NCBI RefSeq assembly: GCF_002117935.1
Contig: NZ_BDJE01000047.1
Location: 62,001-126,000, forward strand
Length of the DNA stretch: 64,000 nucleotides
Reading direction: 5' to 3'
From: Nocardioides sp. PD653-B2
GTDB taxonomy: Bacteria > Actinomycetota > Actinomycetes > Propionibacteriales > Nocardioidaceae
Part shown: positions 1 to 64,000 of the stretch, in pieces
How positions within the stretch are numbered: position 1 is the first letter of the stretch
Layout of the letters: each line of letters starts with the position of its first letter
Notes under the pieces: generated by a model
Told to the model about the DNA's origin: nothing
Database searches by the model: none
The model's input: the letters and a program-made list of their open reading frames with translations, nothing else
Position numbers and translations under genes: made by a program

Positions 1-186
1 TCGGATGCGGCAGAGCGCGACGTGTTCGGTTTCTGCGCCGCGAAGTCGCTGACCGCCTGCCCTGGTTCAGGTCCTCAGGGAACTTGCGAGGCACGACTCT
101 TCGACGCGGCGGTCGGAGACGCTGACTTTGGCACGTTGCGTTCCGGTGGTCACCTCGGACGAGGAGTAGCGGATCGCCCGGCGCGC
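1..186. other. Left edge, no gene recognised
   Basis: This stretch lies beyond the stop codon of the ImmA-like gene. I see no convincing reading frame, tRNA or terminator here. It could be the flank of the accessory island, whose left boundary is not visible in the window. Confidence 0.4.
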
Positions 187-765
187 TCAGGTGCGGGAGT
201 ACTTCTTCGCGGCGCGCGCAGCGATGACCCGGGCGCCGTACATCCGCATCTGAGCGAACTGCTCGCTGACGTTGAACGTTCGGGCGACCTTCGCGTTGTC
301 CCACCCCGCGTACGCCGCCTTGCGGGCACCCTCGTCCGGTACCAGCAGCTCACCGGAGATGAACGCGGCCTGCTTCTCTAGGGCCGGGTCGAACTGCTCC
401 TTGTGGTCCTCGCCGAGGATGACGCTGTCGAATGGGTGCTCCAGGAGGTGGTGGCCCATCTCGTGTGCGATGTTCGACCGACGCCGCACCTCCAGGTGCG
501 ACTCGTTCTCCACGATCACCCGCGCGGTACCCAGCGGCACCAGGGCCGCGGACCAGTCACGGGCGCCAGCGGCGTGGAAGTGGTCCCTGGTCTCGGGGTC
601 CAGACCGTGGTCGAGCAAGTCGGTCAGGGTGTAGGTAGGGATGCCGTGAGCCTCAGCGAGCTCGTACGGGTCCAACGGATCGAACGGATCGAGGCCGAGC
701 TCGTCACGTTCCTCTTTGGCGACCTCACGCATACGCGCCTGGGTCCACCCCTTCTTCGCGCTCAC
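187..765 (-). CDS. ImmA/IrrE family (COG2856) zinc metallopeptidase
   Basis: The 192-residue protein has the family's zinc motif HEMGH at residues 101-105, followed by a helix ending in GELLVP (138-143) with Glu130 as the likely third ligand. Family members such as ImmA, IrrE and CapP cut a partner HTH repressor and so turn on mobile-element or defence genes, often after DNA damage. The GTG start lies 3 bp after the stop of the XRE gene, so the two are one transcript. I infer that its substrate is that XRE protein. No membrane segment or other domain is visible. The family call is firm; the substrate is inference. Confidence 0.88.
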   Translation of the reverse strand: MSAKKGWTQARMREVAKEERDELGLDPFDPLDPYELAEAHGIPTYTLTDLLDHGLDPETRDHFHAAGARDWSAALVPLGTARVIVENESHLEVRRRSNIAHEMGHHLLEHPFDSVILGEDHKEQFDPALEKQAAFISGELLVPDEGARKAAYAGWDNAKVARTFNVSEQFAQMRMYGARVIAARAAKKYSRT

Positions 766-768
766 GGA

Positions 769-1152
769 TCAGTGGCCACCCTGGGTGCGCTCGGACTCGA
801 ACCGACGCAACGTGGCCTCGATGACGTCCTCCAAGTACGAACGGTTCTTGTCCGGCAGATCCGGCCTCGCTCGAAGCAAAGCAGTCAACTCCGACATCAG
901 GGGCGCCGGGTCACCGGTCGCTGGGGCGTCGTCGCCGGCCAGGTAGAACTTCTCCGCGTCCATCCGCAGCCAGGTGGTCATTGCCGCGAACGCGTTCACG
1001 TCCGGCTTTAGGCCCTGCTGCATCCGCGAGATCGTCGACGCGTTCACGCCGATCTCCTTCGCTAACCCCCTCCACGACAGATCTGCATCCTCGCGGGCCT
1101 TATCCAGCGCGGCGTGCAGCGTCTTCACGTCAACGGTCGGGCCGGTGTTCAT
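769..1152 (-). CDS. XRE-family HTH repressor, partner of the ImmA-like peptidase
   Basis: This 127-residue protein has a Cro/CI-type helix-turn-helix at about residues 25-50 (core GLAKEIGVNASTISRMQQG), then a helical C-terminal region with no named domain. It is transcribed away from the ubiquitin-like operon. The 139-bp gap between them holds two matching inverted repeats that are the likely operators. By analogy with ImmR/ImmA and CapH/CapP pairs, it probably represses both its own gene and the divergent operon until the peptidase cuts it. The DNA-binding role is clear from sequence; the target is inferred from position. Confidence 0.88.
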   Translation of the reverse strand: MNTGPTVDVKTLHAALDKAREDADLSWRGLAKEIGVNASTISRMQQGLKPDVNAFAAMTTWLRMDAEKFYLAGDDAPATGDPAPLMSELTALLRARPDLPDKNRSYLEDVIEATLRRFESERTQGGH

Positions 1153-1174
1153 CGGTGCCCCGAGAAGTAAGTGG

Positions 1175-1192
1175 TGCTTGAAGAGTCGAGCA
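1175..1192. promoter_or_regulatory. Imperfect operator copy (O1)
   Basis: TGCTTGAAGAGTCGAGCA is an imperfect 18-bp inverted repeat with the same layout (8-bp arms, 2-bp centre) as the perfect copy 36 bp away. It lies between the XRE start codon and the perfect copy, where it could block XRE transcription. Binding by the XRE protein is inferred. Confidence 0.6.
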
Positions 1193-1210
1193 TGTGTGAT
1201 ACGTTAGCAT

Positions 1211-1228
1211 TGCTCGAAACTTCGAGCA
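1211..1228. promoter_or_regulatory. Perfect 18-bp inverted repeat operator (O2)
   Basis: TGCTCGAAACTTCGAGCA has perfect 8-bp arms around a 2-bp centre. It sits just upstream of AT-rich -10-like sequence (TAAGAT 1230-1235, TAAAAT 1235-1240) of the plus-strand operon. A repressor bound here would cover the promoter of the ubiquitin-like operon. Confidence 0.7.
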
Positions 1229-1273
1229 GTAAGATAAAATCGCAACACCAGCAGGAACTCCGTACGCACCGAC

Positions 1274-1283
1274 AAAGGAGGGG
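1274..1283 (+). promoter_or_regulatory. Strong ribosome binding site for the ubiquitin-like gene
   Basis: AAAGGAGGGG ends 8 nt before the ATG at 1292. It is one of the strongest Shine-Dalgarno matches in the window and fixes the start. Confidence 0.75.
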
Positions 1284-1291
1284 CCGCCGCG

Positions 1292-1597
1292 ATGACCGCG
1301 ACCGCAACCGAGAAGCACACCGACGACAACGACAACAATGGGAACAAGGGTCACCCGACCAAGACGTTCACCCTCATCATCAACACCCGCAAGACCGACT
1401 GGAACAAGGAGCAGATCTCCTACGAGGACCTCGTGCAGATCCGCTTCCCCGGCAAGGTCCTCGACGAGACCGAAGAGGTCACCATCGCCTACACCCGTGG
1501 CCCGAAGGAGAACCGCGAGGGCTCTCTCACTGCCGGCCGCTCGGTGTACGTCAAGAACCAGATGACGTTCGATGTCTACCTCACGATCCGTTCCTGA
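1292..1597 (+). CDS. Ubiquitin-like protein, multiubiquitin family
   Basis: This 101-residue protein has a polar Asn/Asp-rich tail (1-22) and one beta-grasp-type domain (23-101). I recognise the multiubiquitin family (PF14452) from ISYEDLVQIRFPG and from the closing GSLTAGRSVYVKNQ then MTFDV. Family members are encoded next to E1-like enzymes and are the presumed modifier. Only one repeat is present. The C-terminus ends in ThrIleArgSer with no diglycine, so how it would be conjugated is unclear. The E1 gene overlaps its end by 26 nt, which suggests coupled translation. Conjugation to targets is not shown by the sequence. Confidence 0.85.
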   Translation: MTATATEKHTDDNDNNGNKGHPTKTFTLIINTRKTDWNKEQISYEDLVQIRFPGKVLDETEEVTIAYTRGPKENREGSLTAGRSVYVKNQMTFDVYLTIRS

Positions 1598-2759
1598 CCC
1601 GGACCTGGGTCGCCTCCTGGACGACGGCTACGACGTCGTCGTCCAGGCGGGCCACCTGGTGATCCGGCACATCCCGTACGTGACCGCCGACCGTGAAGTG
1701 CGCCTCGGGTTCCTCACCTACCCCGTGACCGTCTCCGGCGACCGGATCGTGTCCGACACCGACCACCGCATCTGGTTCGGCGGCGACACTATCCCCTGCA
1801 ACGAGCACGGCCACCAGATCAGCTGCGCCAACCCCGAGGAGCGGATCGTCTCCGAGAACTTCCGCGCCAGCTTCATGCTCTCGTCCAAGCCAGGCCCCAA
1901 CGGGTATCCCAGCGAGTACGAGAAGGTCGTCGCGTACGCCCGGATCCTGTCCCACCCGGCCGCCGCGATCGACCCGACCGCGACCGCCACTCCCGGTGCC
2001 GCTTGGCAGGAAGTCGAAGACGACCTCCCGTTCGTCTACCGCGACACCGCGGCCACCCGGGCCGGCATCGCATCGCTGTACAAGGTATTCCGCGGCCAGC
2101 GGATCGGCATGGTCGGCCTCGGCGGCTCCGGAGGCTACATCCTCGACCAGGTCGCCAAGACCCCCGTCGACGCGATCGCGTGCTTCGACGGCGACACCTT
2201 CGACAACCACAACGCGTTCCGCGCACCCAGCGCGGCCACGCTCGACAAGCTCCGCGAGCGGCCCAACAAGGCCGAGTACTTCGCTGAGCTCTACTCCAAT
2301 ATGCACACCGGGATCACCGCGCACCCGGAGTACATCGATGAGACCAACCTCCACCTGCTCGACGCGTTCACGTTCGTGTTCATCTCCATGGACGACACCA
2401 AGGCGAAGATCCCGATCATCAACTACCTCGTCGAGCACAACATCCCGTTCATCGACGTCGGGATGGGCGTCGAGGAGATCGATGGCAAGCTCTCCGGCCT
2501 GTTGCGCGTCACCCTCGGTCTCCCCGACACGACCCCCACCCGAGAGTCGGTCCCCGAGACCGACGACCCGGATCTCGACGACTATGACCGCAACATCCAG
2601 ATCGCCGACCTTAATGCGCTCAACGCGATCCTCGGTGTCATCACCTGGAAGCGACACCTCGGGCTCTACGCCGACGGCGCCCGTGAAACCTTCTTCACCT
2701 ACTCCCTTTTCACCAACCACATCACCCACCAGGACACCGTCCATGACGACGAAGACTGA
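1572..2759 (+). CDS. ThiF/E1-like adenylating enzyme with N-terminal DUF6791-like domain
   Basis: This 395-residue, two-part protein would activate the neighbouring ubiquitin-like protein at its C-terminus using ATP. Residues 15-120 resemble the DUF6791 domain, as I recall it, with VRLGFLTYPV and the DHRIWFGGDTIPCNEHGH stretch. Residues 165-375 are a Rossmann-type ThiF/E1 domain: GLGGSGGY at 182-189 binds nucleotide, D206 and D208 with N214 and R217 match the E1 DxD...NxxR pattern, and D274 follows in SMDDTK. After Cys204 there is no cysteine at all, so the usual E1 thioester residue is missing. The gene overlaps the ubiquitin-like gene by 26 nt and the next gene by 17 nt. Confidence 0.87.
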   Translation: MSTSRSVPDPDLGRLLDDGYDVVVQAGHLVIRHIPYVTADREVRLGFLTYPVTVSGDRIVSDTDHRIWFGGDTIPCNEHGHQISCANPEERIVSENFRASFMLSSKPGPNGYPSEYEKVVAYARILSHPAAAIDPTATATPGAAWQEVEDDLPFVYRDTAATRAGIASLYKVFRGQRIGMVGLGGSGGYILDQVAKTPVDAIACFDGDTFDNHNAFRAPSAATLDKLRERPNKAEYFAELYSNMHTGITAHPEYIDETNLHLLDAFTFVFISMDDTKAKIPIINYLVEHNIPFIDVGMGVEEIDGKLSGLLRVTLGLPDTTPTRESVPETDDPDLDDYDRNIQIADLNALNAILGVITWKRHLGLYADGARETFFTYSLFTNHITHQDTVHDDED

Positions 2760-3198
2760 CCAATACAAGCCGGAGTTCATCGAGTCCTTCCCGGACTCGA
2801 TGAACCCCGGCGTCCTGTACATCTCCATCGAGTACGGAACCTGCGGACATCTCTGCGCTTGCGGCTGCGGCAACGAAGTCATCACCCCGCTCGGCCCTGC
2901 TCAGTGGTCGCTCACCTACGACGGCCGCAACGCCTCACTCCGACCCTCCATCGGAAACTGGAGCTTGCCCTGCAAGTCGCACTACATCGTCGACCGCGGG
3001 GGAGTCGTCCGTTGGGCCCGCACCTTCACCGACCGCGAGATCGCCCGCAACCGCGACCGCGACCGCGCATTCTTCGCTCGCGGCGACGACGACCGCACCT
3101 ACGACGACTGGCCGCCCGCCCGCTGTGATCCGGGCGACGACGTCGACCAGCCGACCGGCTGGTTGCGGCCGTTCCTGGGGCGTGGCGGCGACCACTGA
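2743..3198 (+). CDS. DUF6527 protein, possible processing peptidase of the ubiquitin-like system
   Basis: This 151-residue protein matches the DUF6527 pattern: LYISIEYG, the cysteine cluster C34/C38/C40/C42 (CGHLCACGCG), then SIGNWSLPCKSHY (69-81) and VVRWA. DUF6527 proteins recur in bacterial ubiquitin-like (Bub-type) operons. I recall a proposal that they act as serine-dependent deconjugating peptidases (BubE), but cannot verify it here. Ser74, Ser79, Cys77 and His80 are the residues to examine. The ATG lies inside the E1 gene with a 17-nt overlap, so its level is tied to E1. The tail after residue 100 is Arg/Asp-rich and probably disordered. Confidence 0.82.
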   Translation: MTTKTDQYKPEFIESFPDSMNPGVLYISIEYGTCGHLCACGCGNEVITPLGPAQWSLTYDGRNASLRPSIGNWSLPCKSHYIVDRGGVVRWARTFTDREIARNRDRDRAFFARGDDDRTYDDWPPARCDPGDDVDQPTGWLRPFLGRGGDH

Positions 3199-3221
3199 CC
3201 CCGCGGGCGGCTAGACGGGCG

Positions 3222-3246
3222 GGGCCGGTTCGCAACGGCCCGGCCC
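3222..3246 (+). terminator. Likely terminator of the ubiquitin-like operon
   Basis: GGGCCGG (3222-3228) and CCGGCCC (3240-3246) pair as a 7-bp stem with an 11-nt loop, 24 nt after the DUF6527 stop. There is no long T tract, as is usual in actinobacteria. Confidence 0.5.
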
Positions 3247-3273
3247 TGTCCGCTGCGGACCGCGGCGCGCTGA

Positions 3274-3314
3274 TGCTCGACGCCGCGTGCTCGTACTTCT
3301 GCTCGACGCCGCGT
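3274..3314. repeat. Pair of 15-bp direct repeats
   Basis: TGCTCGACGCCGCGT occurs at 3274-3288 and again at 3300-3314, in the gap between the accessory operon and the catabolic cluster. It may mark an old junction of the island or be a protein-binding site. Nothing else in the gap (3199-3416) was recognised apart from the hairpin at 3222-3246. Confidence 0.55.
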
Positions 3315-3416
3315 CATTCTGGGCGGTAGGTCGCCCGCGCGACGCCACATCCGAGTCGAGCCCGAACGCCTCGACAGTGAAACGGGATCTCACCTGCTGC
3401 GTTGCGAGATACCAGG

Positions 3417-4406
3417 TCAGGCGAAGCTGACGACGTAGCGCCGCTCGTTGGTGCCGTCGGCCTGGGACTGCCAGGCGGCCGGCAGGCCGTCGAGGGGGAC
3501 GACGTCGTGCTCGACCGACAGATCGCCGGCGGCTGCGTGGTCCAGGAGGGCGTCGAGGGCGCCCCTGCGCAGGTCCGGGGTGAGCGCGTTGTTGGTGTAG
3601 CCGAGGATGCTCTGGCTGCCGCCGCGCAGCGTCGCCGACGAGTACGTCGCGGTCGCGCCGGCCGAGCTGCCCAGGTTGACCAGGCGCCCGTGCGGGGCCA
3701 GGCAGAGGGCGGCGGCGGTGCCGGGGATGCCGCAGAGCGGGTCGATGACCAGGTCGACGCTCCCGCCGACCGAGCGGCGGATGCGGGCGGCGAGCTCGTC
3801 GGCGTCGTCGTCGCGCAGCCGGGTGACGGAGTCGGCGCCCGCGGCCGACGCGGTCCGGGCGGCGCGGTCGGAGCGGCAGACGGCGTGGACGCTGCCGGCG
3901 CCGAGGAGCCGCGCGGCCTGCACCGCGACCTGCCCGACGACGCCGCCGGCGCCGAGCACGAGGACGGTCTCGCCCGCGACCAGGCGGCCGCGCCAGGTGA
4001 GGGACATCCAGGCGGCGACCGCGGAGAGCCCGAGGGCGGCGACCACGGTGTCAGGCACGTCCGCGGCCAGCGGCACCAGGTCGGCGTCGGCGACCAGCAC
4101 CCGCTCGGCCAGGCTGCCGTCGCCCGGGGCCATGCCGGCCGAGGTCGGGAACCACACGCGGGTCCCCGGCGCGTGCTCCGGCGAGCTGACCACGGTCCCG
4201 ACGCCCTGGACCCCCGGCACGTAGGGGAGCGCCGGCTCGCCGAAGTACGACGTGCCGCTCGCGCACAGCACGTCGAGCGGGGTGATCGGGGCGGCGGTGG
4301 TCGCGACCACGGCGGTGCCCGGCCCGGCGACCGGGGCCGTGGTGCGGACGAGCTCGGGAGCGGCGCCGTGCCGGGTGACGTGGACGCCGCGCACCTGGTT
4401 GCTCAC
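3417..4406 (-). CDS. Zinc-independent MDR-family NAD(P)H:quinone-type oxidoreductase
   Basis: This 329-residue protein follows the quinone-oxidoreductase branch of the medium-chain dehydrogenases: a GroES-like N-terminal half with PYVPGVQGVGTV, then a Rossmann half with VLGAGGVVGQV at about 150-160. It lacks the cysteine/histidine set of zinc alcohol dehydrogenases. The GTG start overlaps the stop of the citrate-synthase-like gene by 4 nt (GTGA), making it the last gene of a four-gene minus-strand unit with iclR, caiB-like and citryl-CoA-lyase-like genes. It probably reduces an enone or acyl intermediate of the local catabolic pathway. The substrate cannot be read from sequence. Confidence 0.82.
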   Translation of the reverse strand: MSNQVRGVHVTRHGAAPELVRTTAPVAGPGTAVVATTAAPITPLDVLCASGTSYFGEPALPYVPGVQGVGTVVSSPEHAPGTRVWFPTSAGMAPGDGSLAERVLVADADLVPLAADVPDTVVAALGLSAVAAWMSLTWRGRLVAGETVLVLGAGGVVGQVAVQAARLLGAGSVHAVCRSDRAARTASAAGADSVTRLRDDDADELAARIRRSVGGSVDLVIDPLCGIPGTAAALCLAPHGRLVNLGSSAGATATYSSATLRGGSQSILGYTNNALTPDLRRGALDALLDHAAAGDLSVEHDVVPLDGLPAAWQSQADGTNERRYVVSFA

Positions 4407-5215
4407 TCCGGGGAGTCCGACGGGTCGACGTAGACCGCGTTGCGGTCGACCGTCATGTAGATGTCGTTGGCGATCGGGCGGCGGATCTCCTCGGCGATGT
4501 GACCGAGCAGCCCGGCGCACCGGGCCAGCAGCACCGTGCCGCGCAGCAGCTCCAGTGGCAGCCCGAGGTCGGCCAGCGCGGCCCCGCTGACACCGGCGCC
4601 GTTGAGCGGCAGCGTCTTGCCGAGCACCTCGTGGTGGGTGCGGCCGATGGCCTCGAAGAGCGCGAGGTGCGGGCCGTAGAGCCCTTCCTCGTGGGCGATC
4701 TGCACCAGCCGCGGGGTCCGCGGGTCGCCGTCCTTGTGGACCGGGTGGCCCAGGCCCGGGACGAACTTCCCCGCCTCGCGCTGCCGTCGTACGGCGGCGA
4801 GACCGACCTCGTCCCAGCCGGCCTCGTCGGTGGGCAGCCCGGCCAGGCCGGCGAGCACCCCGGCCAGGAAGCGACCGGTGTCCTCGGTGACGCCGAGGAA
4901 GCGGGAGCCGCCGCCCAGCAGGCCGGCGGCCAGCGCGCCCTGGATCGCGTCCGGGGCGCTGAGGTAGGTCAGGCGCGCGGCGATCGCGGTCGGCGTGAAG
5001 CCGTGGTCGGCCAGCCCGATCAGGACCGCCTCGAAGAGGCGGGACTGCTGCGGGGTGGGCTTCTCCAGCGTCAGCAACCAGTAGGCGAGCTCGCCGAAGG
5101 ACACCGTGCCCATCAGGTCGGCGGCCAGGTCCTGGCCGAGCAGCGTGATGGTGGTGCCCTCCGAGGTGCCCAGGGAGGTGGGGAACTGCGGCGTCGGCGA
5201 CGACGGGGTGGTCAT
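4403..5215 (-). CDS. Citrate synthase-like protein, probable citryl-CoA lyase
   Basis: At 270 residues this is well below the roughly 370-430 of true citrate synthases and matches the short citryl-CoA-lyase-type branch, which cleaves citryl-CoA or a related acyl-CoA to acetyl-CoA and an oxo-acid. GLGHPVHKDGDPR at 154-166 carries the family's active-site histidine region, and a second histidine lies at 71. Its ATG overlaps the stop of the CoA-transferase gene (ATGA) and its stop overlaps the next start. Coupling to a CoA-transferase suggests that a dicarboxylic or hydroxy-acid ring-cleavage product is activated and then split. The exact reaction is inferred. Confidence 0.75.
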   Translation of the reverse strand: MTTPSSPTPQFPTSLGTSEGTTITLLGQDLAADLMGTVSFGELAYWLLTLEKPTPQQSRLFEAVLIGLADHGFTPTAIAARLTYLSAPDAIQGALAAGLLGGGSRFLGVTEDTGRFLAGVLAGLAGLPTDEAGWDEVGLAAVRRQREAGKFVPGLGHPVHKDGDPRTPRLVQIAHEEGLYGPHLALFEAIGRTHHEVLGKTLPLNGAGVSGAALADLGLPLELLRGTVLLARCAGLLGHIAEEIRRPIANDIYMTVDRNAVYVDPSDSPE

Positions 5216-6378
5216 GCGTTCTCCTTCGGGATGCCGAGCCAGGCGCGCACCTCGGCGCCGTGCTCGTCGAGGCCGGGCGGGGGCAGGTCGTAACGGGCCG
5301 GGCTGGCGCTGAAGCGGATCGGGTTGCGGATGGTGGGCACGCCGCCCACCTCCACGACCGGGTCGAGCCCGAGCCGCTCGGCCAGCTCGACGCCGCCGCG
5401 CACGTCGTTGATCGGTCCACACGGGATGCCCGCCTCCGAGAGCGTCTCGAACCATTCCTGCGCGCTGCGCTCGGCGAGCCGCTCGAGCAGCAGCGGGCGC
5501 AGCTCCTCGCGGTGCTCGTTGCGCTCCCCGACGGTCGCGAAGCGCGGGTCGTCGGCCAGCTCGGGTGCGCCGATCGCCGCGGCCAGCTTGCGGAACTGGC
5601 CGTCGTTGCCGGCCACCACGATCAGGTCGCCGTCGCCGGTGGCGAGCGGCTCGTAGGGGAAGAGGCTCAGGTGGGCGTTGCCCATCCGCTGCGGCACGAC
5701 CCCGCCCGCGACGTACGCCGAGGTCTGGTTGACCAGCGTCGACATCGCGGTCGAGAGCAGGTTGGTCTCCACGTGCTGGCCCTCGCCGGTGGCGTCGCGG
5801 TGCCGCAGCGCGGCCAGGATGCCGATCACCGACTGCAGCCCGGTCATCACGTCGAAGACCGAGATGCCGGCCCGGTACGGCGGACCGTCGGGCCCGCCGG
5901 TCAGGCTCATCAGCCCGGACATGCCCTGCACCAGCAGGTCGTAGCCCGGCAGCGAGGCGCCGCCCTCGGCGCCGAAGCCGCTGATCGAGCAGTAGACGAC
6001 CCGCTCGTTGAGCGCCCGCACCCCGTCGTAGCCGAGACCGAACCGGTCCAGGCCGCCCGGCTTGAAGTTGTGGATGAAGACGTCCGCGCGGGCGGCGAGG
6101 GCGCGGGCGACCTCGAGGTCGTCCGCGTCCTTGAGGTCGAGCGCGATCGAGCGCTTGTTGCGGTTGACGGCGAGGTAGTAGGTGCCGGTGTCGCCCCGGC
6201 GCGGCGGGACCCAGTGGCGGGTGTCGTCACCGGCGGGGCTCTCGACCTTGACCACCTCGGCGCCCAGGTCGGCCAGCAGCATGGTCGCGTAGGGCCCGGC
6301 CAGCACCCGCGAGAAGTCGGCGACGACCAGGCCCGCCAGGGGGCCGTCGGGCGTCGGCGAGGTGCCGGTCTCCGTCAT
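5212..6378 (-). CDS. CaiB/BaiF (class III) CoA-transferase
   Basis: This 388-residue protein has family III CoA-transferase features: GPLAGLVVADFSRVLAGP near the start, the LADLGAEVVKVE motif, NRNKRSIALDLK, and the PGYDLLVQGMSGLMSLTGG region. Such enzymes move CoA between carboxylic acids. The gene follows the IclR regulator by 76 bp and overlaps the citrate-synthase-like gene by 4 nt. A CGGAC-N4-GTCCG palindrome at 6403-6416 precedes it, so it probably has its own IclR-controlled promoter. It would activate the acid that the next enzyme cleaves. Donor and acceptor are unknown. Confidence 0.88.
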   Translation of the reverse strand: MTETGTSPTPDGPLAGLVVADFSRVLAGPYATMLLADLGAEVVKVESPAGDDTRHWVPPRRGDTGTYYLAVNRNKRSIALDLKDADDLEVARALAARADVFIHNFKPGGLDRFGLGYDGVRALNERVVYCSISGFGAEGGASLPGYDLLVQGMSGLMSLTGGPDGPPYRAGISVFDVMTGLQSVIGILAALRHRDATGEGQHVETNLLSTAMSTLVNQTSAYVAGGVVPQRMGNAHLSLFPYEPLATGDGDLIVVAGNDGQFRKLAAAIGAPELADDPRFATVGERNEHREELRPLLLERLAERSAQEWFETLSEAGIPCGPINDVRGGVELAERLGLDPVVEVGGVPTIRNPIRFSASPARYDLPPPGLDEHGAEVRAWLGIPKENA

Positions 6379-6402
6379 CTACTACTCCTGTGACCACTAG
6401 GC

Positions 6403-6416
6403 GGACATCTGTCCGT
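6403..6416. promoter_or_regulatory. Candidate IclR operator upstream of the CoA-transferase gene
   Basis: CGGACATCTGTCCG has 6-bp perfect arms (CGGACA and TGTCCG) around TC. The CGGAC-N4-GTCCG pattern recurs at 7391-7404 on the other side of the iclR gene, which supports one shared regulator. Confidence 0.6.
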
Positions 6417-6454
6417 CAATCTGACCGTGGCCCGGCGCCGCTGTCAAGGCGCCG

Positions 6455-7258
6455 TCAGGTGACCGGGGCGTCGGCGTGCGGCCTCGACTGCCACAGCGCC
6501 CAGTCGGCCGACACCTCGCCGGCGGCGCGCAGCAGCAGGGGAAGGTGGTGTCCGGTGAGCGTCTCGAGGCTCGTCTCGGCGGCGTGCACGGTGACGTTCA
6601 TCGCGGCCCGGACGGTGCCGGTGGCGTCGCGCACCGGGACGGCGATCGAGCGCACGCCGCGGGCCAGCTCCTCGTCTGCGACCGCCCACCCGCGCGCCCG
6701 GACGACGCGCAGCTCGTCGAGCACCTCCTCGACCGCGGGGGCTGCGACGACCAGCCCCGAACGGGTCGGCTCCGCGAGCGCCGCCCGGACCCCGTCGTCG
6801 TCGAGGCCGGCGAGCAGCACCTTGCCCTGGGAGGTGACGGACGCGGGGAAGCGGGTGCCGATGTCGACGCGCAGCGCGATGATCTTGGGCACCGCCACCC
6901 GGGCGACGTAGACGATGTCGGAGCCGTCGAGCTGCGCCATCGACGACGACTCGTGGGTCTGCGCGACCAGCGCCTCGAGGTGCGGCCGGGCCACGTCCCA
7001 CAGCCCGAGCGACCCGACGTACGACATGCCCAGGCGCAGCACCCGGGCGGTCAGCTCGAAGCCGTCGGCCGTGGCCCGCACGTAGCCGAGCTCGGCCAGC
7101 GTCAGCAGCAGGCGCCGCGCCGTGGGCCGGGCGAGCCCGGTCTCGGCGGCGACCTCGCTGAGGCTCATCGAGCCGCGGTGCGCCTCGAAGCAGCAGAGGA
7201 CGTCGATCCCGCGGGCCAGGGCCTCGACGAAGTCCGGACCCGTGCCACGTCCCGCCAT
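6455..7258 (-). CDS. IclR-family transcriptional regulator
   Basis: This 267-residue protein has a winged HTH at about residues 12-70 (SLSEVAAETGLARPTARRLL) and a C-terminal IclR effector domain with FPASVTSQGKVLLAGL and a GVRSIAVPVRD stretch. These regulators usually control aromatic catabolic operons in response to a pathway intermediate. The gene lies between the minus-strand CoA-transferase operon and the divergent dioxygenase operon, and matching palindromes flank it on both sides. It probably controls both. The ATG at 7258 is preceded by AGGAG. Confidence 0.92.
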   Translation of the reverse strand: MAGRGTGPDFVEALARGIDVLCCFEAHRGSMSLSEVAAETGLARPTARRLLLTLAELGYVRATADGFELTARVLRLGMSYVGSLGLWDVARPHLEALVAQTHESSSMAQLDGSDIVYVARVAVPKIIALRVDIGTRFPASVTSQGKVLLAGLDDDGVRAALAEPTRSGLVVAAPAVEEVLDELRVVRARGWAVADEELARGVRSIAVPVRDATGTVRAAMNVTVHAAETSLETLTGHHLPLLLRAAGEVSADWALWQSRPHADAPVT

Positions 7259-7342
7259 GCCGGCTCCTCTCGGGTGGGTGCGCCCCGATCGTGCCACAAC
7301 GGACACCCGACCGGGCGGATCCACCGGCTGGTCGACGGACCC

Positions 7343-7372
7343 TTGACAGTGACCGCGACCACACGGCAATGT
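7343..7372 (+). promoter_or_regulatory. Candidate promoter of the dioxygenase operon
   Basis: A perfect -35 TTGACA (7343-7348) is followed after 18 bp by CAATGT (7367-7372), a weak -10. The IclR-type palindrome at 7391-7404 lies just downstream, where a bound regulator could block transcription. Confidence 0.5.
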
Positions 7373-7390
7373 TTGAAGCCAGCCACGATA

Positions 7391-7404
7391 CGGACCGATG
7401 TCCG
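7391..7404. promoter_or_regulatory. Candidate IclR operator upstream of the dioxygenase operon
   Basis: CGGACCGATGTCCG has perfect 5-bp arms around CGAT and matches the pattern at 6403-6416. Confidence 0.6.
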
Positions 7405-7441
7405 CGAATGTGCGTGGCGCCCTGACCCCGGAGGTGTACGC

Positions 7442-8302
7442 GTGGCGAAGCTGGTGGCGATCCTGGCGACCACCCATCACCCGTTCTTCTACAAGACCAG
7501 CCGGCTCGCTCCCGAGGAGGCGCCGCCGTTCGCGGCCGAGTGGGTGCGCAAGGTCGAGGCCTACCGGGAGACCCTGACCCGGGCCCGCCCCGACGTCTTG
7601 GTGATGGTCGGCTCCGACCACTTCCACCAGCTCTGGCTCGACAACATGCCGCAGTTCCTCGTCGGGAAGGCGCCGTTCTACGACGCCAACTACTACAACG
7701 AGGAGCGCGAGTTCGGGCTGCCGCGGCTGCTGCTCAAGGGCCACGAGGAGCTCTCGTCGTACATCCTGCGCGAGGGGATCGACCGCGAGTTCGACCTCGC
7801 GTTCAGCAACGAGCTGCGGGTGGACCACTCGATCACCTGCCCGATCATCACCGTGCGTCCGCAGAACGACCTGCCGGTGGTGCCGATCTACACCAACATC
7901 TTCGCGCCACCGCTGCCGCGCCCCGAGCGCTTCGTCAAGCTGGGGCAGACGATCCGCGAGATCATCGACGCCTGGCCCAGTGACCTCCGGGTCGCCGTGA
8001 TCGGCACCGGCCACCTCTCGCTCGAGCTCGGCGGCCCGCGCCAGTTCGGCGCCCACGGGCCCGACCCCGAGTTCGACGCCAAGGCCGTCGAGTGGATCGC
8101 GAACGGTGACATCGACGGCTGCCTGGCCAACGTCACCCTCGACAGCCTGCACGCGCCGGGCAACGCCACCCACGGCTTCATGGACTTCATGCTGATGATG
8201 GGCATCGCCGGGCACCGGAAGGCCGACTACGCCGACCACCTCGACCTGTTCCACACCATGGAGGCCTACTTCACCTGGTACCCGGACGGAGTCGAAGCGT
8301 GA
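7442..8302 (+). CDS. LigB-like class III extradiol ring-cleavage dioxygenase, catalytic subunit
   Basis: This 286-residue protein belongs to the LigB superfamily of non-haem Fe(II) extradiol dioxygenases, which open catechol-type rings next to a hydroxyl. THHP places His12 where LigB has an iron ligand, GSDHFH gives His60/His62 as the second, and GTGHLS near residue 190 holds the catalytic histidine of the family. A TRZ/ATZ-type amidohydrolase and a LigA-like subunit follow. The GTG start at 7442 has GGAGG 7 nt upstream. The substrate is unknown; a catechol or hydroxylated N-heterocycle would fit the neighbours. Confidence 0.85.
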   Translation: MAKLVAILATTHHPFFYKTSRLAPEEAPPFAAEWVRKVEAYRETLTRARPDVLVMVGSDHFHQLWLDNMPQFLVGKAPFYDANYYNEEREFGLPRLLLKGHEELSSYILREGIDREFDLAFSNELRVDHSITCPIITVRPQNDLPVVPIYTNIFAPPLPRPERFVKLGQTIREIIDAWPSDLRVAVIGTGHLSLELGGPRQFGAHGPDPEFDAKAVEWIANGDIDGCLANVTLDSLHAPGNATHGFMDFMLMMGIAGHRKADYADHLDLFHTMEAYFTWYPDGVEA

Positions 8303-8661
8303 GCAAGTACCTCGTCAACAAGTTCCTCTTCACCGTCGACCGCGACCCCGAGCTCGTCGAGCGCTACCGCGAGGACCCGGCCGGCACGGTGGCCTGGTGG
8401 GAGCAGGAGCAGGCCAACCTGCTGCTCAACTGCATCGCCGGCGAGGCGACCACCTGGCTCGAGTTCACCGACGAGGAGCGCCGGGCCCTGGCCGGGCACG
8501 ACCATGTGGCGCTCTTCGAGATGGGCGCCCACCCGTTCCTGACCCTCACGTTGTGGATCGCCATGTTCGAGCGCGACCACGACGAGCCGCTCGCCATGCA
8601 GCTCGACTACGCCCACAAGCTCAGCCACATGTCGCTGCCCTACCCGGACATCACCACGTGA
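8299..8661 (+). CDS. LigA-like small subunit of the extradiol dioxygenase
   Basis: This 120-residue, mostly helical protein resembles the alpha (LigA) subunit of protocatechuate 4,5-dioxygenase, which closes over the active site of the LigB subunit. The motif EFTDEERRALAGHDHVALFEMG fits the helix pair of that family. Its GTG overlaps the stop of the catalytic gene by 4 nt, so the two should be made in equal amounts. In classic lig operons ligA precedes ligB; here the order is reversed. Confidence 0.75.
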   Translation: MSKYLVNKFLFTVDRDPELVERYREDPAGTVAWWEQEQANLLLNCIAGEATTWLEFTDEERRALAGHDHVALFEMGAHPFLTLTLWIAMFERDHDEPLAMQLDYAHKLSHMSLPYPDITT

Positions 8662-8692
8662 GCCCCGCCGGACCCCACCCCGAGGAGACCCG

Positions 8693-10168
8693 ATGAACCC
8701 CGACGAGATCGAGCAGGTCAACGGCGGACGGCCCGCGGTCTTCCGCGGCGCGACCGTCCTCACCATGGACGACGCCGGCATCGTGCGCGACGGAGACGTG
8801 CTCGTACAGGGCGACACCATCGTCGCGGTCGGACCGCGGCTCGAGGTGCCGGACGGGACCCTCGAGGTCGACGCGTCCGACGGGATCGTGATGCCCGGCA
8901 TGATCGACACGCACCGGCACATGTGGCAGACCGCGCTGCGCGGGTACGGCGCCGACTGGACGCTCTCGCAGTACTTCGTCTTCTACTACCTCACGCACGG
9001 GCCGATGTTCCGCCCCCAGGACATCCGGGCCGGCAACCTGCTCTCCGCGGTCGAGGCCGTCGACGCAGGCGTCACCACGACCGTCGACTGGTCCCACGGG
9101 CTGCAGACGGTCGAGCACGGCGAGGCCGCGCTCGACGCCCTCCAGAGCTCGCCGGGGCGGTTCGTCCTGGCGTACGGCAACCTCCTCGGCGCGCCCTGGG
9201 AGTGGACGCACGACCCCGACTTCCGCGCGTTCGTCGACCGCTTCCCGCGCTCGGACATGCTCGGGCTGCAGCTGGCCTTCGACGTCACCGCCGACCCCGA
9301 GTTCCCGGAGCGGGCGGCGTTCGAGGCGGCCCGCGAGCTCGGCCTGCGGGTGACCACGCACGCCGGCGTGTGGGGTGCCACCAACGACGACAGCATCCGG
9401 CTGATGTCCGACCACGGGTTCATGGGTCCCGACGTCACCTACGTGCACGCGGCCAGCCTGTCGACCGACAGCTACCACCGGATCGCGGCGTCGGGCGGCA
9501 CCGTCTCGGTCTCCACGGAGAGCGAGCAGAGCGCCGGGCAGGGCTACCCGCCCACCTGGAACCTGCGCAAGCACGGCATCCCGGTCTCCCTGTCGATGGA
9601 CACCAGCGTGTGGTGGAGCGCCGACCTCTTCTCGGCGATGCGGGCGACGCTCTCGGCCGACCGCTCCCGCGAGCACCTGGCCGCCCACAGCCAGGAGGAG
9701 ACGGTGGTGGGCAACGCGCTGCGCGCCGAGGAGGTCGTGCGCTGGGCCACGCTCGGCGGCGCCCAGGCGCTCGGCCTGGACCACCTGGTGGGGTCGGTCA
9801 CGCCGGGCAAGAAGGCCGACCTGGTGCTCATCAAGAACGACGCCTCCCCGGCGCTGTTCCCCCTGCTGCACCCCTACGGCACCGTGGTCTACCAGGCGGG
9901 GCGCGGCGACGTGCACACGGTGCTCGTGGACGGCCGGGTCGTGAAGCACGAGGGCGCCCTGGTCGGCGACGACCTCGCGGCCGCCAAGAGCGCCGTCGGC
10001 GAGACCGTGGACTTCGCGCGCAGCACCATGGGGGAGACGGCGTGGGAGGAGGGGATGCACCCCGAGCTGCCGGCGACCGAGCGGGTCCCCAACCCGTACA
10101 CGTACACGGACTTCACGGGCAGCGACGACCGGCACCAGCCCCAGCAGGGCCCCTACGACCGGGCCTGA
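8693..10168 (+). CDS. TRZ/ATZ-type amidohydrolase (cytosine-deaminase-like)
   Basis: This 491-residue protein has the amidohydrolase layout: a small beta domain, then a metal-binding barrel with PGMIDTHRHMWQ (His74 and His76), THAGVW near 222, YVHAAS near 250 and the catalytic Asp in MDTS near 302, with a closing beta domain (GKKADLVLI). These mononuclear metal enzymes deaminate or dechlorinate N-heterocycles or open ring amides. It follows the LigA-like gene by 31 bp with its own AGGAG site. Together with the dioxygenase it suggests breakdown of an N-containing aromatic, which is inference. Confidence 0.85.
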   Translation: MNPDEIEQVNGGRPAVFRGATVLTMDDAGIVRDGDVLVQGDTIVAVGPRLEVPDGTLEVDASDGIVMPGMIDTHRHMWQTALRGYGADWTLSQYFVFYYLTHGPMFRPQDIRAGNLLSAVEAVDAGVTTTVDWSHGLQTVEHGEAALDALQSSPGRFVLAYGNLLGAPWEWTHDPDFRAFVDRFPRSDMLGLQLAFDVTADPEFPERAAFEAARELGLRVTTHAGVWGATNDDSIRLMSDHGFMGPDVTYVHAASLSTDSYHRIAASGGTVSVSTESEQSAGQGYPPTWNLRKHGIPVSLSMDTSVWWSADLFSAMRATLSADRSREHLAAHSQEETVVGNALRAEEVVRWATLGGAQALGLDHLVGSVTPGKKADLVLIKNDASPALFPLLHPYGTVVYQAGRGDVHTVLVDGRVVKHEGALVGDDLAAAKSAVGETVDFARSTMGETAWEEGMHPELPATERVPNPYTYTDFTGSDDRHQPQQGPYDRA

Positions 10169-10198
10169 GTCGCGGCGGCCGACGGCCGAAATATCTCG

Positions 10199-10223
10199 AA
10201 GTTGAGTGGAACAGACTCAACTT
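10199..10223. promoter_or_regulatory. HAIR element, HspR operator of clpB
   Basis: AAGTTGAGT and ACTCAACTT form a perfect 9-bp inverted repeat with a 7-bp spacer. This matches the HspR-associated inverted repeat (CTTGAGT-N7-ACTCAAG) at actinobacterial heat-shock genes. It lies 73 bp before clpB. Confidence 0.88.
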
Positions 10224-10295
10224 TGCCGGCGTTCTCATCATGACGAGCACACTGGGTGCCGTCGACAGGTCTGAGTTGCTTGCAGGAGAACGCCC

Positions 10296-12899
<2,604 letters not shown>

Positions 12900-12903
12900 T
12901 GAA

Positions 12904-13926
12904 ATGGGCGGCGTGAACGAGCCGTCCCCCACCCGTCCGCGCCAGGTGACCCTGGCCGCGTGGATGATCATGGTCGGCTCGGTGGTGGTGGTCGCGATGG
13001 TCTTCGACCGGATCGCCGGGCTGCACACCATGGAGACCCGCGAGTCGATCGAGAAGTTCCTCGCGGAGCCGCCGGGCGACGACCTGGGCGTCGGCGTGAA
13101 GGGCGTGATCAGCCTGCTGCGCACGCTGTCCATGGTCGCGGCCGGGTGTGCGACGGCCGCCGCCATCCTGGGCTACCAGGTGCTCCGGCGCAGCCGCAGC
13201 GCCCGGTTCGCGCTGACCCTGCTCGCCGTCCCCCTCTTCCTCACCGGCATGGTCACCGGCGGGTTCGTCTCGTCGGTGGTGGCCGCCTCGGCCGCGATGC
13301 TCTGGCTCCAGCCTTCACGGGACTGGTTCAACGGCGTGAACCGGCCGGCTCCGGCGTCGACCCGGTCCGTGGCGCCGCCCTCGACGTCCGCACCGGTGCC
13401 TGGGGTGCCGGCCGCGGCCTGGCCGGCCCCGCCCGTGAGCGCGCCGCTCGCGCGCCCCGGGGCCGTGGTCTGGGCCTGCGTGCTCACCTGGGTCTTCGGC
13501 GCCCTGACCGCTGTGGCGATGACCGTCAGCGCGATCGCGATCGCCGTCGACCAGGACCTGCTGCTCGACGAGGTGCACCGGCAGAACCCCGACCTCCGCG
13601 AGCAGGGCGTCACCGACGGCCTCCTCGTGGCGGCGACGTACGTGATGGCCGGGCTCATCGTGCTCTGGTGCCTGGCCGCGATCGTGGTCGCCGTGCTCGT
13701 CTGGCGCCGCGTCGGGTGGGCCCGGATCGTGCTGATCGTCTCGGCGTCGGCCTGCATCGGCCTGAGCCTGCTCGGCTCGGTGCTCGGCGCCTTCCTGCTG
13801 GTCTTCCCGCTCGTCGCCGGCGTGGCCACCGTCGCGCTGCTGGTGCGCGCCGACGCCCGGCCCTGGTTCGACCGGACTACGCCGACAGGTCGGCAGCAGC
13901 CAGGCGGCGCAGACCGTCCTCGATGA
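12904..13926 (+). CDS. Multi-pass membrane protein of unknown function
   Basis: I do not recognise this 340-residue protein. It has a transmembrane segment near residues 18-36, two near 80-135, a Pro/Ala/Ser-rich linker at about 150-185, and four hydrophobic segments after that. The start may be ATG 12904 or GTG 12913; either lies within 15 nt of the clpB stop, so it is probably cotranscribed with clpB. Its last 50 bp overlap the 3' end of the opposite-strand aminotransferase gene. Confidence 0.75.
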   Translation: MGGVNEPSPTRPRQVTLAAWMIMVGSVVVVAMVFDRIAGLHTMETRESIEKFLAEPPGDDLGVGVKGVISLLRTLSMVAAGCATAAAILGYQVLRRSRSARFALTLLAVPLFLTGMVTGGFVSSVVAASAAMLWLQPSRDWFNGVNRPAPASTRSVAPPSTSAPVPGVPAAAWPAPPVSAPLARPGAVVWACVLTWVFGALTAVAMTVSAIAIAVDQDLLLDEVHRQNPDLREQGVTDGLLVAATYVMAGLIVLWCLAAIVVAVLVWRRVGWARIVLIVSASACIGLSLLGSVLGAFLLVFPLVAGVATVALLVRADARPWFDRTTPTGRQQPGGADRPR

Positions 13927-15031
13927 CGTCGGGCTGCTTGCAGAAGGCCCAGCGGACGAGCTGGTCGCCCGCGTCGGAGTCGTGGAAGCCCTGGGTGGGG
14001 ATCGCGACGACGCCGGCCCGCTCGGGAAGGGCCAGGCAGAACGACAGCCCGTCCTTCCACCCGAGACGGCCGATGTCGGTGGTCGCGAAGTAGGTGCCCT
14101 CCGGGACGCGCACGTCGAGCCCGACCGCCGCCAGTCCGGAGCAGAGCAGGTCGCGGCGCTGCTGCAGGTCGGCCGCCAGCCGGGACGGGAAGTCCGGCTC
14201 CTCGTCGAGGGCGAAGGCGACCGCCGGCTGGAGCGGTGACCCCGAGGTGAAGGTGAGCCACTGCTTGGCGGCCAGGACGGCGCCGACCAGCGCTGCGGGC
14301 CCGGTGGCCCAGCCGACCTTCCAGCCGGTGAACGAGTAGGACTTGCCGACACTGGAGAGCGACAGGGTGCGCTCGAACATCCCGGGCAGCGTCGCCAGCG
14401 GGACGTGCTCGTGACCGTCGTACACGAGGTGCTCGTAGACCTCGTCGGTGATCACCACCAGGTCGTGCTCGATCGCGACGTCGGCGACGGCCTGCAGCTC
14501 CGCGCGGGTGAGCACGGTGCCGGTCGGGTTGTGGGGCGAGTTCAGCAGCAGGAAGCGGGCACGCGGCGTGACGGCCGCGCGCAGCTCGTCGACGTCGAGG
14601 CGGAAGTCGGGGCCGCGCAGGGTGACCGGGCGGCGGACGCCGCCGGCCATCTGGATCATCGCGGTGTAGGAGTCGTAGTAGGGCTCGAGGACGACGACCT
14701 CGTCGCCGGGGTCCACCAGGCCCAGCAGCGCCGCCGCGATGCCCTCGGTGCAGCCGGTGGTCACGACGACCTCGGAGTCCGGGTCCAGGTCGAGCCCGTA
14801 GTGGCGCTGCTGGTGGCGGGCGACCGCCTGGCGCAGCGCAGGCACGCCGGGTCCGGGCGCGTACTGGTTGAGCCCGGACTCGAGCGCGGCCACCGCGCGG
14901 GCGATCACGTCCGGCGGTCCGTCGACGTCGGGGAAGCCCTGGCCGAGGTTGACCGACTGCGTCCGGACGGCGAGGGCCGACATCTCCGAGAAGATCGTGG
15001 GTGGGATGCCCTGGAGGCGGGAGGCGAGCAT
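13877..15031 (-). CDS. Class I PLP-dependent aminotransferase (methionine/kynurenine or DapC type)
   Basis: This 384-residue fold-type I enzyme has the PLP lysine in SVGKSYSFTGWKVGW, NSPHNPTG for cofactor and substrate binding, and ITDEVYEHLVYDG. It resembles the actinobacterial group annotated as methionine or kynurenine aminotransferase, or as N-succinyldiaminopimelate aminotransferase (DapC in Mycobacterium, as I recall). Sequence alone does not decide the substrate. It diverges from pyrE across a 14-bp palindrome, and TAGCCT 7 nt before its ATG suggests a leaderless transcript. Confidence 0.85.
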   Translation of the reverse strand: MLASRLQGIPPTIFSEMSALAVRTQSVNLGQGFPDVDGPPDVIARAVAALESGLNQYAPGPGVPALRQAVARHQQRHYGLDLDPDSEVVVTTGCTEGIAAALLGLVDPGDEVVVLEPYYDSYTAMIQMAGGVRRPVTLRGPDFRLDVDELRAAVTPRARFLLLNSPHNPTGTVLTRAELQAVADVAIEHDLVVITDEVYEHLVYDGHEHVPLATLPGMFERTLSLSSVGKSYSFTGWKVGWATGPAALVGAVLAAKQWLTFTSGSPLQPAVAFALDEEPDFPSRLAADLQQRRDLLCSGLAAVGLDVRVPEGTYFATTDIGRLGWKDGLSFCLALPERAGVVAIPTQGFHDSDAGDQLVRWAFCKQPDVIEDGLRRLAAADLSA

Positions 15032-15036
15032 GCGCC

Positions 15037-15050
15037 CGAGGCTAGCCTCG
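15037..15050. promoter_or_regulatory. 14-bp perfect palindrome between divergent aminotransferase and pyrE
   Basis: CGAGGCTAGCCTCG lies in the 33-bp gap and covers the -10-like TAGCCT (AGGCTA at 15039-15044 on the plus strand) of the aminotransferase. It sits just before the pyrE -10 at 15052-15057. One bound protein could affect both promoters. Confidence 0.5.
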
Positions 15051-15051
15051 A

Positions 15052-15057
15052 TAGGGT
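15052..15057 (+). promoter_or_regulatory. Leaderless -10 of pyrE
   Basis: TAGGGT lies 7 nt before the GTG start, so the transcript probably begins at the start codon. Confidence 0.45.
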
Positions 15058-15064
15058 CGGCGCT

Positions 15065-15595
15065 GTGGACGAGACGCTGGCTGCCGACATCGACGCGATC
15101 TGCCGACTGACCGGGGAGTTCACACTCCGCTCCGGTCAGCAGGCCACCGAGTACTTCGACAAGTACCTCTTCGAGGCTGACCCCGGGCTGCTGCTGCGGG
15201 TCGCGCGGGAGATGGTCGGGCTGCTCCCCGGCGACACCGACCTGCTCGGCGGGCTCGAGCTCGGCGGCGTGCCGATCGCCACGATGGTCAGCAGCCTGAC
15301 CGGGCGCCCCGGTCTCTTCGTGCGCAAGAAGGCCAAGGAGTACGGCACCTGCAAGCTCGCCGAGGGCCCGGACGTCGCCGGGCGGCGGGTGACCCTCATC
15401 GAGGACGTGATCACGACCGGCGGGGCGGTGCGCGACGCCACGAACGCGCTGCGCGAGGCCGGCGCGATCGTCGACGTCGTCGTCTGTGCGATCGACCGCA
15501 GCCCGGAGGGCCAGAACCCGCTCGCCGACGTCGGCCTCGAGGTGCGGCCGGTCCTCACCAAGGCGCAGCTCGACGCCGCACGAAGCGCCGGCTGA
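15065..15595 (+). CDS. pyrE: Orotate phosphoribosyltransferase
   Basis: This 176-residue type I phosphoribosyltransferase makes orotidine 5'-phosphate from orotate and PRPP, the fifth step of pyrimidine synthesis. The PRPP-binding loop TLIEDVITTGGAVRDA is clear, as are LGGLELGGVPIA and VRKKAKEYGT. Length and placement beside trmH and fba match other actinobacteria. The start is GTG 15065. Confidence 0.93.
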   Translation: MDETLAADIDAICRLTGEFTLRSGQQATEYFDKYLFEADPGLLLRVAREMVGLLPGDTDLLGGLELGGVPIATMVSSLTGRPGLFVRKKAKEYGTCKLAEGPDVAGRRVTLIEDVITTGGAVRDATNALREAGAIVDVVVCAIDRSPEGQNPLADVGLEVRPVLTKAQLDAARSAG

Positions 15596-15610
15596 CGGGG
15601 CGCGCCCGAC

Positions 15611-16354
15611 CTAGGCGTCCGGACCGGCGTCGGTGGCCGGGACGTTCACCAGCGGGTCGTTCGGCTTCTCCGAGACCTGCTTGGGGTCGTGGCGGTGGTG
15701 TCGGTGCCGGAGCCACTCGATGCCGAACGGCACGACGGTGAAGGCCAGGATCGCCAGCGTCACGTAGTCGATGTTGTCGGCCAGCCAGGGGACCGTCGTG
15801 CCCAGGAAGTAGCCGAGCAGGGTGATCGAGAGGACCCACAGGACGGCGCCGATCGCGCTCCAGACGAGGAAGCGGCGTCGGTCCATCCGGGTCACGCCGG
15901 CCACGACGGTGATGAAGGTGCGCACGAACGGCACGAACCGGCCGATCACCAGGGCCTTGTTGCCGTGCTTGTCGAAGAACGCCTGGGTCTGGTCGAAGTA
16001 CTTCTTCTTGAGCAGCCGCCCGTCGCGCTGGTAGAGCGGTGGCCCGATCTTGCGGCCTATCTCGTAGCCCACGACGTTGCCGAGGAACGCGAAGCAGCTG
16101 AAGAGCGCCAACGCGACGACCAGGTCGATCGAGTGGTGTCCGGGGACGATCTCGACCCGGTCGGTCGCGATGAAGAGACCCATCGCGAACAGCAGCGTGT
16201 CGCCCGGCAGGAACGGGAAGAACAGACCGCACTCGATGAAGACGATGAGCACGCTGGCCCAGAAGAACCATGGACCGAACCAGTCGAGGAGCTGCTGGGG
16301 GTCCATCCAGTCCATGCCGAGCAGCAAGAGCTGCCCAGGGAGGACTGTGATCAC
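15611..16354 (-). CDS. DedA family membrane protein
   Basis: This 247-residue VTT-domain protein has the DedA signature: FLPGDTLLFAMG in the N-terminal half, GNVVGYEIGRKIG, and FVPFVRTFITVVAGVTRM in the C-terminal half, with four or five membrane segments. DedA proteins act in lipid flipping or envelope homeostasis; some members recycle undecaprenyl phosphate or phosphatidylethanolamine. The tail after residue 215 is basic and cytoplasmic-like. It is convergent with pyrE, 15 bp apart. Confidence 0.92.
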   Translation of the reverse strand: MITVLPGQLLLLGMDWMDPQQLLDWFGPWFFWASVLIVFIECGLFFPFLPGDTLLFAMGLFIATDRVEIVPGHHSIDLVVALALFSCFAFLGNVVGYEIGRKIGPPLYQRDGRLLKKKYFDQTQAFFDKHGNKALVIGRFVPFVRTFITVVAGVTRMDRRRFLVWSAIGAVLWVLSITLLGYFLGTTVPWLADNIDYVTLAILAFTVVPFGIEWLRHRHHRHDPKQVSEKPNDPLVNVPATDAGPDA

Positions 16355-16400
16355 GCCGCAACGGTACCCGCCACCCCCTGACGGCGTGGGACCTATCCCC

Positions 16401-16406
16401 TACCGT
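16401..16406 (+). promoter_or_regulatory. Leaderless -10 of the trmH-like gene
   Basis: TACCGT lies 7 nt before the GTG at 16414. Confidence 0.4.
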
Positions 16407-16413
16407 TGCCGGC

Positions 16414-17103
16414 GTGCCGGACGCCGAACACGTGGAGGACGAGCCGCGCGCGCCGTACGACCCGATGCCGCACGGTCCACCGGAGGTGGGGGTGGGGCCG
16501 TGGGTGGGCCCGTGGCCGACGGGTGAGCAGTACGACGAGCAGCTGCTCGCCGAGGGTGACCGGCGCAACGTGGTCGACCGCTACCGGTACTGGTCGATGG
16601 ACGCGATCGTCGCCGACCTCGACCTGCGCCGGCACGACTTCCACGTCGCGATCGAGAACTGGCAGCACGACTTCAACATCGGGACGATCGTGCGCAGCGC
16701 CAACGCGTTCCTGGCCGCCGAGGTGCACATCGTCGGCAACAAGCGGTGGAACAAGCGCGGCGCGATGGTCACCGACCGCTACCAGCACGTCCGGCACCAC
16801 GCGACCGTCGCCGACCTGGCGGCCCACCTCCACGAGCAGGACGTCGTGCTGCTCGGCATCGACAACCTGCCCGGCTCGCTGCACCTCGAGACCACGACCC
16901 TCCCGCGCCGGGTCTGCTTCCTCTTCGGCCAGGAGGGGCCGGGCCTGTCCGCGAGTGCCCGTGAGGCCTGTGACGGGACGTTCTCGATCGCGCAGTTCGG
17001 CTCGACGCGGTCGATCAACGCCTCGGCCGCCGCCGCGATCGCGATGCACGCCTGGATCCGGGAGTACGCCGACCTCTCGGGCGACGACGCCTGGCGCGGC
17101 TAG
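16414..17103 (+). CDS. TrmH/SpoU-family RNA 2'-O-methyltransferase
   Basis: This 229-residue SPOUT enzyme shows all three motifs: NWQHDFNIGTIVRSANAF (motif 1), RVCFLFGQEGPGLS (motif 2) and GSTRSINASAAAAIAMHAW (motif 3, the SAM-binding knot). The N-terminal 40 residues are Pro/Gly-rich and low in structure. It would methylate ribose in tRNA or rRNA; the target is not evident. The gene stands alone between dedA and fba. Confidence 0.92.
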   Translation: MPDAEHVEDEPRAPYDPMPHGPPEVGVGPWVGPWPTGEQYDEQLLAEGDRRNVVDRYRYWSMDAIVADLDLRRHDFHVAIENWQHDFNIGTIVRSANAFLAAEVHIVGNKRWNKRGAMVTDRYQHVRHHATVADLAAHLHEQDVVLLGIDNLPGSLHLETTTLPRRVCFLFGQEGPGLSASAREACDGTFSIAQFGSTRSINASAAAAIAMHAWIREYADLSGDDAWRG

Positions 17104-17213
17104 GGTCCGGCCGCCGGCACTGCTCGCGGGTGACCGCCCGTGGCTGCGGCGGGGAGCTCACCGGCTGCGTGCCCGGCGTGCGGGACGCCCGGCGAGCCCC
17201 CGGTGGCGACCAC

Positions 17214-17219
17214 TAGGGT
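17214..17219 (+). promoter_or_regulatory. Candidate -10 of fba
   Basis: TAGGGT lies 35 nt before the fba ATG. Unlike many neighbours this implies a short leader, and AGGAG (17244-17248) serves as ribosome binding site. Confidence 0.4.
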
Positions 17220-17254
17220 GGAATCGCCGTCGAAGTCCTCCTGAGGAGCCCCGC

Positions 17255-18283
17255 ATGCCGATCGCCACCCCCGAGAAGTACGCCGAGATGCTCGACACCG
17301 CGAAGGCCAACGCGTTCGCGTTCCCGGCCATCAACGTGTCGTCCTCGCAGACCCTGAACGCCGCCCTCAAGGGCTTCGCCGACGCCGGCTCCGACGGCAT
17401 CATCCAGGTCTCCACGGGCGGTGCGGAGTACCTCTCCGGCCCGTCGGTGAAGGACATGGTCGCCGGGTCGGTCGCCTTCGCGGCGTACGCCGCCGAGGTC
17501 GCCAAGAACTACCCCGTCAACGTCGCCCTGCACACCGACCACTGCCCCAAGGACAAGCTGGACGGCTTCGTCCGGCCGCTGCTCGCGATCTCCGCGGAGC
17601 GCGTCGCCCGGGGCGAGGCGCCGCTCTTCCAGTCGCACATGTGGGACGGGTCCGCCGTCCCCCTCGACGAGAACCTGCAGATCGCCCAGGAGCTGCTGGC
17701 CAAGGCCGCGGCCGCGCACATCATCCTCGAGGTCGAGATCGGCGTCGTCGGTGGTGAGGAGGACGGCGTCGCCAACGAGATCAACGAGCAGCTGTACACG
17801 ACGCCCGAGGACGCGCTCGCGACCATCGAGGCGCTCGGCGCCGGCGAGAAGGGCCGCTACATGACCGCGCTGACCTTCGGCAACGTGCACGGCGTCTACA
17901 AGCCCGGCAACGTCAAGCTGCGCCCGGAGATCCTCCAGGCCGCCCAGGAGGCGGTCGCCGCCAAGCTCGGGCTGCCGGCCGGCTCGAAGCCGTTCGACCT
18001 GGTCTTCCACGGCGGCTCCGGCTCGTCGGCCGAGGAGATCGGCGCGGCGGTCGACTACGGCGTCGTGAAGATGAACGTCGACACCGACACCCAGTACGCC
18101 TTCACCCGCCCGGTCGCCGCCCACATGTTCACCCACTACGACGGAGTGCTGAAGGTCGACGGCGAGGTCGGCAACAAGAAGCAGTACGACCCGCGCGCCT
18201 GGGGCAAGGCCGGCGAGGCCGGCATGGCCGCCCGCATCGTCGAGGCCTGCGAGAACCTCCGCTCGGCCGGCAAGGCTGTCTGA
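17255..18283 (+). CDS. fbaA: Class II fructose-bisphosphate aldolase
   Basis: This 342-residue zinc aldolase cleaves fructose 1,6-bisphosphate in glycolysis and forms it in gluconeogenesis. The zinc ligands are in HTDHCPKD, HGVYKPGN and VFHGGSGS, with the class IIa motif LEVEIGVVGGEEDGV in between. Length is normal. The ATG is preceded by AGGAG. A hairpin follows the stop. Confidence 0.95.
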   Translation: MPIATPEKYAEMLDTAKANAFAFPAINVSSSQTLNAALKGFADAGSDGIIQVSTGGAEYLSGPSVKDMVAGSVAFAAYAAEVAKNYPVNVALHTDHCPKDKLDGFVRPLLAISAERVARGEAPLFQSHMWDGSAVPLDENLQIAQELLAKAAAAHIILEVEIGVVGGEEDGVANEINEQLYTTPEDALATIEALGAGEKGRYMTALTFGNVHGVYKPGNVKLRPEILQAAQEAVAAKLGLPAGSKPFDLVFHGGSGSSAEEIGAAVDYGVVKMNVDTDTQYAFTRPVAAHMFTHYDGVLKVDGEVGNKKQYDPRAWGKAGEAGMAARIVEACENLRSAGKAV

Positions 18284-18302
18284 CACCGGTTCGTCGCGCT
18301 GC

Positions 18303-18330
18303 CGGGGTCCCCGGGCAACCAGGGACCCCG
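18303..18330. terminator. Bidirectional terminator between fbaA and an MFS gene
   Basis: CGGGGTCCC (18303-18311) and GGGACCCCG (18322-18330) form a perfect 9-bp stem with a 10-nt loop between convergent genes. Confidence 0.75.
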
Positions 18331-18340
18331 ACAGGCGTCG

Positions 18341-19864
18341 TCAGTCGGTGACCGGGGCGGCCGGCGCGGGGGCGGCGGTGCCCGCGTAGCCCGCGTGGCT
18401 GGGCTTCTCGAAGAACAGCACGGCCAGGAAGCCGAGCACGAAGGCCGCGGTGGGCAGCAGCACGGACGTCGCCATCGCGTCGCTGAAGGCCTGCGCCACC
18501 GCGGGCGGCAGCGCCCCTCCGCCCGAGGAGCCCTCGCCCTTGAACGCCGGCAGGCCCTCGGCGGCCAGCCGCGCGTCCATGAGGACGGCGATGGCCGCGG
18601 CGCCGAGCACCGCGCCGACCTGGCGCGTCGCGTTGTAGATGCCCGACCCCGCTCCGGCCAGCTGGATCGGCAGGTTGCGGGTGGCGGTCGCGCTGTTGGG
18701 CGCCCAGACGAACGCGTTGCCGATGCCGAAGACGGCCATCGGCGGCACCGTCCACCAGATCGAGGTGTCCGGCGTCATCACGAACGTCAGCCACAGCAGG
18801 CCGACGAAGAGGCACGCGAAGCCGAACGCCGTCAGCAGGCGCGGGTGCACGCGGTCGGTGAGCCCTCCGACGAGCTTGGCGAGCGCGATCGTCATCAGCG
18901 CCATCGGCACCAGGATCAACGCCGACCGGGTCGGGCTCAGGCCGCGGACGACCTGCGCCCAGATCATGATCGGGATCGACAGCGAGATGATCGAGAAGCC
19001 CATCACGGTGATCGCGACGTTCGCCAGCGAGAAGTTGCGGTCGCGGAACAGCCCGAGCGGCACCAGCGGCTCGTTGCGGTTGCGTGCCTGCCAGAGCACG
19101 AACAGCCCGAGCACCACGAGCCCGGTCACGATCAGCGTCCAGATCACGCCGTTCCAGTGGAACTGGTGGCCCTCCTGGATGCCGAACACCAGCAGGAACA
19201 TGCCGGCCCCGCTGAGCGCGACGCCGAGCCAGTCGAACTGGTGGGTGTGGGTCGGCAGCTTCGGCACCAGCCGGGCCGCGAGCACGAAGCCGACCAGGCC
19301 GACCGGGATGTTGATGAAGAAGATCCACTCCCAGCCCAGGCCGTCGACCAGCACGCCGCCGAGGATCGGGCCGACCAGCGTCGCGACGCCCGCGGTCGCG
19401 CCCCACAGGGACATCGCGGCGCCCCGGCGGTCGGCCGGGAAGATCCGGGTGATGATCGCCATCGTCTGCGGTGTGATCATCGAGGCGCCGAGACCCTGGA
19501 CGACCCGGGCCGCGATCAGCATCTCGATGCTGCCGGTGAGCCCGCACCACAGCGACGCGAGCGTGAAGACCGTCAGGCCGACCAGGTAGACGTTCTTCGG
19601 GCCGAACCGGTCGCCGAGACGCCCGGTGATGAGCACGGGCACGGCGTACGCCAGCAGGTAGGCGCTGGTCACCCAGACGACGTTGTTGACGTCGGCGTGG
19701 AGGTCCTCGATGATCGCCGGCGTCGCGACGGACACGATCGTGGTGTCGATCAGGATCATGAAGAAGCCGATGCACAGCGCGAACAGCGCCGGCCACGGCG
19801 CCTTGTCTCCGGTCGGGTCGGTGGTCTGCCCGTGGGTCTGGGGAGCGGGGGCTGGCTGGGTCAC
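18341..19864 (-). CDS. MFS drug exporter, DHA2 (EmrB/QacA) family
   Basis: This protein of about 507 residues has 14 predicted membrane segments. Signatures are LIDTTIVSVATPAI in helix 1, the A-motif GRLGDRFGPKNVY, and GPILGGVLVDGLGWEWIFFINIP in the antiporter region. It is a proton-coupled exporter of drugs or other hydrophobic compounds; the substrate is unknown. I chose the GTG at 19864 because the extra upstream residues of the longer frame run back into the divergent DUF3151 gene. No dedicated regulator is next to it. Confidence 0.88.
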   Translation of the reverse strand: MTQPAPAPQTHGQTTDPTGDKAPWPALFALCIGFFMILIDTTIVSVATPAIIEDLHADVNNVVWVTSAYLLAYAVPVLITGRLGDRFGPKNVYLVGLTVFTLASLWCGLTGSIEMLIAARVVQGLGASMITPQTMAIITRIFPADRRGAAMSLWGATAGVATLVGPILGGVLVDGLGWEWIFFINIPVGLVGFVLAARLVPKLPTHTHQFDWLGVALSGAGMFLLVFGIQEGHQFHWNGVIWTLIVTGLVVLGLFVLWQARNRNEPLVPLGLFRDRNFSLANVAITVMGFSIISLSIPIMIWAQVVRGLSPTRSALILVPMALMTIALAKLVGGLTDRVHPRLLTAFGFACLFVGLLWLTFVMTPDTSIWWTVPPMAVFGIGNAFVWAPNSATATRNLPIQLAGAGSGIYNATRQVGAVLGAAAIAVLMDARLAAEGLPAFKGEGSSGGGALPPAVAQAFSDAMATSVLLPTAAFVLGFLAVLFFEKPSHAGYAGTAAPAPAAPVTD

Positions 19865-19888
19865 GGATTCAGTCAACACCCTGCCGTG

Positions 19889-19894
19889 GACAAT
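19889..19894 (+). promoter_or_regulatory. Leaderless -10 of the DUF3151 gene
   Basis: GACAAT lies 7 nt before the ATG at 19902. Confidence 0.4.
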
Positions 19895-19901
19895 GCAGGG
19901 C

Positions 19902-20327
19902 ATGAGCTCTTTCACGCCCGGTGCCGACCTGATGGCAGGACCCCCGCCCACCCACCTCCCCGAGGACCCGGCGGCCGCCGAGCTGGCGGACGGCGTCGCG
20001 CCCGTCGACGTCGTACGACGCGCCCCTGCCTCGCCCTTCGCCTGGGCCGCCCTCGCCCAGCAGGCCCGCGACGAGGGCGCCGACGACGTGACCGTCTACG
20101 CCTATGCGCGGGTGGGCTACCACCGCAGCCTCGACATGCTGCGCCGCAACGGCTGGAAGGGCCACGGCCCGGTCCCGTGGGAGCACGAGCCCAACCGGGG
20201 CTTCCTGCGCTGCCTCGCGCTCCTCGCGCTGGCCGCCCGCGCCATCGGCGAGGCTCCCGAGTGGGAGCGGTGCTCGGAGTTCCTGCGCGACTCCAGCCCG
20301 ACCGCGTACGCCGAGCTGCTCGGCTGA
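19902..20327 (+). CDS. DUF3151 family protein
   Basis: This 141-residue actinobacterial protein of unknown function has the DUF3151 core: FAWAALAQQA, YAYARVGYHRSLDMLRRNGW, and GPVPWEHEPNRGFLRCL. It is mostly helical and soluble. The family usually sits near fba and purA, as here. No catalytic motif is visible. Confidence 0.88.
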   Translation: MSSFTPGADLMAGPPPTHLPEDPAAAELADGVAPVDVVRRAPASPFAWAALAQQARDEGADDVTVYAYARVGYHRSLDMLRRNGWKGHGPVPWEHEPNRGFLRCLALLALAARAIGEAPEWERCSEFLRDSSPTAYAELLG

Positions 20328-20336
20328 GCGGCTCCG

Positions 20337-21230
20337 TCAGCCCCGGGCGAGCCGGACCAGGTCGGCCGCCGGTCCCTCGGGCCGGCGGGCCGGCAGCCAG
20401 ACGGCCCGCAGCGCGCGGCCGAGGTCGAGGCCGCTGACCGGCACCACCACGAGGTGGCCGGTGGCGACCTCGCCCGCGACCGCGAGCTCGCTGAGCACCG
20501 CGGCGGCCTCTCCCTCGGCGGCGGCCGACTTCACCGCGGCCGTGCTGGCCAGGTCGAGACGCGACGCGCCGAGCTCGGTGCCCACGCTCGCGAGGGCGCG
20601 GACCAGGGTGTCGCGGGTGCCGGAGCCGGCCTCGCGCAGCACCAGGTCCCCGGCGACCAGCTGCGCGGGCGTCAGCGGCGTACGCCGCCGGGCCCACGGG
20701 TGCGTCGGCCCGACCACGACCACGAGCGCGTCGCGGGCGACCGTCGTCGACGCCACCGACCGCGGCACCGTCGGCGACTCCACGAACCCGAGCGGCACCT
20801 CCCCGCTCTCCACCCGGGTGACGACCTCGACCGAGTTGCCCACCTCGAGGCTGACGTGGAGGTCGGGATGGGTGTGCCGGAAGCGCGCGAGCCAGCGGGG
20901 GAGCAGGTACTCCGCGACGGTCAGGCTCGCGGCGACCGTCAGGTGCGCCGCCCGCTGAGCGGCCAGCGAGCGGGCGCCGATCGTCACCCGGTCGACGCCG
21001 GCCAGCGCGTCCCGGGCCCACGCCACCACGACCTCGCCCTCGGTGGTCAGGTGCGAGCCGCCGGGTGACCGCACCAGGAGGGACAGGCCGAGCTGTCGCT
21101 CGAGCCGGCTGAGGGAGCGGCTGGCGTTGGGCTGGGCCATGCCGACGGCCCGCGCGGCGGCGCCGAGGGAGCCGGTCTCGGCGACCCGGACCAGCAGGTC
21201 GAGGGCGGTGAGGTCGGGACGGTCGGCCAT
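20337..21230 (-). CDS. LysR-family transcriptional regulator
   Basis: This 297-residue protein has the LysR winged HTH at residues 5-64 (GSLGAAARAVGMAQPNASRSLSR) and a periplasmic-binding-like effector domain. It diverges from a YeiH-type transporter gene, which it probably controls. TATCAT 6 nt before its ATG suggests leaderless transcription. A GATATG/CATATC repeat lies in the gap. Confidence 0.92.
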   Translation of the reverse strand: MADRPDLTALDLLVRVAETGSLGAAARAVGMAQPNASRSLSRLERQLGLSLLVRSPGGSHLTTEGEVVVAWARDALAGVDRVTIGARSLAAQRAAHLTVAASLTVAEYLLPRWLARFRHTHPDLHVSLEVGNSVEVVTRVESGEVPLGFVESPTVPRSVASTTVARDALVVVVGPTHPWARRRTPLTPAQLVAGDLVLREAGSGTRDTLVRALASVGTELGASRLDLASTAAVKSAAAEGEAAAVLSELAVAGEVATGHLVVVPVSGLDLGRALRAVWLPARRPEGPAADLVRLARG

Positions 21231-21238
21231 GCCTTGAT

Positions 21239-21264
21239 GATATGGCCGACGGGCAGGTCATATC
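21239..21264. promoter_or_regulatory. Candidate LysR box
   Basis: GATATG (21239-21244) and CATATC (21259-21264) are inverted arms with a 14-bp spacer in the gap between the lysR-type gene and its divergent transporter. It overlaps the regulator's own -10 (21237-21242), which would fit autorepression. Confidence 0.5.
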
Positions 21265-21331
21265 GACTGAGCATGAGTCGAGGCCGGAAAGACGGCTACC
21301 GGCGGGCGGCTTTCCGGGCGACCGTGGAGCC

Positions 21332-22294
21332 ATGGTCACCACCCGTCTGCCCGGACTCGGCCTCGCCGCGCTCGGCGGCGGTGCCGCGCTCGGTGTGCAC
21401 GCGGCCGTCCCCTCCCTGAGCCCCACGCTGGTCGGGATCGCGCTGGGGGTGGTGGTCGCCGGCTCGGGCGGCATCGCCGACTCCGCCCGGCCCGGGCTCC
21501 GGGTGGCGTCGCGTCAGGTGCTCCGCGTCGGCGTCGCGCTGCTGGGTCTCCAGCTGGTGCTGCCCGAGATCCTCGGCCTCGGCTGGCCGATGCTCGTCGT
21601 CATCGCCGGTGTCGTGGTCCTGGGGATCGTCGGCACGATCGCGCTCGGGCGGGTGCTCGGCGTGCCCGCCGAGCAGGCCCTGCTGGTCGCCTGCGGCTTC
21701 TCGATCTGCGGGGCGGCCGCGGTCGCCGCGGTCGAGGGGGTGCGCGAGTCGAAGGACGAGGACGTCGCCACGGCCGTCTCGCTCGTCGTGGTCTTCGGCA
21801 GCGTCGTGATGCTCGCCCTCCCGCTGGGGGCCGTCGCGCTCGGCTTCGACCCGGTCTCTGCCGGTGCCTGGTCGGGAGCGTCCATCCACGAGGTCGGTCA
21901 GGTCGTGGTGGCCGGTGGCCTGGTCGGCGGCGCCGCGCTCCAGGTCGCGGTCGCCGTGAAGCTGGGCCGGGTGCTGATGCTCGCTCCGGTGCTCGCGGTC
22001 ATCTCCGTGACGTCGCGGCGTACGCCGGGGGTGCGACCGCCGCTGGTGCCGGGGTTCGTGCTGGCGTTCGTCGCGTGCGCGGCCGTCCGTACCCTCCTGC
22101 CGGCGCCGGACGCCGTGCTCGACCTCGCCGGGCTCGTGCAGTCCGGCGCGCTCGCGATGGCGATGTTCGCGCTCGGCTGCGGGCTCGAGCCGGCCGCACT
22201 GCGGCGTGCGGGCCGTCCGGTCCTCGGGCTGGCGGCCTCCGCCACCCTGCTCGTCGCGCTGCTCGGCCTCCCGGCGGCGTTCGTCGCGGGCTGA
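21332..22294 (+). CDS. YeiH/UPF0324 family membrane protein (putative sulfate exporter family)
   Basis: This 320-residue, roughly ten-helix membrane protein has the family signatures GFSICGAAAVAAVEGV, GASIHEVGQVVVAGG and FALGCGLEP. Members are linked to sulfonate or sulfur metabolism and are annotated as putative sulfate exporters; the substrate is unproven. The ATG at 21332 has GGAG upstream. It is probably controlled by the divergent LysR regulator. Confidence 0.88.
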   Translation: MVTTRLPGLGLAALGGGAALGVHAAVPSLSPTLVGIALGVVVAGSGGIADSARPGLRVASRQVLRVGVALLGLQLVLPEILGLGWPMLVVIAGVVVLGIVGTIALGRVLGVPAEQALLVACGFSICGAAAVAAVEGVRESKDEDVATAVSLVVVFGSVVMLALPLGAVALGFDPVSAGAWSGASIHEVGQVVVAGGLVGGAALQVAVAVKLGRVLMLAPVLAVISVTSRRTPGVRPPLVPGFVLAFVACAAVRTLLPAPDAVLDLAGLVQSGALAMAMFALGCGLEPAALRRAGRPVLGLAASATLLVALLGLPAAFVAG

Positions 22295-22304
22295 GCCGCT
22301 GTCT

Positions 22305-22398
22305 GCGGGTTTCACCGGTCAGCCGCCGGAACCCGCACGACACGCCGTCGCTGTCCGGCGTGTCGTGCGGGGTTGGGCGGCCAGCCGGTGAAACCGGC
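22305..22398. repeat. 94-bp nested palindromic element, copy 1
   Basis: Outer arms GCGGGTTTCACCGGT (22305-22319) and GCCGGTGAAACCGGC (22384-22398) enclose a perfect 13-bp hairpin, GCACGACACGCCG (22335-22347) with CGGCGTGTCGTGC (22356-22368). The element fills the gap between the convergent yeiH-like and lysS genes. A second copy of the same length is at 62813-62906. It may act as a bidirectional terminator or as a REP-like repeat. Confidence 0.8.
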
Positions 22399-22405
22399 AG
22401 CAAGA

Positions 22406-24154
22406 TCAGGACGGCGGCGTGAGCAGCGTGCGGATCTTCTCCGCGCCGAGCGCCAGGAAGAGCGTCGGCAGCCGAGGGCCGCGGTCGGCGTCGACGAGCA
22501 GGTTGTAGAGCAGCCGGAAGAAGTCCTTCTGGTCCTGCTTCACCTGGTCGGTCGGCGCGTCGTCGAGGCCCAGCCCGCGGGCCAGCTTCGGCACGCCGTA
22601 GATCAGCGCGGTGGTGTCGTCGAGGTGGAGGTCGTCGGGCATCCGGTCGAGCAGCTGGCGCAGCCAGAGCTCCTCGTCCTCGTTCAGCGCGCCCAGCCGG
22701 TCGGCGTCCGGGGTCTCGCGCACCGTGGTGCGGTCCTCGGTCGGCACGTACTCCGAGGTCCACGTCATCGCCTTGCCGAGCCGCGGCTCCAGGTCGGCGA
22801 CCGAGGCGTGCTCGTAGCCGACGTTGCCGATGATGGTGCTGATCAGCTCGGCGCTGCCCGCCGTGACGTCGGCGACCGACGACAGCAGCCGGAACGGCAC
22901 GACGACGGCCGGGGTCGGCAGCCGGCCCGCGGACGACGTCGAGGACGCCCGCTCGAAGGCCAGCGTCTGCGCGTCGGAGCGCTCCGGGTCGGCGGACTTC
23001 TTGGCGAGCGCGTCCCACTCGTCGTACAGCCGGACGACCTCCGCCCCGAAGTCGACGTTGAAGGCCTGCTTGGGCTGGCGGCGCACGTAGAGCCAGCGCA
23101 GGATCGGCGCCTCGAGGATCTGCAACGCGTCGGACGCGGTCGGCACGCCACCGCGCGACGACGACATCTTCACCTGACCGCCGGCGCCGACGAACGAGTA
23201 GCCGACGAACGACGGCGCTCGGCCGCCGTAGACGCGCTTCACGAGCTCCTTGCCGACGGTGTACGACGAGCCGGGCGTGGCGTGGTCGACGCCGCCGGGC
23301 TCGAAGTCGACGCCCTCGACCGACCAGCGCATCGGCCAGTCGACCTTCCAGACCAGCTTGCCTTCGTTGTCCGTGGTGAGGTTGGTGACGCCCTGGTAGG
23401 CGCAGACCTGGCAGGTGTAGGCGAGGTCGGTCGTGTCCTCGTCGTAGGACGTGATGATCGTGGTGTCGCGGCCGCACTCGCGGCAGTAGGGCTTGAAGGG
23501 GAACCGGGCGAGGTCGTCGGTGGCGCCCAGCCCGGTCAGGCCGGACTCGTCGTCGTTGGCCACCGAGTCGGCCAGGGCGGCGGCCTCCTCCGGGCTCTCG
23601 GGCGCCGCGGAGGTCGCGCCCTCGAGCTGCTTGGTGCGGTACTTCGCCATCACCTGCTCGATGTCGTCGCGGCGTCGTACGGCGGTCAGGATCTGGTCGC
23701 GGTAGGTGCCGGCGCGGTACCGCTCGGTCTGCGACATCTCCTCCATCGCGACGCCCAGCTCGGCGAGCGCCGCCTGGAGGGGCGCCTTGAAGTGGTCGGC
23801 CCACGACTGGTGGCAGTCCCACGGGTCGGGGACCGAGGAGAGCGGACGGCCGATGTGGTCGGCGAAGGACGGGTCGATCCCGGCGGGGACCTTGCGGAAG
23901 CGGTCGTAGTCGTCCCAGCTGTGCAGGTGGCGCGCGGCGATGCCGCGGCGCTTGATCTCCTCGGCGACGAAGTGCACGGTGAGGAACTCCCGCAGGTTGC
24001 CGAGGTGGATCGGCCCGGAGGGGCTGGCGCCGGAGGCGCAGGTGATCACGTGGTCGCCCAGGTCCTCGCCGTACACGTCGCGGGCGTGCCGGATGGCGTC
24101 GTCGGCGGCGCGCGTCACCCAGTCGGTGGGCTCGCCCTGGTTGCCTCGTGCCAT
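22406..24154 (-). CDS. lysS: Class I lysyl-tRNA synthetase
   Basis: This 582-residue enzyme charges tRNA-Lys. It is the archaeal-type class I form, with GASPSGPIHLGN (HIGH-type motif) near residues 42-53, a zinc-type cysteine region (CRECG and CQVCAYQG) and KMSSSRG as the KMSKS motif. It is unrelated to the class II LysRS of most bacteria. A class II copy elsewhere in the genome cannot be excluded. The symbol lysK is also used for this form. Confidence 0.93.
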   Translation of the reverse strand: MARGNQGEPTDWVTRAADDAIRHARDVYGEDLGDHVITCASGASPSGPIHLGNLREFLTVHFVAEEIKRRGIAARHLHSWDDYDRFRKVPAGIDPSFADHIGRPLSSVPDPWDCHQSWADHFKAPLQAALAELGVAMEEMSQTERYRAGTYRDQILTAVRRRDDIEQVMAKYRTKQLEGATSAAPESPEEAAALADSVANDDESGLTGLGATDDLARFPFKPYCRECGRDTTIITSYDEDTTDLAYTCQVCAYQGVTNLTTDNEGKLVWKVDWPMRWSVEGVDFEPGGVDHATPGSSYTVGKELVKRVYGGRAPSFVGYSFVGAGGQVKMSSSRGGVPTASDALQILEAPILRWLYVRRQPKQAFNVDFGAEVVRLYDEWDALAKKSADPERSDAQTLAFERASSTSSAGRLPTPAVVVPFRLLSSVADVTAGSAELISTIIGNVGYEHASVADLEPRLGKAMTWTSEYVPTEDRTTVRETPDADRLGALNEDEELWLRQLLDRMPDDLHLDDTTALIYGVPKLARGLGLDDAPTDQVKQDQKDFFRLLYNLLVDADRGPRLPTLFLALGAEKIRTLLTPPS

Positions 24155-24439
24155 CGGGTCTGCTGCTCCTGTGCTCGGGGGTGCGGACAGCGGAACGCTA
24201 CCCGGCCTCCGTCGCGCCCCGCAGGGGGCACAGGGTCAGCAGGACGCCGGAACCGCCGCCCAGTGGCGGCTCCGGTGCCCTGCCCTGCGCGTCCCCCGAC
24301 ACGACCGATCCCCCGATGTGGGTCGTGTGCGACGGTCGTGCCCCGAATGTGTCCCGAGAACGGTGCGCGGCCGCCGGCGCGTGCGGGCATCCTCGCACTG
24401 ACAGGACCGTGCCACCTGGTGACAAGTGGCCGGTGTCAC

Positions 24440-24445
24440 TAACAT
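24440..24445 (+). promoter_or_regulatory. Leaderless -10 of the LuxR-type regulator gene
   Basis: TAACAT lies 7 nt before the ATG at 24453. This favours that start over the in-frame ATG at 24444, which would overlap the hexamer. Confidence 0.45.
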
Positions 24446-24452
24446 GCCAACC

Positions 24453-25445
24453 ATGGCCCGCAGCGAGCAGCTCACCGTCCTCGCGGCCCTGGGCTTCTCG
24501 GCCTCGCTCGACCGCACCTACCAGCGGCTGCGCCCCCAGTCGGGACGCGACCTGGCGCGGGTGGCGGCCTCGATGCTGCGCACGCCCGACGAGCTGCTCG
24601 ACGAGCTCGCCCCCCTCGTCGAGGCCGGGATCGTCCGGCTCGAGGGGGAGACCCTGGTGGTCGAGTCCCCGAGCGAGGCCCTGCGCATCATGGTCGCGAT
24701 CCAGTCGGTCTACGCGGAGCGGGTGCACCGCCGGCTCGACGGGATCAGCGACGCGATCGGGCTGCTGGCGGCCGACGCGTCGCGGCCGGTGCCGGGCGAC
24801 GTGGAGGCCAGTGCACCGCTCGAGGGCGAGGTCGCGACCGGCGGCGACATCTACGCGCTGGTGCGGTCGCTGGTGGTCAAGGGCAGGGGCGACCTGCTCT
24901 GGCTGCGCCCCGACCAGTGGCGCGGCCCGCGGGAGGCCCGGATGACCGCGATGGTCGCGGAGGCGATCGCCGGCGGCGACCGGGAGTCCCGGGCGATCTA
25001 CCCGGTGCGCGCCGTGCACGACGCGCCCGAGGCCCTGGTCGCCCGGCTCGCCGTCGGTGAGCAGATCCGGGTGCTGCCCGACCTGCCGTCGCGGCTGCTG
25101 GTCATCGGCGACTCGCACGCCGTCCTCCCGGAGCCGTTCGGCTACGCCGACTCCCCGTTGTCGATCGTCCGCCAGCGGGGCGTGGTGGAGGCGATGGCGC
25201 AGTGGTTCGAGCTGCTGTGGGAGCGGGCGGTCGTCCCACCCCTCGACGCGGTGGCGCCGCGGCTCGACCTGCGGGCGTTCCTGCTCCAACAGCTCGCGGC
25301 CGGCGCCCACGACGAGCAGATCGCCCGGGTGCTCGGCATCAGCCTGCGCACGGTGCGCCGCCGGGTCGCCGACCTGATGAGCGAGCTCGGCGCCGACTCA
25401 CGCTTCCAGGCGGGCGTCGAGGCCGCGCGGCGCGGCTGGTTGTGA
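24453..25445 (+). CDS. TrmB/LuxR-type transcriptional regulator
   Basis: This protein of about 330 residues has an N-terminal winged-helix half (AALGFSASLDRTYQRL, like TrmB), a middle sensor domain of about 150 residues, and a LuxR-type HTH at the C-terminus (HDEQIARVLGISLRTVRRRV). This arrangement is common in actinobacteria and its ligands are mostly unknown. It stands alone between lysS and a lipid-kinase gene. Confidence 0.82.
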   Translation: MARSEQLTVLAALGFSASLDRTYQRLRPQSGRDLARVAASMLRTPDELLDELAPLVEAGIVRLEGETLVVESPSEALRIMVAIQSVYAERVHRRLDGISDAIGLLAADASRPVPGDVEASAPLEGEVATGGDIYALVRSLVVKGRGDLLWLRPDQWRGPREARMTAMVAEAIAGGDRESRAIYPVRAVHDAPEALVARLAVGEQIRVLPDLPSRLLVIGDSHAVLPEPFGYADSPLSIVRQRGVVEAMAQWFELLWERAVVPPLDAVAPRLDLRAFLLQQLAAGAHDEQIARVLGISLRTVRRRVADLMSELGADSRFQAGVEAARRGWL

Positions 25446-25482
25446 GGGTCGCTGCGGCAGTCGTGGTCTCGAGGCGGACCGG

Positions 25483-26394
25483 CTAGGGCAGGAGCATCGA
25501 GTAGGCCTCGGGCTCGATGTGCCAGGTGCGCTTGCGCTCCGGACCGTCGATCTCGCCGTCGGCGCTGACCCAGAACGGGCCGCCGGTGATGGAGACCCGG
25601 GTCCCCCGCAGGTAGCTGACGTCGTCGCGCTCCTGGTGCTTGGCGAAGCCGAGGTGCGCGGCGTACGACAGGCGGGCGATCGGGCCGATCGAGCGGGAGA
25701 CCATCACGTCGAAGCGGCCGTCGCGCGGGTCGGCGCCCGGCGTGAGCTCGGCGCCCCCGCCGACCGAGGAGCCGTTGCCGACCGCCGCCATCAGGATCGG
25801 CTCGTCCAGGTCGACCACGACCTGGCCGTCGACCTCGACCCGGACGCGGATGATCGGCGGCCTCCAGGCGGTCAGGGCCGCGCCGATCGGGTAGCCGAGC
25901 TTGCCGAGGTTGGCCTTGCCGACCCCGATCGAGTGGAGGCGCTCCTTCCAGCGGTGCCCGCGGCGGCTGGCGTTGGCCCCCGCGCCGACGTGCACGCTGT
26001 TGACCACGATCTCGCCGACCTCGTCGACGATGAGGTCCATCTTCCGGGGCTTGTCGGCCAGGATGACCTGGGCCGCCTCCTCGATCTCCAGCGGGACGCC
26101 GACGCCGCGCGCGAAGTCGTTGCCGGTGCCCATCGGGAGCAGCCCGACCACGGCGTTCTTCAGCTCGTTGCGGCGGTGCAGGGCCGCGATCACGGCGTGC
26201 AGGCTGCCGTCACCGCCGGCGACCACGATGTGCCGGGACCCGGCTCGGTGCAGGACGCCGTCCAGCTCGCCGGGGTTGGACGTGGCCTGCACCTCGACGG
26301 ACGCGCGCGAGCGGAGCACGGCGAGCGCCGACGCCAGGGTCTCCTCGTCGGAGGTGCCGGCGTCACTGTTGGTGATGACGAGGAGCGGGTCCAC
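25483..26394 (-). CDS. Diacylglycerol kinase-family lipid kinase
   Basis: This 303-residue protein has the DAGK catalytic fold: [14 protein letters not shown] (glycine-rich nucleotide loop) and [14 protein letters not shown], followed by a C-terminal beta domain with [21 protein letters not shown]. It phosphorylates diacylglycerol or a related lipid. The GTG at 26394 has TAGTGT 7 nt upstream, so it is probably leaderless. It diverges from purA. Confidence 0.88.
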
Positions 26395-26401
26395 GTCGCG
26401 G

Positions 26402-26407
26402 ACACTA
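26402..26407 (-). promoter_or_regulatory. Leaderless -10 of the lipid kinase gene
   Basis: TAGTGT on the minus strand lies 7 nt before the GTG at 26394. Confidence 0.4.
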
Positions 26408-26470
26408 TCCGAGGGGGTGTCGGCCGGGACCACCCCGACGGGTCCCGCTTTGGTAGCGTGTGGTCGCAAG

Positions 26471-26496
26471 AGCTCCGGTGCACTTGTGCCGGAGCT
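26471..26496 (+). promoter_or_regulatory. Hairpin in the purA leader
   Basis: AGCTCCGG (26471-26478) and CCGGAGCT (26489-26496) form a perfect 8-bp stem with a 10-nt loop. A T-rich run follows (GTTTCGTTT), and the purA AGAGGAG site lies a few nt later. It could attenuate transcription or shield the ribosome site; either is inference. Confidence 0.55.
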
Positions 26497-26518
26497 GTTT
26501 CGTTTCCAGAGGAGAACC

Positions 26519-27802
26519 ATGCCGGCGATCGCCATCATCGGTGCCCAGTGGGGCGACGAGGGGAAGGGCAAGGCCACCGACCTCCTCGGCTCCCGCGTCG
26601 ACTACGTCGTCAAGTTCAACGGTGGCAACAACGCCGGCCACACCGTCGTCATCGGTGACGAGAAGTACGCCCTGCACCTGCTGCCCAGCGGCATCCTGAG
26701 CCCCGGCGTCACGCCGATCATCGGCAACGGCGTGGTCGTGGACCTCGCGGTCCTCTTCGAGGAGCTCGACGCCCTCATCGCCCGCGGCGTCGACGTCAGC
26801 CTGCTCAAGGTCAGCGCCAACGCGCACGTGATCGCGGACTACAACCGCACGCTCGACAAGGTCACCGAGCGGTTCCTCGGCACCCGGCGGCTGGGCACGA
26901 CCGGGCGCGGCATCGGACCGACGTACGCCGACAAGATGAACCGGGTCGGCATCCGGATCCAGGACATCTTCGACGAGAAGATCCTGACCCAGAAGGTCGA
27001 GGGGGTCCTCGAGCTCAAGAACCAGGTGCTGACCAAGATCTACAACCGCCGTGCCGCCACGGTCGAGCAGACCGTCGAGGAGCTGACCGCCTTCGCCGAC
27101 CGGCTCGCGCCGATGGTGTGCGACACCGGGCTGCTGCTCAACCAGGCCCTCGACCGCGGCGAGACCGTGCTCCTCGAGGCGGGCCAGGCCACGCTGCTCG
27201 ACGTCGACCACGGCACCTACCCGTTCGTCACCTCCTCGTCGGCCACCTCCGGCGGCGCCTGCACCGGCTCCGGCATCCCGCCGATGCGGCTCGACCAGGT
27301 GATCGGGATCGTCAAGGCCTACACCACCCGCGTCGGCGAGGGACCCTTCCCGACCGAGCTCGACGACGACTTCGGCGAGCACCTGCGCAAGGTCGGCGCC
27401 GAGTACGGCACCACGACCGGCCGGCCCCGCCGCTGCGGCTGGTACGACGCGGTCATCGCCCGCTACGCCGCCCGGGTCAACGGCGTCACCGACTTCGTGC
27501 TCACCAAGCTCGACGTGCTCACCGGCCTCGAGAAGGTCCCGGTGTGCGTCGCGTACGACGTCGGCGGGGTCCGCCACGACGAGATGCCGGTCAACCAGAG
27601 CGACTTCCACCACGCCGTACCGATCTACGAGTACCTCGACGGCTGGTGGGAGGACATCTCCGGGGCTCGCACCTTCGCGGACCTGCCGGCCAACGCGCAG
27701 GCCTACGTGAAGGCGGTCGAGGAGATGTCCGGCGCCCGGATGTCCGTGGTCGGGGTCGGCCCGTCGCGGGACGCGTCGATCGTGATTCACGACCTGATCT
27801 GA
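26519..27802 (+). CDS. purA: Adenylosuccinate synthetase
   Basis: This 427-residue enzyme joins IMP and aspartate with GTP, the first committed step to [20 protein letters not shown] at the N-terminus is the GTP loop, [11 protein letters not shown] follows, and [12 protein letters not shown] and LTKLDVL are family motifs. Length is normal. AGAGGAG precedes the ATG. purB, the next enzyme in AMP formation, lies 2.2 kb downstream. Confidence 0.97.
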
Positions 27803-27813
27803 GCGTGGGGCGC

Positions 27814-27819
27814 TAGCGT
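27814..27819 (+). promoter_or_regulatory. Leaderless -10 of the catalase-like gene
   Basis: TAGCGT lies 6 nt before the ATG at 27826, inside the 23-bp gap after purA. Confidence 0.4.
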
Positions 27820-27825
27820 CGGCCC

Positions 27826-28710
27826 ATGCTGGATCCCGTGGTCGCGATCGACCGACTGCGTGCCGCGTTCGGAGGGCCGACGCAGCACCGCACCCTGCAC
27901 GCGAAGGGCCGTTTCTACGGCGGCACCTTCACGCCGACGCCCGAGGCCGGTGAGCTCTGCCGGGCCGGCCACCTCCACGCGCCGACCCCGGTGACGGTCC
28001 GCTGGTCCAACGCGGGCGGCAACGCCGCCGTCCCCGACGAGAAGCCGGACATCCGCGGCATGGCCGTGAAGTTCCGGTTGGCCGACGGGACCGCGACCGA
28101 CCTGCTCGGACAGACCTCCCCACGCTTCCCGACCGACGACCCCGAGACGTTCGTCGCGATGACGGAGGCGTCGGTGAAGCCGGCGACCTTCCCGCTCTTC
28201 CTGCTGCGGCATCCGCGGATGATCCCCGCGCTGGCGGCCGGCATCGCGGGGAAGGCCGTCGGGTCGCCCGTCTCCTTCGCCGAGGTGACCTTCTACCCGA
28301 TCCACGCCTACGGGTGGCTCGACGCCGACGGTCGGCGTACCTGGGTGCGCTACGTCCTGGTGCCGACGGCCACCGCCGACGACCGGCTGGACCAGACCTT
28401 CGAGGGGCCGGACCGGCTCAGCGCGGAGATGGCCGCCCGGCTCGCCCGCGGCCCGGTGACCCACGAGCTGCGCGTGCAGCTGGCGGGCGACGGGCACGAC
28501 CCGCACTCCGCGACGTCCGTCTGGGCCGGCGCCCGCGAGATCGTCGCCGGACGGATCGAGGTCACCGAGCTGCTCCCCGACCCCGAGGAGGGCGGCACCC
28601 CGACCGTCTTCGACCCCACTCGCGTCGTGGACGGCATCGAGCTGTCGGACGACCCGATCCTGCGCTACCGCCCGTCCGCCTACACGGAGTCCGTCCACCG
28701 CCGCGCCTGA
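27826..28710 (+). CDS. Small catalase-family haem peroxidase
   Basis: This 294-residue protein has the catalase fold but is much shorter than classical catalases (about 480 or more). It matches the catalase-related peroxidase group. Visible are GRFYGGTF, VRWSNAGGNAAVPDEKPDIRG split around the distal region, PRFPTDDPETFVAM, and DPILRYRPSAYTESVHRR with the proximal haem tyrosine near the C-terminus. These enzymes mostly use organic substrates with peroxide. The gene sits between purA and purD with its own likely promoter. Confidence 0.85.
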   Translation: MLDPVVAIDRLRAAFGGPTQHRTLHAKGRFYGGTFTPTPEAGELCRAGHLHAPTPVTVRWSNAGGNAAVPDEKPDIRGMAVKFRLADGTATDLLGQTSPRFPTDDPETFVAMTEASVKPATFPLFLLRHPRMIPALAAGIAGKAVGSPVSFAEVTFYPIHAYGWLDADGRRTWVRYVLVPTATADDRLDQTFEGPDRLSAEMAARLARGPVTHELRVQLAGDGHDPHSATSVWAGAREIVAGRIEVTELLPDPEEGGTPTVFDPTRVVDGIELSDDPILRYRPSAYTESVHRRA

Positions 28711-28717
28711 CCACCTC

Positions 28718-28723
28718 TAGGGT
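28718..28723 (+). promoter_or_regulatory. Leaderless -10 of purD
   Basis: TAGGGT lies 8 nt before the GTG at 28732. Confidence 0.4.
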
Positions 28724-28731
28724 TGAGGCCC

Positions 28732-29997
28732 GTGAGGACTCTCGTCATCGGCACCGGCGGTCGCGAGCACGCCCTGGCCCGAGCGCTGGCCCAGGACCCC
28801 GCGGTCACCGAGGTACACGCCGCTCCGGGCAACCCCGGCATGGCTGCCGTCGCCACGCTGCACGACGTCGACCCGATGTCGGGCGCATCGGTGGCCGACC
28901 TGGCCGTGGCGCTGGGCGCCGACCTGGTCGTCATCGGTCCCGAGGCGCCCCTCGTCGCCGGGGTCGCCGACGCCGTGCGCGAGCGCGGGATCGCGGTGTT
29001 CGGCCCCAGCGGCGCGGCCGCGCAGCTCGAGGGGTCGAAGGCGTTCTCCAAGGCGGTGATGGCGGCCGCCGGCGTGCCGACCGCGGGCTCACGCACCTGC
29101 ACCACCCCGGCCGAGGTCGAGGCCGCGCTGGACGCCTTCGGGGCGCCGTACGTCGTCAAGGACGACGCGCTGGCCGCGGGCAAGGGCGTCGTCGTCACCC
29201 GTGACCGCGCGGAGGCACTCGCCCACGCCGCCGCCTGCGACCGGGTCGTGGTCGAGGAGTTCCTCGACGGCCCCGAGGTGTCGGTGTTCGCCATCTGTGA
29301 CGGGAGCACGGCCTACGCCCTGCAGCCGGCGCAGGACTTCAAGCGCATCTTCGACGGCGGCCGCGGCCCCAACACGGGAGGGATGGGCTCCTACACGCCC
29401 CTGACCTGGGCGCAGCCCGACCTGTCCGAGGTCGTCCTCGAGCGGGTCGTCCGCCCGACCCTGGCCGAGATGGCCGGTCGCGGCACGCCGTTCGTGGGCT
29501 GCCTCTACGTCGGCCTCGCGCTGACGGAGACGGGGCCGCGGGTGATCGAGTTCAACGTGCGCTTCGGCGACCCCGACATCCAGCCGGTGCTGGCCGTGCT
29601 CGACACCCCGCTCGGCGAGCTGCTCGCGGCCGCGGCCGAGGGTCGTCTCGCCGACGTGCCGGCGCCGACCTTCCTCGACGCTGCCGCCGTGACGGTGGTG
29701 CTCGCGTCGGCCGGCTACCCCGAGTCGTCCTCGAAGGGGGACGTCATCACCGGCGTCGACCTCGCCGACGCGCGCGACGGCGTCGACGTCATCCACGCCG
29801 GCACCGCGCTGTCCGGTGACGACCTCGTCACCGCCGGGGGTCGGGTGCTCGCGGTGCGGGCCGTCGGCCCGGACGTCGCCGCCGCGCGCGCCGCGGCGTA
29901 CGCCGCCGCCGACCTGGTCTCCTTCCCCGGCATGCAGCGCCGCGACGACATCGCCGCCGAGCCGCTCGGTGTCGTCGAGGGTGCGTCGCTCCGCTGA
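28732..29997 (+). CDS. purD: Phosphoribosylamine-glycine ligase
   Basis: This 421-residue ATP-grasp enzyme catalyses the second step of purine synthesis. GTGGREHALA opens the protein, PSGAAAQLEGSKAFSK and YVVKDDALAAGKGVVVT form the ATP-binding part, and VIEFNVRFGDPDIQPVL is the metal-binding motif. The GTG at 28732 fits the conserved N-terminus. No neighbouring gene is close enough to force an operon. Confidence 0.96.
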   Translation: MRTLVIGTGGREHALARALAQDPAVTEVHAAPGNPGMAAVATLHDVDPMSGASVADLAVALGADLVVIGPEAPLVAGVADAVRERGIAVFGPSGAAAQLEGSKAFSKAVMAAAGVPTAGSRTCTTPAEVEAALDAFGAPYVVKDDALAAGKGVVVTRDRAEALAHAAACDRVVVEEFLDGPEVSVFAICDGSTAYALQPAQDFKRIFDGGRGPNTGGMGSYTPLTWAQPDLSEVVLERVVRPTLAEMAGRGTPFVGCLYVGLALTETGPRVIEFNVRFGDPDIQPVLAVLDTPLGELLAAAAEGRLADVPAPTFLDAAAVTVVLASAGYPESSSKGDVITGVDLADARDGVDVIHAGTALSGDDLVTAGGRVLAVRAVGPDVAAARAAAYAAADLVSFPGMQRRDDIAAEPLGVVEGASLR

Positions 29998-30005
29998 CGG
30001 CATGG

Positions 30006-30011
30006 GACAAT
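30006..30011 (+). promoter_or_regulatory. Leaderless -10 of purB
   Basis: GACAAT lies 7 nt before the GTG at 30019. It overlaps the alternative ATG at 30010, so it favours the GTG start. Confidence 0.4.
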
Positions 30012-30018
30012 GAGGCAC

Positions 30019-31437
30019 GTGACCGTCCCCAACGTCCTGGCCACCCGGTACGCCGGTGCCGACCTCGCGGAGATCTGGTCGCCCGAGCACAAGATCGTGC
30101 TCGAGCGGCGGCTCTGGATCGCCGTCCTCGAGGCGCAGCGCGACCTCGGCATCGACGTGCCCGACGGCGTGATCGAGGCCTACCGCGACGTGGTCGACAA
30201 GGTGGACCTCGAGTCGATCGCCGCGCGCGAGCGGGTCACCCGCCACGACGTGAAGGCGCGGATCGAGGAGTTCTCGGCGCTGGCGGGCCACGAGCACATC
30301 CACAAGGGGATGACCTCGCGCGACCTGACCGAGAACGTCGAGCAGCTGCAGATCAAGCAGTCGCTCGCGCTGGTCCGCGACCGCGCCGTCGCCACCCTGG
30401 CCCGGCTCGCGCGCCTCGCCGCCGAGCACGAGACCACCGTGATGGCCGGCCGGTCCCACAACGTCGCCGCCCAGGCGACCACCCTGGGCAAGCGCTTCGC
30501 GACCGTCGCCGACGAGATGCTGATCGCGCTCGAGCGGGTCGAGGACCTCCTCGGCCGCTACCCGCTGCGTGGCATCAAGGGCCCGATGGGCACCGCCCAG
30601 GACATGCTCGACCTGCTCGACGGCGACGCCGCCAAGTTCGCCGACCTCGAGCAGCGGGTCGCCGCCCACCTCGGCTTCGACCGGGCACTGACCTCCGTCG
30701 GCCAGGTCTACCCGCGCTCGCTCGACTTCGACGTCGTCTCCTCGCTGGTGCAGCTGGCCGCCGGCCCCTCCAACCTCGCCACCACGATCCGGCTGATGGC
30801 CGGCAACGAGCTGGTGACCGAGGGCTTCAAGGAGGGCCAGGTCGGCTCGTCCGCGATGCCGCACAAGATGAACAGCCGCTCCTGCGAGCGGGTCAACGGC
30901 TTGGCCGTCGTGCTGCGCGGCTACCTCTCGATGATCGGCGAGCTCGCCGGCGACCAGTGGAACGAGGGCGACGTCTCCGACTCCGTCGTACGACGGGTCG
31001 CGCTGCCGGACGCGTTCTTCGCGATCGACGGGCTCTTCCAGACCTTCCTCACCGTGCTCGACGAGTTCGGCGCCTTCCCGGCGGTCATCCAGCGCGAGCT
31101 CGACCGCTACCTGCCGTTCCTGTCCACCACCAAGGTGCTGATGGCCGCGGTCCGCAACGGCGTCGGCCGCGAGGCCGCCCACGAGGCGATCAAGGAGGCG
31201 GCGGTCGGCACCGCGCTCGACATGCGCCAGGGCCAGGCCGACAACGACGTCTTCGCCCGCCTCGGCGCCGACCCCCGGCTCGGGCTCACCGAGGCGCAGC
31301 TGGCGTCCCTGGTGGCGGAGCCGATCACGTTCACCGGCGCCGCGGTCGACCAGGTGCAGACCGTCGTACGCCGGGTCGCCGAGGTGACCGCCCGCCACCC
31401 GGAGGCCGCGGCGTACTCGCCCGGCGCGATCCTCTAA
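30019..31437 (+). CDS. purB: Adenylosuccinate lyase
   Basis: This 472-residue fumarase-superfamily enzyme splits SAICAR in the main pathway and adenylosuccinate to AMP. The superfamily signature GSSAMPHKMNS is present, with GHEHIHKGMTSRDLTENV and AGRSHNVAAQATTLGKR. Its stop overlaps the convergent MFS gene by 4 bp. The longer start at ATG 30010 would add only three residues. Confidence 0.95.
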   Translation: MTVPNVLATRYAGADLAEIWSPEHKIVLERRLWIAVLEAQRDLGIDVPDGVIEAYRDVVDKVDLESIAARERVTRHDVKARIEEFSALAGHEHIHKGMTSRDLTENVEQLQIKQSLALVRDRAVATLARLARLAAEHETTVMAGRSHNVAAQATTLGKRFATVADEMLIALERVEDLLGRYPLRGIKGPMGTAQDMLDLLDGDAAKFADLEQRVAAHLGFDRALTSVGQVYPRSLDFDVVSSLVQLAAGPSNLATTIRLMAGNELVTEGFKEGQVGSSAMPHKMNSRSCERVNGLAVVLRGYLSMIGELAGDQWNEGDVSDSVVRRVALPDAFFAIDGLFQTFLTVLDEFGAFPAVIQRELDRYLPFLSTTKVLMAAVRNGVGREAAHEAIKEAAVGTALDMRQGQADNDVFARLGADPRLGLTEAQLASLVAEPITFTGAAVDQVQTVVRRVAEVTARHPEAAAYSPGAIL

Positions 31438-32882
31438 CCGGGCTGACGCCGCTCCTGGCGGAGTGCCCGGATCGCCATCACCAGCGCCGCGCCGACCAGC
31501 GCCGCGCCCGTGAGCAGCGCGACCCGGACGGCGGTGTCCTGGGACGCCGGCCCGATGGTCAGCTGGTAGACGGTGACCAGCATCGCCGCGCCGATCGAGG
31601 CGCCGATCCGCTGCCCGGTCTGCAGCGCACCGCCGGCCGCGCCGCCCATCCGGGGCGGCACGTCGGCCAGGGTGAGCGTGATGTTGGGGGAGACGACCGC
31701 GCCACCGCCGAGCCCGGTGAGGAAGAGCGTCGGCACCAGCCACGGCCAGAGCGGGTCGCGGCCGGGCGCGAGCAGCGCGACCAGCACGACCCCGGCGATC
31801 ATCACGCAGAGCGCGCCGACCGTGATCCGGCGGCCGGCGTCGGACACGAAGCGACCCGCCGTCGGGGCGCTGATCGCCGACCCGACGGCGAAGGGCATCA
31901 GCAGCAGCCCCGCCTCGAGCGGTGAGTGCCCGAGGCCCTCCTGGAGGTAGATCGAGACCACGAGCAGGAGCCCGGTGAACCCGGTGAAGTAGAGGGCGCC
32001 CACGGCCAGCCCGTTGACGTAGCCGGGCACGGTGCGCAGCAGCGCGACGTCGAGCAGCGGCGGGCGGCCGCGCGCCGCCGTACGTCGCTCCCAGCGGACG
32101 AACGCCCAGGCGAAGAGCGGCACTCCCGCCAGCAGCACGAGCGGGAGCCGGGCGCCGGCCTCGACCCGGACGATCGGGTAGAGCAGGCACAGCACGGTGG
32201 CGCCGAGCAGGAGTGCGCCGGGCACGTCGATCCGGGTCTGGCTGCGGTCGACCCTGCTCGGGTCGCGGCGCGGGATCATCCGCATCACCGCGACCAGCGC
32301 GACCAGGCCGATCGGCACGTTGACCCAGAACAGCCAGCGCCAGCCGTCCTGCTCGCCCGCGAGCGCGATGATCAGGCCACCCAGCACCGGCCCGGTCGCC
32401 GAGGACACCGACACCGTGAAGCCGAACATCCCGAACGCCCGGGCCCGCTCCCGTCCGCGGAAGAGCTGCTGGATCAGCCCGGAGTTCTGCGGAGTCAGCA
32501 GGCCGGCGCTCGCGCCCTGCAGCAGCCGGGCACCCACGACGAGCTCGGCGGTCGGCGCGAAGCCGACCGCGGCGCTGGTGAGGATGAAGAGGACCAGGCC
32601 GATCAGCATCAGCCGGCGGCGACCGTAGGCGTCACCGAGGCGGCCGCCCGCGACCAGGGTCAGGCCGAAGGTCAGCGCGTAGCCCGACACCACCCACTGG
32701 ATGGTCCCGGCCGAGGTGTCCAGCCCGGTCTGCATGGACGGGATCGCGACGTTGACGATCGAGACATCGAGCAGCGCCATGAAGCCGATGACGAGGGAGA
32801 CGCCGAGGATCCGCCAGCGACGCGGATGCGGCTCGTACGCCGGCTCCTCCTCCTGCGGGATCTCCACGGCGTGCTCGGTCAC
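31434..32882 (-). CDS. MFS drug exporter, DHA2 family
   Basis: This 482-residue protein has about 14 membrane segments with FMALLDVSIVNVAIPS in helix 1, the A-motif GGRLGDAYGRRRLM, and GPVLGGLIIALAGE. It is a proton antiporter of the EmrB/QacA type with unknown substrate. Start choice is between GTG 32885 and GTG 32882. It is one of four MFS exporters in the window and has no adjacent regulator. Its 3' end overlaps purB by 4 bp. Confidence 0.87.
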   Translation of the reverse strand: MTEHAVEIPQEEEPAYEPHPRRWRILGVSLVIGFMALLDVSIVNVAIPSMQTGLDTSAGTIQWVVSGYALTFGLTLVAGGRLGDAYGRRRLMLIGLVLFILTSAAVGFAPTAELVVGARLLQGASAGLLTPQNSGLIQQLFRGRERARAFGMFGFTVSVSSATGPVLGGLIIALAGEQDGWRWLFWVNVPIGLVALVAVMRMIPRRDPSRVDRSQTRIDVPGALLLGATVLCLLYPIVRVEAGARLPLVLLAGVPLFAWAFVRWERRTAARGRPPLLDVALLRTVPGYVNGLAVGALYFTGFTGLLLVVSIYLQEGLGHSPLEAGLLLMPFAVGSAISAPTAGRFVSDAGRRITVGALCVMIAGVVLVALLAPGRDPLWPWLVPTLFLTGLGGGAVVSPNITLTLADVPPRMGGAAGGALQTGQRIGASIGAAMLVTVYQLTIGPASQDTAVRVALLTGAALVGAALVMAIRALRQERRQPG

Positions 32883-32913
32883 CACTCCACCATGCCCGCG
32901 GCACCATGGGGGC

Positions 32914-33183
32914 ATGCGCAAGTCAGTCGACGTGACCGTGACCGGCCGGGTGCAAGGGGTGTCGTTCCGCTACTACACCGGGCAGGAGGCCGCCCGTCTC
33001 GGCGTCACCGGCCGGGTCGCCAACGAGCCGGACGGCACGGTGTCCGGCCACTTCGAGGGCGAGGCCGACGCGGTCGACGCGCTGGTCGACTGGTGCCGCA
33101 CCGGGCCGCGGCCGGCCCGCGTCGAGCGGGTCGACGTACGACCCGGTGTCGACGAGGGCGCGACGTCCTTCGAGGCGAGGTAG
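32914..33183 (+). CDS. acyP: Acylphosphatase
   Basis: This 89-residue enzyme hydrolyses carboxyl-phosphate bonds. VTGRVQGVSFRYYTGQEA carries the phosphate loop and catalytic arginine, and GRVANEPDGTVSGHFEGE carries the catalytic asparagine. Length is typical. It ends 3 bp before the convergent HIT-like gene. Confidence 0.95.
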   Translation: MRKSVDVTVTGRVQGVSFRYYTGQEAARLGVTGRVANEPDGTVSGHFEGEADAVDALVDWCRTGPRPARVERVDVRPGVDEGATSFEAR

Positions 33184-33186
33184 GTC

Positions 33187-33804
33187 TCAGGCGCGGGCGT
33201 GCCCGCCCCAGTTCTCGAGCTTGGTCGCGACCGCGTGCAGGTCCGCGCGCCAGACGTCCTCCGGGCCGGGCGGCAGGATCTCGTCCCACTCGACGGCGTA
33301 CGACCCGAGGATGCTCGCGAGCCCCTCGGTCCGGGCGAAGAACCAGACGTGGAAGTGCGAGGAGCCGTCGCCCCAGCGGTTCACGTGGACGCGGCCGATG
33401 TGCTCGAGGCCCTGGATGATCCGGACCAGGCGGTTGGAGATCCGGCCGAACTGCGAGGCCATCTCGTCGTCGAGGTCGCCGAAGTCCAGGTGCTCGCGGG
33501 TCCAGAGCGTCAGCACGAGCGGGAGCCCGGTCGGCTTCTCGTCGCGGGTGAGGATCCAGAAGTCGTCCTCCCAGACGATCCGGTCGGCGAGCCCGCCGGA
33601 GCAGACGCCGCACGGCTCGCCGCCCTCCTCGCCCATCCGGACCCGTTCGGCCCCGGGGGCGCGCAGCACCTTGGGGACGACGCTGCCGTCGGCCGCCTCC
33701 CAGGGGAAGACGTCCCACGCGCCGATGGGCGGGGTCGGCAGGCGACCCTCGGCTCCGACGGCCTCGATGACCCTGACGTACACCTCTGCGGCTGACTCAG
33801 GCAT
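33187..33804 (-). CDS. HIT-like family protein
   Basis: This 205-residue protein resembles histidine-triad nucleotide hydrolases: CGVCSGG followed by RIVWEDDFWILT near the middle, and SHFHVWFFAR in place of the usual HxHxH triad, so the third histidine is missing. It might be an inactive or altered HIT protein. The ATG at 33804 starts a conserved-looking MPESAAEVYVRV; a longer frame upstream looks spurious. Confidence 0.65.
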   Translation of the reverse strand: MPESAAEVYVRVIEAVGAEGRLPTPPIGAWDVFPWEAADGSVVPKVLRAPGAERVRMGEEGGEPCGVCSGGLADRIVWEDDFWILTRDEKPTGLPLVLTLWTREHLDFGDLDDEMASQFGRISNRLVRIIQGLEHIGRVHVNRWGDGSSHFHVWFFARTEGLASILGSYAVEWDEILPPGPEDVWRADLHAVATKLENWGGHARA

Positions 33805-33875
33805 GGCATCCACTGTGCCAGCACCCGTCCGGCCCGACTTGCGCACCCCGGCCCACCCCCCGAAGGATCGTGGGC

Positions 33876-34454
33876 ATGAGCGATCCCGTCACCGTCTCGA
33901 TCACCCGGACCATCGCGCCCGGCCACAGCGACGAGATGCTCGCCTGGATCCGGGCCGGGTCGGCCCTCGCCACGAGGTTCGAGGGCTTCCTCGGCTCCGG
34001 CTGGGTGCGCCCGTCGACCGGCTCGGAGGAGTGGCACATGCTCTACCGCTTCGCCGACCTGCCGTCCCTGGAGACCTGGGAGGCGTCGCCGCAGCGGGCC
34101 TGGTGGCTGGGCGCCGCGCAGGGTCTGGTGGGCGAGTCGCGAGTCGAGCGCCGGACCGGCATCGAGGGCTGGTTCGACCCGCCGGTGACCGACGACGTCC
34201 AGGACCTGCGCCCCGCCGCGCCGGCGCCGCCGCGCTGGAAGCAGGCCTGCGTGATCTTCCTCGTGTTCTTCCCGCTGAGCGTGCTGGTCAACGAGCTCTT
34301 CGTGCACCTGCTCCCGGACCTCGTGCTGCCGCTGCGGGTGCTCGTGTCGGTGCTGGTGATGACGCCGGTGATGACGTACGCCGCGCTGCCCTGGATCACC
34401 CGGCGCATGGAGTGGTGGCTGCAGGGCAGGCCGGCCCCCTGGCGCCGTCCGTAG
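33876..34454 (+). CDS. ABM-domain protein with two membrane segments
   Basis: This 192-residue protein has an N-terminal antibiotic-biosynthesis-monooxygenase-type ferredoxin-like domain (residues 1-95) and, after a Pro/Ala linker, two hydrophobic segments (about 127-150 and 157-175). Such fusions are known from bacteria but their function is undefined. The ABM half often binds small aromatic or haem-like ligands. No operon partner is visible. Confidence 0.72.
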   Translation: MSDPVTVSITRTIAPGHSDEMLAWIRAGSALATRFEGFLGSGWVRPSTGSEEWHMLYRFADLPSLETWEASPQRAWWLGAAQGLVGESRVERRTGIEGWFDPPVTDDVQDLRPAAPAPPRWKQACVIFLVFFPLSVLVNELFVHLLPDLVLPLRVLVSVLVMTPVMTYAALPWITRRMEWWLQGRPAPWRRP

Positions 34455-34515
34455 CGGCCGGGGGCGGAACCTTCCTCTTGCCATCCGACCCTGCGGCGTG
34501 GTCACAGTGGAACCC

Positions 34516-34998
34516 ATGAAGAAGATCTCGGGAACCATCCTCCTCACCGTCCTGGCCGTCCTCGGCCTCTCCTTCGGCACCATCGCGCCGGCCTCGGCCG
34601 TGTCGCAGTCGAGCGCCGCCTCGCAGTTCTCGGCGGCCGGCATCGGCTGGACCTCCTCCGGTGGCTGCAGCGACCCGAACAACTCGACGTGCACGTCGTT
34701 CGAGGGGATCCGGCAGGCCACCATCGACGGGGCGATCACCCTGAAGAACGCGAGCGGCTGCGGCCTGACCATCACCGGCGGCACGGAGACCGGTCACGCC
34801 GGCGGCACCTACAGCCACTCCACCGGCTACAAGCTCGACTTCTCGCGGACGACGTGCCTGACCAACTGGGTCCACAACACCTACACCTACTCCGGCACCC
34901 GCAGCGACGGGACGCCGCTCTACACCGCCGCCTCGGGCAACGTCTACGCCGACGAGGGCAACCACTGGGACGTCCTCTACTACACGTGCGGCTGCTGA
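34516..34998 (+). CDS. Small secreted protein with M15/Hedgehog-type metal motif
   Basis: The 160-residue product starts with a clear Sec signal peptide (MKKIS, hydrophobic core, APASA cleavage near residue 31). The mature part has YSHSTGYKLDF, resembling the SxHxxGxAxD zinc motif of M15 D,D-peptidases, and GNHWDVLYY, resembling their closing HWH motif. Five cysteines could form disulphides. I infer a secreted zinc peptidase, or a binding domain of the same fold, acting on peptidoglycan. No homologue name is certain. Confidence 0.6.
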   Translation: MKKISGTILLTVLAVLGLSFGTIAPASAVSQSSAASQFSAAGIGWTSSGGCSDPNNSTCTSFEGIRQATIDGAITLKNASGCGLTITGGTETGHAGGTYSHSTGYKLDFSRTTCLTNWVHNTYTYSGTRSDGTPLYTAASGNVYADEGNHWDVLYYTCGC

Positions 34999-35096
34999 CG
35001 TCCCCGTGGTCGATCAAACGAGTCGACCATGCATGTTCCATGTCGCTGGACACGCGTGCCACCACGGTGACAACCGCTGGGGACGACGATCTCTCC

Positions 35097-35102
35097 TAGA
35101 GT
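35097..35102 (+). promoter_or_regulatory. Leaderless -10 of purC
   Basis: TAGAGT lies 6 nt before the GTG at 35109. Confidence 0.5.
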
Positions 35103-35108
35103 GAGAGC

Positions 35109-35993
35109 GTGACCGACCTGAACATCCCGGAAGCGCCGGCCATCGACGGCGTCACCCATCTCCACTCCGGCAAGGTGCGCGACCTCTACGAGCTGCCGAG
35201 CGGCGACCTGCTGATGGTCGCCAGCGACCGGATCTCGATCTTCGACTTCGTGCTCGACACGACCATCCCCGACAAGGGCGAGATCCTCACCCGCATGTCG
35301 CTGTGGTGGTTCGGTCAGCTCGGCGACCTGGTGCCGAACCACGTCATCTCGACGGACGTGCCGGACGCCGTCCGCGGCCGAGCGGTGGTCTGCGAGCGGC
35401 TCGACATGTACCCGGTCGAGTGCGTCGCGCGCGGCTACCTCACCGGCACCGGTCTGCTCGACTACCGCGCGAGCGGGTCGGTCTGCGGGATCGCGCTCCC
35501 GGCCGGCCTCGAGGACGGCAGCCGGCTGTCGGAGCCGATCTTCACGCCGGCCACCAAGGCCGCGCTCGGCGACCACGACGAGAACGTGTCCTACGACGCC
35601 GTCGCGACCACCATCGGCGGCGAGCGCGCTGCGCAGCTGCGCGAGCTCACCCTCGCGGTCTACGCCCGCGCCGAGGGGATCGCCCGGGAGCGCGGGATCA
35701 TCCTGGCCGACACCAAGCTCGAGTTCGGGGCGCGACCGGACGGCACCACGGTCCTCGGCGACGAGGTGCTGACGCCCGACTCGTCCCGTTTCTGGCCGGC
35801 CTCCGCGTGGCAGCCGGGCCGCACGCAGCCGTCGTACGACAAGCAGATCGTGCGCAACTGGGCGCTGTCCCCGGAGTCCGGCTGGGACCGGTCGTCCGGC
35901 GAGGCACCGCCGCCGCTGCCGCCCGAGGTGGTCGACCGCACCCGGAGCCGGTACGTCGAGGCCTACGAGCTGCTGACCGGGGAGCGGTTCTGA
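35109..35993 (+). CDS. purC: SAICAR synthase
   Basis: This 294-residue enzyme couples aspartate to CAIR with ATP in purine synthesis. HSGKVRDLYEL opens the catalytic domain, SDRISIFDFV follows, and the two family signatures (LPAGLEDGSRLSEPIFTPAT region and DTKLEFG) are present. Its stop overlaps the next gene by 4 nt, so a small three-gene unit purC, SRPBCC, acyl-CoA ligase is likely. Confidence 0.96.
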   Translation: MTDLNIPEAPAIDGVTHLHSGKVRDLYELPSGDLLMVASDRISIFDFVLDTTIPDKGEILTRMSLWWFGQLGDLVPNHVISTDVPDAVRGRAVVCERLDMYPVECVARGYLTGTGLLDYRASGSVCGIALPAGLEDGSRLSEPIFTPATKAALGDHDENVSYDAVATTIGGERAAQLRELTLAVYARAEGIARERGIILADTKLEFGARPDGTTVLGDEVLTPDSSRFWPASAWQPGRTQPSYDKQIVRNWALSPESGWDRSSGEAPPPLPPEVVDRTRSRYVEAYELLTGERF

Positions 35994-36394
35994 AGGTCCA
36001 CCTGCCGGTGCCGTGCGCGGTCGCGTTCGACTACCTGGCCGACCCGCGGAACCGGGCGGAGTGGCAGTCGAGCCTGGCCCGCGTCGAGGACGTGGACGGC
36101 GAGCCGCGCGTCGGCCAGACCTGGGTCGACGTGACGAAGCCCGGGCTGCGCCCGGCGATGGAGACCACCGAGCTCGACCGGCCGCACCGCTGGACCGAGA
36201 TCGGCACCTGGCGGGGCTTCTCCGCGACGCTGACGCTGACGTTCACCGAGACACCCACCGGCTGCGCGGTCGAGCCGACGATGACGGTGCGCGGCCGCGG
36301 CCTCCGGGCGCCGCTCGGGGCCGTGCTCGACGCGCTGGCGCCGTACGCCGTCCGCAGTGACCTCCGCCACGCGGCCAGTATGTTGGCGCCATGA
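35990..36394 (+). CDS. SRPBCC (START-like) domain protein with probable CTG start
   Basis: This protein of about 134 residues has the polyketide-cyclase/START-like pattern: VPCAVAFDYLADPRNRAEW near the start, then VGQTWVD and a C-terminal long helix. It may bind a lipid or other hydrophobic ligand. No ATG, GTG or TTG precedes the first strand; a CTG at 35990 overlaps the purC stop as CTGA, with GGGGAG 5 nt before it. The GTG at 36008 would remove the first strand. Its stop overlaps the ligase start (ATGA). Confidence 0.7.
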   Translation: MKVHLPVPCAVAFDYLADPRNRAEWQSSLARVEDVDGEPRVGQTWVDVTKPGLRPAMETTELDRPHRWTEIGTWRGFSATLTLTFTETPTGCAVEPTMTVRGRGLRAPLGAVLDALAPYAVRSDLRHAASMLAP

Positions 36395-37953
36395 CGACGT
36401 ACAACCTGGCAACGCTCCTCGAGGACAGCGCGACGAAGTACCCGGACCGCACCGCGGTCGTGCTCGGCGACAGCCGCCTCACCTATGGGCAGATCAACGC
36501 GTTCTCCAACATGGTCGCCAACCTGCTGGTCTCGCGCGGCATCGAGCCCGGCGACAAGGTCGCGCTCAGCTGTCCGAACCTGCCCTACTTCACGGTCGTC
36601 TACTTCGGCATCCTCAAGGCCGGCGGCACCGTCGTCCCCCTGAACGTCCTGCTCAAGGGCCGCGAGGTCGCCTACCACCTCAGCGACTCCGACGCGAAGG
36701 CCTACTTCTGCTTCGAGGGCACCCCCGAGCTCCCGATGGGCGAGGCCGGGCATGCCGGCTTCGAGGCCGCCGACGGGTGCGAGCACTTCTTCGTCATCAC
36801 CGCCGCGCTCGACGGCGCCTCGCCGATCGAGGGCGTCGAGACGATGGCGCAGGCCATGGGCTCGCAGCCCGCGGAGTTCGAGACCGTGGCGACCGAGGAG
36901 GACGACACCGCGGTGATCCTCTACACGTCCGGCACCACCGGGCAGCCCAAGGGCGCCGAGCTCCGGCACCGCAACATGCGCGACAACGCGCGCTCCGGGG
37001 AGGCACTCTTCGGGGCGAGCGCCGACAACCCCGACACCTACCTCTGCGTGCTGCCGCTCTTCCACTCCTTCGGCCAGACCGTGATCCAGAACGGCGCCTT
37101 CGCCTACGGCGGCACCGTGGTGATGCTGCCGCGCTTCGAGGCCCACCAGGCGCTGGCGCTGATGGCCAAGGAGAAGGTGACGTTCTTCGCGGGGGTGCCG
37201 ACGATGTACTGGGGCCTCCTCGGCGCCCTCGACGACAGTGTCGACGTCGCGGCCCTGGCCGCGAACCTGCGCGTCGCCGCCGCCGGCGGCTCGGCGCTGC
37301 CGGTCGAGGTGCACAAGGACTTCCAGAAGAAGTTCGGCGTCACGATCCTCGAGGGCTACGGCTTGTCCGAGACGTCGCCGGTCGCGAGCTTCTCGCCGTG
37401 CGGCGAGCCCGTGCGGGTCGGCTCGATCGGCCGGCCGATCCCGGGGGTCGAGATGGAGCTGCTCCAGCCGGACAGCTGGGAGACGGTGCCCGACGGCCCG
37501 AACGAGATCGGCGAGATCGCCATCAAGGGCCACAACGTCATGAAGGGCTACTACAACCGCCCGGACGCCACCGCCGAGGTGATCAAGGACGGCTGGTTCC
37601 GCTCCGGCGACCTGGGCCGTCGCGACGAGGACGGCTGGTACTACATCGTCGACCGGTCCAAGGACATGATCATCCGCGGCGGCTTCAACGTGTACCCGCG
37701 GGAGATCGAGGAGTTCCTGATGACCCACGAGGCGGTGTCGCTGGCCGCGGTCATCGGCGTGCCGCACGAGAGCCACGGCGAGGAGATCAAGGCGTTCCTG
37801 ATCCTCAACGACGGCGCCTCGGTCACCGAGGACGAGATCGTCGCCTGGGCCAAGGAGGAGATGGCGGGCTACAAGTACCCGCGGATGGTCGAGTTCGTGG
37901 AGTCCCTGCCGATGACCTCGACCGGCAAGATCCTCAAGCGCGAGCTGAGCTGA
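36391..37953 (+). CDS. Long-chain fatty-acid-CoA ligase-type AMP-forming enzyme
   Basis: This 520-residue ANL-superfamily enzyme has ILYTSGTTGQPKGAE (P-loop-like), EGYGLSETSPVASF, GWFRSGDLGRRDEDGWY and the final lysine region STGKILKRELS. It adenylates a carboxylic acid and transfers it to CoA. The substrate is probably a medium or long acyl chain, by similarity. Its ATG overlaps the stop of the SRPBCC gene, which suggests the two act on the same hydrophobic substrate. Confidence 0.92.
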   Translation: MTTYNLATLLEDSATKYPDRTAVVLGDSRLTYGQINAFSNMVANLLVSRGIEPGDKVALSCPNLPYFTVVYFGILKAGGTVVPLNVLLKGREVAYHLSDSDAKAYFCFEGTPELPMGEAGHAGFEAADGCEHFFVITAALDGASPIEGVETMAQAMGSQPAEFETVATEEDDTAVILYTSGTTGQPKGAELRHRNMRDNARSGEALFGASADNPDTYLCVLPLFHSFGQTVIQNGAFAYGGTVVMLPRFEAHQALALMAKEKVTFFAGVPTMYWGLLGALDDSVDVAALAANLRVAAAGGSALPVEVHKDFQKKFGVTILEGYGLSETSPVASFSPCGEPVRVGSIGRPIPGVEMELLQPDSWETVPDGPNEIGEIAIKGHNVMKGYYNRPDATAEVIKDGWFRSGDLGRRDEDGWYYIVDRSKDMIIRGGFNVYPREIEEFLMTHEAVSLAAVIGVPHESHGEEIKAFLILNDGASVTEDEIVAWAKEEMAGYKYPRMVEFVESLPMTSTGKILKRELS

Positions 37954-37965
37954 GCGGCGAAGAAC

Positions 37966-37994
37966 CCCACCCGTCGCATCGGCCCTCGGGTGGG
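37966..37994. terminator. Bidirectional terminator
   Basis: CCCACCCG (37966-37973) and CGGGTGGG (37987-37994) form a perfect 8-bp stem with a 13-nt loop between the convergent ligase and stress-protein genes. Confidence 0.7.
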
Positions 37995-38008
37995 CTGACG
38001 CGTCCCCG

Positions 38009-38512
38009 CTACGCGAACGGGTTCGGCAGCGCGCCGGGGAGCTTGGCGAGCAGCTCGCGCGCCTGGGCGGCGACCTTGTGCTCGACCAGCACCTCGTAGC
38101 GGGTGGCGACGACCTGGGTCACCGACGAGAAGTCGCGCTGGCCGCGGGTGAAGGCGTAGCCGATCAGCGCCCAGACGACGCCGAAGACCGCACCGAGCAC
38201 GATGGTCGAGAGGATCATCGCGAGCACGTTCTCGTCGACGAAGAACGAGAAGATCAGGCCGACGAAGAGCCCGAGCCAGACACCCGACAGCAGGCCGCCG
38301 AGCGCGACGCGGCCGGTGGTGAGCCGGCCCGTGATCCGCTCGACGCGCTTGAGGTCGGTGCCGACGATCATCAGGTTCTTGACCGGGAACTCGTTGTCGG
38401 ACAGGAAGTCCACGGTCTTCTGTGCGGCCGCGTAGTCGTCGTACACCGCGAGGGACTGCGGGAACTCGAGCTTCAGCGGGTTGGCGCCGGGAACTGCGGA
38501 GGGCATGCTCAT
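38009..38512 (-). CDS. General stress protein 17M-like membrane protein
   Basis: This 167-residue protein has an N-terminal YflT/GSP17M-type domain (SLAVYDDYAAAQKTVDFLSD) followed by two glycine-rich membrane segments (about 70-95 and 97-120). This is a common actinobacterial stress-protein arrangement with no known activity. It diverges from purS. Confidence 0.82.
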   Translation of the reverse strand: MSMPSAVPGANPLKLEFPQSLAVYDDYAAAQKTVDFLSDNEFPVKNLMIVGTDLKRVERITGRLTTGRVALGGLLSGVWLGLFVGLIFSFFVDENVLAMILSTIVLGAVFGVVWALIGYAFTRGQRDFSSVTQVVATRYEVLVEHKVAAQARELLAKLPGALPNPFA

Positions 38513-38532
38513 GGCACCAGTGTGCCTTCTCG

Positions 38533-38538
38533 TAGACT
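38533..38538 (+). promoter_or_regulatory. Leaderless -10 of purS
   Basis: TAGACT lies 6 nt before the GTG at 38545. The stretch GTAGA-C/T-TGACCGCGTG is nearly identical before purL. Confidence 0.5.
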
Positions 38539-38544
38539 GACCGC

Positions 38545-38811
38545 GTGCCCAGAGTCGTCGTCGACGTCATGCCCAAGCCCGAGATCCTCGACCCGCAGGG
38601 GAAGGCCGTCCACGGCGCCCTGCCCCGTCTGGGTTTCTCCGGCGTCACCGACGTCCGCCAGGGCAAGCGCTTCGAGCTGGAGGTGGAGGGCGAGGTCACC
38701 GACGAGGTGCTCGACCAGGTCCGCCAGATGGCCGAGACGCTGCTGTCCAACCCGGTGATCGAGAACTACACCGTCCACGTCGAGGACGCTGCCGTCGGAG
38801 CGGGCGCATGA
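38545..38811 (+). CDS. purS: FGAM synthase subunit PurS
   Basis: This 88-residue small subunit bridges PurQ and PurL in the fourth step of purine synthesis. [17 protein letters not shown] and the C-terminal [10 protein letters not shown] are family signatures. The stop overlaps purQ by 4 nt (ATGA). Confidence 0.95.
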
Positions 38812-39476
38812 AGGTCGGCGTCGTCACCTTCCCGGGATCGCTCGACGAGGTCGACGCGCAGCGCGCGGCCACGCTCGGCGGCCACGACGTCGTGGCGCTC
38901 TGGCACGGCGACCACGACCTCCGCGGCGTCGACGCCGTGGTGCTGCCGGGTGGCTTCTCGTACGGCGACTACCTGCGCTGCGGTGCGATCTCCCGCTTCT
39001 CCCCGGTGATGACCGAGGTGATCGAGGCGGCCGGCAAGGGGATGCCGGTGCTCGGCATCTGCAACGGCTTCCAGATCCTCTGCGAGTCCCACCTGCTGCC
39101 GGGTGCGCTGATCCGCAACGACCACCGCAAGTTCGTCTGTCGTGACCAGCGGCTCCGGATCGAGAACAACCGCACGCCGTGGACCTCGTCGTACGACGAG
39201 GGCGCCGAGGTCACGATCGTCCTCAAGAACGGCGAGGGCGGCTTCGTGGCCGACGCCGAGACGCTCGACCGGCTCGAGGGGGAGGGCCGTGTCGTCGCCC
39301 GCTACCTCGACGTGAACCCGAACGGATCGCTGCGCGACATCGCCGGCATCACCAACGAGGCGGGCAACGTGGTCGGCCTGATGCCGCACCCCGAGCACGC
39401 CGTGGAGTCCCTCACCGGTGCCGGCACCGACGGCATCGGCTTCTTCACCAGCCTCGTGGAGCGCACCTTCGCATGA
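38808..39476 (+). CDS. purQ: FGAM synthase glutaminase subunit PurQ
   Basis: This 222-residue class I glutamine amidotransferase supplies ammonia to PurL. The nucleophile lies in [10 protein letters not shown], and HPEHAVE provides the catalytic His/Glu pair. It overlaps purS at its start and the DUF3817 gene at its end, both by 4 nt. Confidence 0.96.
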
Positions 39477-39916
39477 CCCCGCTGCTGCTGTTCCGCCGCG
39501 TCGCGATCGCGGAGGCGGTCACCTGGGCGCTGCTCCTGGCCGGCATGTTCCTCAAGTACGTCACCGACACCACCGAGCTCGGCGTCCGCGTCTTCGGGAT
39601 GGTCCACGGCGTCGTGTTCATCGCCTACTGCCTCACCACCGTGCTCGTCGCGGTCGACCAGCGCTGGTCGCGCGGCCGGCTGCTCGTCGGCCTGCTGGCG
39701 TCGATCCCGCCGTTCTTCACGGTGGTCTTCGACCGCAACGCCGAGAGGCAGGACGTGCTCGGCACGTCCTGGCGGCTCCAGCACGAGCAGCCGACCGGTC
39801 TCGTCGACCGTCTGGTGTCGTGGCTGCTGCGCAACCCGCTGCAGGGCGTGCTCGCCGGGCTGGTCGCGGTCGCCGCGCTGACCGGCCTCGCGCTGCTCGT
39901 CGGCCCGCCCGCCTGA
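39473..39916 (+). CDS. DUF3817 membrane protein
   Basis: This 147-residue protein has four hydrophobic segments and the DUF3817 pattern: [20 protein letters not shown], then [13 protein letters not shown] and a [12 protein letters not shown] stretch. Function is unknown. The ATGA overlap with purQ makes it the third gene of a purS-purQ unit. Confidence 0.88.
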
Positions 39917-39923
39917 GGGCGGG
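39908..39923. terminator. Short hairpin at the DUF3817 stop codon
   Basis: CCCGCC (39908-39913) and GGCGGG (39918-39923) form a 6-bp stem around the TGA, between convergent genes. Confidence 0.4.
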
Positions 39924-39925
39924 GG

Positions 39926-41338
39926 TCAGCGGCGGATCTTGCCGTGCGCGAACGCGGCCCAGGTCTGCCGGTTCGCGACGCCGGTGACGTCGAGGCCGAC
40001 GAACTTCTGCCAGGCCTCGAGAGCGTCGGTCGTGCGGGCGTCGAAGACGCCGGTCGCCTTCACCGGGACCTCGCGGTCGGTGACCGCGTTCAGGGTGCGC
40101 TGGACCCGTCGGACGGCGGGTCCGGTCGAGCCGTACTTCGCCACGGGCCGGTCGCCCGCGCTCAGCAGTGACATCCAGTTGCGCTTCGACCACGTCGTGG
40201 AGGCCTCGAACCCGGCCGTGGCCTGCCACGCGTTGGCGGCCTTGACCGTCCGGGTGGAGTAGAGGCCGTTGACCTTGCCGGCGTACAGGCCCTGCTCCTG
40301 GAGCAGGCACTGCAGGGCCTTCACCTTGGCCGCCGGCGGCGTCGCGGTGGTCGTCGCCGGCTTGAGCGTCGGGTAGAGCCCGTAGCCGATCTTGACGCCC
40401 CCGCAGTGGGTCTCGGGCACGGCCACCGAGCCGCGGCCGACATCGAGGAAGTTGCGGTCGATGTTGATCGTGATGCCGCCCCACGTCTCGTCATGCCCGC
40501 CCTGGTACTGCTTGACCCGCGCGTGGGGGTGCCAGCCGTCGGGGCGGAGGTACGACGTGGTCGTGTTCGCCTTGCCGTCCCACCGGGCCACCCAGATCTG
40601 GTCCGGCAGCACGACCGCGTCGGGGCGGTTGACCCGGGCGTCGTCGAGCATCTTGATGCCCGAGCCGGCGCTCGAGTAGACCCCGGAGACCCAGCCGAGC
40701 TGGTGGAGCTGCCAGGTCCAGCCGCTGAGGAAGGCCAGCGCCGACTCGCGGCAGTGGGTGTTCGCGAGCTCGAAGCCCTCGAGGTCGTACCAGAGCGTGC
40801 TCCCCGGGGCGATGCCGAGCCCGGTCGCGACGTCGACGGCGTCGAGCGCCTCGTTGTTGCCCTGCTTGCGGGCCACGCTGTAGCGGCCGTTCTTGCCCGG
40901 CTTCGGGTTGATCTTCACGTCGTCGTCGTAGCGCGGGAAGCGCGGCTGGCACGAGGCCTGCGGCCCGAGCGTGATGGGCAGCAGCCGCCAGCCCTTCGCG
41001 AGCTGGGTGCTGATCCAGGCCGGCGTGAGGTTCGGCTGCTCGCGACAGGCGCGGGAGTCGCCGGAGATGTAGATGCCGACGGCGAGGAACGGCGAGTACT
41101 GCAGCCAGCGGTTCATCTTCGCCTGCTCGGGCGCATGGCACTGGTCGAAGCCGTAGCCGGTGAAGTCGCCGGGGGTCACCACGTTGGCCTTGCGGGGCGC
41201 GCTCGCCGTGGCGGCGGCGCCGCCCTCCGCGTCGGCGGAGGCTCCACCGAGCGTCGTCAGGGCCGCGGTGGCGAGCACGCCGGCGACGACGCCACCGAGG
41301 GCGCGGCGCACCGTGCTGGACAGAGCGGGGCGGGGCAT
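39926..41338 (-). CDS. Secreted DUF1906 glycoside-hydrolase-like protein with peptidoglycan-binding domains
   Basis: This protein of about 470 residues has a signal peptide (RRALGG, hydrophobic core, GGASADA), a DUF1906/Rv2525c-type TIM-barrel domain (about 55-310: GYGFDQCHAPE, STLWYDLEGFEL, QIWVARWDG) and peptidoglycan-binding-type repeats at about 330-470 (CLLQEQGLYAGKVNGLYSTRT and RVQRTLNAV). It probably acts at the cell wall, and DUF1906 proteins are hydrolase-like. The ATG at 41338 has AGGAG upstream and starts a proper signal peptide. Confidence 0.85.
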   Translation of the reverse strand: MPRPALSSTVRRALGGVVAGVLATAALTTLGGASADAEGGAAATASAPRKANVVTPGDFTGYGFDQCHAPEQAKMNRWLQYSPFLAVGIYISGDSRACREQPNLTPAWISTQLAKGWRLLPITLGPQASCQPRFPRYDDDVKINPKPGKNGRYSVARKQGNNEALDAVDVATGLGIAPGSTLWYDLEGFELANTHCRESALAFLSGWTWQLHQLGWVSGVYSSAGSGIKMLDDARVNRPDAVVLPDQIWVARWDGKANTTTSYLRPDGWHPHARVKQYQGGHDETWGGITINIDRNFLDVGRGSVAVPETHCGGVKIGYGLYPTLKPATTTATPPAAKVKALQCLLQEQGLYAGKVNGLYSTRTVKAANAWQATAGFEASTTWSKRNWMSLLSAGDRPVAKYGSTGPAVRRVQRTLNAVTDREVPVKATGVFDARTTDALEAWQKFVGLDVTGVANRQTWAAFAHGKIRR

Positions 41339-41513
41339 GGCGGGACTCCTGGGGAAGAAGGCAGTCGGCATCGAAGCCTCGTCACCATAACCCCACTAGT
41401 CACACGCGTAACAGCCGTTCCGGAGAACTACCACGCTGTAATTCGGGACCGGTGATCCGCAAGGTTTGCGCAAGTGCCGACGCCACGGCGATCGCCGGGT
41501 CCACGCTGAGACC

Positions 41514-41540
41514 GGATGCATCTGGTCTGGGATGCACCTG
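41514..41540. repeat. Tandem direct repeat before the small W-rich gene
   Basis: GGATGCATCTG (41514-41524) and GGATGCACCTG (41530-41540) differ at one base and are 16 bp apart, about 1.5 helical turns. This could be a regulator site for the gene at 41560. The rest of the gap 41339-41559 holds only promoter-like AT-richer sequence. Confidence 0.4.
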
Positions 41541-41559
41541 ATCGAGGGGGGAACCGATC

Positions 41560-41763
41560 ATGAGCGACAGCTGGAACACCCTGCCCTTCCTGGGGCTGGT
41601 CCCGCACTTCCACGCCGACCCGGTCGAGGACGGTCCGCCGTTGCTCAGCGCCGACGGGCACTGGTGGTGGGACGGCCACTCCTGGACGCCGACACACCAG
41701 CCGGGGGACCCGGCCGCCCGCGACGCAGAACAGCCGGCCTCCGCTCTCGCGGAGACCGGCTGA
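41560..41763 (+). CDS. Small tryptophan-rich protein, DUF2510-like
   Basis: The 67-residue product has LLSADGHWWWDGHSWTP, similar to the short WDG-W motif of DUF2510-type modules usually found at the ends of actinobacterial membrane proteins. Here it stands alone. GAGGGGGGA precedes the ATG, which supports expression. No function is known. Confidence 0.65.
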   Translation: MSDSWNTLPFLGLVPHFHADPVEDGPPLLSADGHWWWDGHSWTPTHQPGDPAARDAEQPASALAETG

Positions 41764-41776
41764 CCGGCGGTTCTGG

Positions 41777-43252
41777 TCAGGCCGCCTCGGCGGCCGCCGG
41801 CTCGGTGCGCTCCTCGCCGGCCGCCGTGCGCTGCCGCTCGGGTCGCAGCACGAACGTCGCGACGAGCAGGGCCACGGCCGCGAACGCAGCCGAGGTGAGG
41901 AACGCCGCCTGGACGCCGGGCACGAACTCACCCGGCACGGCGCCGGCCGCGTAGATCGACACGATGGCGGCGACGCCGACCGCGGCACCGAGCTGCTGCG
42001 TGGTCTGCAGCAGCCCGGACGCGGCGCCGGCGTGCTCGGGCTCGACCCCGGCCAGCACGGTCGCGGTGAGCGGCATGAACACCAGTCCGGTCGCGACGCC
42101 GGCGATCACCATCGGCCCGAAGACGGCCCCGACGTAGGTGTCGGTCGTGCCGATCGTGCTGAGCCAGGCGTAGCCGGCGGTCATGGCCGCGGTGCCGACC
42201 ATCAGCATCGCCCGCGCGCCGACGCGCGCCATCAGCTGCGGCGACACCCGCGACATCGCGAAGATGCCCAGGCTGAACGGCAGGAAGGCGACCCCGGACG
42301 CGAGCGGCCCGAAGCCGAGCACCCGCTGGACGTACTGCACGACCAGGAAGAACATCGACAGGTTCGCGCCGACGACCAGGGCCATCACCGCGAGGGCGCC
42401 GACCCGGCGCCGGTTGCGGACGAGGTGGGGCTGGACCATCGGGTGGGGGTGCCGCAGCTCGGTGCGGGCGAGGAGCGCCAGCAGGGCGATGCCGAGGACG
42501 AACCCGCCGATCGTGCGCGCCGAGGCCCAGCCGTGCTCCGGTGCCCCGATCAGGGCCCAGACGAGGGAGACCGCGCCGAGGGTCGCCGAGAGCGCGCCGA
42601 CGATGTCGAACCGGCCGGGGCGGCGACGGGTCTCGTCGACGAACCGGCGGGCGAGCACCAGGACGGCGATGCCGAGCGGCACGTTGATGAAGAGCGTCCA
42701 GCGCCACGACCCGACGTCGGTGAGCAGCCCGCCGAGCAGCAGACCGATGGACGCGCCACCCGAGGAGACGGCACCGAACAGCGCAAATGCGCGGTTGCGG
42801 GCGGGCTCGTCGGGAGCGCTGGTGGTGAGCAGGGCGAGGACGCTCGGGGCGGCGAGCGCGGCACCCACGCCCTGGAAGGTGCGGGCCGCGATCAGCTGAC
42901 CGGGCGTCTGGGCCAGGCCGCCGAGGGCGGAGGCGACGGTGAAGACCGCCAGGCCGACCTCGAAGACCTTCAGGCGGCCGAAGACGTCGCCCAGGCGACC
43001 GCCGAGCAGCAGCAGCCCGCCGAAGGCGAGCGTGTAGGCGTTGAGGATCCACGACAGCGACGCGGGGCCGAAGCCGAGGTCGGTGTCGATGCGGGGGAGC
43101 GCGACGTTCACCACGGTGGCGTCGAGCACGAGCATGAGCTGGGCGACCAGGACGATCGCGATGCCGGTCGCGGCGCGGCCGGCGTTCGGCGGCAGCTCGA
43201 CCGGGAGGCCCGCGGTGGTGCCGCGGGCTGGGGTACGGGTGTCTGTGGACAT
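41777..43252 (-). CDS. MFS drug exporter, DHA2 family, paired with a TetR regulator
   Basis: This 491-residue protein has 14 membrane segments, LMLVLDATVVNVALPRI in helix 1, the A-motif GGRLGDVFGRLKVF and the antiporter motif region SIGLLLGGLLTDVGSWRW. It probably exports drugs or toxic metabolites by proton exchange. A TetR gene diverges from it across 120 bp that contain a perfect 17-bp palindrome, a typical efflux-pump arrangement. Confidence 0.9.
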   Translation of the reverse strand: MSTDTRTPARGTTAGLPVELPPNAGRAATGIAIVLVAQLMLVLDATVVNVALPRIDTDLGFGPASLSWILNAYTLAFGGLLLLGGRLGDVFGRLKVFEVGLAVFTVASALGGLAQTPGQLIAARTFQGVGAALAAPSVLALLTTSAPDEPARNRAFALFGAVSSGGASIGLLLGGLLTDVGSWRWTLFINVPLGIAVLVLARRFVDETRRRPGRFDIVGALSATLGAVSLVWALIGAPEHGWASARTIGGFVLGIALLALLARTELRHPHPMVQPHLVRNRRRVGALAVMALVVGANLSMFFLVVQYVQRVLGFGPLASGVAFLPFSLGIFAMSRVSPQLMARVGARAMLMVGTAAMTAGYAWLSTIGTTDTYVGAVFGPMVIAGVATGLVFMPLTATVLAGVEPEHAGAASGLLQTTQQLGAAVGVAAIVSIYAAGAVPGEFVPGVQAAFLTSAAFAAVALLVATFVLRPERQRTAAGEERTEPAAAEAA

Positions 43253-43330
43253 GAGGTGGAAGTCCTGTTCTGGTCGGAGCGGCCGAGGTACTCTTGATCC
43301 GGAGGATGGCTCCGCTTCCTCCACTACGAT

Positions 43331-43347
43331 ACGGAGACCGTCTCCGT
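43331..43347. promoter_or_regulatory. TetR operator between efflux gene and its regulator
   Basis: ACGGAGACCGTCTCCGT is a 17-bp perfect palindrome around a central C. A weaker CGGAG/CTCCG repeat lies at 43300-43314. TACGAT (43325-43330) next to it could be the regulator's -10, giving autorepression. Confidence 0.7.
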
Positions 43348-43372
43348 TTAGCAAGGTCTGAGGTGGGATTTC

Positions 43373-43921
43373 GTGCGAGCCGATGCCCAGCGCAACTACG
43401 ACCGCATCGTCGAGGTCGCGCGTGAGGTGTTCCGCGAGCAGGGCTACGACGCCTCGCTCGACGAGATCGCGAAGCGCGCCGGCGTGGGTCCGGGCACCCT
43501 CTACCGGCACTTCCCGAAGCGCGAGAACCTGCTCGACGCGATCATGCAGAGCTGGGTCGACCGGGTGACGGCGGCCTCGGAGAAGGCGCTGGCCTACGAA
43601 GGCGCCGACCGCGAGCTGCTGCTGCGCTGGTTCGAGGAGTACGTCGCCCTGATCAGCCTCCACAAGGGCGGGCCCGCGAAGATCACCTCGGCGCTGGGCG
43701 ACCCCTCGTCCCCGATCCTCACCAAGTGCCAGGTGCTGACCTCCGCCAACGACCGGGTCATCGAGCGGCTCCGCGAGGACGGCGTGCTGCGCGACGGGGT
43801 CGACACCGTCCAGGTCTGTCGTCTCGTCGGCGGCATCGCGACCGTCGCCGACCAGGGCGACCTGGACGCGGCCGCCGTACGCCCGCTGCTCGAGGTCGTC
43901 GCCGACGGCCTGCTCCGCTGA
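43373..43921 (+). CDS. TetR-family transcriptional regulator
   Basis: This 182-residue protein has an N-terminal TetR HTH (SLDEIAKRAGVGPGTLYRHFPKRENLLDA) and a C-terminal helical ligand domain. It diverges from the MFS exporter gene and probably represses it until the exported compound binds. The GTG start at 43373 keeps the full DNA-binding domain. Confidence 0.92.
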   Translation: MRADAQRNYDRIVEVAREVFREQGYDASLDEIAKRAGVGPGTLYRHFPKRENLLDAIMQSWVDRVTAASEKALAYEGADRELLLRWFEEYVALISLHKGGPAKITSALGDPSSPILTKCQVLTSANDRVIERLREDGVLRDGVDTVQVCRLVGGIATVADQGDLDAAAVRPLLEVVADGLLR

Positions 43922-44017
43922 CCATCCTCTTGTGAGGGGTGGGCGCCGGGCGTAGCGTGCTGTGGCCCGGTGCTCGGGCTCTCGGACTCTGGACTCTCGG
44001 ACTAGGGGAGCGTGTCC

Positions 44018-44347
44018 ATGGGCTTGTTCAAGAAGGCGAAGCCCGCCCTCGGCGTCGTGCCCTACGACGACCTGATCCGCGACGGCGAGCCGTGCACGGT
44101 CGAGGTGTCGGCGGTGTTCCCGCTCGACCAGCTCACCCAGGACGGGCTGCCCGCCTCGGGCCTGATCCTGCAGGTCCAGCGCGACGGGGTGGCGCCGTAC
44201 CAGGCCCAGGTCGGGCTCCACATCCCGGACGCCTCGGTCCCCGTCGTGGTGCCGGGCGCGCGGCTCCCCGGGAAGTGGCTCCCGGGTCCGAGCCCCCGGG
44301 CCGGCGTCGACCTGGTGACCATCGACTTCGCGGCCCTGCAGGCGTAG
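44018..44347 (+). CDS. Conserved-looking hypothetical protein
   Basis: I do not recognise this 109-residue protein. It starts MGLFKKAKP and is rich in beta-strand-like segments (SGLILQVQRDG, QAQVGLHIPD). It has no signal peptide or membrane segment. The ATG at 44018 is chosen over GTG 44012; GGGGAG lies upstream. A repeated CTCTCGGACT (43979 and 43994) precedes it. Confidence 0.6.
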   Translation: MGLFKKAKPALGVVPYDDLIRDGEPCTVEVSAVFPLDQLTQDGLPASGLILQVQRDGVAPYQAQVGLHIPDASVPVVVPGARLPGKWLPGPSPRAGVDLVTIDFAALQA

Positions 44348-44422
44348 CCGGTCGCGGGACAGGACTTCGTCCTCCCTCGCCCACCGGAGGGGCGCCGTTG
44401 GGGAGGAACCTGCCCGCGCCGG

Positions 44423-44428
44423 TAGATT
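44423..44428 (+). promoter_or_regulatory. Leaderless -10 of purL
   Basis: TAGATT lies 6 nt before the GTG at 44435, in a context nearly identical to that of purS. Confidence 0.5.
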
Positions 44429-44434
44429 GACCGC

Positions 44435-46696
44435 GTGCCAGAGACCCGCATCGCCCATCTCGACACCGTCGCCGTCGCCGCCGAGGACTCCCAGCGAGAA
44501 CAGCCCTGGGCCGACCTCGGGCTGAAGGCCGACGAGTACGCCGAGATCCGCGAGATCCTCGGCCGCCGCCCGACCAGCTCGGAGCTGGCGATGTACTCCG
44601 TGATGTGGAGCGAGCACTGCTCCTACAAGAGCTCGAAGGTGCACCTCAAGCAGTTCTCCGAGATCCCCCAGGAGACGCCGATCGGCGCGATGCTGGCCGG
44701 CATCGGCGAGAATGCCGGCGTCATCGACATCGGCCAGGGCTACGCCGTCACGTTCAAGATCGAGTCCCACAACCACCCGTCGTACGTCGAGCCCTACCAG
44801 GGCGCCGCGACCGGGGTGGGCGGCATCGTCCGCGACATCCTCGCGATGGGCGCCCGGCCGGTGGCCGTGATGGACCCGCTGCGGTTCGGGCCGCTCGACG
44901 CCGACGACACCCACCGGGTGCTGCCCGGGATCGTGGCCGGCGTCGGCGGTTACGGCAACTGCCTGGGCCTGCCCAACATCGGCGGCGAAGCCGTCTTCGA
45001 CGCGACCTACCTCGGCAACCCGCTCGTCAACGCCCTCTGCGTCGGCGTGCTGCGCCACGAGGACCTCCACCTCGCCAAGGCGAGCGGCGCCGGCAACCAG
45101 GTGATCCTGTACGGCGCGCGCACCGGCGGCGACGGCATCGGCGGCGTCTCGGTGCTGGCCTCCGAGACGTTCGACGCGGACGGCCCGGCCAAGCGGCCGA
45201 GCGTGCAGGTCGGCGACCCCTTCATGGAGAAGCTGCTCATCGAGTGCACGCTCGAGATCTTCGCGGCCGGCCTGGTCGCCGGCATCCAGGACCTCGGCGG
45301 CGCCGGCCTCTCGTGTGCGACCTCCGAGCTCGCCTCCGCCGGCGACGGCGGCATGCACGTCGAGCTCGACCGGGTGCCGCTGCGTGACTCCACGCTCGCG
45401 CCCGAGGAGATCTTGATGAGCGAGTCGCAGGAGCGGATGATGGCGGTCGTCGAGCCCGACGACGTCGCGGCGTTCATGGCGATCTGCGCGAAGTGGGACG
45501 TCGAGGCCGTCGTGGTCGGCGAGGTGACCGACACCGGGCGCCTCCAGATCGACTGGCACGGCGAGCGCGTCGTCGACGTGCCGCCGCGCTCGGTGGCCCA
45601 CGACGGGCCGACGTACCACCGGCCCTTCGCGCGCCCGGACTGGCAGGACGACCTGCAGGCCGACGCCGCCGAGCGGCTGCCGCGCCCGTCGTCCGGCGAC
45701 GAGCTGCGCAAGACCCTGTTGACGCTCGTCGGCTCGCCGAACCTCTGCGACAAGTCCTGGATCACCGACCAGTACGACCGTTACGTCCGCGGCAACACCG
45801 TGCTGTCGCAGCCGTCCGACAGCGGGATGATCCGCGTCGACGCCGAGACCAACCTCGGGGTCGCGGTGTCGACCGACTGCAACGGCCGCTTCGCGCTGCT
45901 CGACCCGTACGCCGGCGCGCAGCTCGCGCTCGCGGAGTCCTACCGCAACGTGGCGACCGGCGGCGCGACCCCGCTCGCGATCTCCGACTGCCTCAACTTC
46001 GGGTCGCCGGAGGACCCGGGCGTGATGTGGCAGTTCGCCGAGGCCTGCCGCGGGCTCAAGGACGCCTGCGCCGAGCTCGGCATCCCGGTCACCGGCGGCA
46101 ACGTCAGCCTCTACAACCAGACCGGCGACACCCCGATCCTGCCGACGCCGGTCGTTGCGGTCCTCGGCGTGATCGAGGACGTCACCCGGCGCACGCCGTC
46201 GGCCTGGTCGGTCGGGGGCGAGCGCATCTTCCTGCTCGGCGAGACCCGCGAGGAGCTCTCCGGCTCGGAGTGGGCGCACGTCGTGCACGGGCACGTCGGC
46301 GGCCTGCCGCCGCAGGTCGACCTGGCCGCCGAGAAGACCCTGTCCGAGCTGCTCCGCGAGGCCGTCGGCCTGATCACCTCGGCCCACGACCTCTCCGACG
46401 GCGGCCTCGCCCAGGCGCTGGTCGAGGGCGCGCTGCGCCACGACGTCGGCGCCGCGGTGACCGTGCCGGGCGACGCGTTCCTGGGGCTCTTCAGCGAGTC
46501 GACCGCGCGGGTGCTGGTGACGGTGCCCGACGGTGCGGCCGAGCGACTGGTCGAGCTGGCGCGGCGGCACGGTGTCGTCATCACGCCGCTCGGCCTGACC
46601 GGCGGTGACGCGCTCGTGGTCGACGACCAGTTCGACGTACCCCTCGCCGAGCTCCGCGAGACCTGGACCGCCACCCTGCCGGCCGCGCTGGCCTGA
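44435..46696 (+). CDS. purL: FGAM synthase large subunit PurL (short form)
   Basis: This 753-residue enzyme turns FGAR into FGAM using ammonia from PurQ. It is the short PurL that needs separate PurS and PurQ, both of which are in the window. [37 protein letters not shown] split around 100, and [13 protein letters not shown] are family signatures. It lies 5 kb from purS-purQ, so the complex is encoded at two sites. Confidence 0.97.
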
Positions 46697-46765
46697 TCGG
46701 CACGGCTGGCCGAGAAGTGTGACGCTCGGGGCAGTCGATCCGGGGTTCCGCCACGAACCACCGGC

Positions 46766-47545
46766 GTGCACCGTCGTACCCTGCTGTCGCTGCCTGCCTT
46801 CGGCGGGCTCGCGGTCCTGACCGCCTGTGCCGGAGAGAAGGAGCGGTCGATGTCGAAGGCCACGACCGGGACCCGCAGGGTCGACTACGGCGACGACCCG
46901 GCGCAGTACGGCGAGCTGACGCTGCCGAGCGGCGACCCGCGCGGCCTCGCGATCGTCGTGCACGGTGGCTTCTGGAAGCCGGAGTACGGCATCGAGTACG
47001 CCCGGCCGCTGGTGCCGAGCCTGGTCGCTGCGGGTTGGGCGACCTGGGCGATCGAGTACCGCCGCGGCAGCGGTGCCGCGGACACGTTGGCCGACGTGAG
47101 GGCGGCGATCGCGGCGGCGCCGGTCGAGGCCGAGACCGTCGTCGGGATCGGCCACTCCGCCGGCGGCCACCTCGTCACCTGGGCGGCCTCGGGCGGAGGG
47201 CTCACCCACGTCGTCTCGCAGGCCGGGGTGCTGGACCTGACCGCGGCGTACGACGAGGACCTGGGCGGTGGCGCCGTCGAGGCGTTCCTCGGCCACCCGC
47301 CCGGGCCGACCGACGCCGACGTCGACCCGATCCGCCTGGTGCCGCTCGACGTCCCGGTCTGGTGCATCCACGGGGCCGACGACGACAACGTGCCGATCAG
47401 CCAGTCCCGGTCCTACGTGGCGGCGGCCCGCGCGGCGGGTGCGGAGGCCGACCTGGTCGAGATCGAGGGCGACCACTTCACCCTCGTCGATCCCGACTCC
47501 GACGCCTGGGCGACGACGCTCGCCCACCTCGCGACCCTCGCCTGA
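46766..47545 (+). CDS. Alpha/beta hydrolase, probable lipoprotein esterase
   Basis: This 259-residue esterase has the oxyanion motif VVHGGFW, the nucleophile in GIGHSAGGHL, and a catalytic Asp (GADDDN) and His (GDHFTL) near the C-terminus. The N-terminus has RR followed by a hydrophobic run and a lipobox-like LTAC, so it is probably exported and lipid-anchored. It resembles kynurenine formamidase-like or carboxylesterase families; the substrate is unknown. Confidence 0.8.
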   Translation: MHRRTLLSLPAFGGLAVLTACAGEKERSMSKATTGTRRVDYGDDPAQYGELTLPSGDPRGLAIVVHGGFWKPEYGIEYARPLVPSLVAAGWATWAIEYRRGSGAADTLADVRAAIAAAPVEAETVVGIGHSAGGHLVTWAASGGGLTHVVSQAGVLDLTAAYDEDLGGGAVEAFLGHPPGPTDADVDPIRLVPLDVPVWCIHGADDDNVPISQSRSYVAAARAAGAEADLVEIEGDHFTLVDPDSDAWATTLAHLATLA

Positions 47546-47551
47546 CGGTGG

Positions 47552-48160
47552 CTACGACCGAGCGACCCGCTCCGCCAGCCGGACCGCGGCGTGCAGCACC
47601 AGGTCGGCCATCTCGGGGTCGGTGACGGCCTCCTCGGGTGCGCGGCCGAGGGTGAGAGCGGCCGGCTGCGTCAGCCAGGCCCAGGCGCGCCAGGGATCCA
47701 TTCTCGCGGCGAGCAGCGGCTCCAGCAGTGGTGCTATCCCGGCGCGGACCTCGCCCTCGCCCGTCAGCTGGAAGCCGGGGACCACGACGCGCTCCTCGAC
47801 CGGCACGACCAGCAGCCGGTGGGTCTGGGCGGCCTTGTGCACGGCGAACCGGGTCGCGTCGACCGACGTGCCGCGCAGCTCGCCGAGCGTCGCGTAGGTG
47901 AACCACGGCGTGGCGAGCAGGGCCGTGCGCAGCCGCGCCTGCCGGGCGATCAGGACCAGGCCGACCGGGACGGCGTGCTCGGGCTCGCTGCCGTCGCTGC
48001 GCAGCAGCCGCTCGAGCTCGGCGACCCGGTCGGGCGCGGACCAGACGGCCCGGCCCTCCGCGTCGCGGGTGAAGGTCGGTAGCCCGGCGTCGGCCAGGTG
48101 GTCGGCCAGGCCGAGGTCCTCGAGCCAGGCCGCGAGCCGGTCGCCGTCAGCAGCACTCAC
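47552..48160 (-). CDS. MbcA/ParS-type toxin-binding domain protein (orphan antitoxin-like)
   Basis: This protein of about 202 residues ends in DPWRAWAWLTQPAALTLGRAPEEAV, resembling the DUF2384 (Xre/MbcA/ParS) toxin-binding domain. The first 130 residues are not recognised. In toxin-antitoxin pairs this domain binds a RES or Fic toxin, but no such gene is adjacent. GTG 48160 is chosen; GTG 48178 is in frame. It lies 22 bp after the XRE-cupin gene on the same strand. Confidence 0.55.
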   Translation of the reverse strand: MSAADGDRLAAWLEDLGLADHLADAGLPTFTRDAEGRAVWSAPDRVAELERLLRSDGSEPEHAVPVGLVLIARQARLRTALLATPWFTYATLGELRGTSVDATRFAVHKAAQTHRLLVVPVEERVVVPGFQLTGEGEVRAGIAPLLEPLLAARMDPWRAWAWLTQPAALTLGRAPEEAVTDPEMADLVLHAAVRLAERVARS

Positions 48161-48182
48161 GACCTCAGCCTCTCGCACCGCC

Positions 48183-48737
48183 TCAGCGCACGTGCATCCG
48201 CTCCCCCTGGGGCCCGAAGAGCGCGAGCGCCTCCGTCGGCTGCGGCCCGGGGTTGCCGACCCAGTGCGGGGTGCGGGTGTCGAACTCGACCGCCTCGCCC
48301 GGCCCGATCGTCAGGTCGCGGTCGCCGAGGAGCAGCCGGATCCGCCCGGACAGGACGTAGAGCCACTCGTAGCCCTCGTGGGTCTGCTTCTCGGGGACCG
48401 CATCGGGCTCCGCCGGGAGCACCATCTTGAAGGCCTGCGGGCCGCCCGGACGCCGGGTCAGCGGCAGGAACGTCCGGCCGTGGCGCACGACCGGCCGCAG
48501 CTGCACGCGCGGGTCGCCGGTCTCGGGCGCATCGACCAGCTCGTCGAGCGTGACCTGGTGGGCGCGCGCCAGCGGGAGCAGCTGCTCGAGGGTCGGCCGG
48601 CGCTGCCCGGACTCGAGCCGCGAGAGCGTGCTCACCGAGATGCCGGTCGTCGCGGAGAGGTCGGCCAGGGTGGCGCCGCGCTCCTGACGCAGCGCACGCA
48701 GCCGCGGTCCCACCCCGTCGAGCACGTCGTCACTCAT
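48183..48737 (-). CDS. XRE-cupin transcriptional regulator
   Basis: This 184-residue protein has an HTH (ATLADLSATTGISVSTLSRLESG, residues 22-45) and a C-terminal cupin domain with HEGYEWLYVLSGRIRLLLGD and FDTRTPHWVGNPG. Such proteins sense small molecules with the cupin. It diverges from a methyltransferase gene. TTGCC-N5-GGCAA (48747-48761) in the gap is a candidate operator. Confidence 0.9.
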   Translation of the reverse strand: MSDDVLDGVGPRLRALRQERGATLADLSATTGISVSTLSRLESGQRRPTLEQLLPLARAHQVTLDELVDAPETGDPRVQLRPVVRHGRTFLPLTRRPGGPQAFKMVLPAEPDAVPEKQTHEGYEWLYVLSGRIRLLLGDRDLTIGPGEAVEFDTRTPHWVGNPGPQPTEALALFGPQGERMHVR

Positions 48738-48746
48738 CGCCTCAGT

Positions 48747-48761
48747 TTGCCAGAACGGCAA
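48747..48761. promoter_or_regulatory. Candidate operator of the XRE-cupin regulator
   Basis: TTGCC and GGCAA are inverted arms with a 5-bp spacer, 10 bp upstream of the regulator's ATG and in front of the divergent methyltransferase. Confidence 0.5.
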
Positions 48762-48803
48762 CGGATGTTGTCGATCAGGCGATGGTGCCCGGAGACTCGT
48801 GGC

Positions 48804-49436
48804 ATGAGCCACGCAGAGATCACGCGGGAGATGTTCGAGCAGTCGTCGTGGGACGAGCGGTACGGCGGCGACGGGCACATCTGGAGCGGCCGGCCGAACG
48901 CCGTCCTGGCCCGCGAGGCGGCCGCGCTGACCCCCGGCCGGGCGGTCGACCTCGGCTGCGGCGAGGGGGGCGACGCGATCTGGTTGGCCGAGCGCGGCTG
49001 GCAGGTCACCGCTGCCGACTTCTCGGGAGCGGGGCTGGCCCGGGCGGCGGCCCACGGCGCCGAGCGGGGGGTCGCCGACCGGGTCGAGTGGCGGCAGGCC
49101 GACCTGCGCACCTGGCGGCCAGAAGGTGAGCAGTGGGACCTGGTCACGTCGCACTTCCTGCACCTGCTCGACGACGGCATGCTCGAGGCCACCCGGCAGA
49201 TGGCCGACGCGGTCGCGCCCGGCGGCACCCTCCTCGTGGTCGGACACCACCCGGACGACGCCCACACGGGTCTGCGGTGGTCGATGCCCGGCGTGCTCTT
49301 CGCGGCGGAGGAGCTCGCGCAGGCGGTCGACCCCGACCTGTTCGACGTGCACACCGAGGCCCGCGAGCGCCGCGAGACCCGTGACGGCGTGGAGCACGTC
49401 GTGACCGACGCCGTGCTGCTGGCCCGTCGGCGCTGA
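48804..49436 (+). CDS. Class I SAM-dependent methyltransferase
   Basis: This 210-residue protein has motif I VDLGCGEGGDAIWLAERG, motif post-I VTAADFSGAGL, and a GGTLLVVGHHPDD stretch. It resembles the small methyltransferases sometimes called TehB-like or thiopurine-type; the substrate is unknown. The divergent XRE-cupin regulator probably controls it. GTGGC/GCCAC arms flank the start codon. Confidence 0.87.
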   Translation: MSHAEITREMFEQSSWDERYGGDGHIWSGRPNAVLAREAAALTPGRAVDLGCGEGGDAIWLAERGWQVTAADFSGAGLARAAAHGAERGVADRVEWRQADLRTWRPEGEQWDLVTSHFLHLLDDGMLEATRQMADAVAPGGTLLVVGHHPDDAHTGLRWSMPGVLFAAEELAQAVDPDLFDVHTEARERRETRDGVEHVVTDAVLLARRR

Positions 49437-49478
49437 CCGCCTCCGTCGCGAGAGTCGAGCCGCCGGCCCGCCCGCTCT

Positions 49479-49553
49479 GCTGTAACGCGGTGTTAGGACT
49501 TCTATGAACCCGTTAGAAGGGGGTCACCAGAGGGTCTAACACCGCGTTACAGC
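49479..49553. repeat. 75-bp nested inverted repeat between convergent genes
   Basis: GCTGTAACGCGGTGTTAG (49479-49496) and its exact reverse complement (49536-49553) form perfect 18-bp arms. Inside are CTTCTA (49499-49504) and TAGAAG (49514-49519). It ends 2 bp before the stop codon of the MFS gene. A strong bidirectional terminator is the simple reading; a REP-like element is possible. Confidence 0.8.
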
Positions 49554-49555
49554 GG

Positions 49556-50821
49556 TTAGGCCGCGGCGGGGACCGGGCCGGCGGCGGGCTCCACGTGCCG
49601 CTCCCAGTCGGCCGGGCGGGGGACCGACCGGACCGAGCGGGAGAGGGTGGGGATCAGGGCGACGCCCGCCGTGAGGATCCCGAGTACGGCGATCGCCGGG
49701 CCGCCGCCGAGACCGGCGAGCAGCACGCCGGCGAGCACCGGGGCCAGTGGCATCGCCGACATCGACACGAACTGCGACGTCGACTGCACGCGCCCGATCA
49801 GCGCCGGCGGCGTGATCGCGAGCCGGTAGGAGCTCATCCCGGCGTTGCCGGCCGGGTTGAGCAGCATGCCGAGCGAGACCGCGGCGGCCACCACGGCCGG
49901 GGAGTTCCACACGACCATCGGCACCACCAGCGGCAGGAAGCTCCACGCGATCGTCACCGTCAGCCAGCCGGTCGGCATCCGCGCGATGAGCCACGGCGCG
50001 ACGATCGCGCCCAGGATCCCCGCCACCCCGGCCGCGGTCTCGACCAGCCCGATCTGCAGCGGGTCGAAGCCGCCCTCTATCAGGCGCAGCACGGCCACGA
50101 AGAACAGCGCGTTGATGGCGAGGTTGGTGAGCGCGCCCCAGATCGTCACGACCCGGAAGAAGGGCCGCGACGCGATGAACCGGATGCCCTCGGCCAGGTC
50201 CTGGCGCGGGCGCCGCCGCGGGCCGTCGACCTGCGGGGCGGCGAGGTCGGTGCGGACCCGCCCGAGCAGCAGCCACGAGGCCGCGAAGCTCGCCGCGTCG
50301 GCGGCGAACGGCAGCCAGCGCGTGACGGCGTACAGCACGCCCCCCAGGGGTGCGCCGATCAGTCCCGCGACGTGGAGGCGGGCCTGGTTCTGGCTCAGCG
50401 CGGTCGGCAGCTCGTCAGCCGGTACGACGGTCCGCACCGCCGAGATCTCGGCCGGGGCGAAGAGCCCGGCGCCGGCGCCGGTGAGCAGCGCGACGGCCAG
50501 CAGGTGGGGGACCGTCAGCGCGCCGGCGACGCCCGCGACGGCCAGCGAGCCGTAGAGCAGCACGCCGGTCCCGCTGGCGAACCGCATGATCCGGAGCCGG
50601 TCGACGCGGTCGGCGAGCACGCCCGCCGGGAGCAGGGTCGCCGCGAGCCCGAGCAGGTGCACCGCCTCGGCGAGCGCGGCGAGCAGGGCCGAACCGGTCA
50701 TCGCGAAGGTGATCAGCGGGAAGACGAACATGCTCACCCGGCTGCCGAGCTCGCTGATCGTCTGGCCGACCCAGAGCACGGTGAAGTCGTGGTTGCGGGC
50801 GAGGCTGCGGAAGCCGGTCAT
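49556..50821 (-). CDS. MFS transporter, MdtH/enterobactin-exporter-like
   Basis: This 421-residue, 12-helix transporter begins FRSLARNHDFTVLWVGQTISELGS, typical of the MFS group with macrolide or siderophore exporters, and has ADRVDRLRIMRFASG as the A-motif region. It diverges from an ArsR-type regulator across a near-perfect 22-bp palindrome and is probably induced by its substrate. Confidence 0.88.
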   Translation of the reverse strand: MTGFRSLARNHDFTVLWVGQTISELGSRVSMFVFPLITFAMTGSALLAALAEAVHLLGLAATLLPAGVLADRVDRLRIMRFASGTGVLLYGSLAVAGVAGALTVPHLLAVALLTGAGAGLFAPAEISAVRTVVPADELPTALSQNQARLHVAGLIGAPLGGVLYAVTRWLPFAADAASFAASWLLLGRVRTDLAAPQVDGPRRRPRQDLAEGIRFIASRPFFRVVTIWGALTNLAINALFFVAVLRLIEGGFDPLQIGLVETAAGVAGILGAIVAPWLIARMPTGWLTVTIAWSFLPLVVPMVVWNSPAVVAAAVSLGMLLNPAGNAGMSSYRLAITPPALIGRVQSTSQFVSMSAMPLAPVLAGVLLAGLGGGPAIAVLGILTAGVALIPTLSRSVRSVPRPADWERHVEPAAGPVPAAA

Positions 50822-50828
50822 ATCCGCA

Positions 50829-50850
50829 ACATAACGTGCGCACGTTGTGT
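50829..50850. promoter_or_regulatory. ArsR-type operator between MFS gene and regulator
   Basis: The core AACGTGCGCACGTT (50833-50846) is a perfect palindrome, and the flanks extend it to 22 bp with one mismatched pair. A degenerate copy with GCGTGCGCA follows at about 50862-50870, before the regulator's -10. Confidence 0.7.
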
Positions 50851-50878
50851 TGCGCAATGGAGCGTGCGCATTATTGGG

Positions 50879-50884
50879 TAGGAT
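50879..50884 (+). promoter_or_regulatory. Leaderless -10 of the ArsR-type gene
   Basis: TAGGAT lies 6 nt before the ATG at 50891. Confidence 0.45.
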
Positions 50885-50890
50885 GGCGAC

Positions 50891-51478
50891 ATGCCGTACA
50901 GCCATCAGGGCCAGCAGGTGCACGACCCCAAGATCCTGCGGGCGATCTCGCATCCGGTGCGCAACCGGATCCTGACCGAGCTCTCCGCGAGCGGGCCGAT
51001 GCGTGCGGCCGACATCGCGCGCGAGCTGGACCTCCCGGCCAACCAGGCGAGCTTCCATCTGCGCCAGCTGGCCAAGTACGGCCTCGTCGAGGAGGACCCC
51101 GAGGCCGCCCGCGACCGGCGCGACCGGGTCTGGCGGCCGACCTCCGAGCAGGGGCTGATGGTGCGCCTCGACGACATCGAGAAGACGCCCGGCGGCAAGA
51201 TGGCGGCCGCGGTGTTCCGGCAGAACGCCGCGGGCTGGGGCCACGCGGTCGTCGAGGCGGCCTACCACGGGCCGCGTCCGCCGGACACCCTGCGGACCAT
51301 CAGCGAGAACGCGCTCAAGCTCACCCAGGAGGAGGCCGGGCAGCTCGCGAAGGAGCTCGACGAGGTCGTCGCCGGCTGGCTCGCCCGGACCCGCGGCCGT
51401 GACCCGGAGCGGAGGACCTACCTGTACTTCTCGGTGCTCCAGCCCTATCCCGAGTCCCTGCACCGGGACCAGGACTGA
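50891..51478 (+). CDS. ArsR-like winged-helix regulator
   Basis: This 195-residue protein has an ArsR-type winged helix at 14-75 (ISHPVRNRILTELSASGPM, ADIARELDLPANQASFHLRQL), then a helical C-terminal half. It has no metal-binding cysteines. The divergent MFS gene is the likely target. Its stop overlaps the start of the next gene by one base (TGATG). Confidence 0.9.
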   Translation: MPYSHQGQQVHDPKILRAISHPVRNRILTELSASGPMRAADIARELDLPANQASFHLRQLAKYGLVEEDPEAARDRRDRVWRPTSEQGLMVRLDDIEKTPGGKMAAAVFRQNAAGWGHAVVEAAYHGPRPPDTLRTISENALKLTQEEAGQLAKELDEVVAGWLARTRGRDPERRTYLYFSVLQPYPESLHRDQD

Positions 51479-51837
51479 TGGCGGCACGGCTCCGCCCCGC
51501 CGACCCCGCCGAGGTGTCGGAGGCGCTGGCCCGTCTCGACACCGACGAGCCGGACCGGGCCGACCTGCGGCTGCTGACCAAGCACTACCTCGCGGTGCTC
51601 GAGGACCGAGCGCCCGGCCACTCGGTGGAGGTCCGGGTGCCGCCGTACGCCGCGGTCCAGGTCGTGCCCGGTGTCCGGCACACCCGCGGCACCCCGCCCG
51701 CCGTCATCGAGACGGACGCCGTCACCTGGATCGCTCTCGCCACCGGCACGCTCACCTGGCCCGAGGCCGAGGCCGCCGGCCGGGTCCGCGCCAGCGGCGA
51801 GCGAGCCGACCTCACGCCGTACCTCCCGCTCGGCTGA
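51478..51837 (+). CDS. Sterol carrier family protein
   Basis: This 119-residue protein resembles the actinobacterial bacterial-SCP orthologue family (SCP2-like fold), with SVEVRVPPYAAVQVV and DAVTWIALATGTLTWPEA. It may bind a lipid or acyl-CoA. In Streptomyces I recall this gene next to purF; here purF is 8 kb away. It is coupled to the ArsR-type gene by TGATG. Confidence 0.8.
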   Translation: MAARLRPADPAEVSEALARLDTDEPDRADLRLLTKHYLAVLEDRAPGHSVEVRVPPYAAVQVVPGVRHTRGTPPAVIETDAVTWIALATGTLTWPEAEAAGRVRASGERADLTPYLPLG

Positions 51838-51851
51838 CCGGGACGCGGGGA

Positions 51852-51857
51852 TAAGTT
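51852..51857 (+). promoter_or_regulatory. Leaderless -10 of the M20 peptidase gene
   Basis: TAAGTT lies 7 nt before the ATG at 51865. Confidence 0.4.
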
Positions 51858-51864
51858 GGCGGGC

Positions 51865-53202
51865 ATGACCGACGACATGCGCACCCAGGTCCAGGCCGTG
51901 CTCCCCGGGATCCGCCGGGACCTCGAGGACCTGGTCCGGATCCAGTCGGTCAGCGCCGATCCCGCCCGCCTCCAGGACGTGGAGCGCAGCGCGCAGCGGA
52001 CGGCCGAGCTCTTCGCAGCCGAGGGCGTCGACGTCGAGATCGTGCGTGCCTACGACGGCGCGCCGCCGGCGGTGATCGGGGAGAAGAAGGGCCCCGAGGG
52101 TGCGCCCACCGTGCTGCTCTACGCCCACCACGACGTGCAGCCCGAGAACGACCACGCCGACTGGGACTCCCCGCCGTGGGAGCCCACCGAGCGCGACGGT
52201 CGGCTCTACGGCCGCGGTGCCGCCGACGACAAGGCCGGCATCCTGGCCCACGTCGGCGCACTGCGGGTCTACGGCGACGACCTGCCGGTCACCGTGCGCC
52301 TCTTCATCGAGGGCGAGGAGGAGGTCGGCTCCGACACCCTGGTGGAGCTGCTGGGCAAGTACCAGGAGCGCCTGGAGGCCGACGTCATCGTGATCGCCGA
52401 CTCCGGCAACTGGGACATCGGGGTGCCGGCGCTGACCACCAGCCTGCGCGGCCTGGTCCGCGTCGACGTCGAGGTCCGCACGCTCACCCACGGCGTGCAC
52501 TCCGGCATGTGGGGCGGGCTGGTGCCCGACGCGCTGATGACGCTGAGCCGGGTGATCGCCTCCCTGCACGACGACGCCGGCGACGTCGCGATCGACGGCC
52601 TCCACAGCGGGCCGGCCGCCGACGTCGACTACCCCGAGGAGCGGCTGCGGGCCGAGTCCGGCGCCGCGCCCGGCATCGCGTGGATCGGCACCGGGTCGAC
52701 CGTCGAGCGGCTCTGGACCAAGCCGGCCCTGAGCATCACCGGCCTCGACGCCCCGAAGGTCGCCGGCGCCAGCAACACCCTGGTCCCGGCCGCCCAGGCC
52801 CGGATCTCCCTGCGCGTCGCGCCGGGCGACACCACGGAGAACGCCCTCGCCTGCCTGGTCCGCCACCTCGAGGCGCACGTGCCGTGGGGGGCCACACTCA
52901 CCCACACGGTCGTCGACACCGGCGAGGCCACGCGGATCGACGCGACCGGCCCGGCGTACGACGCCGCGCGCGCCGCGTTCGCCGAGGCCTGGGACGGCAC
53001 GGCCCCGATCGACATGGGTGTCGGAGGTTCGATCCCCTTCATCGCGGAGTTCCTCGAGGCGTTCCCCGACGCGAGCGTGCTGGTCACCGGCGTCGAGGAC
53101 CCCGACACCCGCGCGCACGGCGCGAACGAAGGCTTGCACCTCGCGGAGTTCGAGCGGGTCGTGCTGGCCGAGGCGCTGCTGCTGCGCAACCTCGCCCGGT
53201 AA
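51865..53202 (+). CDS. M20 family dipeptidase
   Basis: This 445-residue zinc peptidase has VLLYAHHDVQPEND with the first metal histidine and catalytic Asp, LYGRGAADDKAGILAHVGAL, FIEGEEEVGSD with the catalytic Glu, and a lid domain around 200-310. It resembles bacterial dipeptidases of the PepV/Cndp2-like group. It is cytoplasmic, with no signal. The ATG at 51865 is preferred to the TTG at 51856. Confidence 0.92.
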   Translation: MTDDMRTQVQAVLPGIRRDLEDLVRIQSVSADPARLQDVERSAQRTAELFAAEGVDVEIVRAYDGAPPAVIGEKKGPEGAPTVLLYAHHDVQPENDHADWDSPPWEPTERDGRLYGRGAADDKAGILAHVGALRVYGDDLPVTVRLFIEGEEEVGSDTLVELLGKYQERLEADVIVIADSGNWDIGVPALTTSLRGLVRVDVEVRTLTHGVHSGMWGGLVPDALMTLSRVIASLHDDAGDVAIDGLHSGPAADVDYPEERLRAESGAAPGIAWIGTGSTVERLWTKPALSITGLDAPKVAGASNTLVPAAQARISLRVAPGDTTENALACLVRHLEAHVPWGATLTHTVVDTGEATRIDATGPAYDAARAAFAEAWDGTAPIDMGVGGSIPFIAEFLEAFPDASVLVTGVEDPDTRAHGANEGLHLAEFERVVLAEALLLRNLAR

Positions 53203-53275
53203 CGCGGCCTTCCGGGCGCCGGCGAGCGTCGTCGAGACCCCTCGACCGGTATGGGTGCGGGGCTCTCGGGTGGCC

Positions 53276-55057
53276 TCATGCGCTGGGCAGGTACACGCGG
53301 AACGTGCTGCCCCGCCCCAGCTCGGACTCGACCTCGATCCGGCCGCCGTGGCGGACCACGATCCGGCGCACGATCGCCAACCCGAGGCCGGTGCCCGGCT
53401 GCGCGACCGCGGCCGGGTTGGACGAGCGGAAGAACTCCGCGAACAGCTGGGCCTGGTCGGCCTCGGAGATGCCGAACCCGTCGTCGGCGCAGGTGAGCAC
53501 CACCTCGTCGCCGACCCGCTCGTGGCGCACCGTCACGGAGCCGCCGTCCGTCGAGTACTTGACCGCGTTGCTGACCAGGTTGGTGACCACCTGGTCCAGG
53601 TCGCGGGCCACGCCGAGCACGAGCGTCGGCTCCGGCGGCTGCTCGGCGGTGAGCGTGATGCCGCGGCCCCGAGCCACGGCGGCGTTCATCTCGAGGACCT
53701 CGTCGACGATCGGGGCGAGATCGACCGGCGCGGGCTCCAGGTCGTCGGCGTCCGTCAGCTCGTGCAGCAGCAGCAGGTCGCCGACCACCCGGGCGAGCCG
53801 GTCACCCCCGCGCTGGATCGCAGCGATCCAGGCTCGTGCGTCGTCGCTGAGGCTCGGCTCCGACTCGAGCATCTCGACGTACCCCAGGATCGCGCTGAGC
53901 GGGTTCTTCAGCTCGTGGGAGACGGTCGCCACCAGTCGGCCCTTGTAGTCGGCGAGGTCCTGCAGCTCCTGGACCAGCTCGTGCTCACGGGCGAAGGTCC
54001 GGGCGTTGGCGAGCGCCCGACCCAGGTCGCGGCCGATGTCGAGGGCGGCCGCCGACTCCTCGTCGCTCCACTCGGCGCCGTGGTGGCCGCGGGTCAGGCC
54101 CATCACGCCGAAGCACGCGGGACCCGCACCGAGCGGGACGAACAGCAGCGAGCCGACCTCGACGCTGGCGAAGAAGTCGAGCAGCTCGGCCACCTGCTCG
54201 TCGCCCAGCACGCCCGGGACCGGCCGGTCGGGCGCGAGCACGGCGACGCACTGGCGCTCCCATGCCCGCTGGGCGTGGGCCGACACCAGTGCGCGTACGC
54301 CGGACGGCAGTCGCACGGTCGGCCCGCCGTCGACGTGCAGCGGCCCGTCGCAGCGGTGGTCGGGGCCCAGCAGCTGCACCCACAGGGAGTCGGCGCGGAA
54401 GCCCCGGGTCACCTCCCGGCCGCACTCGGCGAGCAGCGCCTCGGGTGACTGCGTCCCCGATGCGAGCCGGACGATGTCCGCGGCGGTGCCGGCCAGCCGG
54501 ACCCGCTCGGCGAGCCGCTCGCGCTCGAGGGTCGTGACGACCGCGCGCCCGGCCTGCCGGGCGTAGATCTCCAGCAGCGCGCGTTTCTCGGCGCTCGGGA
54601 CGAGTCCGTCGCGCGGCAGCTCCATGCCGAGGAAGCCGAGGAAGCCGCCGTCCGCGCCTTCGAGGGGCGCGATCAGCATGTCCTCGGGGTGCCAGGCACC
54701 CGCCGCGACGTTGTCACGCGGCGCGTCGGAGAACCAGCCCCACTTCTCGATGTCGAGGACCAGCTTGTCGTGGGGGATGAACTTCAGCGCCCCCCAGTCC
54801 TCGGCGGTCTCGAGCTGCACGAGCAGCTGGTCGACCGGCGCCAGGCTGTCGACCAGCACCCGCCGGGCCTCCTCCGGGCCGACCAGCGCCAGCGTGTGCA
54901 GGTAGCCGTCCTCGCGGGCCACCGAGATGCCCACGAGGTCGAAGCCGGCGACCTCCGCCACGCCCTCGGCGATCGCCTGGAGGGCGTCGCGTGACTGGGT
55001 GTCCGACCAGCGCGACCCGCGGACCGGACGCACGAAGTCAGGAGCGTCTTCGGACAT
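53276..55057 (-). CDS. Sensor histidine kinase, paralogue A
   Basis: This 593-residue soluble kinase has two GAF-like sensory domains (about 20-180 and 195-355), a HisKA box with His381 in ATVSHELKNPLSAILGY, and an HATPase domain with NLVSNAVKYS, DDGFGIS and GTGLGLAI. It has no membrane segment, so it senses a cytoplasmic signal. No response regulator is nearby. A close paralogue lies on the other side of the molybdenum hydroxylase genes. TAGGAT 7 nt before its ATG suggests leaderless transcription. Confidence 0.92.
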   Translation of the reverse strand: MSEDAPDFVRPVRGSRWSDTQSRDALQAIAEGVAEVAGFDLVGISVAREDGYLHTLALVGPEEARRVLVDSLAPVDQLLVQLETAEDWGALKFIPHDKLVLDIEKWGWFSDAPRDNVAAGAWHPEDMLIAPLEGADGGFLGFLGMELPRDGLVPSAEKRALLEIYARQAGRAVVTTLERERLAERVRLAGTAADIVRLASGTQSPEALLAECGREVTRGFRADSLWVQLLGPDHRCDGPLHVDGGPTVRLPSGVRALVSAHAQRAWERQCVAVLAPDRPVPGVLGDEQVAELLDFFASVEVGSLLFVPLGAGPACFGVMGLTRGHHGAEWSDEESAAALDIGRDLGRALANARTFAREHELVQELQDLADYKGRLVATVSHELKNPLSAILGYVEMLESEPSLSDDARAWIAAIQRGGDRLARVVGDLLLLHELTDADDLEPAPVDLAPIVDEVLEMNAAVARGRGITLTAEQPPEPTLVLGVARDLDQVVTNLVSNAVKYSTDGGSVTVRHERVGDEVVLTCADDGFGISEADQAQLFAEFFRSSNPAAVAQPGTGLGLAIVRRIVVRHGGRIEVESELGRGSTFRVYLPSA

Positions 55058-55064
55058 CGCTTCG

Positions 55065-55070
55065 ATCCTA
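55065..55070 (-). promoter_or_regulatory. Leaderless -10 of histidine kinase A
   Basis: TAGGAT on the minus strand lies 7 nt before the ATG at 55057. Confidence 0.45.
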
Positions 55071-55117
55071 CGAGCCGGAGGCCGTGACCGCCTTCACATG
55101 GCGTCGTTGGGTCCGGT

Positions 55118-57436
55118 GTGACCCCTGATCTCGACGCCACGACCGCTGCTCCCGGGATCGGTCGCCGATCCTTCATCGGCTACGTGCTGGGCGGTACGAC
55201 GCTCGTCGCGGCCGCCGACCTCGTCGGGGCCGGGGTGCCGGCCGCGGCGGTCCCGGGCACGCCCCAACCCGCGGAGTCCTACGACCTCAACGACTTCCTC
55301 ACCGAGGCCGCGATGCCGACCGCGAACCTGATCACGGTGACCGTCCACGAGGACGGCACGGCGTCGTTCGCGCTGCCGCGGATGGAGGTCGGGCAGGGCA
55401 TCACCACCTCCACCGCGATGCTGATCGCCGAGGAGCTCGAGCTCCCGGTCGACCGGGTGCGCGTGACCCTGGCCGACGCCCGGCCCGAGCTCCTCTACAA
55501 CCAGCTCACCGGTGGCTCCAACACCACGATCTCGACGTACACCCCGATCCGGGTCGCCGCGGCCGTCGCCAAGGGGGCCCTGCTCGAGGCGGCCGCGATC
55601 CAGCTCGGCGACACGGTCGACAACCTCCGGGCCAAGGGCGGCGTCGTCCAGGCGCCGGACGGCTCGTCGGTGACGTACGGCGAGCTCGCGCGCGCGGCCG
55701 CCGGCAGCACCACCCGCGCGATGGAGGTCCGGCTCAAGGAGCCGGGTGAGTTCCGCGTCGTCGGCGTCGGCCAGCCGCGGATCGACGCGCTGGACGCCGT
55801 GACCGGCCGCAAGCTGTACGCCACCGACCTCCAGGTGAAGGGTGCGCTGCCGACGATGGTCTGCCGCGCGCCCACGCTCAACGGCACCCCGAAGCGGCTG
55901 CGCAACAAGGCGGCGGTCCTCGCGATGCCCGGGGTCCGCAACGTGGCGGTCGTCGACTCGGGCGTCGCGGTCCGCGCGGAGACCTTCGGCCAGTGCATCG
56001 ACGCGATCCGGGCGATGAAGGTGGACTGGGTGGACGGGCCCGTCGCCGGCCTCTCCGACGCCGACATCGTCGACGAGCTGCGCGCGGCGGAGCTCCCGCT
56101 GCCGACGCTGCCCGACAACCCCTTGGCGAAGACCGTCGACCTCGACGTCCTCTTCTACTTCCGCAGCAACTCCGCGATGGACACCAACTCCGCGATCGCC
56201 GACGTCCGACCGGACCGGGCCACGGTCTGGGCCGGGCTGAAGTCGCCGATCACCGCACAGCAGAAGATCGCGGAGGCGCTGGGCCTCAGCCAGGACGCCG
56301 TGAAGGTCCACGTCGTGCAGGGCGGCGGGTCCTTCGGGCGCCGCCTGTTCTTCGACGGGGCCCTCGAGGCCGCGAAGATCTCGCAGGCGATGGGCAAGCC
56401 GGTCAAGCTGATGTGGCACCGCGCCGACGACGCCCGGGTCGGCCGCGGGCACCCCATGGCCACCAGCCGGGTCCGGGCCGTGCACGCGAACGGCGAGGTG
56501 CTCGCCTTCCAGCAGAGCCACACCAGCATCGAGACCGACTTCCGGCACGGTCTCGGCGAGATCATCACGGCGAACTCCGCCGACCTGCCCGGCGGGCTCG
56601 GCAACCTCGGCTTCGCCGAGACGGTCTTCGAGCTGACGCAGGAGGTGCCCTACGACTTCGGCGTCATCACCCAGACGCTCACCGAGACCGACGACCGGTT
56701 CAACACCGGCAGCATGCGCAACATCTACTCACCCGACGTCCGTGTGGCCGGCGAGCTGATGGTCGACCGGCTGGCCGCGGCGATGGGCCAGGACCCGTAC
56801 GAGTTCCGCCGCGCCCACCTCCGCAACGACCGGGTGCGCGCGGTTCTCGACACGGTCGCCGACGTGGGCGACTGGGGGCGTTCGATGCCGGCCGGCACGG
56901 CGCAGGGGATCGCGATTCACAAGGAGTACAAGGGCTGCAGCGCCTGCCTGGTCGAGATCGACAACCGGCCTCAGCAGACCGGGCGCGACATCCGGGACGG
57001 TGTCGGCGGCCCCCGGGTGACGAAGGTCGTCTTCGCGATCGACGTCGGGCTCGTGGTCAACCCGCGCGGCCTGGAGGCGCAGATGCAGGGCTGCATCAAC
57101 GACGGCATCGCCCTCGCGCTGACGTCGAGCATGCACCTGCGCGACGGGCACTTCCTGGAGGCCAGTTGGGACAACTACTTCTACACGCGCCAGTGGAACA
57201 CGCCGCCCGACGTGGAGGTGGTGGTGATGGCGTCCGACAGCGCCCAGCCCGGCGGCGCCGGCGAGGCGGGTGTCGCGGCGACGTTCGCCGCGGTCGCGTG
57301 CGCCTTCGCCCGCGCGGCCGGGAGCGTCCCGACGTACTTCCCGGTCAACCACCGCGACCCGCTCGAGTTCACGCCCAAGCCGTTCGTGCCACCCATCCCG
57401 CAGTCGCCCACCAACGGGCTCAAGCTCACCTACTGA
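55118..57436 (+). CDS. Molybdenum hydroxylase large subunit (IorB-like, Tat-exported)
   Basis: This 772-residue xanthine-dehydrogenase-family subunit binds the molybdopterin cofactor. The N-terminus has a Tat signal (GRRSFIGYVLGG, then a hydrophobic run to about residue 45). GGGSFGRR is the cofactor-binding motif and QPGGAGEAGV near the C-terminus holds the catalytic glutamate. It resembles isoquinoline 1-oxidoreductase beta subunits and aldehyde dehydrogenases of that group. It pairs with the small Fe-S gene 9 bp downstream. No FAD subunit or cytochrome gene is adjacent. Confidence 0.9.
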   Translation: MTPDLDATTAAPGIGRRSFIGYVLGGTTLVAAADLVGAGVPAAAVPGTPQPAESYDLNDFLTEAAMPTANLITVTVHEDGTASFALPRMEVGQGITTSTAMLIAEELELPVDRVRVTLADARPELLYNQLTGGSNTTISTYTPIRVAAAVAKGALLEAAAIQLGDTVDNLRAKGGVVQAPDGSSVTYGELARAAAGSTTRAMEVRLKEPGEFRVVGVGQPRIDALDAVTGRKLYATDLQVKGALPTMVCRAPTLNGTPKRLRNKAAVLAMPGVRNVAVVDSGVAVRAETFGQCIDAIRAMKVDWVDGPVAGLSDADIVDELRAAELPLPTLPDNPLAKTVDLDVLFYFRSNSAMDTNSAIADVRPDRATVWAGLKSPITAQQKIAEALGLSQDAVKVHVVQGGGSFGRRLFFDGALEAAKISQAMGKPVKLMWHRADDARVGRGHPMATSRVRAVHANGEVLAFQQSHTSIETDFRHGLGEIITANSADLPGGLGNLGFAETVFELTQEVPYDFGVITQTLTETDDRFNTGSMRNIYSPDVRVAGELMVDRLAAAMGQDPYEFRRAHLRNDRVRAVLDTVADVGDWGRSMPAGTAQGIAIHKEYKGCSACLVEIDNRPQQTGRDIRDGVGGPRVTKVVFAIDVGLVVNPRGLEAQMQGCINDGIALALTSSMHLRDGHFLEASWDNYFYTRQWNTPPDVEVVVMASDSAQPGGAGEAGVAATFAAVACAFARAAGSVPTYFPVNHRDPLEFTPKPFVPPIPQSPTNGLKLTY

Positions 57437-57445
57437 GGAGCCGAC

Positions 57446-57922
57446 GTGCCTCGACAGACCTTCGTCCTCAACGGCAAGCCGACGACCGTCGACGTCCACG
57501 ACGACGTCCGCGTGCTCTGGGTGCTGCGCGACCTGCTCGGGGTCACCGGCCCCAAGTACGGCTGCGGCATCAACGTCTGCAAGGCCTGCACCTCGCACGT
57601 CAACGGCCGGGCGTTCAACCCGTGCTCGGTCCGCGTCGGCGACCTGGAGAAGACCGACGAGATCACCACGATCGAGGGCCTCGCCGACACCGTCGACGGC
57701 GACCTGCACCCGATGCAGCAGGCCTGGCTCGACCGTGACGTCGCCCAGTGCGGCTACTGCCAGCCCGGCCAGATCATGGCGGCGGTGGCGCTGGTCCGCA
57801 AGGTTCGCCGGGAGGGCCGATCGATCACCGACGCGGACCTCGACGGCATCCGCAACATCTGCCGCTGCGGCACCTACACGCGGATCCGCGAGGCGATCGC
57901 GCAGGGCGAGCGCCAGATGTGA
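57446..57922 (+). CDS. Molybdenum hydroxylase 2Fe-2S subunit (IorA-like)
   Basis: This 158-residue protein has two [2Fe-2S] clusters: Cys40, Cys45, Cys48 and Cys60 in the plant-ferredoxin half, and CGYCQPGQ with NICRCGTYTRI in the helical half. The first motif reads CGINVCKAC, with Lys46 where Gly is usual. It lacks its own signal peptide, so export as a complex with the Tat-bearing large subunit is likely. It passes electrons from the Mo site. Confidence 0.92.
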   Translation: MPRQTFVLNGKPTTVDVHDDVRVLWVLRDLLGVTGPKYGCGINVCKACTSHVNGRAFNPCSVRVGDLEKTDEITTIEGLADTVDGDLHPMQQAWLDRDVAQCGYCQPGQIMAAVALVRKVRREGRSITDADLDGIRNICRCGTYTRIREAIAQGERQM

Positions 57923-57947
57923 CCGGCCCGGGTCGAAGCGGCCCGGG

Positions 57948-59732
57948 TCAGAGCGGCGCGGCCGGGAGGATCACCCGGAACGTGCTGCCGCGGCCCAGCT
58001 CGGACTCGATCTCGAGTCGGCCGTGGTGCCGGTCGACGACCCGGCGGGCGATCGCCAGACCCAGGCCGGTGCCGGGCTGGGCGACCGCGGCCGGGTTCGT
58101 CGAGCGGAAGAACTCGGTGCCGAGCCGCGCGACGTCCGCGGCCGCGATGCCGATGCCCTCGTCGGCCACGGAGAGCACCACTGCCTCGTCGGTGCGCGAC
58201 ACGGTGATCGTGACCACGCCGCCGTGGGGCGTGTACTTCACCGCGTTGCTCACCAGGTTGGCACAGACCGTGTCGAGCTCGTCGGGGTCACCGAGCGCGA
58301 GCACCGGCTCCGCGGGCGCCACGACCCGGACGTCGATGCCCTTCTGCTCCGCCGCGACCATCGTCAGGTCGACGACCTCGTCGACGAGGCGGTGCAGGTC
58401 GACCGGGGCGGCGATGATCGGGTTGTCGGCGTCCCCGACCTTCGCCAGCAGGAGCAGGTCGTCGATGACGCGGACCATCCTGCGGGCACCGCGCCCCATG
58501 GCGTTGAGCGAGCTCTGGGTGGTGCCGGAGAGGTCGGGAGACGACTCGAGCATCTCGAGGTGCCCGAGCACCGACGTGAGCGGGTTCTTCAGCTCGTGGG
58601 CGACGGTGGCGATCAACTGGCCCTTGTAGGTGTCGAGCGCCTGGAGCTCCTCGACGAGCTGGTGCTCGCGCTCGAAGGTCCGCGCGTTCAAGATCGCGCG
58701 GCCCAGGTCGTGGCCGATGTCGAGCGCGGTGGCGGCCTCGGCCTCGGTCCACGCCGGGGCGCCGGGCGGCCGGGTCAGCACGAGGTTGCCGAGGCACTCG
58801 GGGCCGGCACCGATCGGGGTGAAGAGCAGCGACTCGACGCCGATGTCGGCGATGAAGGCGAGGATCTGCTCAATCTCCTCCGGGGTGATCGTGTCGGCGA
58901 AGCCGCGGTACTGCGCGACGACCACCGCACGCTGCTCGTCCCAGGCGGCCCGGGCCGCCCTCTCGGCGATCGCGACCATCTCGGGGCCCAGCTCGATCGA
59001 GTCGCCGTCAGCGGAGTAGATCGCGCTCCGCCCCGAGCTCTCGAAGGCCTGCAACCACATGCCGGCCGCGCGGAACCCGTCGAGCAGGGCCCCCCGGCTG
59101 TCGGCGACGATCCGGTCGAGGCTCAGCTGGGCGGTCGCCCGGCGCACGATCAGCCGGGCCGCCTCGGCCATCCGCACCTGCTCGGCGAGCGCCTCCCGCT
59201 CGAGAGCGACGACGACGGCGCGCCCGGCCTGCTCGGCGTAGCTGTTGAGCACCGCGCGCTGGGCCGCGCCGGGCCGGCGGCCGTCGACCGGCAGGTCGAT
59301 GGCGAGCGTGCCGCGCAGGGTCCCGTCGACGTACAGCGGCGCGATCAGCAGGTCGAGCGGGTGCCAGGCGTCCGGGGCGTCGATCGGCTCGATGTCGGGG
59401 ACCCAGCCCCAGTCCTCGCCGGCGCCGGGGTCGAGCCGCTCGTGCGGCACGAAGCGGAGCAGGCCCCAGTCGTCGGCCTTGGCGATCTCCCGGTTGAGCC
59501 GGTCGACCGGCGTGCGGGTGCCCTGGAGCTGCTGGCGCGCGGCGTCGCTGCCGGCGACCGCCATCACCTCGAGCCTGCCGTCCGCGCGAACGACGCTGAT
59601 CGCGGCGACCCCGAAGCCGGCGAGCTGGGTGACCCCCTCGGCGATGAGCTGGAGGGCGTCGCGCGAAGGGGCGTCCGACCAGCTGGTTTGCGGGTCGGAC
59701 ACCGGCGTGGTCTGGGAGTTCTCCCGAGACAT
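57948..59732 (-). CDS. Sensor histidine kinase, paralogue B
   Basis: This 594-residue kinase has the same layout as paralogue A: shared N-terminal pattern (SRDALQLIAEGV), two GAF-like domains, His379 in ATVAHELKNPLTSVLGH, and HATPase motifs NLVSNAVKYT, DEGIGIA and GTGLGLAI. The two are convergent with or divergent from the molybdenum hydroxylase pair that lies between them, and have no adjacent response regulator. The sequences have clearly diverged, so the duplication is not recent. Its signal is unknown. Confidence 0.92.
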   Translation of the reverse strand: MSRENSQTTPVSDPQTSWSDAPSRDALQLIAEGVTQLAGFGVAAISVVRADGRLEVMAVAGSDAARQQLQGTRTPVDRLNREIAKADDWGLLRFVPHERLDPGAGEDWGWVPDIEPIDAPDAWHPLDLLIAPLYVDGTLRGTLAIDLPVDGRRPGAAQRAVLNSYAEQAGRAVVVALEREALAEQVRMAEAARLIVRRATAQLSLDRIVADSRGALLDGFRAAGMWLQAFESSGRSAIYSADGDSIELGPEMVAIAERAARAAWDEQRAVVVAQYRGFADTITPEEIEQILAFIADIGVESLLFTPIGAGPECLGNLVLTRPPGAPAWTEAEAATALDIGHDLGRAILNARTFEREHQLVEELQALDTYKGQLIATVAHELKNPLTSVLGHLEMLESSPDLSGTTQSSLNAMGRGARRMVRVIDDLLLLAKVGDADNPIIAAPVDLHRLVDEVVDLTMVAAEQKGIDVRVVAPAEPVLALGDPDELDTVCANLVSNAVKYTPHGGVVTITVSRTDEAVVLSVADEGIGIAAADVARLGTEFFRSTNPAAVAQPGTGLGLAIARRVVDRHHGRLEIESELGRGSTFRVILPAAPL

Positions 59733-59835
59733 AGTTCCTCGTGTCCTTCGGTGGGGCGCTCGCCCATCGTACGCACGCCGACGTATCCGACCGCCACGGT
59801 CGGGACGGCGAATGGGACCCGCCGCCGAGGAGACC

Positions 59836-59841
59836 TAGACT
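59836..59841 (+). promoter_or_regulatory. Leaderless -10 of purF
   Basis: TAGACT lies 6 nt before the GTG at 59848. Confidence 0.5.
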
Positions 59842-59847
59842 TTCGAC

Positions 59848-61392
59848 GTGCCCTTCCACAACGGCCCCCGCAAGGGTGGCGACGGCAGGTTGACCGCGGC
59901 CCTCGATCCGCACGACCAGGGACCCCAGGACGCCTGCGGTGTCTTCGGCGTCTGGGCGCCGGGGGAGGACGTCGCCAAGCTGACCTACTTCGGGCTCTAC
60001 GCACTCCAGCACCGTGGTCAGGAGTCCGCCGGCATCGCGGTGAGCAACGGCCGCCAGATCCTGGTCTACAAGGACATGGGCCTGGTCTCGCAGGTGTTCG
60101 ACGAGACGACCCTCGCGTCGCTGCGCGGTCACCTCGCGATCGGCCACAGCCGCTACTCGACCACCGGGGCCAGCACCTGGCAGAACGCGCAGCCGACGTT
60201 CCGGCCCACCGCCGACGGCTCGATCGCGCTCGGCCACAACGGCAACCTGATCAACACCCACGAGCTGGCCCAGATGGTCGTCGACCTGCCCGGGCCCGAC
60301 GACGAGCTCGAGCTGCACACCCGCCCGTCGGAGCCGTCCACCAACGACACCGGCCTGGTCACCGCGCTGCTCGCGCACCACCCCGACACCTCGCTCGAGC
60401 AGCGCGCCCTCGAGGTGCTGCCGCTCCTCAAGGGCGCGTTCTGCTTCGTCTGGATGAACGAGAACACGCTGTACGCCGCGCGCGACCCGCAGGGCATCCG
60501 CCCGCTCGTGCTCGGCCGCCTCGACCGCGGCTGGGTCGTGGCCAGCGAGGACGCCGCACTGGCGACCATCGGCGCGAGCGTCGTCCGCGAGGTCGAGCCC
60601 GGCGAGATGATCGTCATCGACGAGAACGGCCTGCGCTCCCACAAGTTCGCCGAGCCGGCCCGCAAGGGCTGCGTGTTCGAGTACGTCTACCTCGCCCGCC
60701 CGGACGCCACCATCAACGCTCGCAGCGTGCACGAGTCGCGGGTCGAGATGGGCCGCCAGCTCGCCCGCGAGTTCCCCGTCGAGGCCGACCTGGTGATCCC
60801 CGTCCCCGAGTCCGGCACACCGGCCGCCGCGGGCTACGCCGAGGAGAGCGGGATCCCCTTCGGCCAGGGCTTCGTGAAGAACGCCTACGTCGGCCGCACA
60901 TTCATCCAGCCCAGCCAGACACTGCGCCAGCTCGGCATCCGGCTCAAGCTCAACGCCCTCGAGCACATGATCCGCGGCAAGAAGATCGTGGTGGTCGACG
61001 ACTCGATCGTGCGCGGCAACACCCAGCGCGCGCAGGTGCGGATGCTCCGCGAGGCGGGGGCGCTCGAGGTGCACGTGCGGATCTCGAGCCCGCCGGTGAA
61101 GTGGCCGTGCTTCTACGGCATCGACTTCGCGACCCGGGCCGAGCTGATCGCCAACGGGCTCACCCCCGAGGAGATCGCCGCCAGCGTCGGGGCCGACACC
61201 CTCGGCTACATCTCTCTCGACGGCATGATCGATGCCACGAAGCAGACGCGCGACACCCTCTGCACGGCGTGCTTCACGGGCGAGTACCCGATCGCGCTGC
61301 CCGACGAGAGCCTGCTCGGCAAGCATCTGCTGGAGTCGTCCATCCAGGCGCCGACGTACGGCAAGGCGCTCCCTGTCCTGAACAACCCCTGA
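59848..61392 (+). CDS. purF: Amidophosphoribosyltransferase
   Basis: This 514-residue enzyme catalyses the first committed purine step, PRPP plus glutamine to phosphoribosylamine. Cys30 in DACGVFGVW is the expected N-terminal nucleophile after propeptide removal, ALQHRGQESAGIAV follows, and VVVDDSIVRGNT is the PRPP loop. C-terminal cysteines (CPCF-type WPCFYG and CTACF) may bind an Fe-S cluster as in Bacillus. It is followed by purM after 13 bp. Confidence 0.97.
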   Translation: MPFHNGPRKGGDGRLTAALDPHDQGPQDACGVFGVWAPGEDVAKLTYFGLYALQHRGQESAGIAVSNGRQILVYKDMGLVSQVFDETTLASLRGHLAIGHSRYSTTGASTWQNAQPTFRPTADGSIALGHNGNLINTHELAQMVVDLPGPDDELELHTRPSEPSTNDTGLVTALLAHHPDTSLEQRALEVLPLLKGAFCFVWMNENTLYAARDPQGIRPLVLGRLDRGWVVASEDAALATIGASVVREVEPGEMIVIDENGLRSHKFAEPARKGCVFEYVYLARPDATINARSVHESRVEMGRQLAREFPVEADLVIPVPESGTPAAAGYAEESGIPFGQGFVKNAYVGRTFIQPSQTLRQLGIRLKLNALEHMIRGKKIVVVDDSIVRGNTQRAQVRMLREAGALEVHVRISSPPVKWPCFYGIDFATRAELIANGLTPEEIAASVGADTLGYISLDGMIDATKQTRDTLCTACFTGEYPIALPDESLLGKHLLESSIQAPTYGKALPVLNNP

Positions 61393-61405
61393 CCAGGAGC
61401 CCCCG

Positions 61406-62470
61406 TTGAGCGAGTCGAACGCGTACGCCGAGGCCGGCGTCAACATCCAGGCCGCCGACACGGCGATCGAGCTGATGAAGGGCTGGATCGAGAAGTCCCG
61501 GCGGCCCGAGGTCATCGGGGGGCTCGGCGGCTTCGCCGGTCTCTTCGACGCCTCCGCGCTGACCCGCTACCAGCGACCGCTGCTCGCGACCTCGACCGAC
61601 GGTGTCGGCACCAAGGTCGCGATCGCCCAGGCGATGGACGTCCACGACACGATCGGTTTCGACCTGGTCGGGATGGTGGTCGACGACCTGGTCGTCTGCG
61701 GCGCCGAGCCGCTCTTCATGACCGACTACATCGCGACCGGGCGCGTCGAGCCGGAGAAGATCGCCTCGATCGTCAAGGGCATCGCCGAGGGCTGCGTGCT
61801 CGCCGGCTGCGCCCTGATCGGTGGCGAGACCGCGGAGCACCCCGGGCTGCTCGCCCCCGACGAGTACGACGTCGCCGGCGCGACCACCGGCGTGGTCGAG
61901 GCCGACAAGCTGCTCGGCCCGGGCCGGGTCCGCCCCGGTGACGTGGTGATCGCGATGGAGGCCTCGGGCCTGCACTCCAACGGCTACTCGCTGGTGCGCC
62001 ACGTGCTCCTGGAGAAGGCCGGTCTCTCGCTGGAGGCCCACCACGACGAGTTCGGCCGCACCCTCGGCGAGGAGCTGCTCGAGCCGACCCGGATCTACGC
62101 CAAGGCGTGCCTCGACCTCGCCGACCGCACCCGCACCCACGCGATGTCCCACGTGACCGGCGGCGGCCTGGCGGCCAACCTCCAGCGGGTCATGCCGGTC
62201 GAGCTGCGCGCGACCCTCGACCGCCGTACCTGGACGCCCCAGCCGATCTTCGACTTCGTGCGCCGTACCGGCGACGTGCCCCAGCCCGACCTCGAGGCGA
62301 CCCTGAACTGCGGCGTCGGCATGGTCGCACTCACCGACCCCGAGGACGCCGACACGGCGATCGCCGTGCTCGCCGAGCACGGCGTCCGGGCCTGGGTCGC
62401 GGGCGAGGTCACCGTCGACCCGGATCAGCGTGGCCGGGTCGAGCTGACCGGCCAGCACCCCGGCTGGTAG
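61406..62470 (+). CDS. purM: AIR synthetase
   Basis: This 354-residue enzyme closes the imidazole ring (FGAM to AIR). STDGVGTKVAIAQAM, DLVGMVVDDLVVCGAEPLF and GETAEHPG are family signatures. The start is TTG 61406 with AGGAG 8 nt upstream; it is the only clear TTG start in the window. It is probably cotranscribed with purF. Confidence 0.95.
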   Translation: MSESNAYAEAGVNIQAADTAIELMKGWIEKSRRPEVIGGLGGFAGLFDASALTRYQRPLLATSTDGVGTKVAIAQAMDVHDTIGFDLVGMVVDDLVVCGAEPLFMTDYIATGRVEPEKIASIVKGIAEGCVLAGCALIGGETAEHPGLLAPDEYDVAGATTGVVEADKLLGPGRVRPGDVVIAMEASGLHSNGYSLVRHVLLEKAGLSLEAHHDEFGRTLGEELLEPTRIYAKACLDLADRTRTHAMSHVTGGGLAANLQRVMPVELRATLDRRTWTPQPIFDFVRRTGDVPQPDLEATLNCGVGMVALTDPEDADTAIAVLAEHGVRAWVAGEVTVDPDQRGRVELTGQHPGW

Positions 62471-62602
62471 GTCCGCGCCGCATTTCGGGCAGGTGATGTG
62501 CGGGAACAGCCGCGCAACAGGTAGCGTTGCCCCCACGAGAACTCTTTGAGACCAGCCCGGGAGCCAGAGTGCCCCGGCCGAGCGTGCGAGGGGGCTGACC
62601 CT

Positions 62603-62791
62603 ATGGGGCGCGGCCGAGCGAAAGCCAAGCAGACGAAGGTCGCCCGCGACCTGAAGTACCGCACTCACGAGACGGACTTCGGGGCGCTCGCCAGTGAGCT
62701 GCACGGTTCCAGTGGTGAGGACGACACCGGTCAGGTGGAGCCCGAAGAGCTCGAGAAGTGGTCGGACTACTCCGGCCCCCGTCGCGACTGA
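62603..62791 (+). CDS. DUF3073 small protein
   Basis: The 62-residue product opens MGRGRAKAKQTKVARDLKY, the DUF3073 signature, with a basic N-terminal half and an acidic C-terminal half (EPEELEKWSDYSG). Its function is unknown, but it follows purM in many actinobacteria. TAGCGT at about 62522 could be its -10, giving a leader of some 70 nt. Confidence 0.88.
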   Translation: MGRGRAKAKQTKVARDLKYRTHETDFGALASELHGSSGEDDTGQVEPEELEKWSDYSGPRRD

Positions 62792-62812
62792 CTCTCTCCA
62801 GTCACAGCTGAC

Positions 62813-62906
62813 GCGGGTTTCACCGGTTGACCGCTGAAACCCGCAGGACACGCCGTCACGACACGGCGTGTCGCGCGGATCTCGGCGGCTGACCGGTGAA
62901 ACCCGC
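62813..62906. repeat. 94-bp nested palindromic element, copy 2
   Basis: Perfect 15-bp outer arms, GCGGGTTTCACCGGT (62813-62827) and ACCGGTGAAACCCGC (62892-62906), enclose GACACGCCGT (62847-62856) and ACGGCGTGTC (62863-62872). It matches copy 1 (22305-22398) in length, outer arms and core, and likewise separates convergent genes. Confidence 0.8.
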
Positions 62907-62917
62907 GCGCCGCGCCA

Positions 62918-64000
62918 TCAGGCGCGGAGCCACATCCCGCGCAACCGCCCGACCTCGCGCATGCGTCGTTCGGCGAGCCGGTCGGCGGCGATCGCGGGCG
63001 GTACGCCGTCGGACGCGGCCAGCTCGAAGACGTGCCGCGTGGTGTCGAAGATGCCGGCGGCACGCTGCTGCGCCCGCTCGAAGGAGAAGCCCTCGAGCTC
63101 GTCGGCGACCTGGATCAGGCCGCCGGAGTTGACGCAGTAGTCCGGCGCGTAGAGGATGCCGCGCTCCTCGAGCGCCTTCTCCACGCCCGGGTGGGCCAGC
63201 TGGTTGTTGGCGGCGCCACACACGATCCGCGCCGACAGCACCGCGACCACCTCGTCGGTGATCGCGTCCCCGAGCGCGCACGGCGCGTAGACGTCCAGCT
63301 CCGACGCCACCAGCGCCGCGGCGGACGCGGCGACGCGCACCGAGGGGAGCTCGTCGCGGACCCGCTCGACCGACGGTGCGTGCACGTCGGTGACGACGAC
63401 GGTGGCACCGTCCTCGACCAGGTGCCGGACCAGGTGCGTGCCGACCTTGCCGACGCCGGCCACGCCCACCGTGCGCCCGGCCAGCGACGTGGTGCCCCAG
63501 ACGACCGACGCCGCGGCGCGCATGCCCTGGAACACGCCGTACGCCGTGAGCACCGAGCTGTCCCCGGCGCCGCCGTGGGCGACCGTGCGCCCGGTGACGT
63601 AGGAGCACTCCCGGGCGATCTGGTCCATGTCGGAGGAGTTCGTGCCGACGTCGCAGGCCGTGTAGTAGCGGCCGTTCAGCGACTGCACGTGGCGGCCGTA
63701 GGCGCGCAGGAGCGGCTCCGACTTGAGCGTGGCGGGGTCTCCGATGATGACCGCCTTGCCGCCGCCGAGGTCGAGCCCGGCCAGCGCGGCCTTGTAGGAC
63801 ATGCCGCGCGAGAGGTTGAGGACGTCGCGCACCGCGTCGGCGGTGGTGGCGTAGGGGTGGAAGCGGGTGCCGCCGAGGGCGGGACCGAGGGCGGTGGAGT
63901 GGATCGCGATCACGGCCTTGAGGCCGGTGGCGGGGTCGTTGGCGAAGACGACCTGCTCGTGCTCGGAGCCCAGCTCGAAGACGTCGGCGGACGCGGCTGC
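62918..64000 (-). CDS. Leucine/valine-type (Glu/Leu/Phe/Val) dehydrogenase, 5' end cut off
   Basis: The 360 residues visible nearly reach the family's usual length, so only a few N-terminal codons lie beyond the right edge. It deaminates a branched amino acid with [44 protein letters not shown] (with the catalytic lysine) and the Rossmann motif [12 protein letters not shown] are clear. The neighbourhood purM, DUF3073, dehydrogenase matches the Streptomyces order as I recall it. Valine, leucine or phenylalanine as substrate cannot be separated here. Confidence 0.9.

Follow-up and report, generated by a model that had tools for sequence, protein, structure and literature searches.

How few components does a ubiquitin-like pathway need? 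The question is raised by a locus in the window (the whole 64,000-nucleotide stretch of Nocardioides sp. PD653-B2 DNA analysed here), in which a ubiquitin-like protein (Ubl) and an E1-like enzyme are encoded beside a putative repressor and peptidase:

187 to 765, minus strand: ImmA/IrrE-family (M78) metallopeptidase of 192 aa, with an HEMGH motif at residue 101, CapP-like but short
769 to 1152, minus strand: XRE-type HTH repressor of 127 aa, in a CapH-like position
1175 to 1192, unstranded: operator-like palindrome O1, TGCTTGAAGAGTCGAGCA, conserved in homologous loci
1211 to 1228, unstranded: operator-like palindrome O2, TGCTCGAAACTTCGAGCA, 36 nt from O1
1292 to 1597, plus strand: Ubl (PF14452) with one domain, 101 aa, C-terminus -Arg-Ser
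1572 to 2759, plus strand: DUF6791-ThiF E1-like enzyme of 395 aa
2743 to 3198, plus strand: DUF6527 protein of 151 aa, with a predicted zinc site C38-C42-C77-H80

The family assignments that an earlier note had made for the five genes are borne out by Pfam for the peptidase (PF06114, 4e-16), the Ubl (PF14452, 1.2e-7, above the cut-off), the E1 (PF20590, DUF6791, 1.7e-43, and PF00899, ThiF, 2.3e-9) and the DUF6527 protein (PF20137, 9.4e-22), and for the XRE gene by HTH_31/HTH_3 matches that are all sub-threshold (best 8.6e-5). Coordinates and strands likewise confirm that the XRE-ImmA pair is divergent from the Ubl operon. The Ubl, E1 and DUF6527 genes form a three-gene core of approximately 1.9 kb with overlaps of 26 nt (Ubl/E1) and 17 nt (E1/DUF6527), and the PF14452 match is the single one across the 4.98-Mb genome.

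The core is found in multiple phyla, with E1 followed by DUF6527 in 81 of 86 loci (locus L015, with an E1 fragment of 138 aa, is excluded from the counts). The proposed linkage of XRE-ImmA to the operon holds in other genomes: in 68/83 loci an ImmA gene is present upstream at a distance of up to 2.5 kb, against 0/74 downstream, and an XRE profile match is upstream in 53/82 loci and downstream in 2/74. The conserved gene order and the one-sided position of ImmA are far from chance.

Operons of this type were tabulated by Iyer, Burroughs and Aravind in 2006 (PMC1779556, Table 1, row 6e) as encoding a Ubl with one to three repeats of the beta-grasp and a small protein 'Y' predicted to bind zinc; note b records that some type 6e E1s carry an unrelated 'domain X' where JAB would be, a subset described as scattered across proteobacteria, cyanobacteria and some actinobacteria. 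The single PF14452 domain of the window's Ubl fits this description. In our mapping, domain X is DUF6791, 'Y' is DUF6527 and type 6e is the type now called Bub. The 2006 section and passages on this type make no mention of an XRE-ImmA pair, operators or a Ser C-terminus. Passages of a 2016 paper (PMC4963859) report that 70% of PF14452 proteins have an XRE/COG2856 (DUF955) pair as neighbour, and CapH/CapP beside Bub operons is reported in passages of a 2026 paper (PMC13373217). The earlier impression that the five-gene combination is undescribed is thus wrong in substance, as the operon type, its JAB-less subset, the XRE/COG2856 linkage and CapH/CapP at Bub are in print. A literature search by name gave no match for DUF6527 or DUF6791, and PF20137, PF20590 and PRK06153 are absent among the literature matches listed. 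The primary Bub papers aside, no earlier report was found of the C-terminal Ser, the absence of E2 and JAB at compact operons, an E1 that has no conserved Cys but a Bub-shared Tyr, or the palindromic operator.

The Bub papers reportedly cover 544 operons. The reference used here is Citrobacter BubA/BubB/BubCD (PDB 9ea4, 9ea5, 9ea8, 9eae and 9eav), and canonical-type loci encode an E2 and a JAB-E1 fusion. The compact operon shares with Bub the E1 domain fold, an aligned invariant Tyr, the DUF6527 gene that is downstream in canonical-type loci, and CapH/CapP-type controllers. It differs in that the canonical E2 (BubB, PF14462-type) and the JAB fused to the E1 (BubC) are not found in compact loci. 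E2 profiles have no match in the ORFs around compact E1s, and PF14462 is matched in 1 of 31 chosen operon-bearing genomes and not in that of the window. For JAB there is no credible match around compact E1s; the one weak match (0.027) is to a separate ORF of L055, and none falls inside an E1. The operon is read here as a compact, stress-switched Bub subtype without an E2 or deconjugase, a reading that we judge to be probably correct.

The E1 comprises DUF6791 (residues 10-159) and an adenylation domain from about residue 164, and its AlphaFold model has a pLDDT of 90.4. The adenylation domain is of the BubD type: BubCD is the best match of the E1 profile among solved structures (9.7e-12), the first Foldseek match of the model and, as judged from the predicted fold, the top solved structure listed by VIA (Z 24.8, with 224 residues superposed at an rmsd of 2.9 Å). 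The single E1 sequence as query finds BubCD weakly (0.042), behind TcdA-like enzymes. G184, G185, G187, D206, D208, R217 and K233 are invariant (59/59). No conserved Cys was found in these E1s, the best-conserved being present in 43/59; Y338 is present in all 59 and aligns to a Tyr in 11/11 canonical Bub-type E1s. The absence of a conserved Cys and of an E2, together with a fixed, non-glycine Ubl C-terminus, would suit an E1 that modifies the Ubl C-terminus itself in an MccB-like manner to yield a Ubl-nucleotide adduct and no protein conjugates, and PaaA and MccB do follow BubCD in Foldseek (MccB is at 3.2e-4 in the profile list). Such an activity is nevertheless unlikely, since BubCD leads the profile, Foldseek and VIA lists, MccB is outranked by TcdA and UBA5 (profile) or ThiF and MoeB (VIA), Y338 is common to BubCD-like E1s, and DUF6527 is common to E2- and JAB-bearing operons.

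The N-terminal DUF6791 domain shows no relation to JAB by hhalign (score 14.5, probability 0.37), in line with the domain-X subset of type 6e. Against PF14462-type E2s (11 sequences) it scores 18.6, no better than control families, which reach 18.3 (DUF6527). A PDB profile search with DUF6791 only gives one match, to the unrelated enzyme cystathionine beta-lyase (E 0.36), and the structure search with the whole E1 is dominated by the ThiF part and thus barely probes this domain. CBASS Cap2 is an E2-E1 fusion. The compact E1 is similar to Cap2 in having a further domain ahead of a single E1 and weak PADLOC E1-E2 matches on the E1 part (2.1e-5), and differs in that no gene for a CD-NTase was seen in the window and DUF6791 resembles E2s only at control level. 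A more specific form of the compact Bub reading would make DUF6791-E1 a one-protein, Cys-free ligase in which a divergent E2-like domain is joined to the adenylating domain and Y338 passes on the Ser-ended Ubl, with no dedicated deconjugase and with control by a protease-cut repressor; we put this form forward tentatively and regard it as doubtful.

The Ubl terminates in Ser in 83/84 loci (no Ubl was found in the remaining L051 and L090), and the exception in L041 (Arg) is a frameshift, with frame 2 continuing to TVRS-stop. By contrast, the canonical standalone Ubls, chosen by eye from four loci, have Gly (three) or Arg (one) as their last residue. The window's Ubl matches PDB 9cd2 (5e-6), the ZDHYS365 multi-ubiquitin domain protein, which is of the same Ubl class, is aligned through the final residue and ends in TDKS, with a chain of 222 aa compared to 101 aa. 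An ATG precedes the stop of the Ubl gene by exactly 26 nt in 82/84 loci. An origin of the Ser in the overlap with the E1 was considered and rejected: the Ser codons vary (TCG 44, TCC 18, TCT 12, TCA 7 and AGC 2) and the overlapping E1 codon, by the reading frames, encodes Arg, Pro, Leu, His or Ala; the Ser is thus not imposed by the E1. With its Ser C-terminus already fixed at synthesis, the Ubl is proposed to need no maturation protease. We infer that the operon carries out conjugation, in which the Ubl would be produced mature, DUF6791-E1 would adenylate its C-terminus, and the same enzyme would hand the Ubl on without a conserved Cys or a separate E2.

The DUF6527 protein may serve as partner or target adaptor in this scheme. 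C38, C42, C77, H80 and Y81 are present in 81/81 DUF6527 sequences, and the pattern C38-x3-C42-x34-C77-x2-H80 is counted as a match to the type 6e metal-binding protein, although 'Y' is printed as C-x(3)-C-x(35-38)-H-x(2)-C, with the last C/H order swapped and the spacing off by one. The predicted DUF6527 model has no Foldseek match at E <= 0.001 and a VIA Z never above 2.6. The family is also encoded in 4/5 canonical loci found by PF14462 on long sequence (L105-L108, not L109; PF20137 at 3.9e-23 in L105).

How the operon is switched is suggested by CapH/CapP, of which the locus has the characteristic arrangement, an XRE-type repressor adjoining a COG2856/M78 peptidase with HExxH, beside an immune-like operon. 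The likeness drawn in the earlier note stands: among PADLOC profiles the window's ImmA matches capP best (9.2e-9), near full-length capP matches (positions 4-242) occur in the homologous loci L068 (8.8e-56) and L086 (5.6e-47), and HExxH is present in 70/73 best ImmA matches from the loci. The window's ImmA differs from CapP in matching only positions 36-149 of the 242-position profile, with the C-terminal part unmatched, and its trigger may thus differ. By analogy with CapH/CapP, where cleavage of the repressor is activated by ssDNA, the XRE-ImmA pair probably keeps the operon off until stress: XRE would occupy both palindromes of the divergent intergenic region and so silence either side, and ImmA would cut XRE under stress, probably DNA damage sensed by the switch, to release the operon. 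Since no deconjugase is found, the timing of the response must lie largely in transcription.

The palindromes are consistent with such a switch. Exact TGCTYGANNNNTCGAGCA matches in the genome are O1 and O2 alone, with five more sites at one mismatch, and the O2 18-mer is identical in L041 (Naasia) and L016 (Herbidospora). Across 83 loci, all 14 motif matches (14/14) lie just upstream, in the divergent XRE/Ubl promoter region; the motif-bearing loci (11/83) are all actinobacterial and account for 11/37 of those with a divergent pair. A motif-free palindrome test, from which four near-copies were excluded and three loci skipped, gives p <= 0.05 in 10/32 regions and p = 0.066 in the window. A quick E1 tree of 80 rows requires a minimum of 28 changes between regulator classes. 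The XRE-ImmA pair is replaced by a WYL (CapW-like) regulator in L079 and by a CapK/S-like regulator, labelled from weak matches (HATPase 0.016), in L069. In 12/86 loci no regulator of the kinds looked for was found, among them L073 on a short contig and L090 with an odd reading frame.

These substitutions, the promoter position of the operator matches and the near full-length CapP of two loci argue against a toxin-antitoxin module whose sole role is to stabilise the cassette, the interpretation given to the COG2856/DUF955 pairs in the multiubiquitin passages of PMC4963859. The cassette is mobile, with the E1 in 115 plasmid records (43 mobilizable, 40 conjugative and 32 neither), as such a module would suit; even so, we hold this explanation to be decidedly improbable. 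Still further from likely is a role of ImmA in the Ubl chemistry itself, as a zinc peptidase deconjugase that replaces JAB and is not a regulator alone. The ImmA domain is kept without a detected XRE in 12/86 loci, 10 of these co-directional, and occurs in very long co-directional proteins in 5/86 (that of L064 has UvrD and PD-(D/E)XK domains), both of which would accord with such a role. JAB-bearing canonical loci, however, have ImmA too (divergent upstream in 4/6, namely L105, L106, L108 and L109, and downstream in L112), and 12/86 compact loci have neither ImmA nor JAB.

A plausible role for the compact Bub-type operon is phage defence. The defence island proposed for the window is not borne out, as the genes flanking the operon are metabolic or housekeeping in look (judged by eye). 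The flanks of other loci are a mixture of defence, mobile and ordinary genes by PADLOC and Pfam tallies that have no control set; on each side the survey took the two closest called genes with a length of 90 aa or more (124/130 upstream and 117/119 downstream genes used) and excluded 19 loci as near-copies, short contigs or the window, with three genomes lost with both copies. A stress-response protein-modification system with no anti-phage role is a serious possibility, albeit not the one we lean to: the window's neighbours are unlike defence genes, and phage protection by Bub operons is described as not demonstrated in passages of PMC13373217, whereas restriction, GajA, DrmC, LmuA, MzaA and IetS matches flank other loci in the same uncontrolled tallies. 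A phage origin of the operon was also explored and set aside: 50,697 phage records yielded nothing at E <= 1e-5, and scanning 2.9 million viral contigs by pattern turned up 6 relatives.

Related operons have appeared in lists from 2006 onwards without an assigned function. With a core of only three genes, the 2006 question on the roles of 'domain X' and 'Y' is directly testable, and the shared operator offers a handle on the signal that turns such pathways on. The operon resembles the eukaryotic ubiquitin system minus its usual transfer and removal enzymes. If the proposed reading is true, conjugation without a separate E2, a deconjugase or a conserved Cys, and with a Ser C-terminus, would reveal how little a Ubl pathway needs.

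The ImmA, XRE, Ubl, E1 and DUF6527 genes are closely packed at 187-3198 of the window, and their positions and Pfam families agree with the five genes that the earlier note had observed there:

187-765, minus strand, ImmA peptidase (PF06114 above the Pfam cut-off)
769-1152, minus strand, XRE regulator (all Pfam HTH matches sub-threshold)
1292-1597, plus strand, divergent from XRE, ubiquitin-like protein Ubl (PF14452 above the Pfam cut-off)
1572-2759, plus strand, E1 enzyme (PF20590 plus PF00899 above the Pfam cut-off)
2743-3198, plus strand, DUF6527 protein (PF20137 above the Pfam cut-off)

The first 2 kb of the window have a GC content of 64.9% vs. 69-76% for the remaining 2-kb steps. Window base 1 is base 62001 of a 180.5-kb contig; judged by eye, dnaK, grpE, dnaJ and hspR lie on the contig to the left of the window, and metabolic-looking genes lie to the right of the operon. 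A block reaching from ~2.2 kb left of the window as far as base 3148 also occurs, at 80-91% identity, in another species of the genus; beyond the block, the compared DNA gave no match, and in that species a phage integrase adjoins the block. E1 is also present on 115 plasmid records. Between ~1.4 and 0.1 kb before the start of the window, two genes with no Pfam match (L002:17554-17994 and 18045-18860; 146 and 271 aa) travel with the operon, as they occur at ~80% DNA identity in genome G230 (locus L010), in which the compared outer flanks are unmatched.

A pattern scan with the E1 alignment over 84,980 species genomes identified 103 relatives, of which the best 80 were retained; by record title, the 80-row E1 tree includes 37 Actinomycetota, 31 Pseudomonadota, 5 Bacteroidota, 2 Balneolota and 2 single rows. 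Within the order of the window, 7 of 245 genomes were matched. The comparison set consists of 86 E1-bearing loci, including the window, five of these 7 matches and three copies (L011, L012 and L013, same contigs as L040, L039 and L052), while L015 was left out as an E1 fragment. E1 is followed by DUF6527 in 81 of 86 loci, the exceptions being L031, L073 (contig end), L074, L084 and L090. In L090 (8064-9350), the DUF6527 match falls within the E1 reading frame, either as a fusion or as a sequencing or reading-frame artefact. With the three copies removed, an ImmA-family gene is found within 2.5 kb upstream in 68/83 loci and downstream in 0/74, and an XRE match upstream in 53/82 and downstream in 2/74; thus, the predicted linkage of the XRE-ImmA pair to the operon holds in other genomes.

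The regulators, classified in the 86 loci by profile match, strand and length, include: (i) divergent XRE+ImmA (39 loci), (ii) HTH-ImmA fusions (15 loci; in L027 and L037, an over-long frame may make a plain ImmA look like a fusion), (iii) ImmA alone (12 loci), (iv) very long ImmA proteins (5 loci), (v) co-directional XRE+ImmA (1 locus), (vi) CapK/CapS-like (L069) and CapW-like (L079) controllers, labelled by eye, and (vii) none (12 loci). The L079 regulator has a WYL domain (2.9e-7); in L069, a winged helix (1.8e-6) accompanies a weak HATPase match (0.016). The long ImmA protein of L064 (3786-7187), directly upstream of Ubl, has M78, UvrD-type helicase and PD-(D/E)XK nuclease domains by domain scan; its counterparts in L066, L067, L071 and L077 resemble it in length and in their HExGH and GPGTGKT motifs. 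These four are likewise directly upstream of Ubl. In L018 (7373-7657) and similar Streptomyces loci, small genes separate ImmA from Ubl. They may belong to DUF3892, the most frequent Pfam family in the scanned upstream genes (6/124). On a quick 80-row E1 tree, for which the program warns of long branches, regulator class changes at least 28 times vs. 5 times for the phylum label (the minimum possible), which argues for an old core with interchangeable controllers.

The E1 adenylation residues G184, G185, G187, D206, D208, R217 and K233 are each kept in 59/59 sequences. No conserved cysteine was found in these 59, the best being position 76 within DUF6791 (43/59), then 272 (27/59). Citrobacter BubCD is the closest solved relative by profile and by fold; the single E1 sequence as query places TcdA-like enzymes on top and BubCD at 0.042. 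Y338 is invariant (59/59) and aligned to a tyrosine in 11/11 canonical-type E1s, in seven of which, with a GY motif there, it is at residues 369-380 (partly trimmed sequences). One BubCD structure entry is titled D104A/Y370F, and Y370 is presumably the residue matching Y338. The C-terminal Ubl residue is Ser in 83 of the 84 loci with Ubl found; in the 84th, L041 (7710-7976), a frameshift breaks the frame, and the other frame gives the usual TVRS ending. PDB 9cd2 likewise ends in Ser. In DUF6527, C38, C42, C77, H80 and Y81 are kept in 81/81 and C40 in 79/81, and the invariant C38, C42, C77 and H80 suggest a zinc site. Caulobacter vibrioides alone of 14 control genomes has DUF6527, and neither DUF6791 nor PF14452 matched any of the 14; DUF6527 therefore also exists outside this system.

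Canonical-type Bub loci were collected via the E2 family PF14462 (L105-L109 and L113-L117) and, for L112, via DUF6527. All eleven encode an E2 and a JAB-E1 fusion with the H-S/T-H...D motif, whereas the search around the compact operons found no E2 and no credible JAB, and 30 of 31 chosen operon-carrying genomes lack a PF14462 match. DUF6527, by contrast, is common to both, following E1 in four of the five longer PF14462 loci (L105-L108, not L109); L113-L117 gave no match, these 3.3-kb loci ending 79-199 nt past the E1 frame (94-148 nt if minus strand). ImmA is divergent upstream in 4/6 canonical-type loci (L105, L106, L108 and L109), downstream in L112 and not found in L107. Thus, DUF6527 is a shared part, and E2 and JAB appear to have been dropped in the compact form. 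L112, found through DUF6527 itself, is not independent support for the main reading.

The XRE-Ubl interval of the window has two 18-base palindromes, 36 nt apart, which are the sole exact matches to TGCTYGANNNNTCGAGCA in the 4.98-Mb genome; one mismatch adds five sites, and the pattern read backwards has 4 matches. Searched on one strand across 83 loci (1.29 Mb), a slightly looser pattern matches 14 times, always 204-397 nt before E1 at the XRE/Ubl divergence (in L016 and L029 within the called, probably over-long, XRE frame). These matches come from 11 of 37 loci with divergent XRE+ImmA and 0 of 46 others. As the motif was derived from the window, the window and L010 are not independent support; without them, 10 matches in 9 loci remain. 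A motif-free palindrome test (60 shuffles per region) gives p <= 0.05 in 10/32 regions and p = 0.066 for that of the window. We take XRE to be the repressor of the operon and the palindromes to be putative operators.

In the literature consulted, we found no account of a Ubl ending in serine, of a lack of both E2 and JAB, of the tyrosine common to compact and canonical-type E1s, of the operator or of controllers being swapped while the core stays constant. Three published sources cover the operon type, regulator pairs and controllers. Operon type 6e was described with a zinc protein and, in a subset, an unrelated domain replacing JAB and guessed to be its analogue (Iyer et al. 2006, PMC1779556); COG2856/DUF955 pairs adjoin 70% of PF14452 proteins and were interpreted as toxin-antitoxin (PMC4963859); and CapW or CapH+CapP occurs at 219/544 Bub operons, for which phage protection is said not to have been demonstrated (PMC13373217). 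The proposal of a defence island, in which the peptidase cuts the repressor on infection or DNA damage to release a ubiquitin-like response, is partly supported, in that the regulator pair is linked to the operon in other genomes. Ubl conjugation, a response to DNA damage and protection from phage are functions that we infer. Given this literature, the operon is well read as one of a known but uncharacterised kind, which may conjugate its Ubl, sense DNA damage through its switch and defend against phage.
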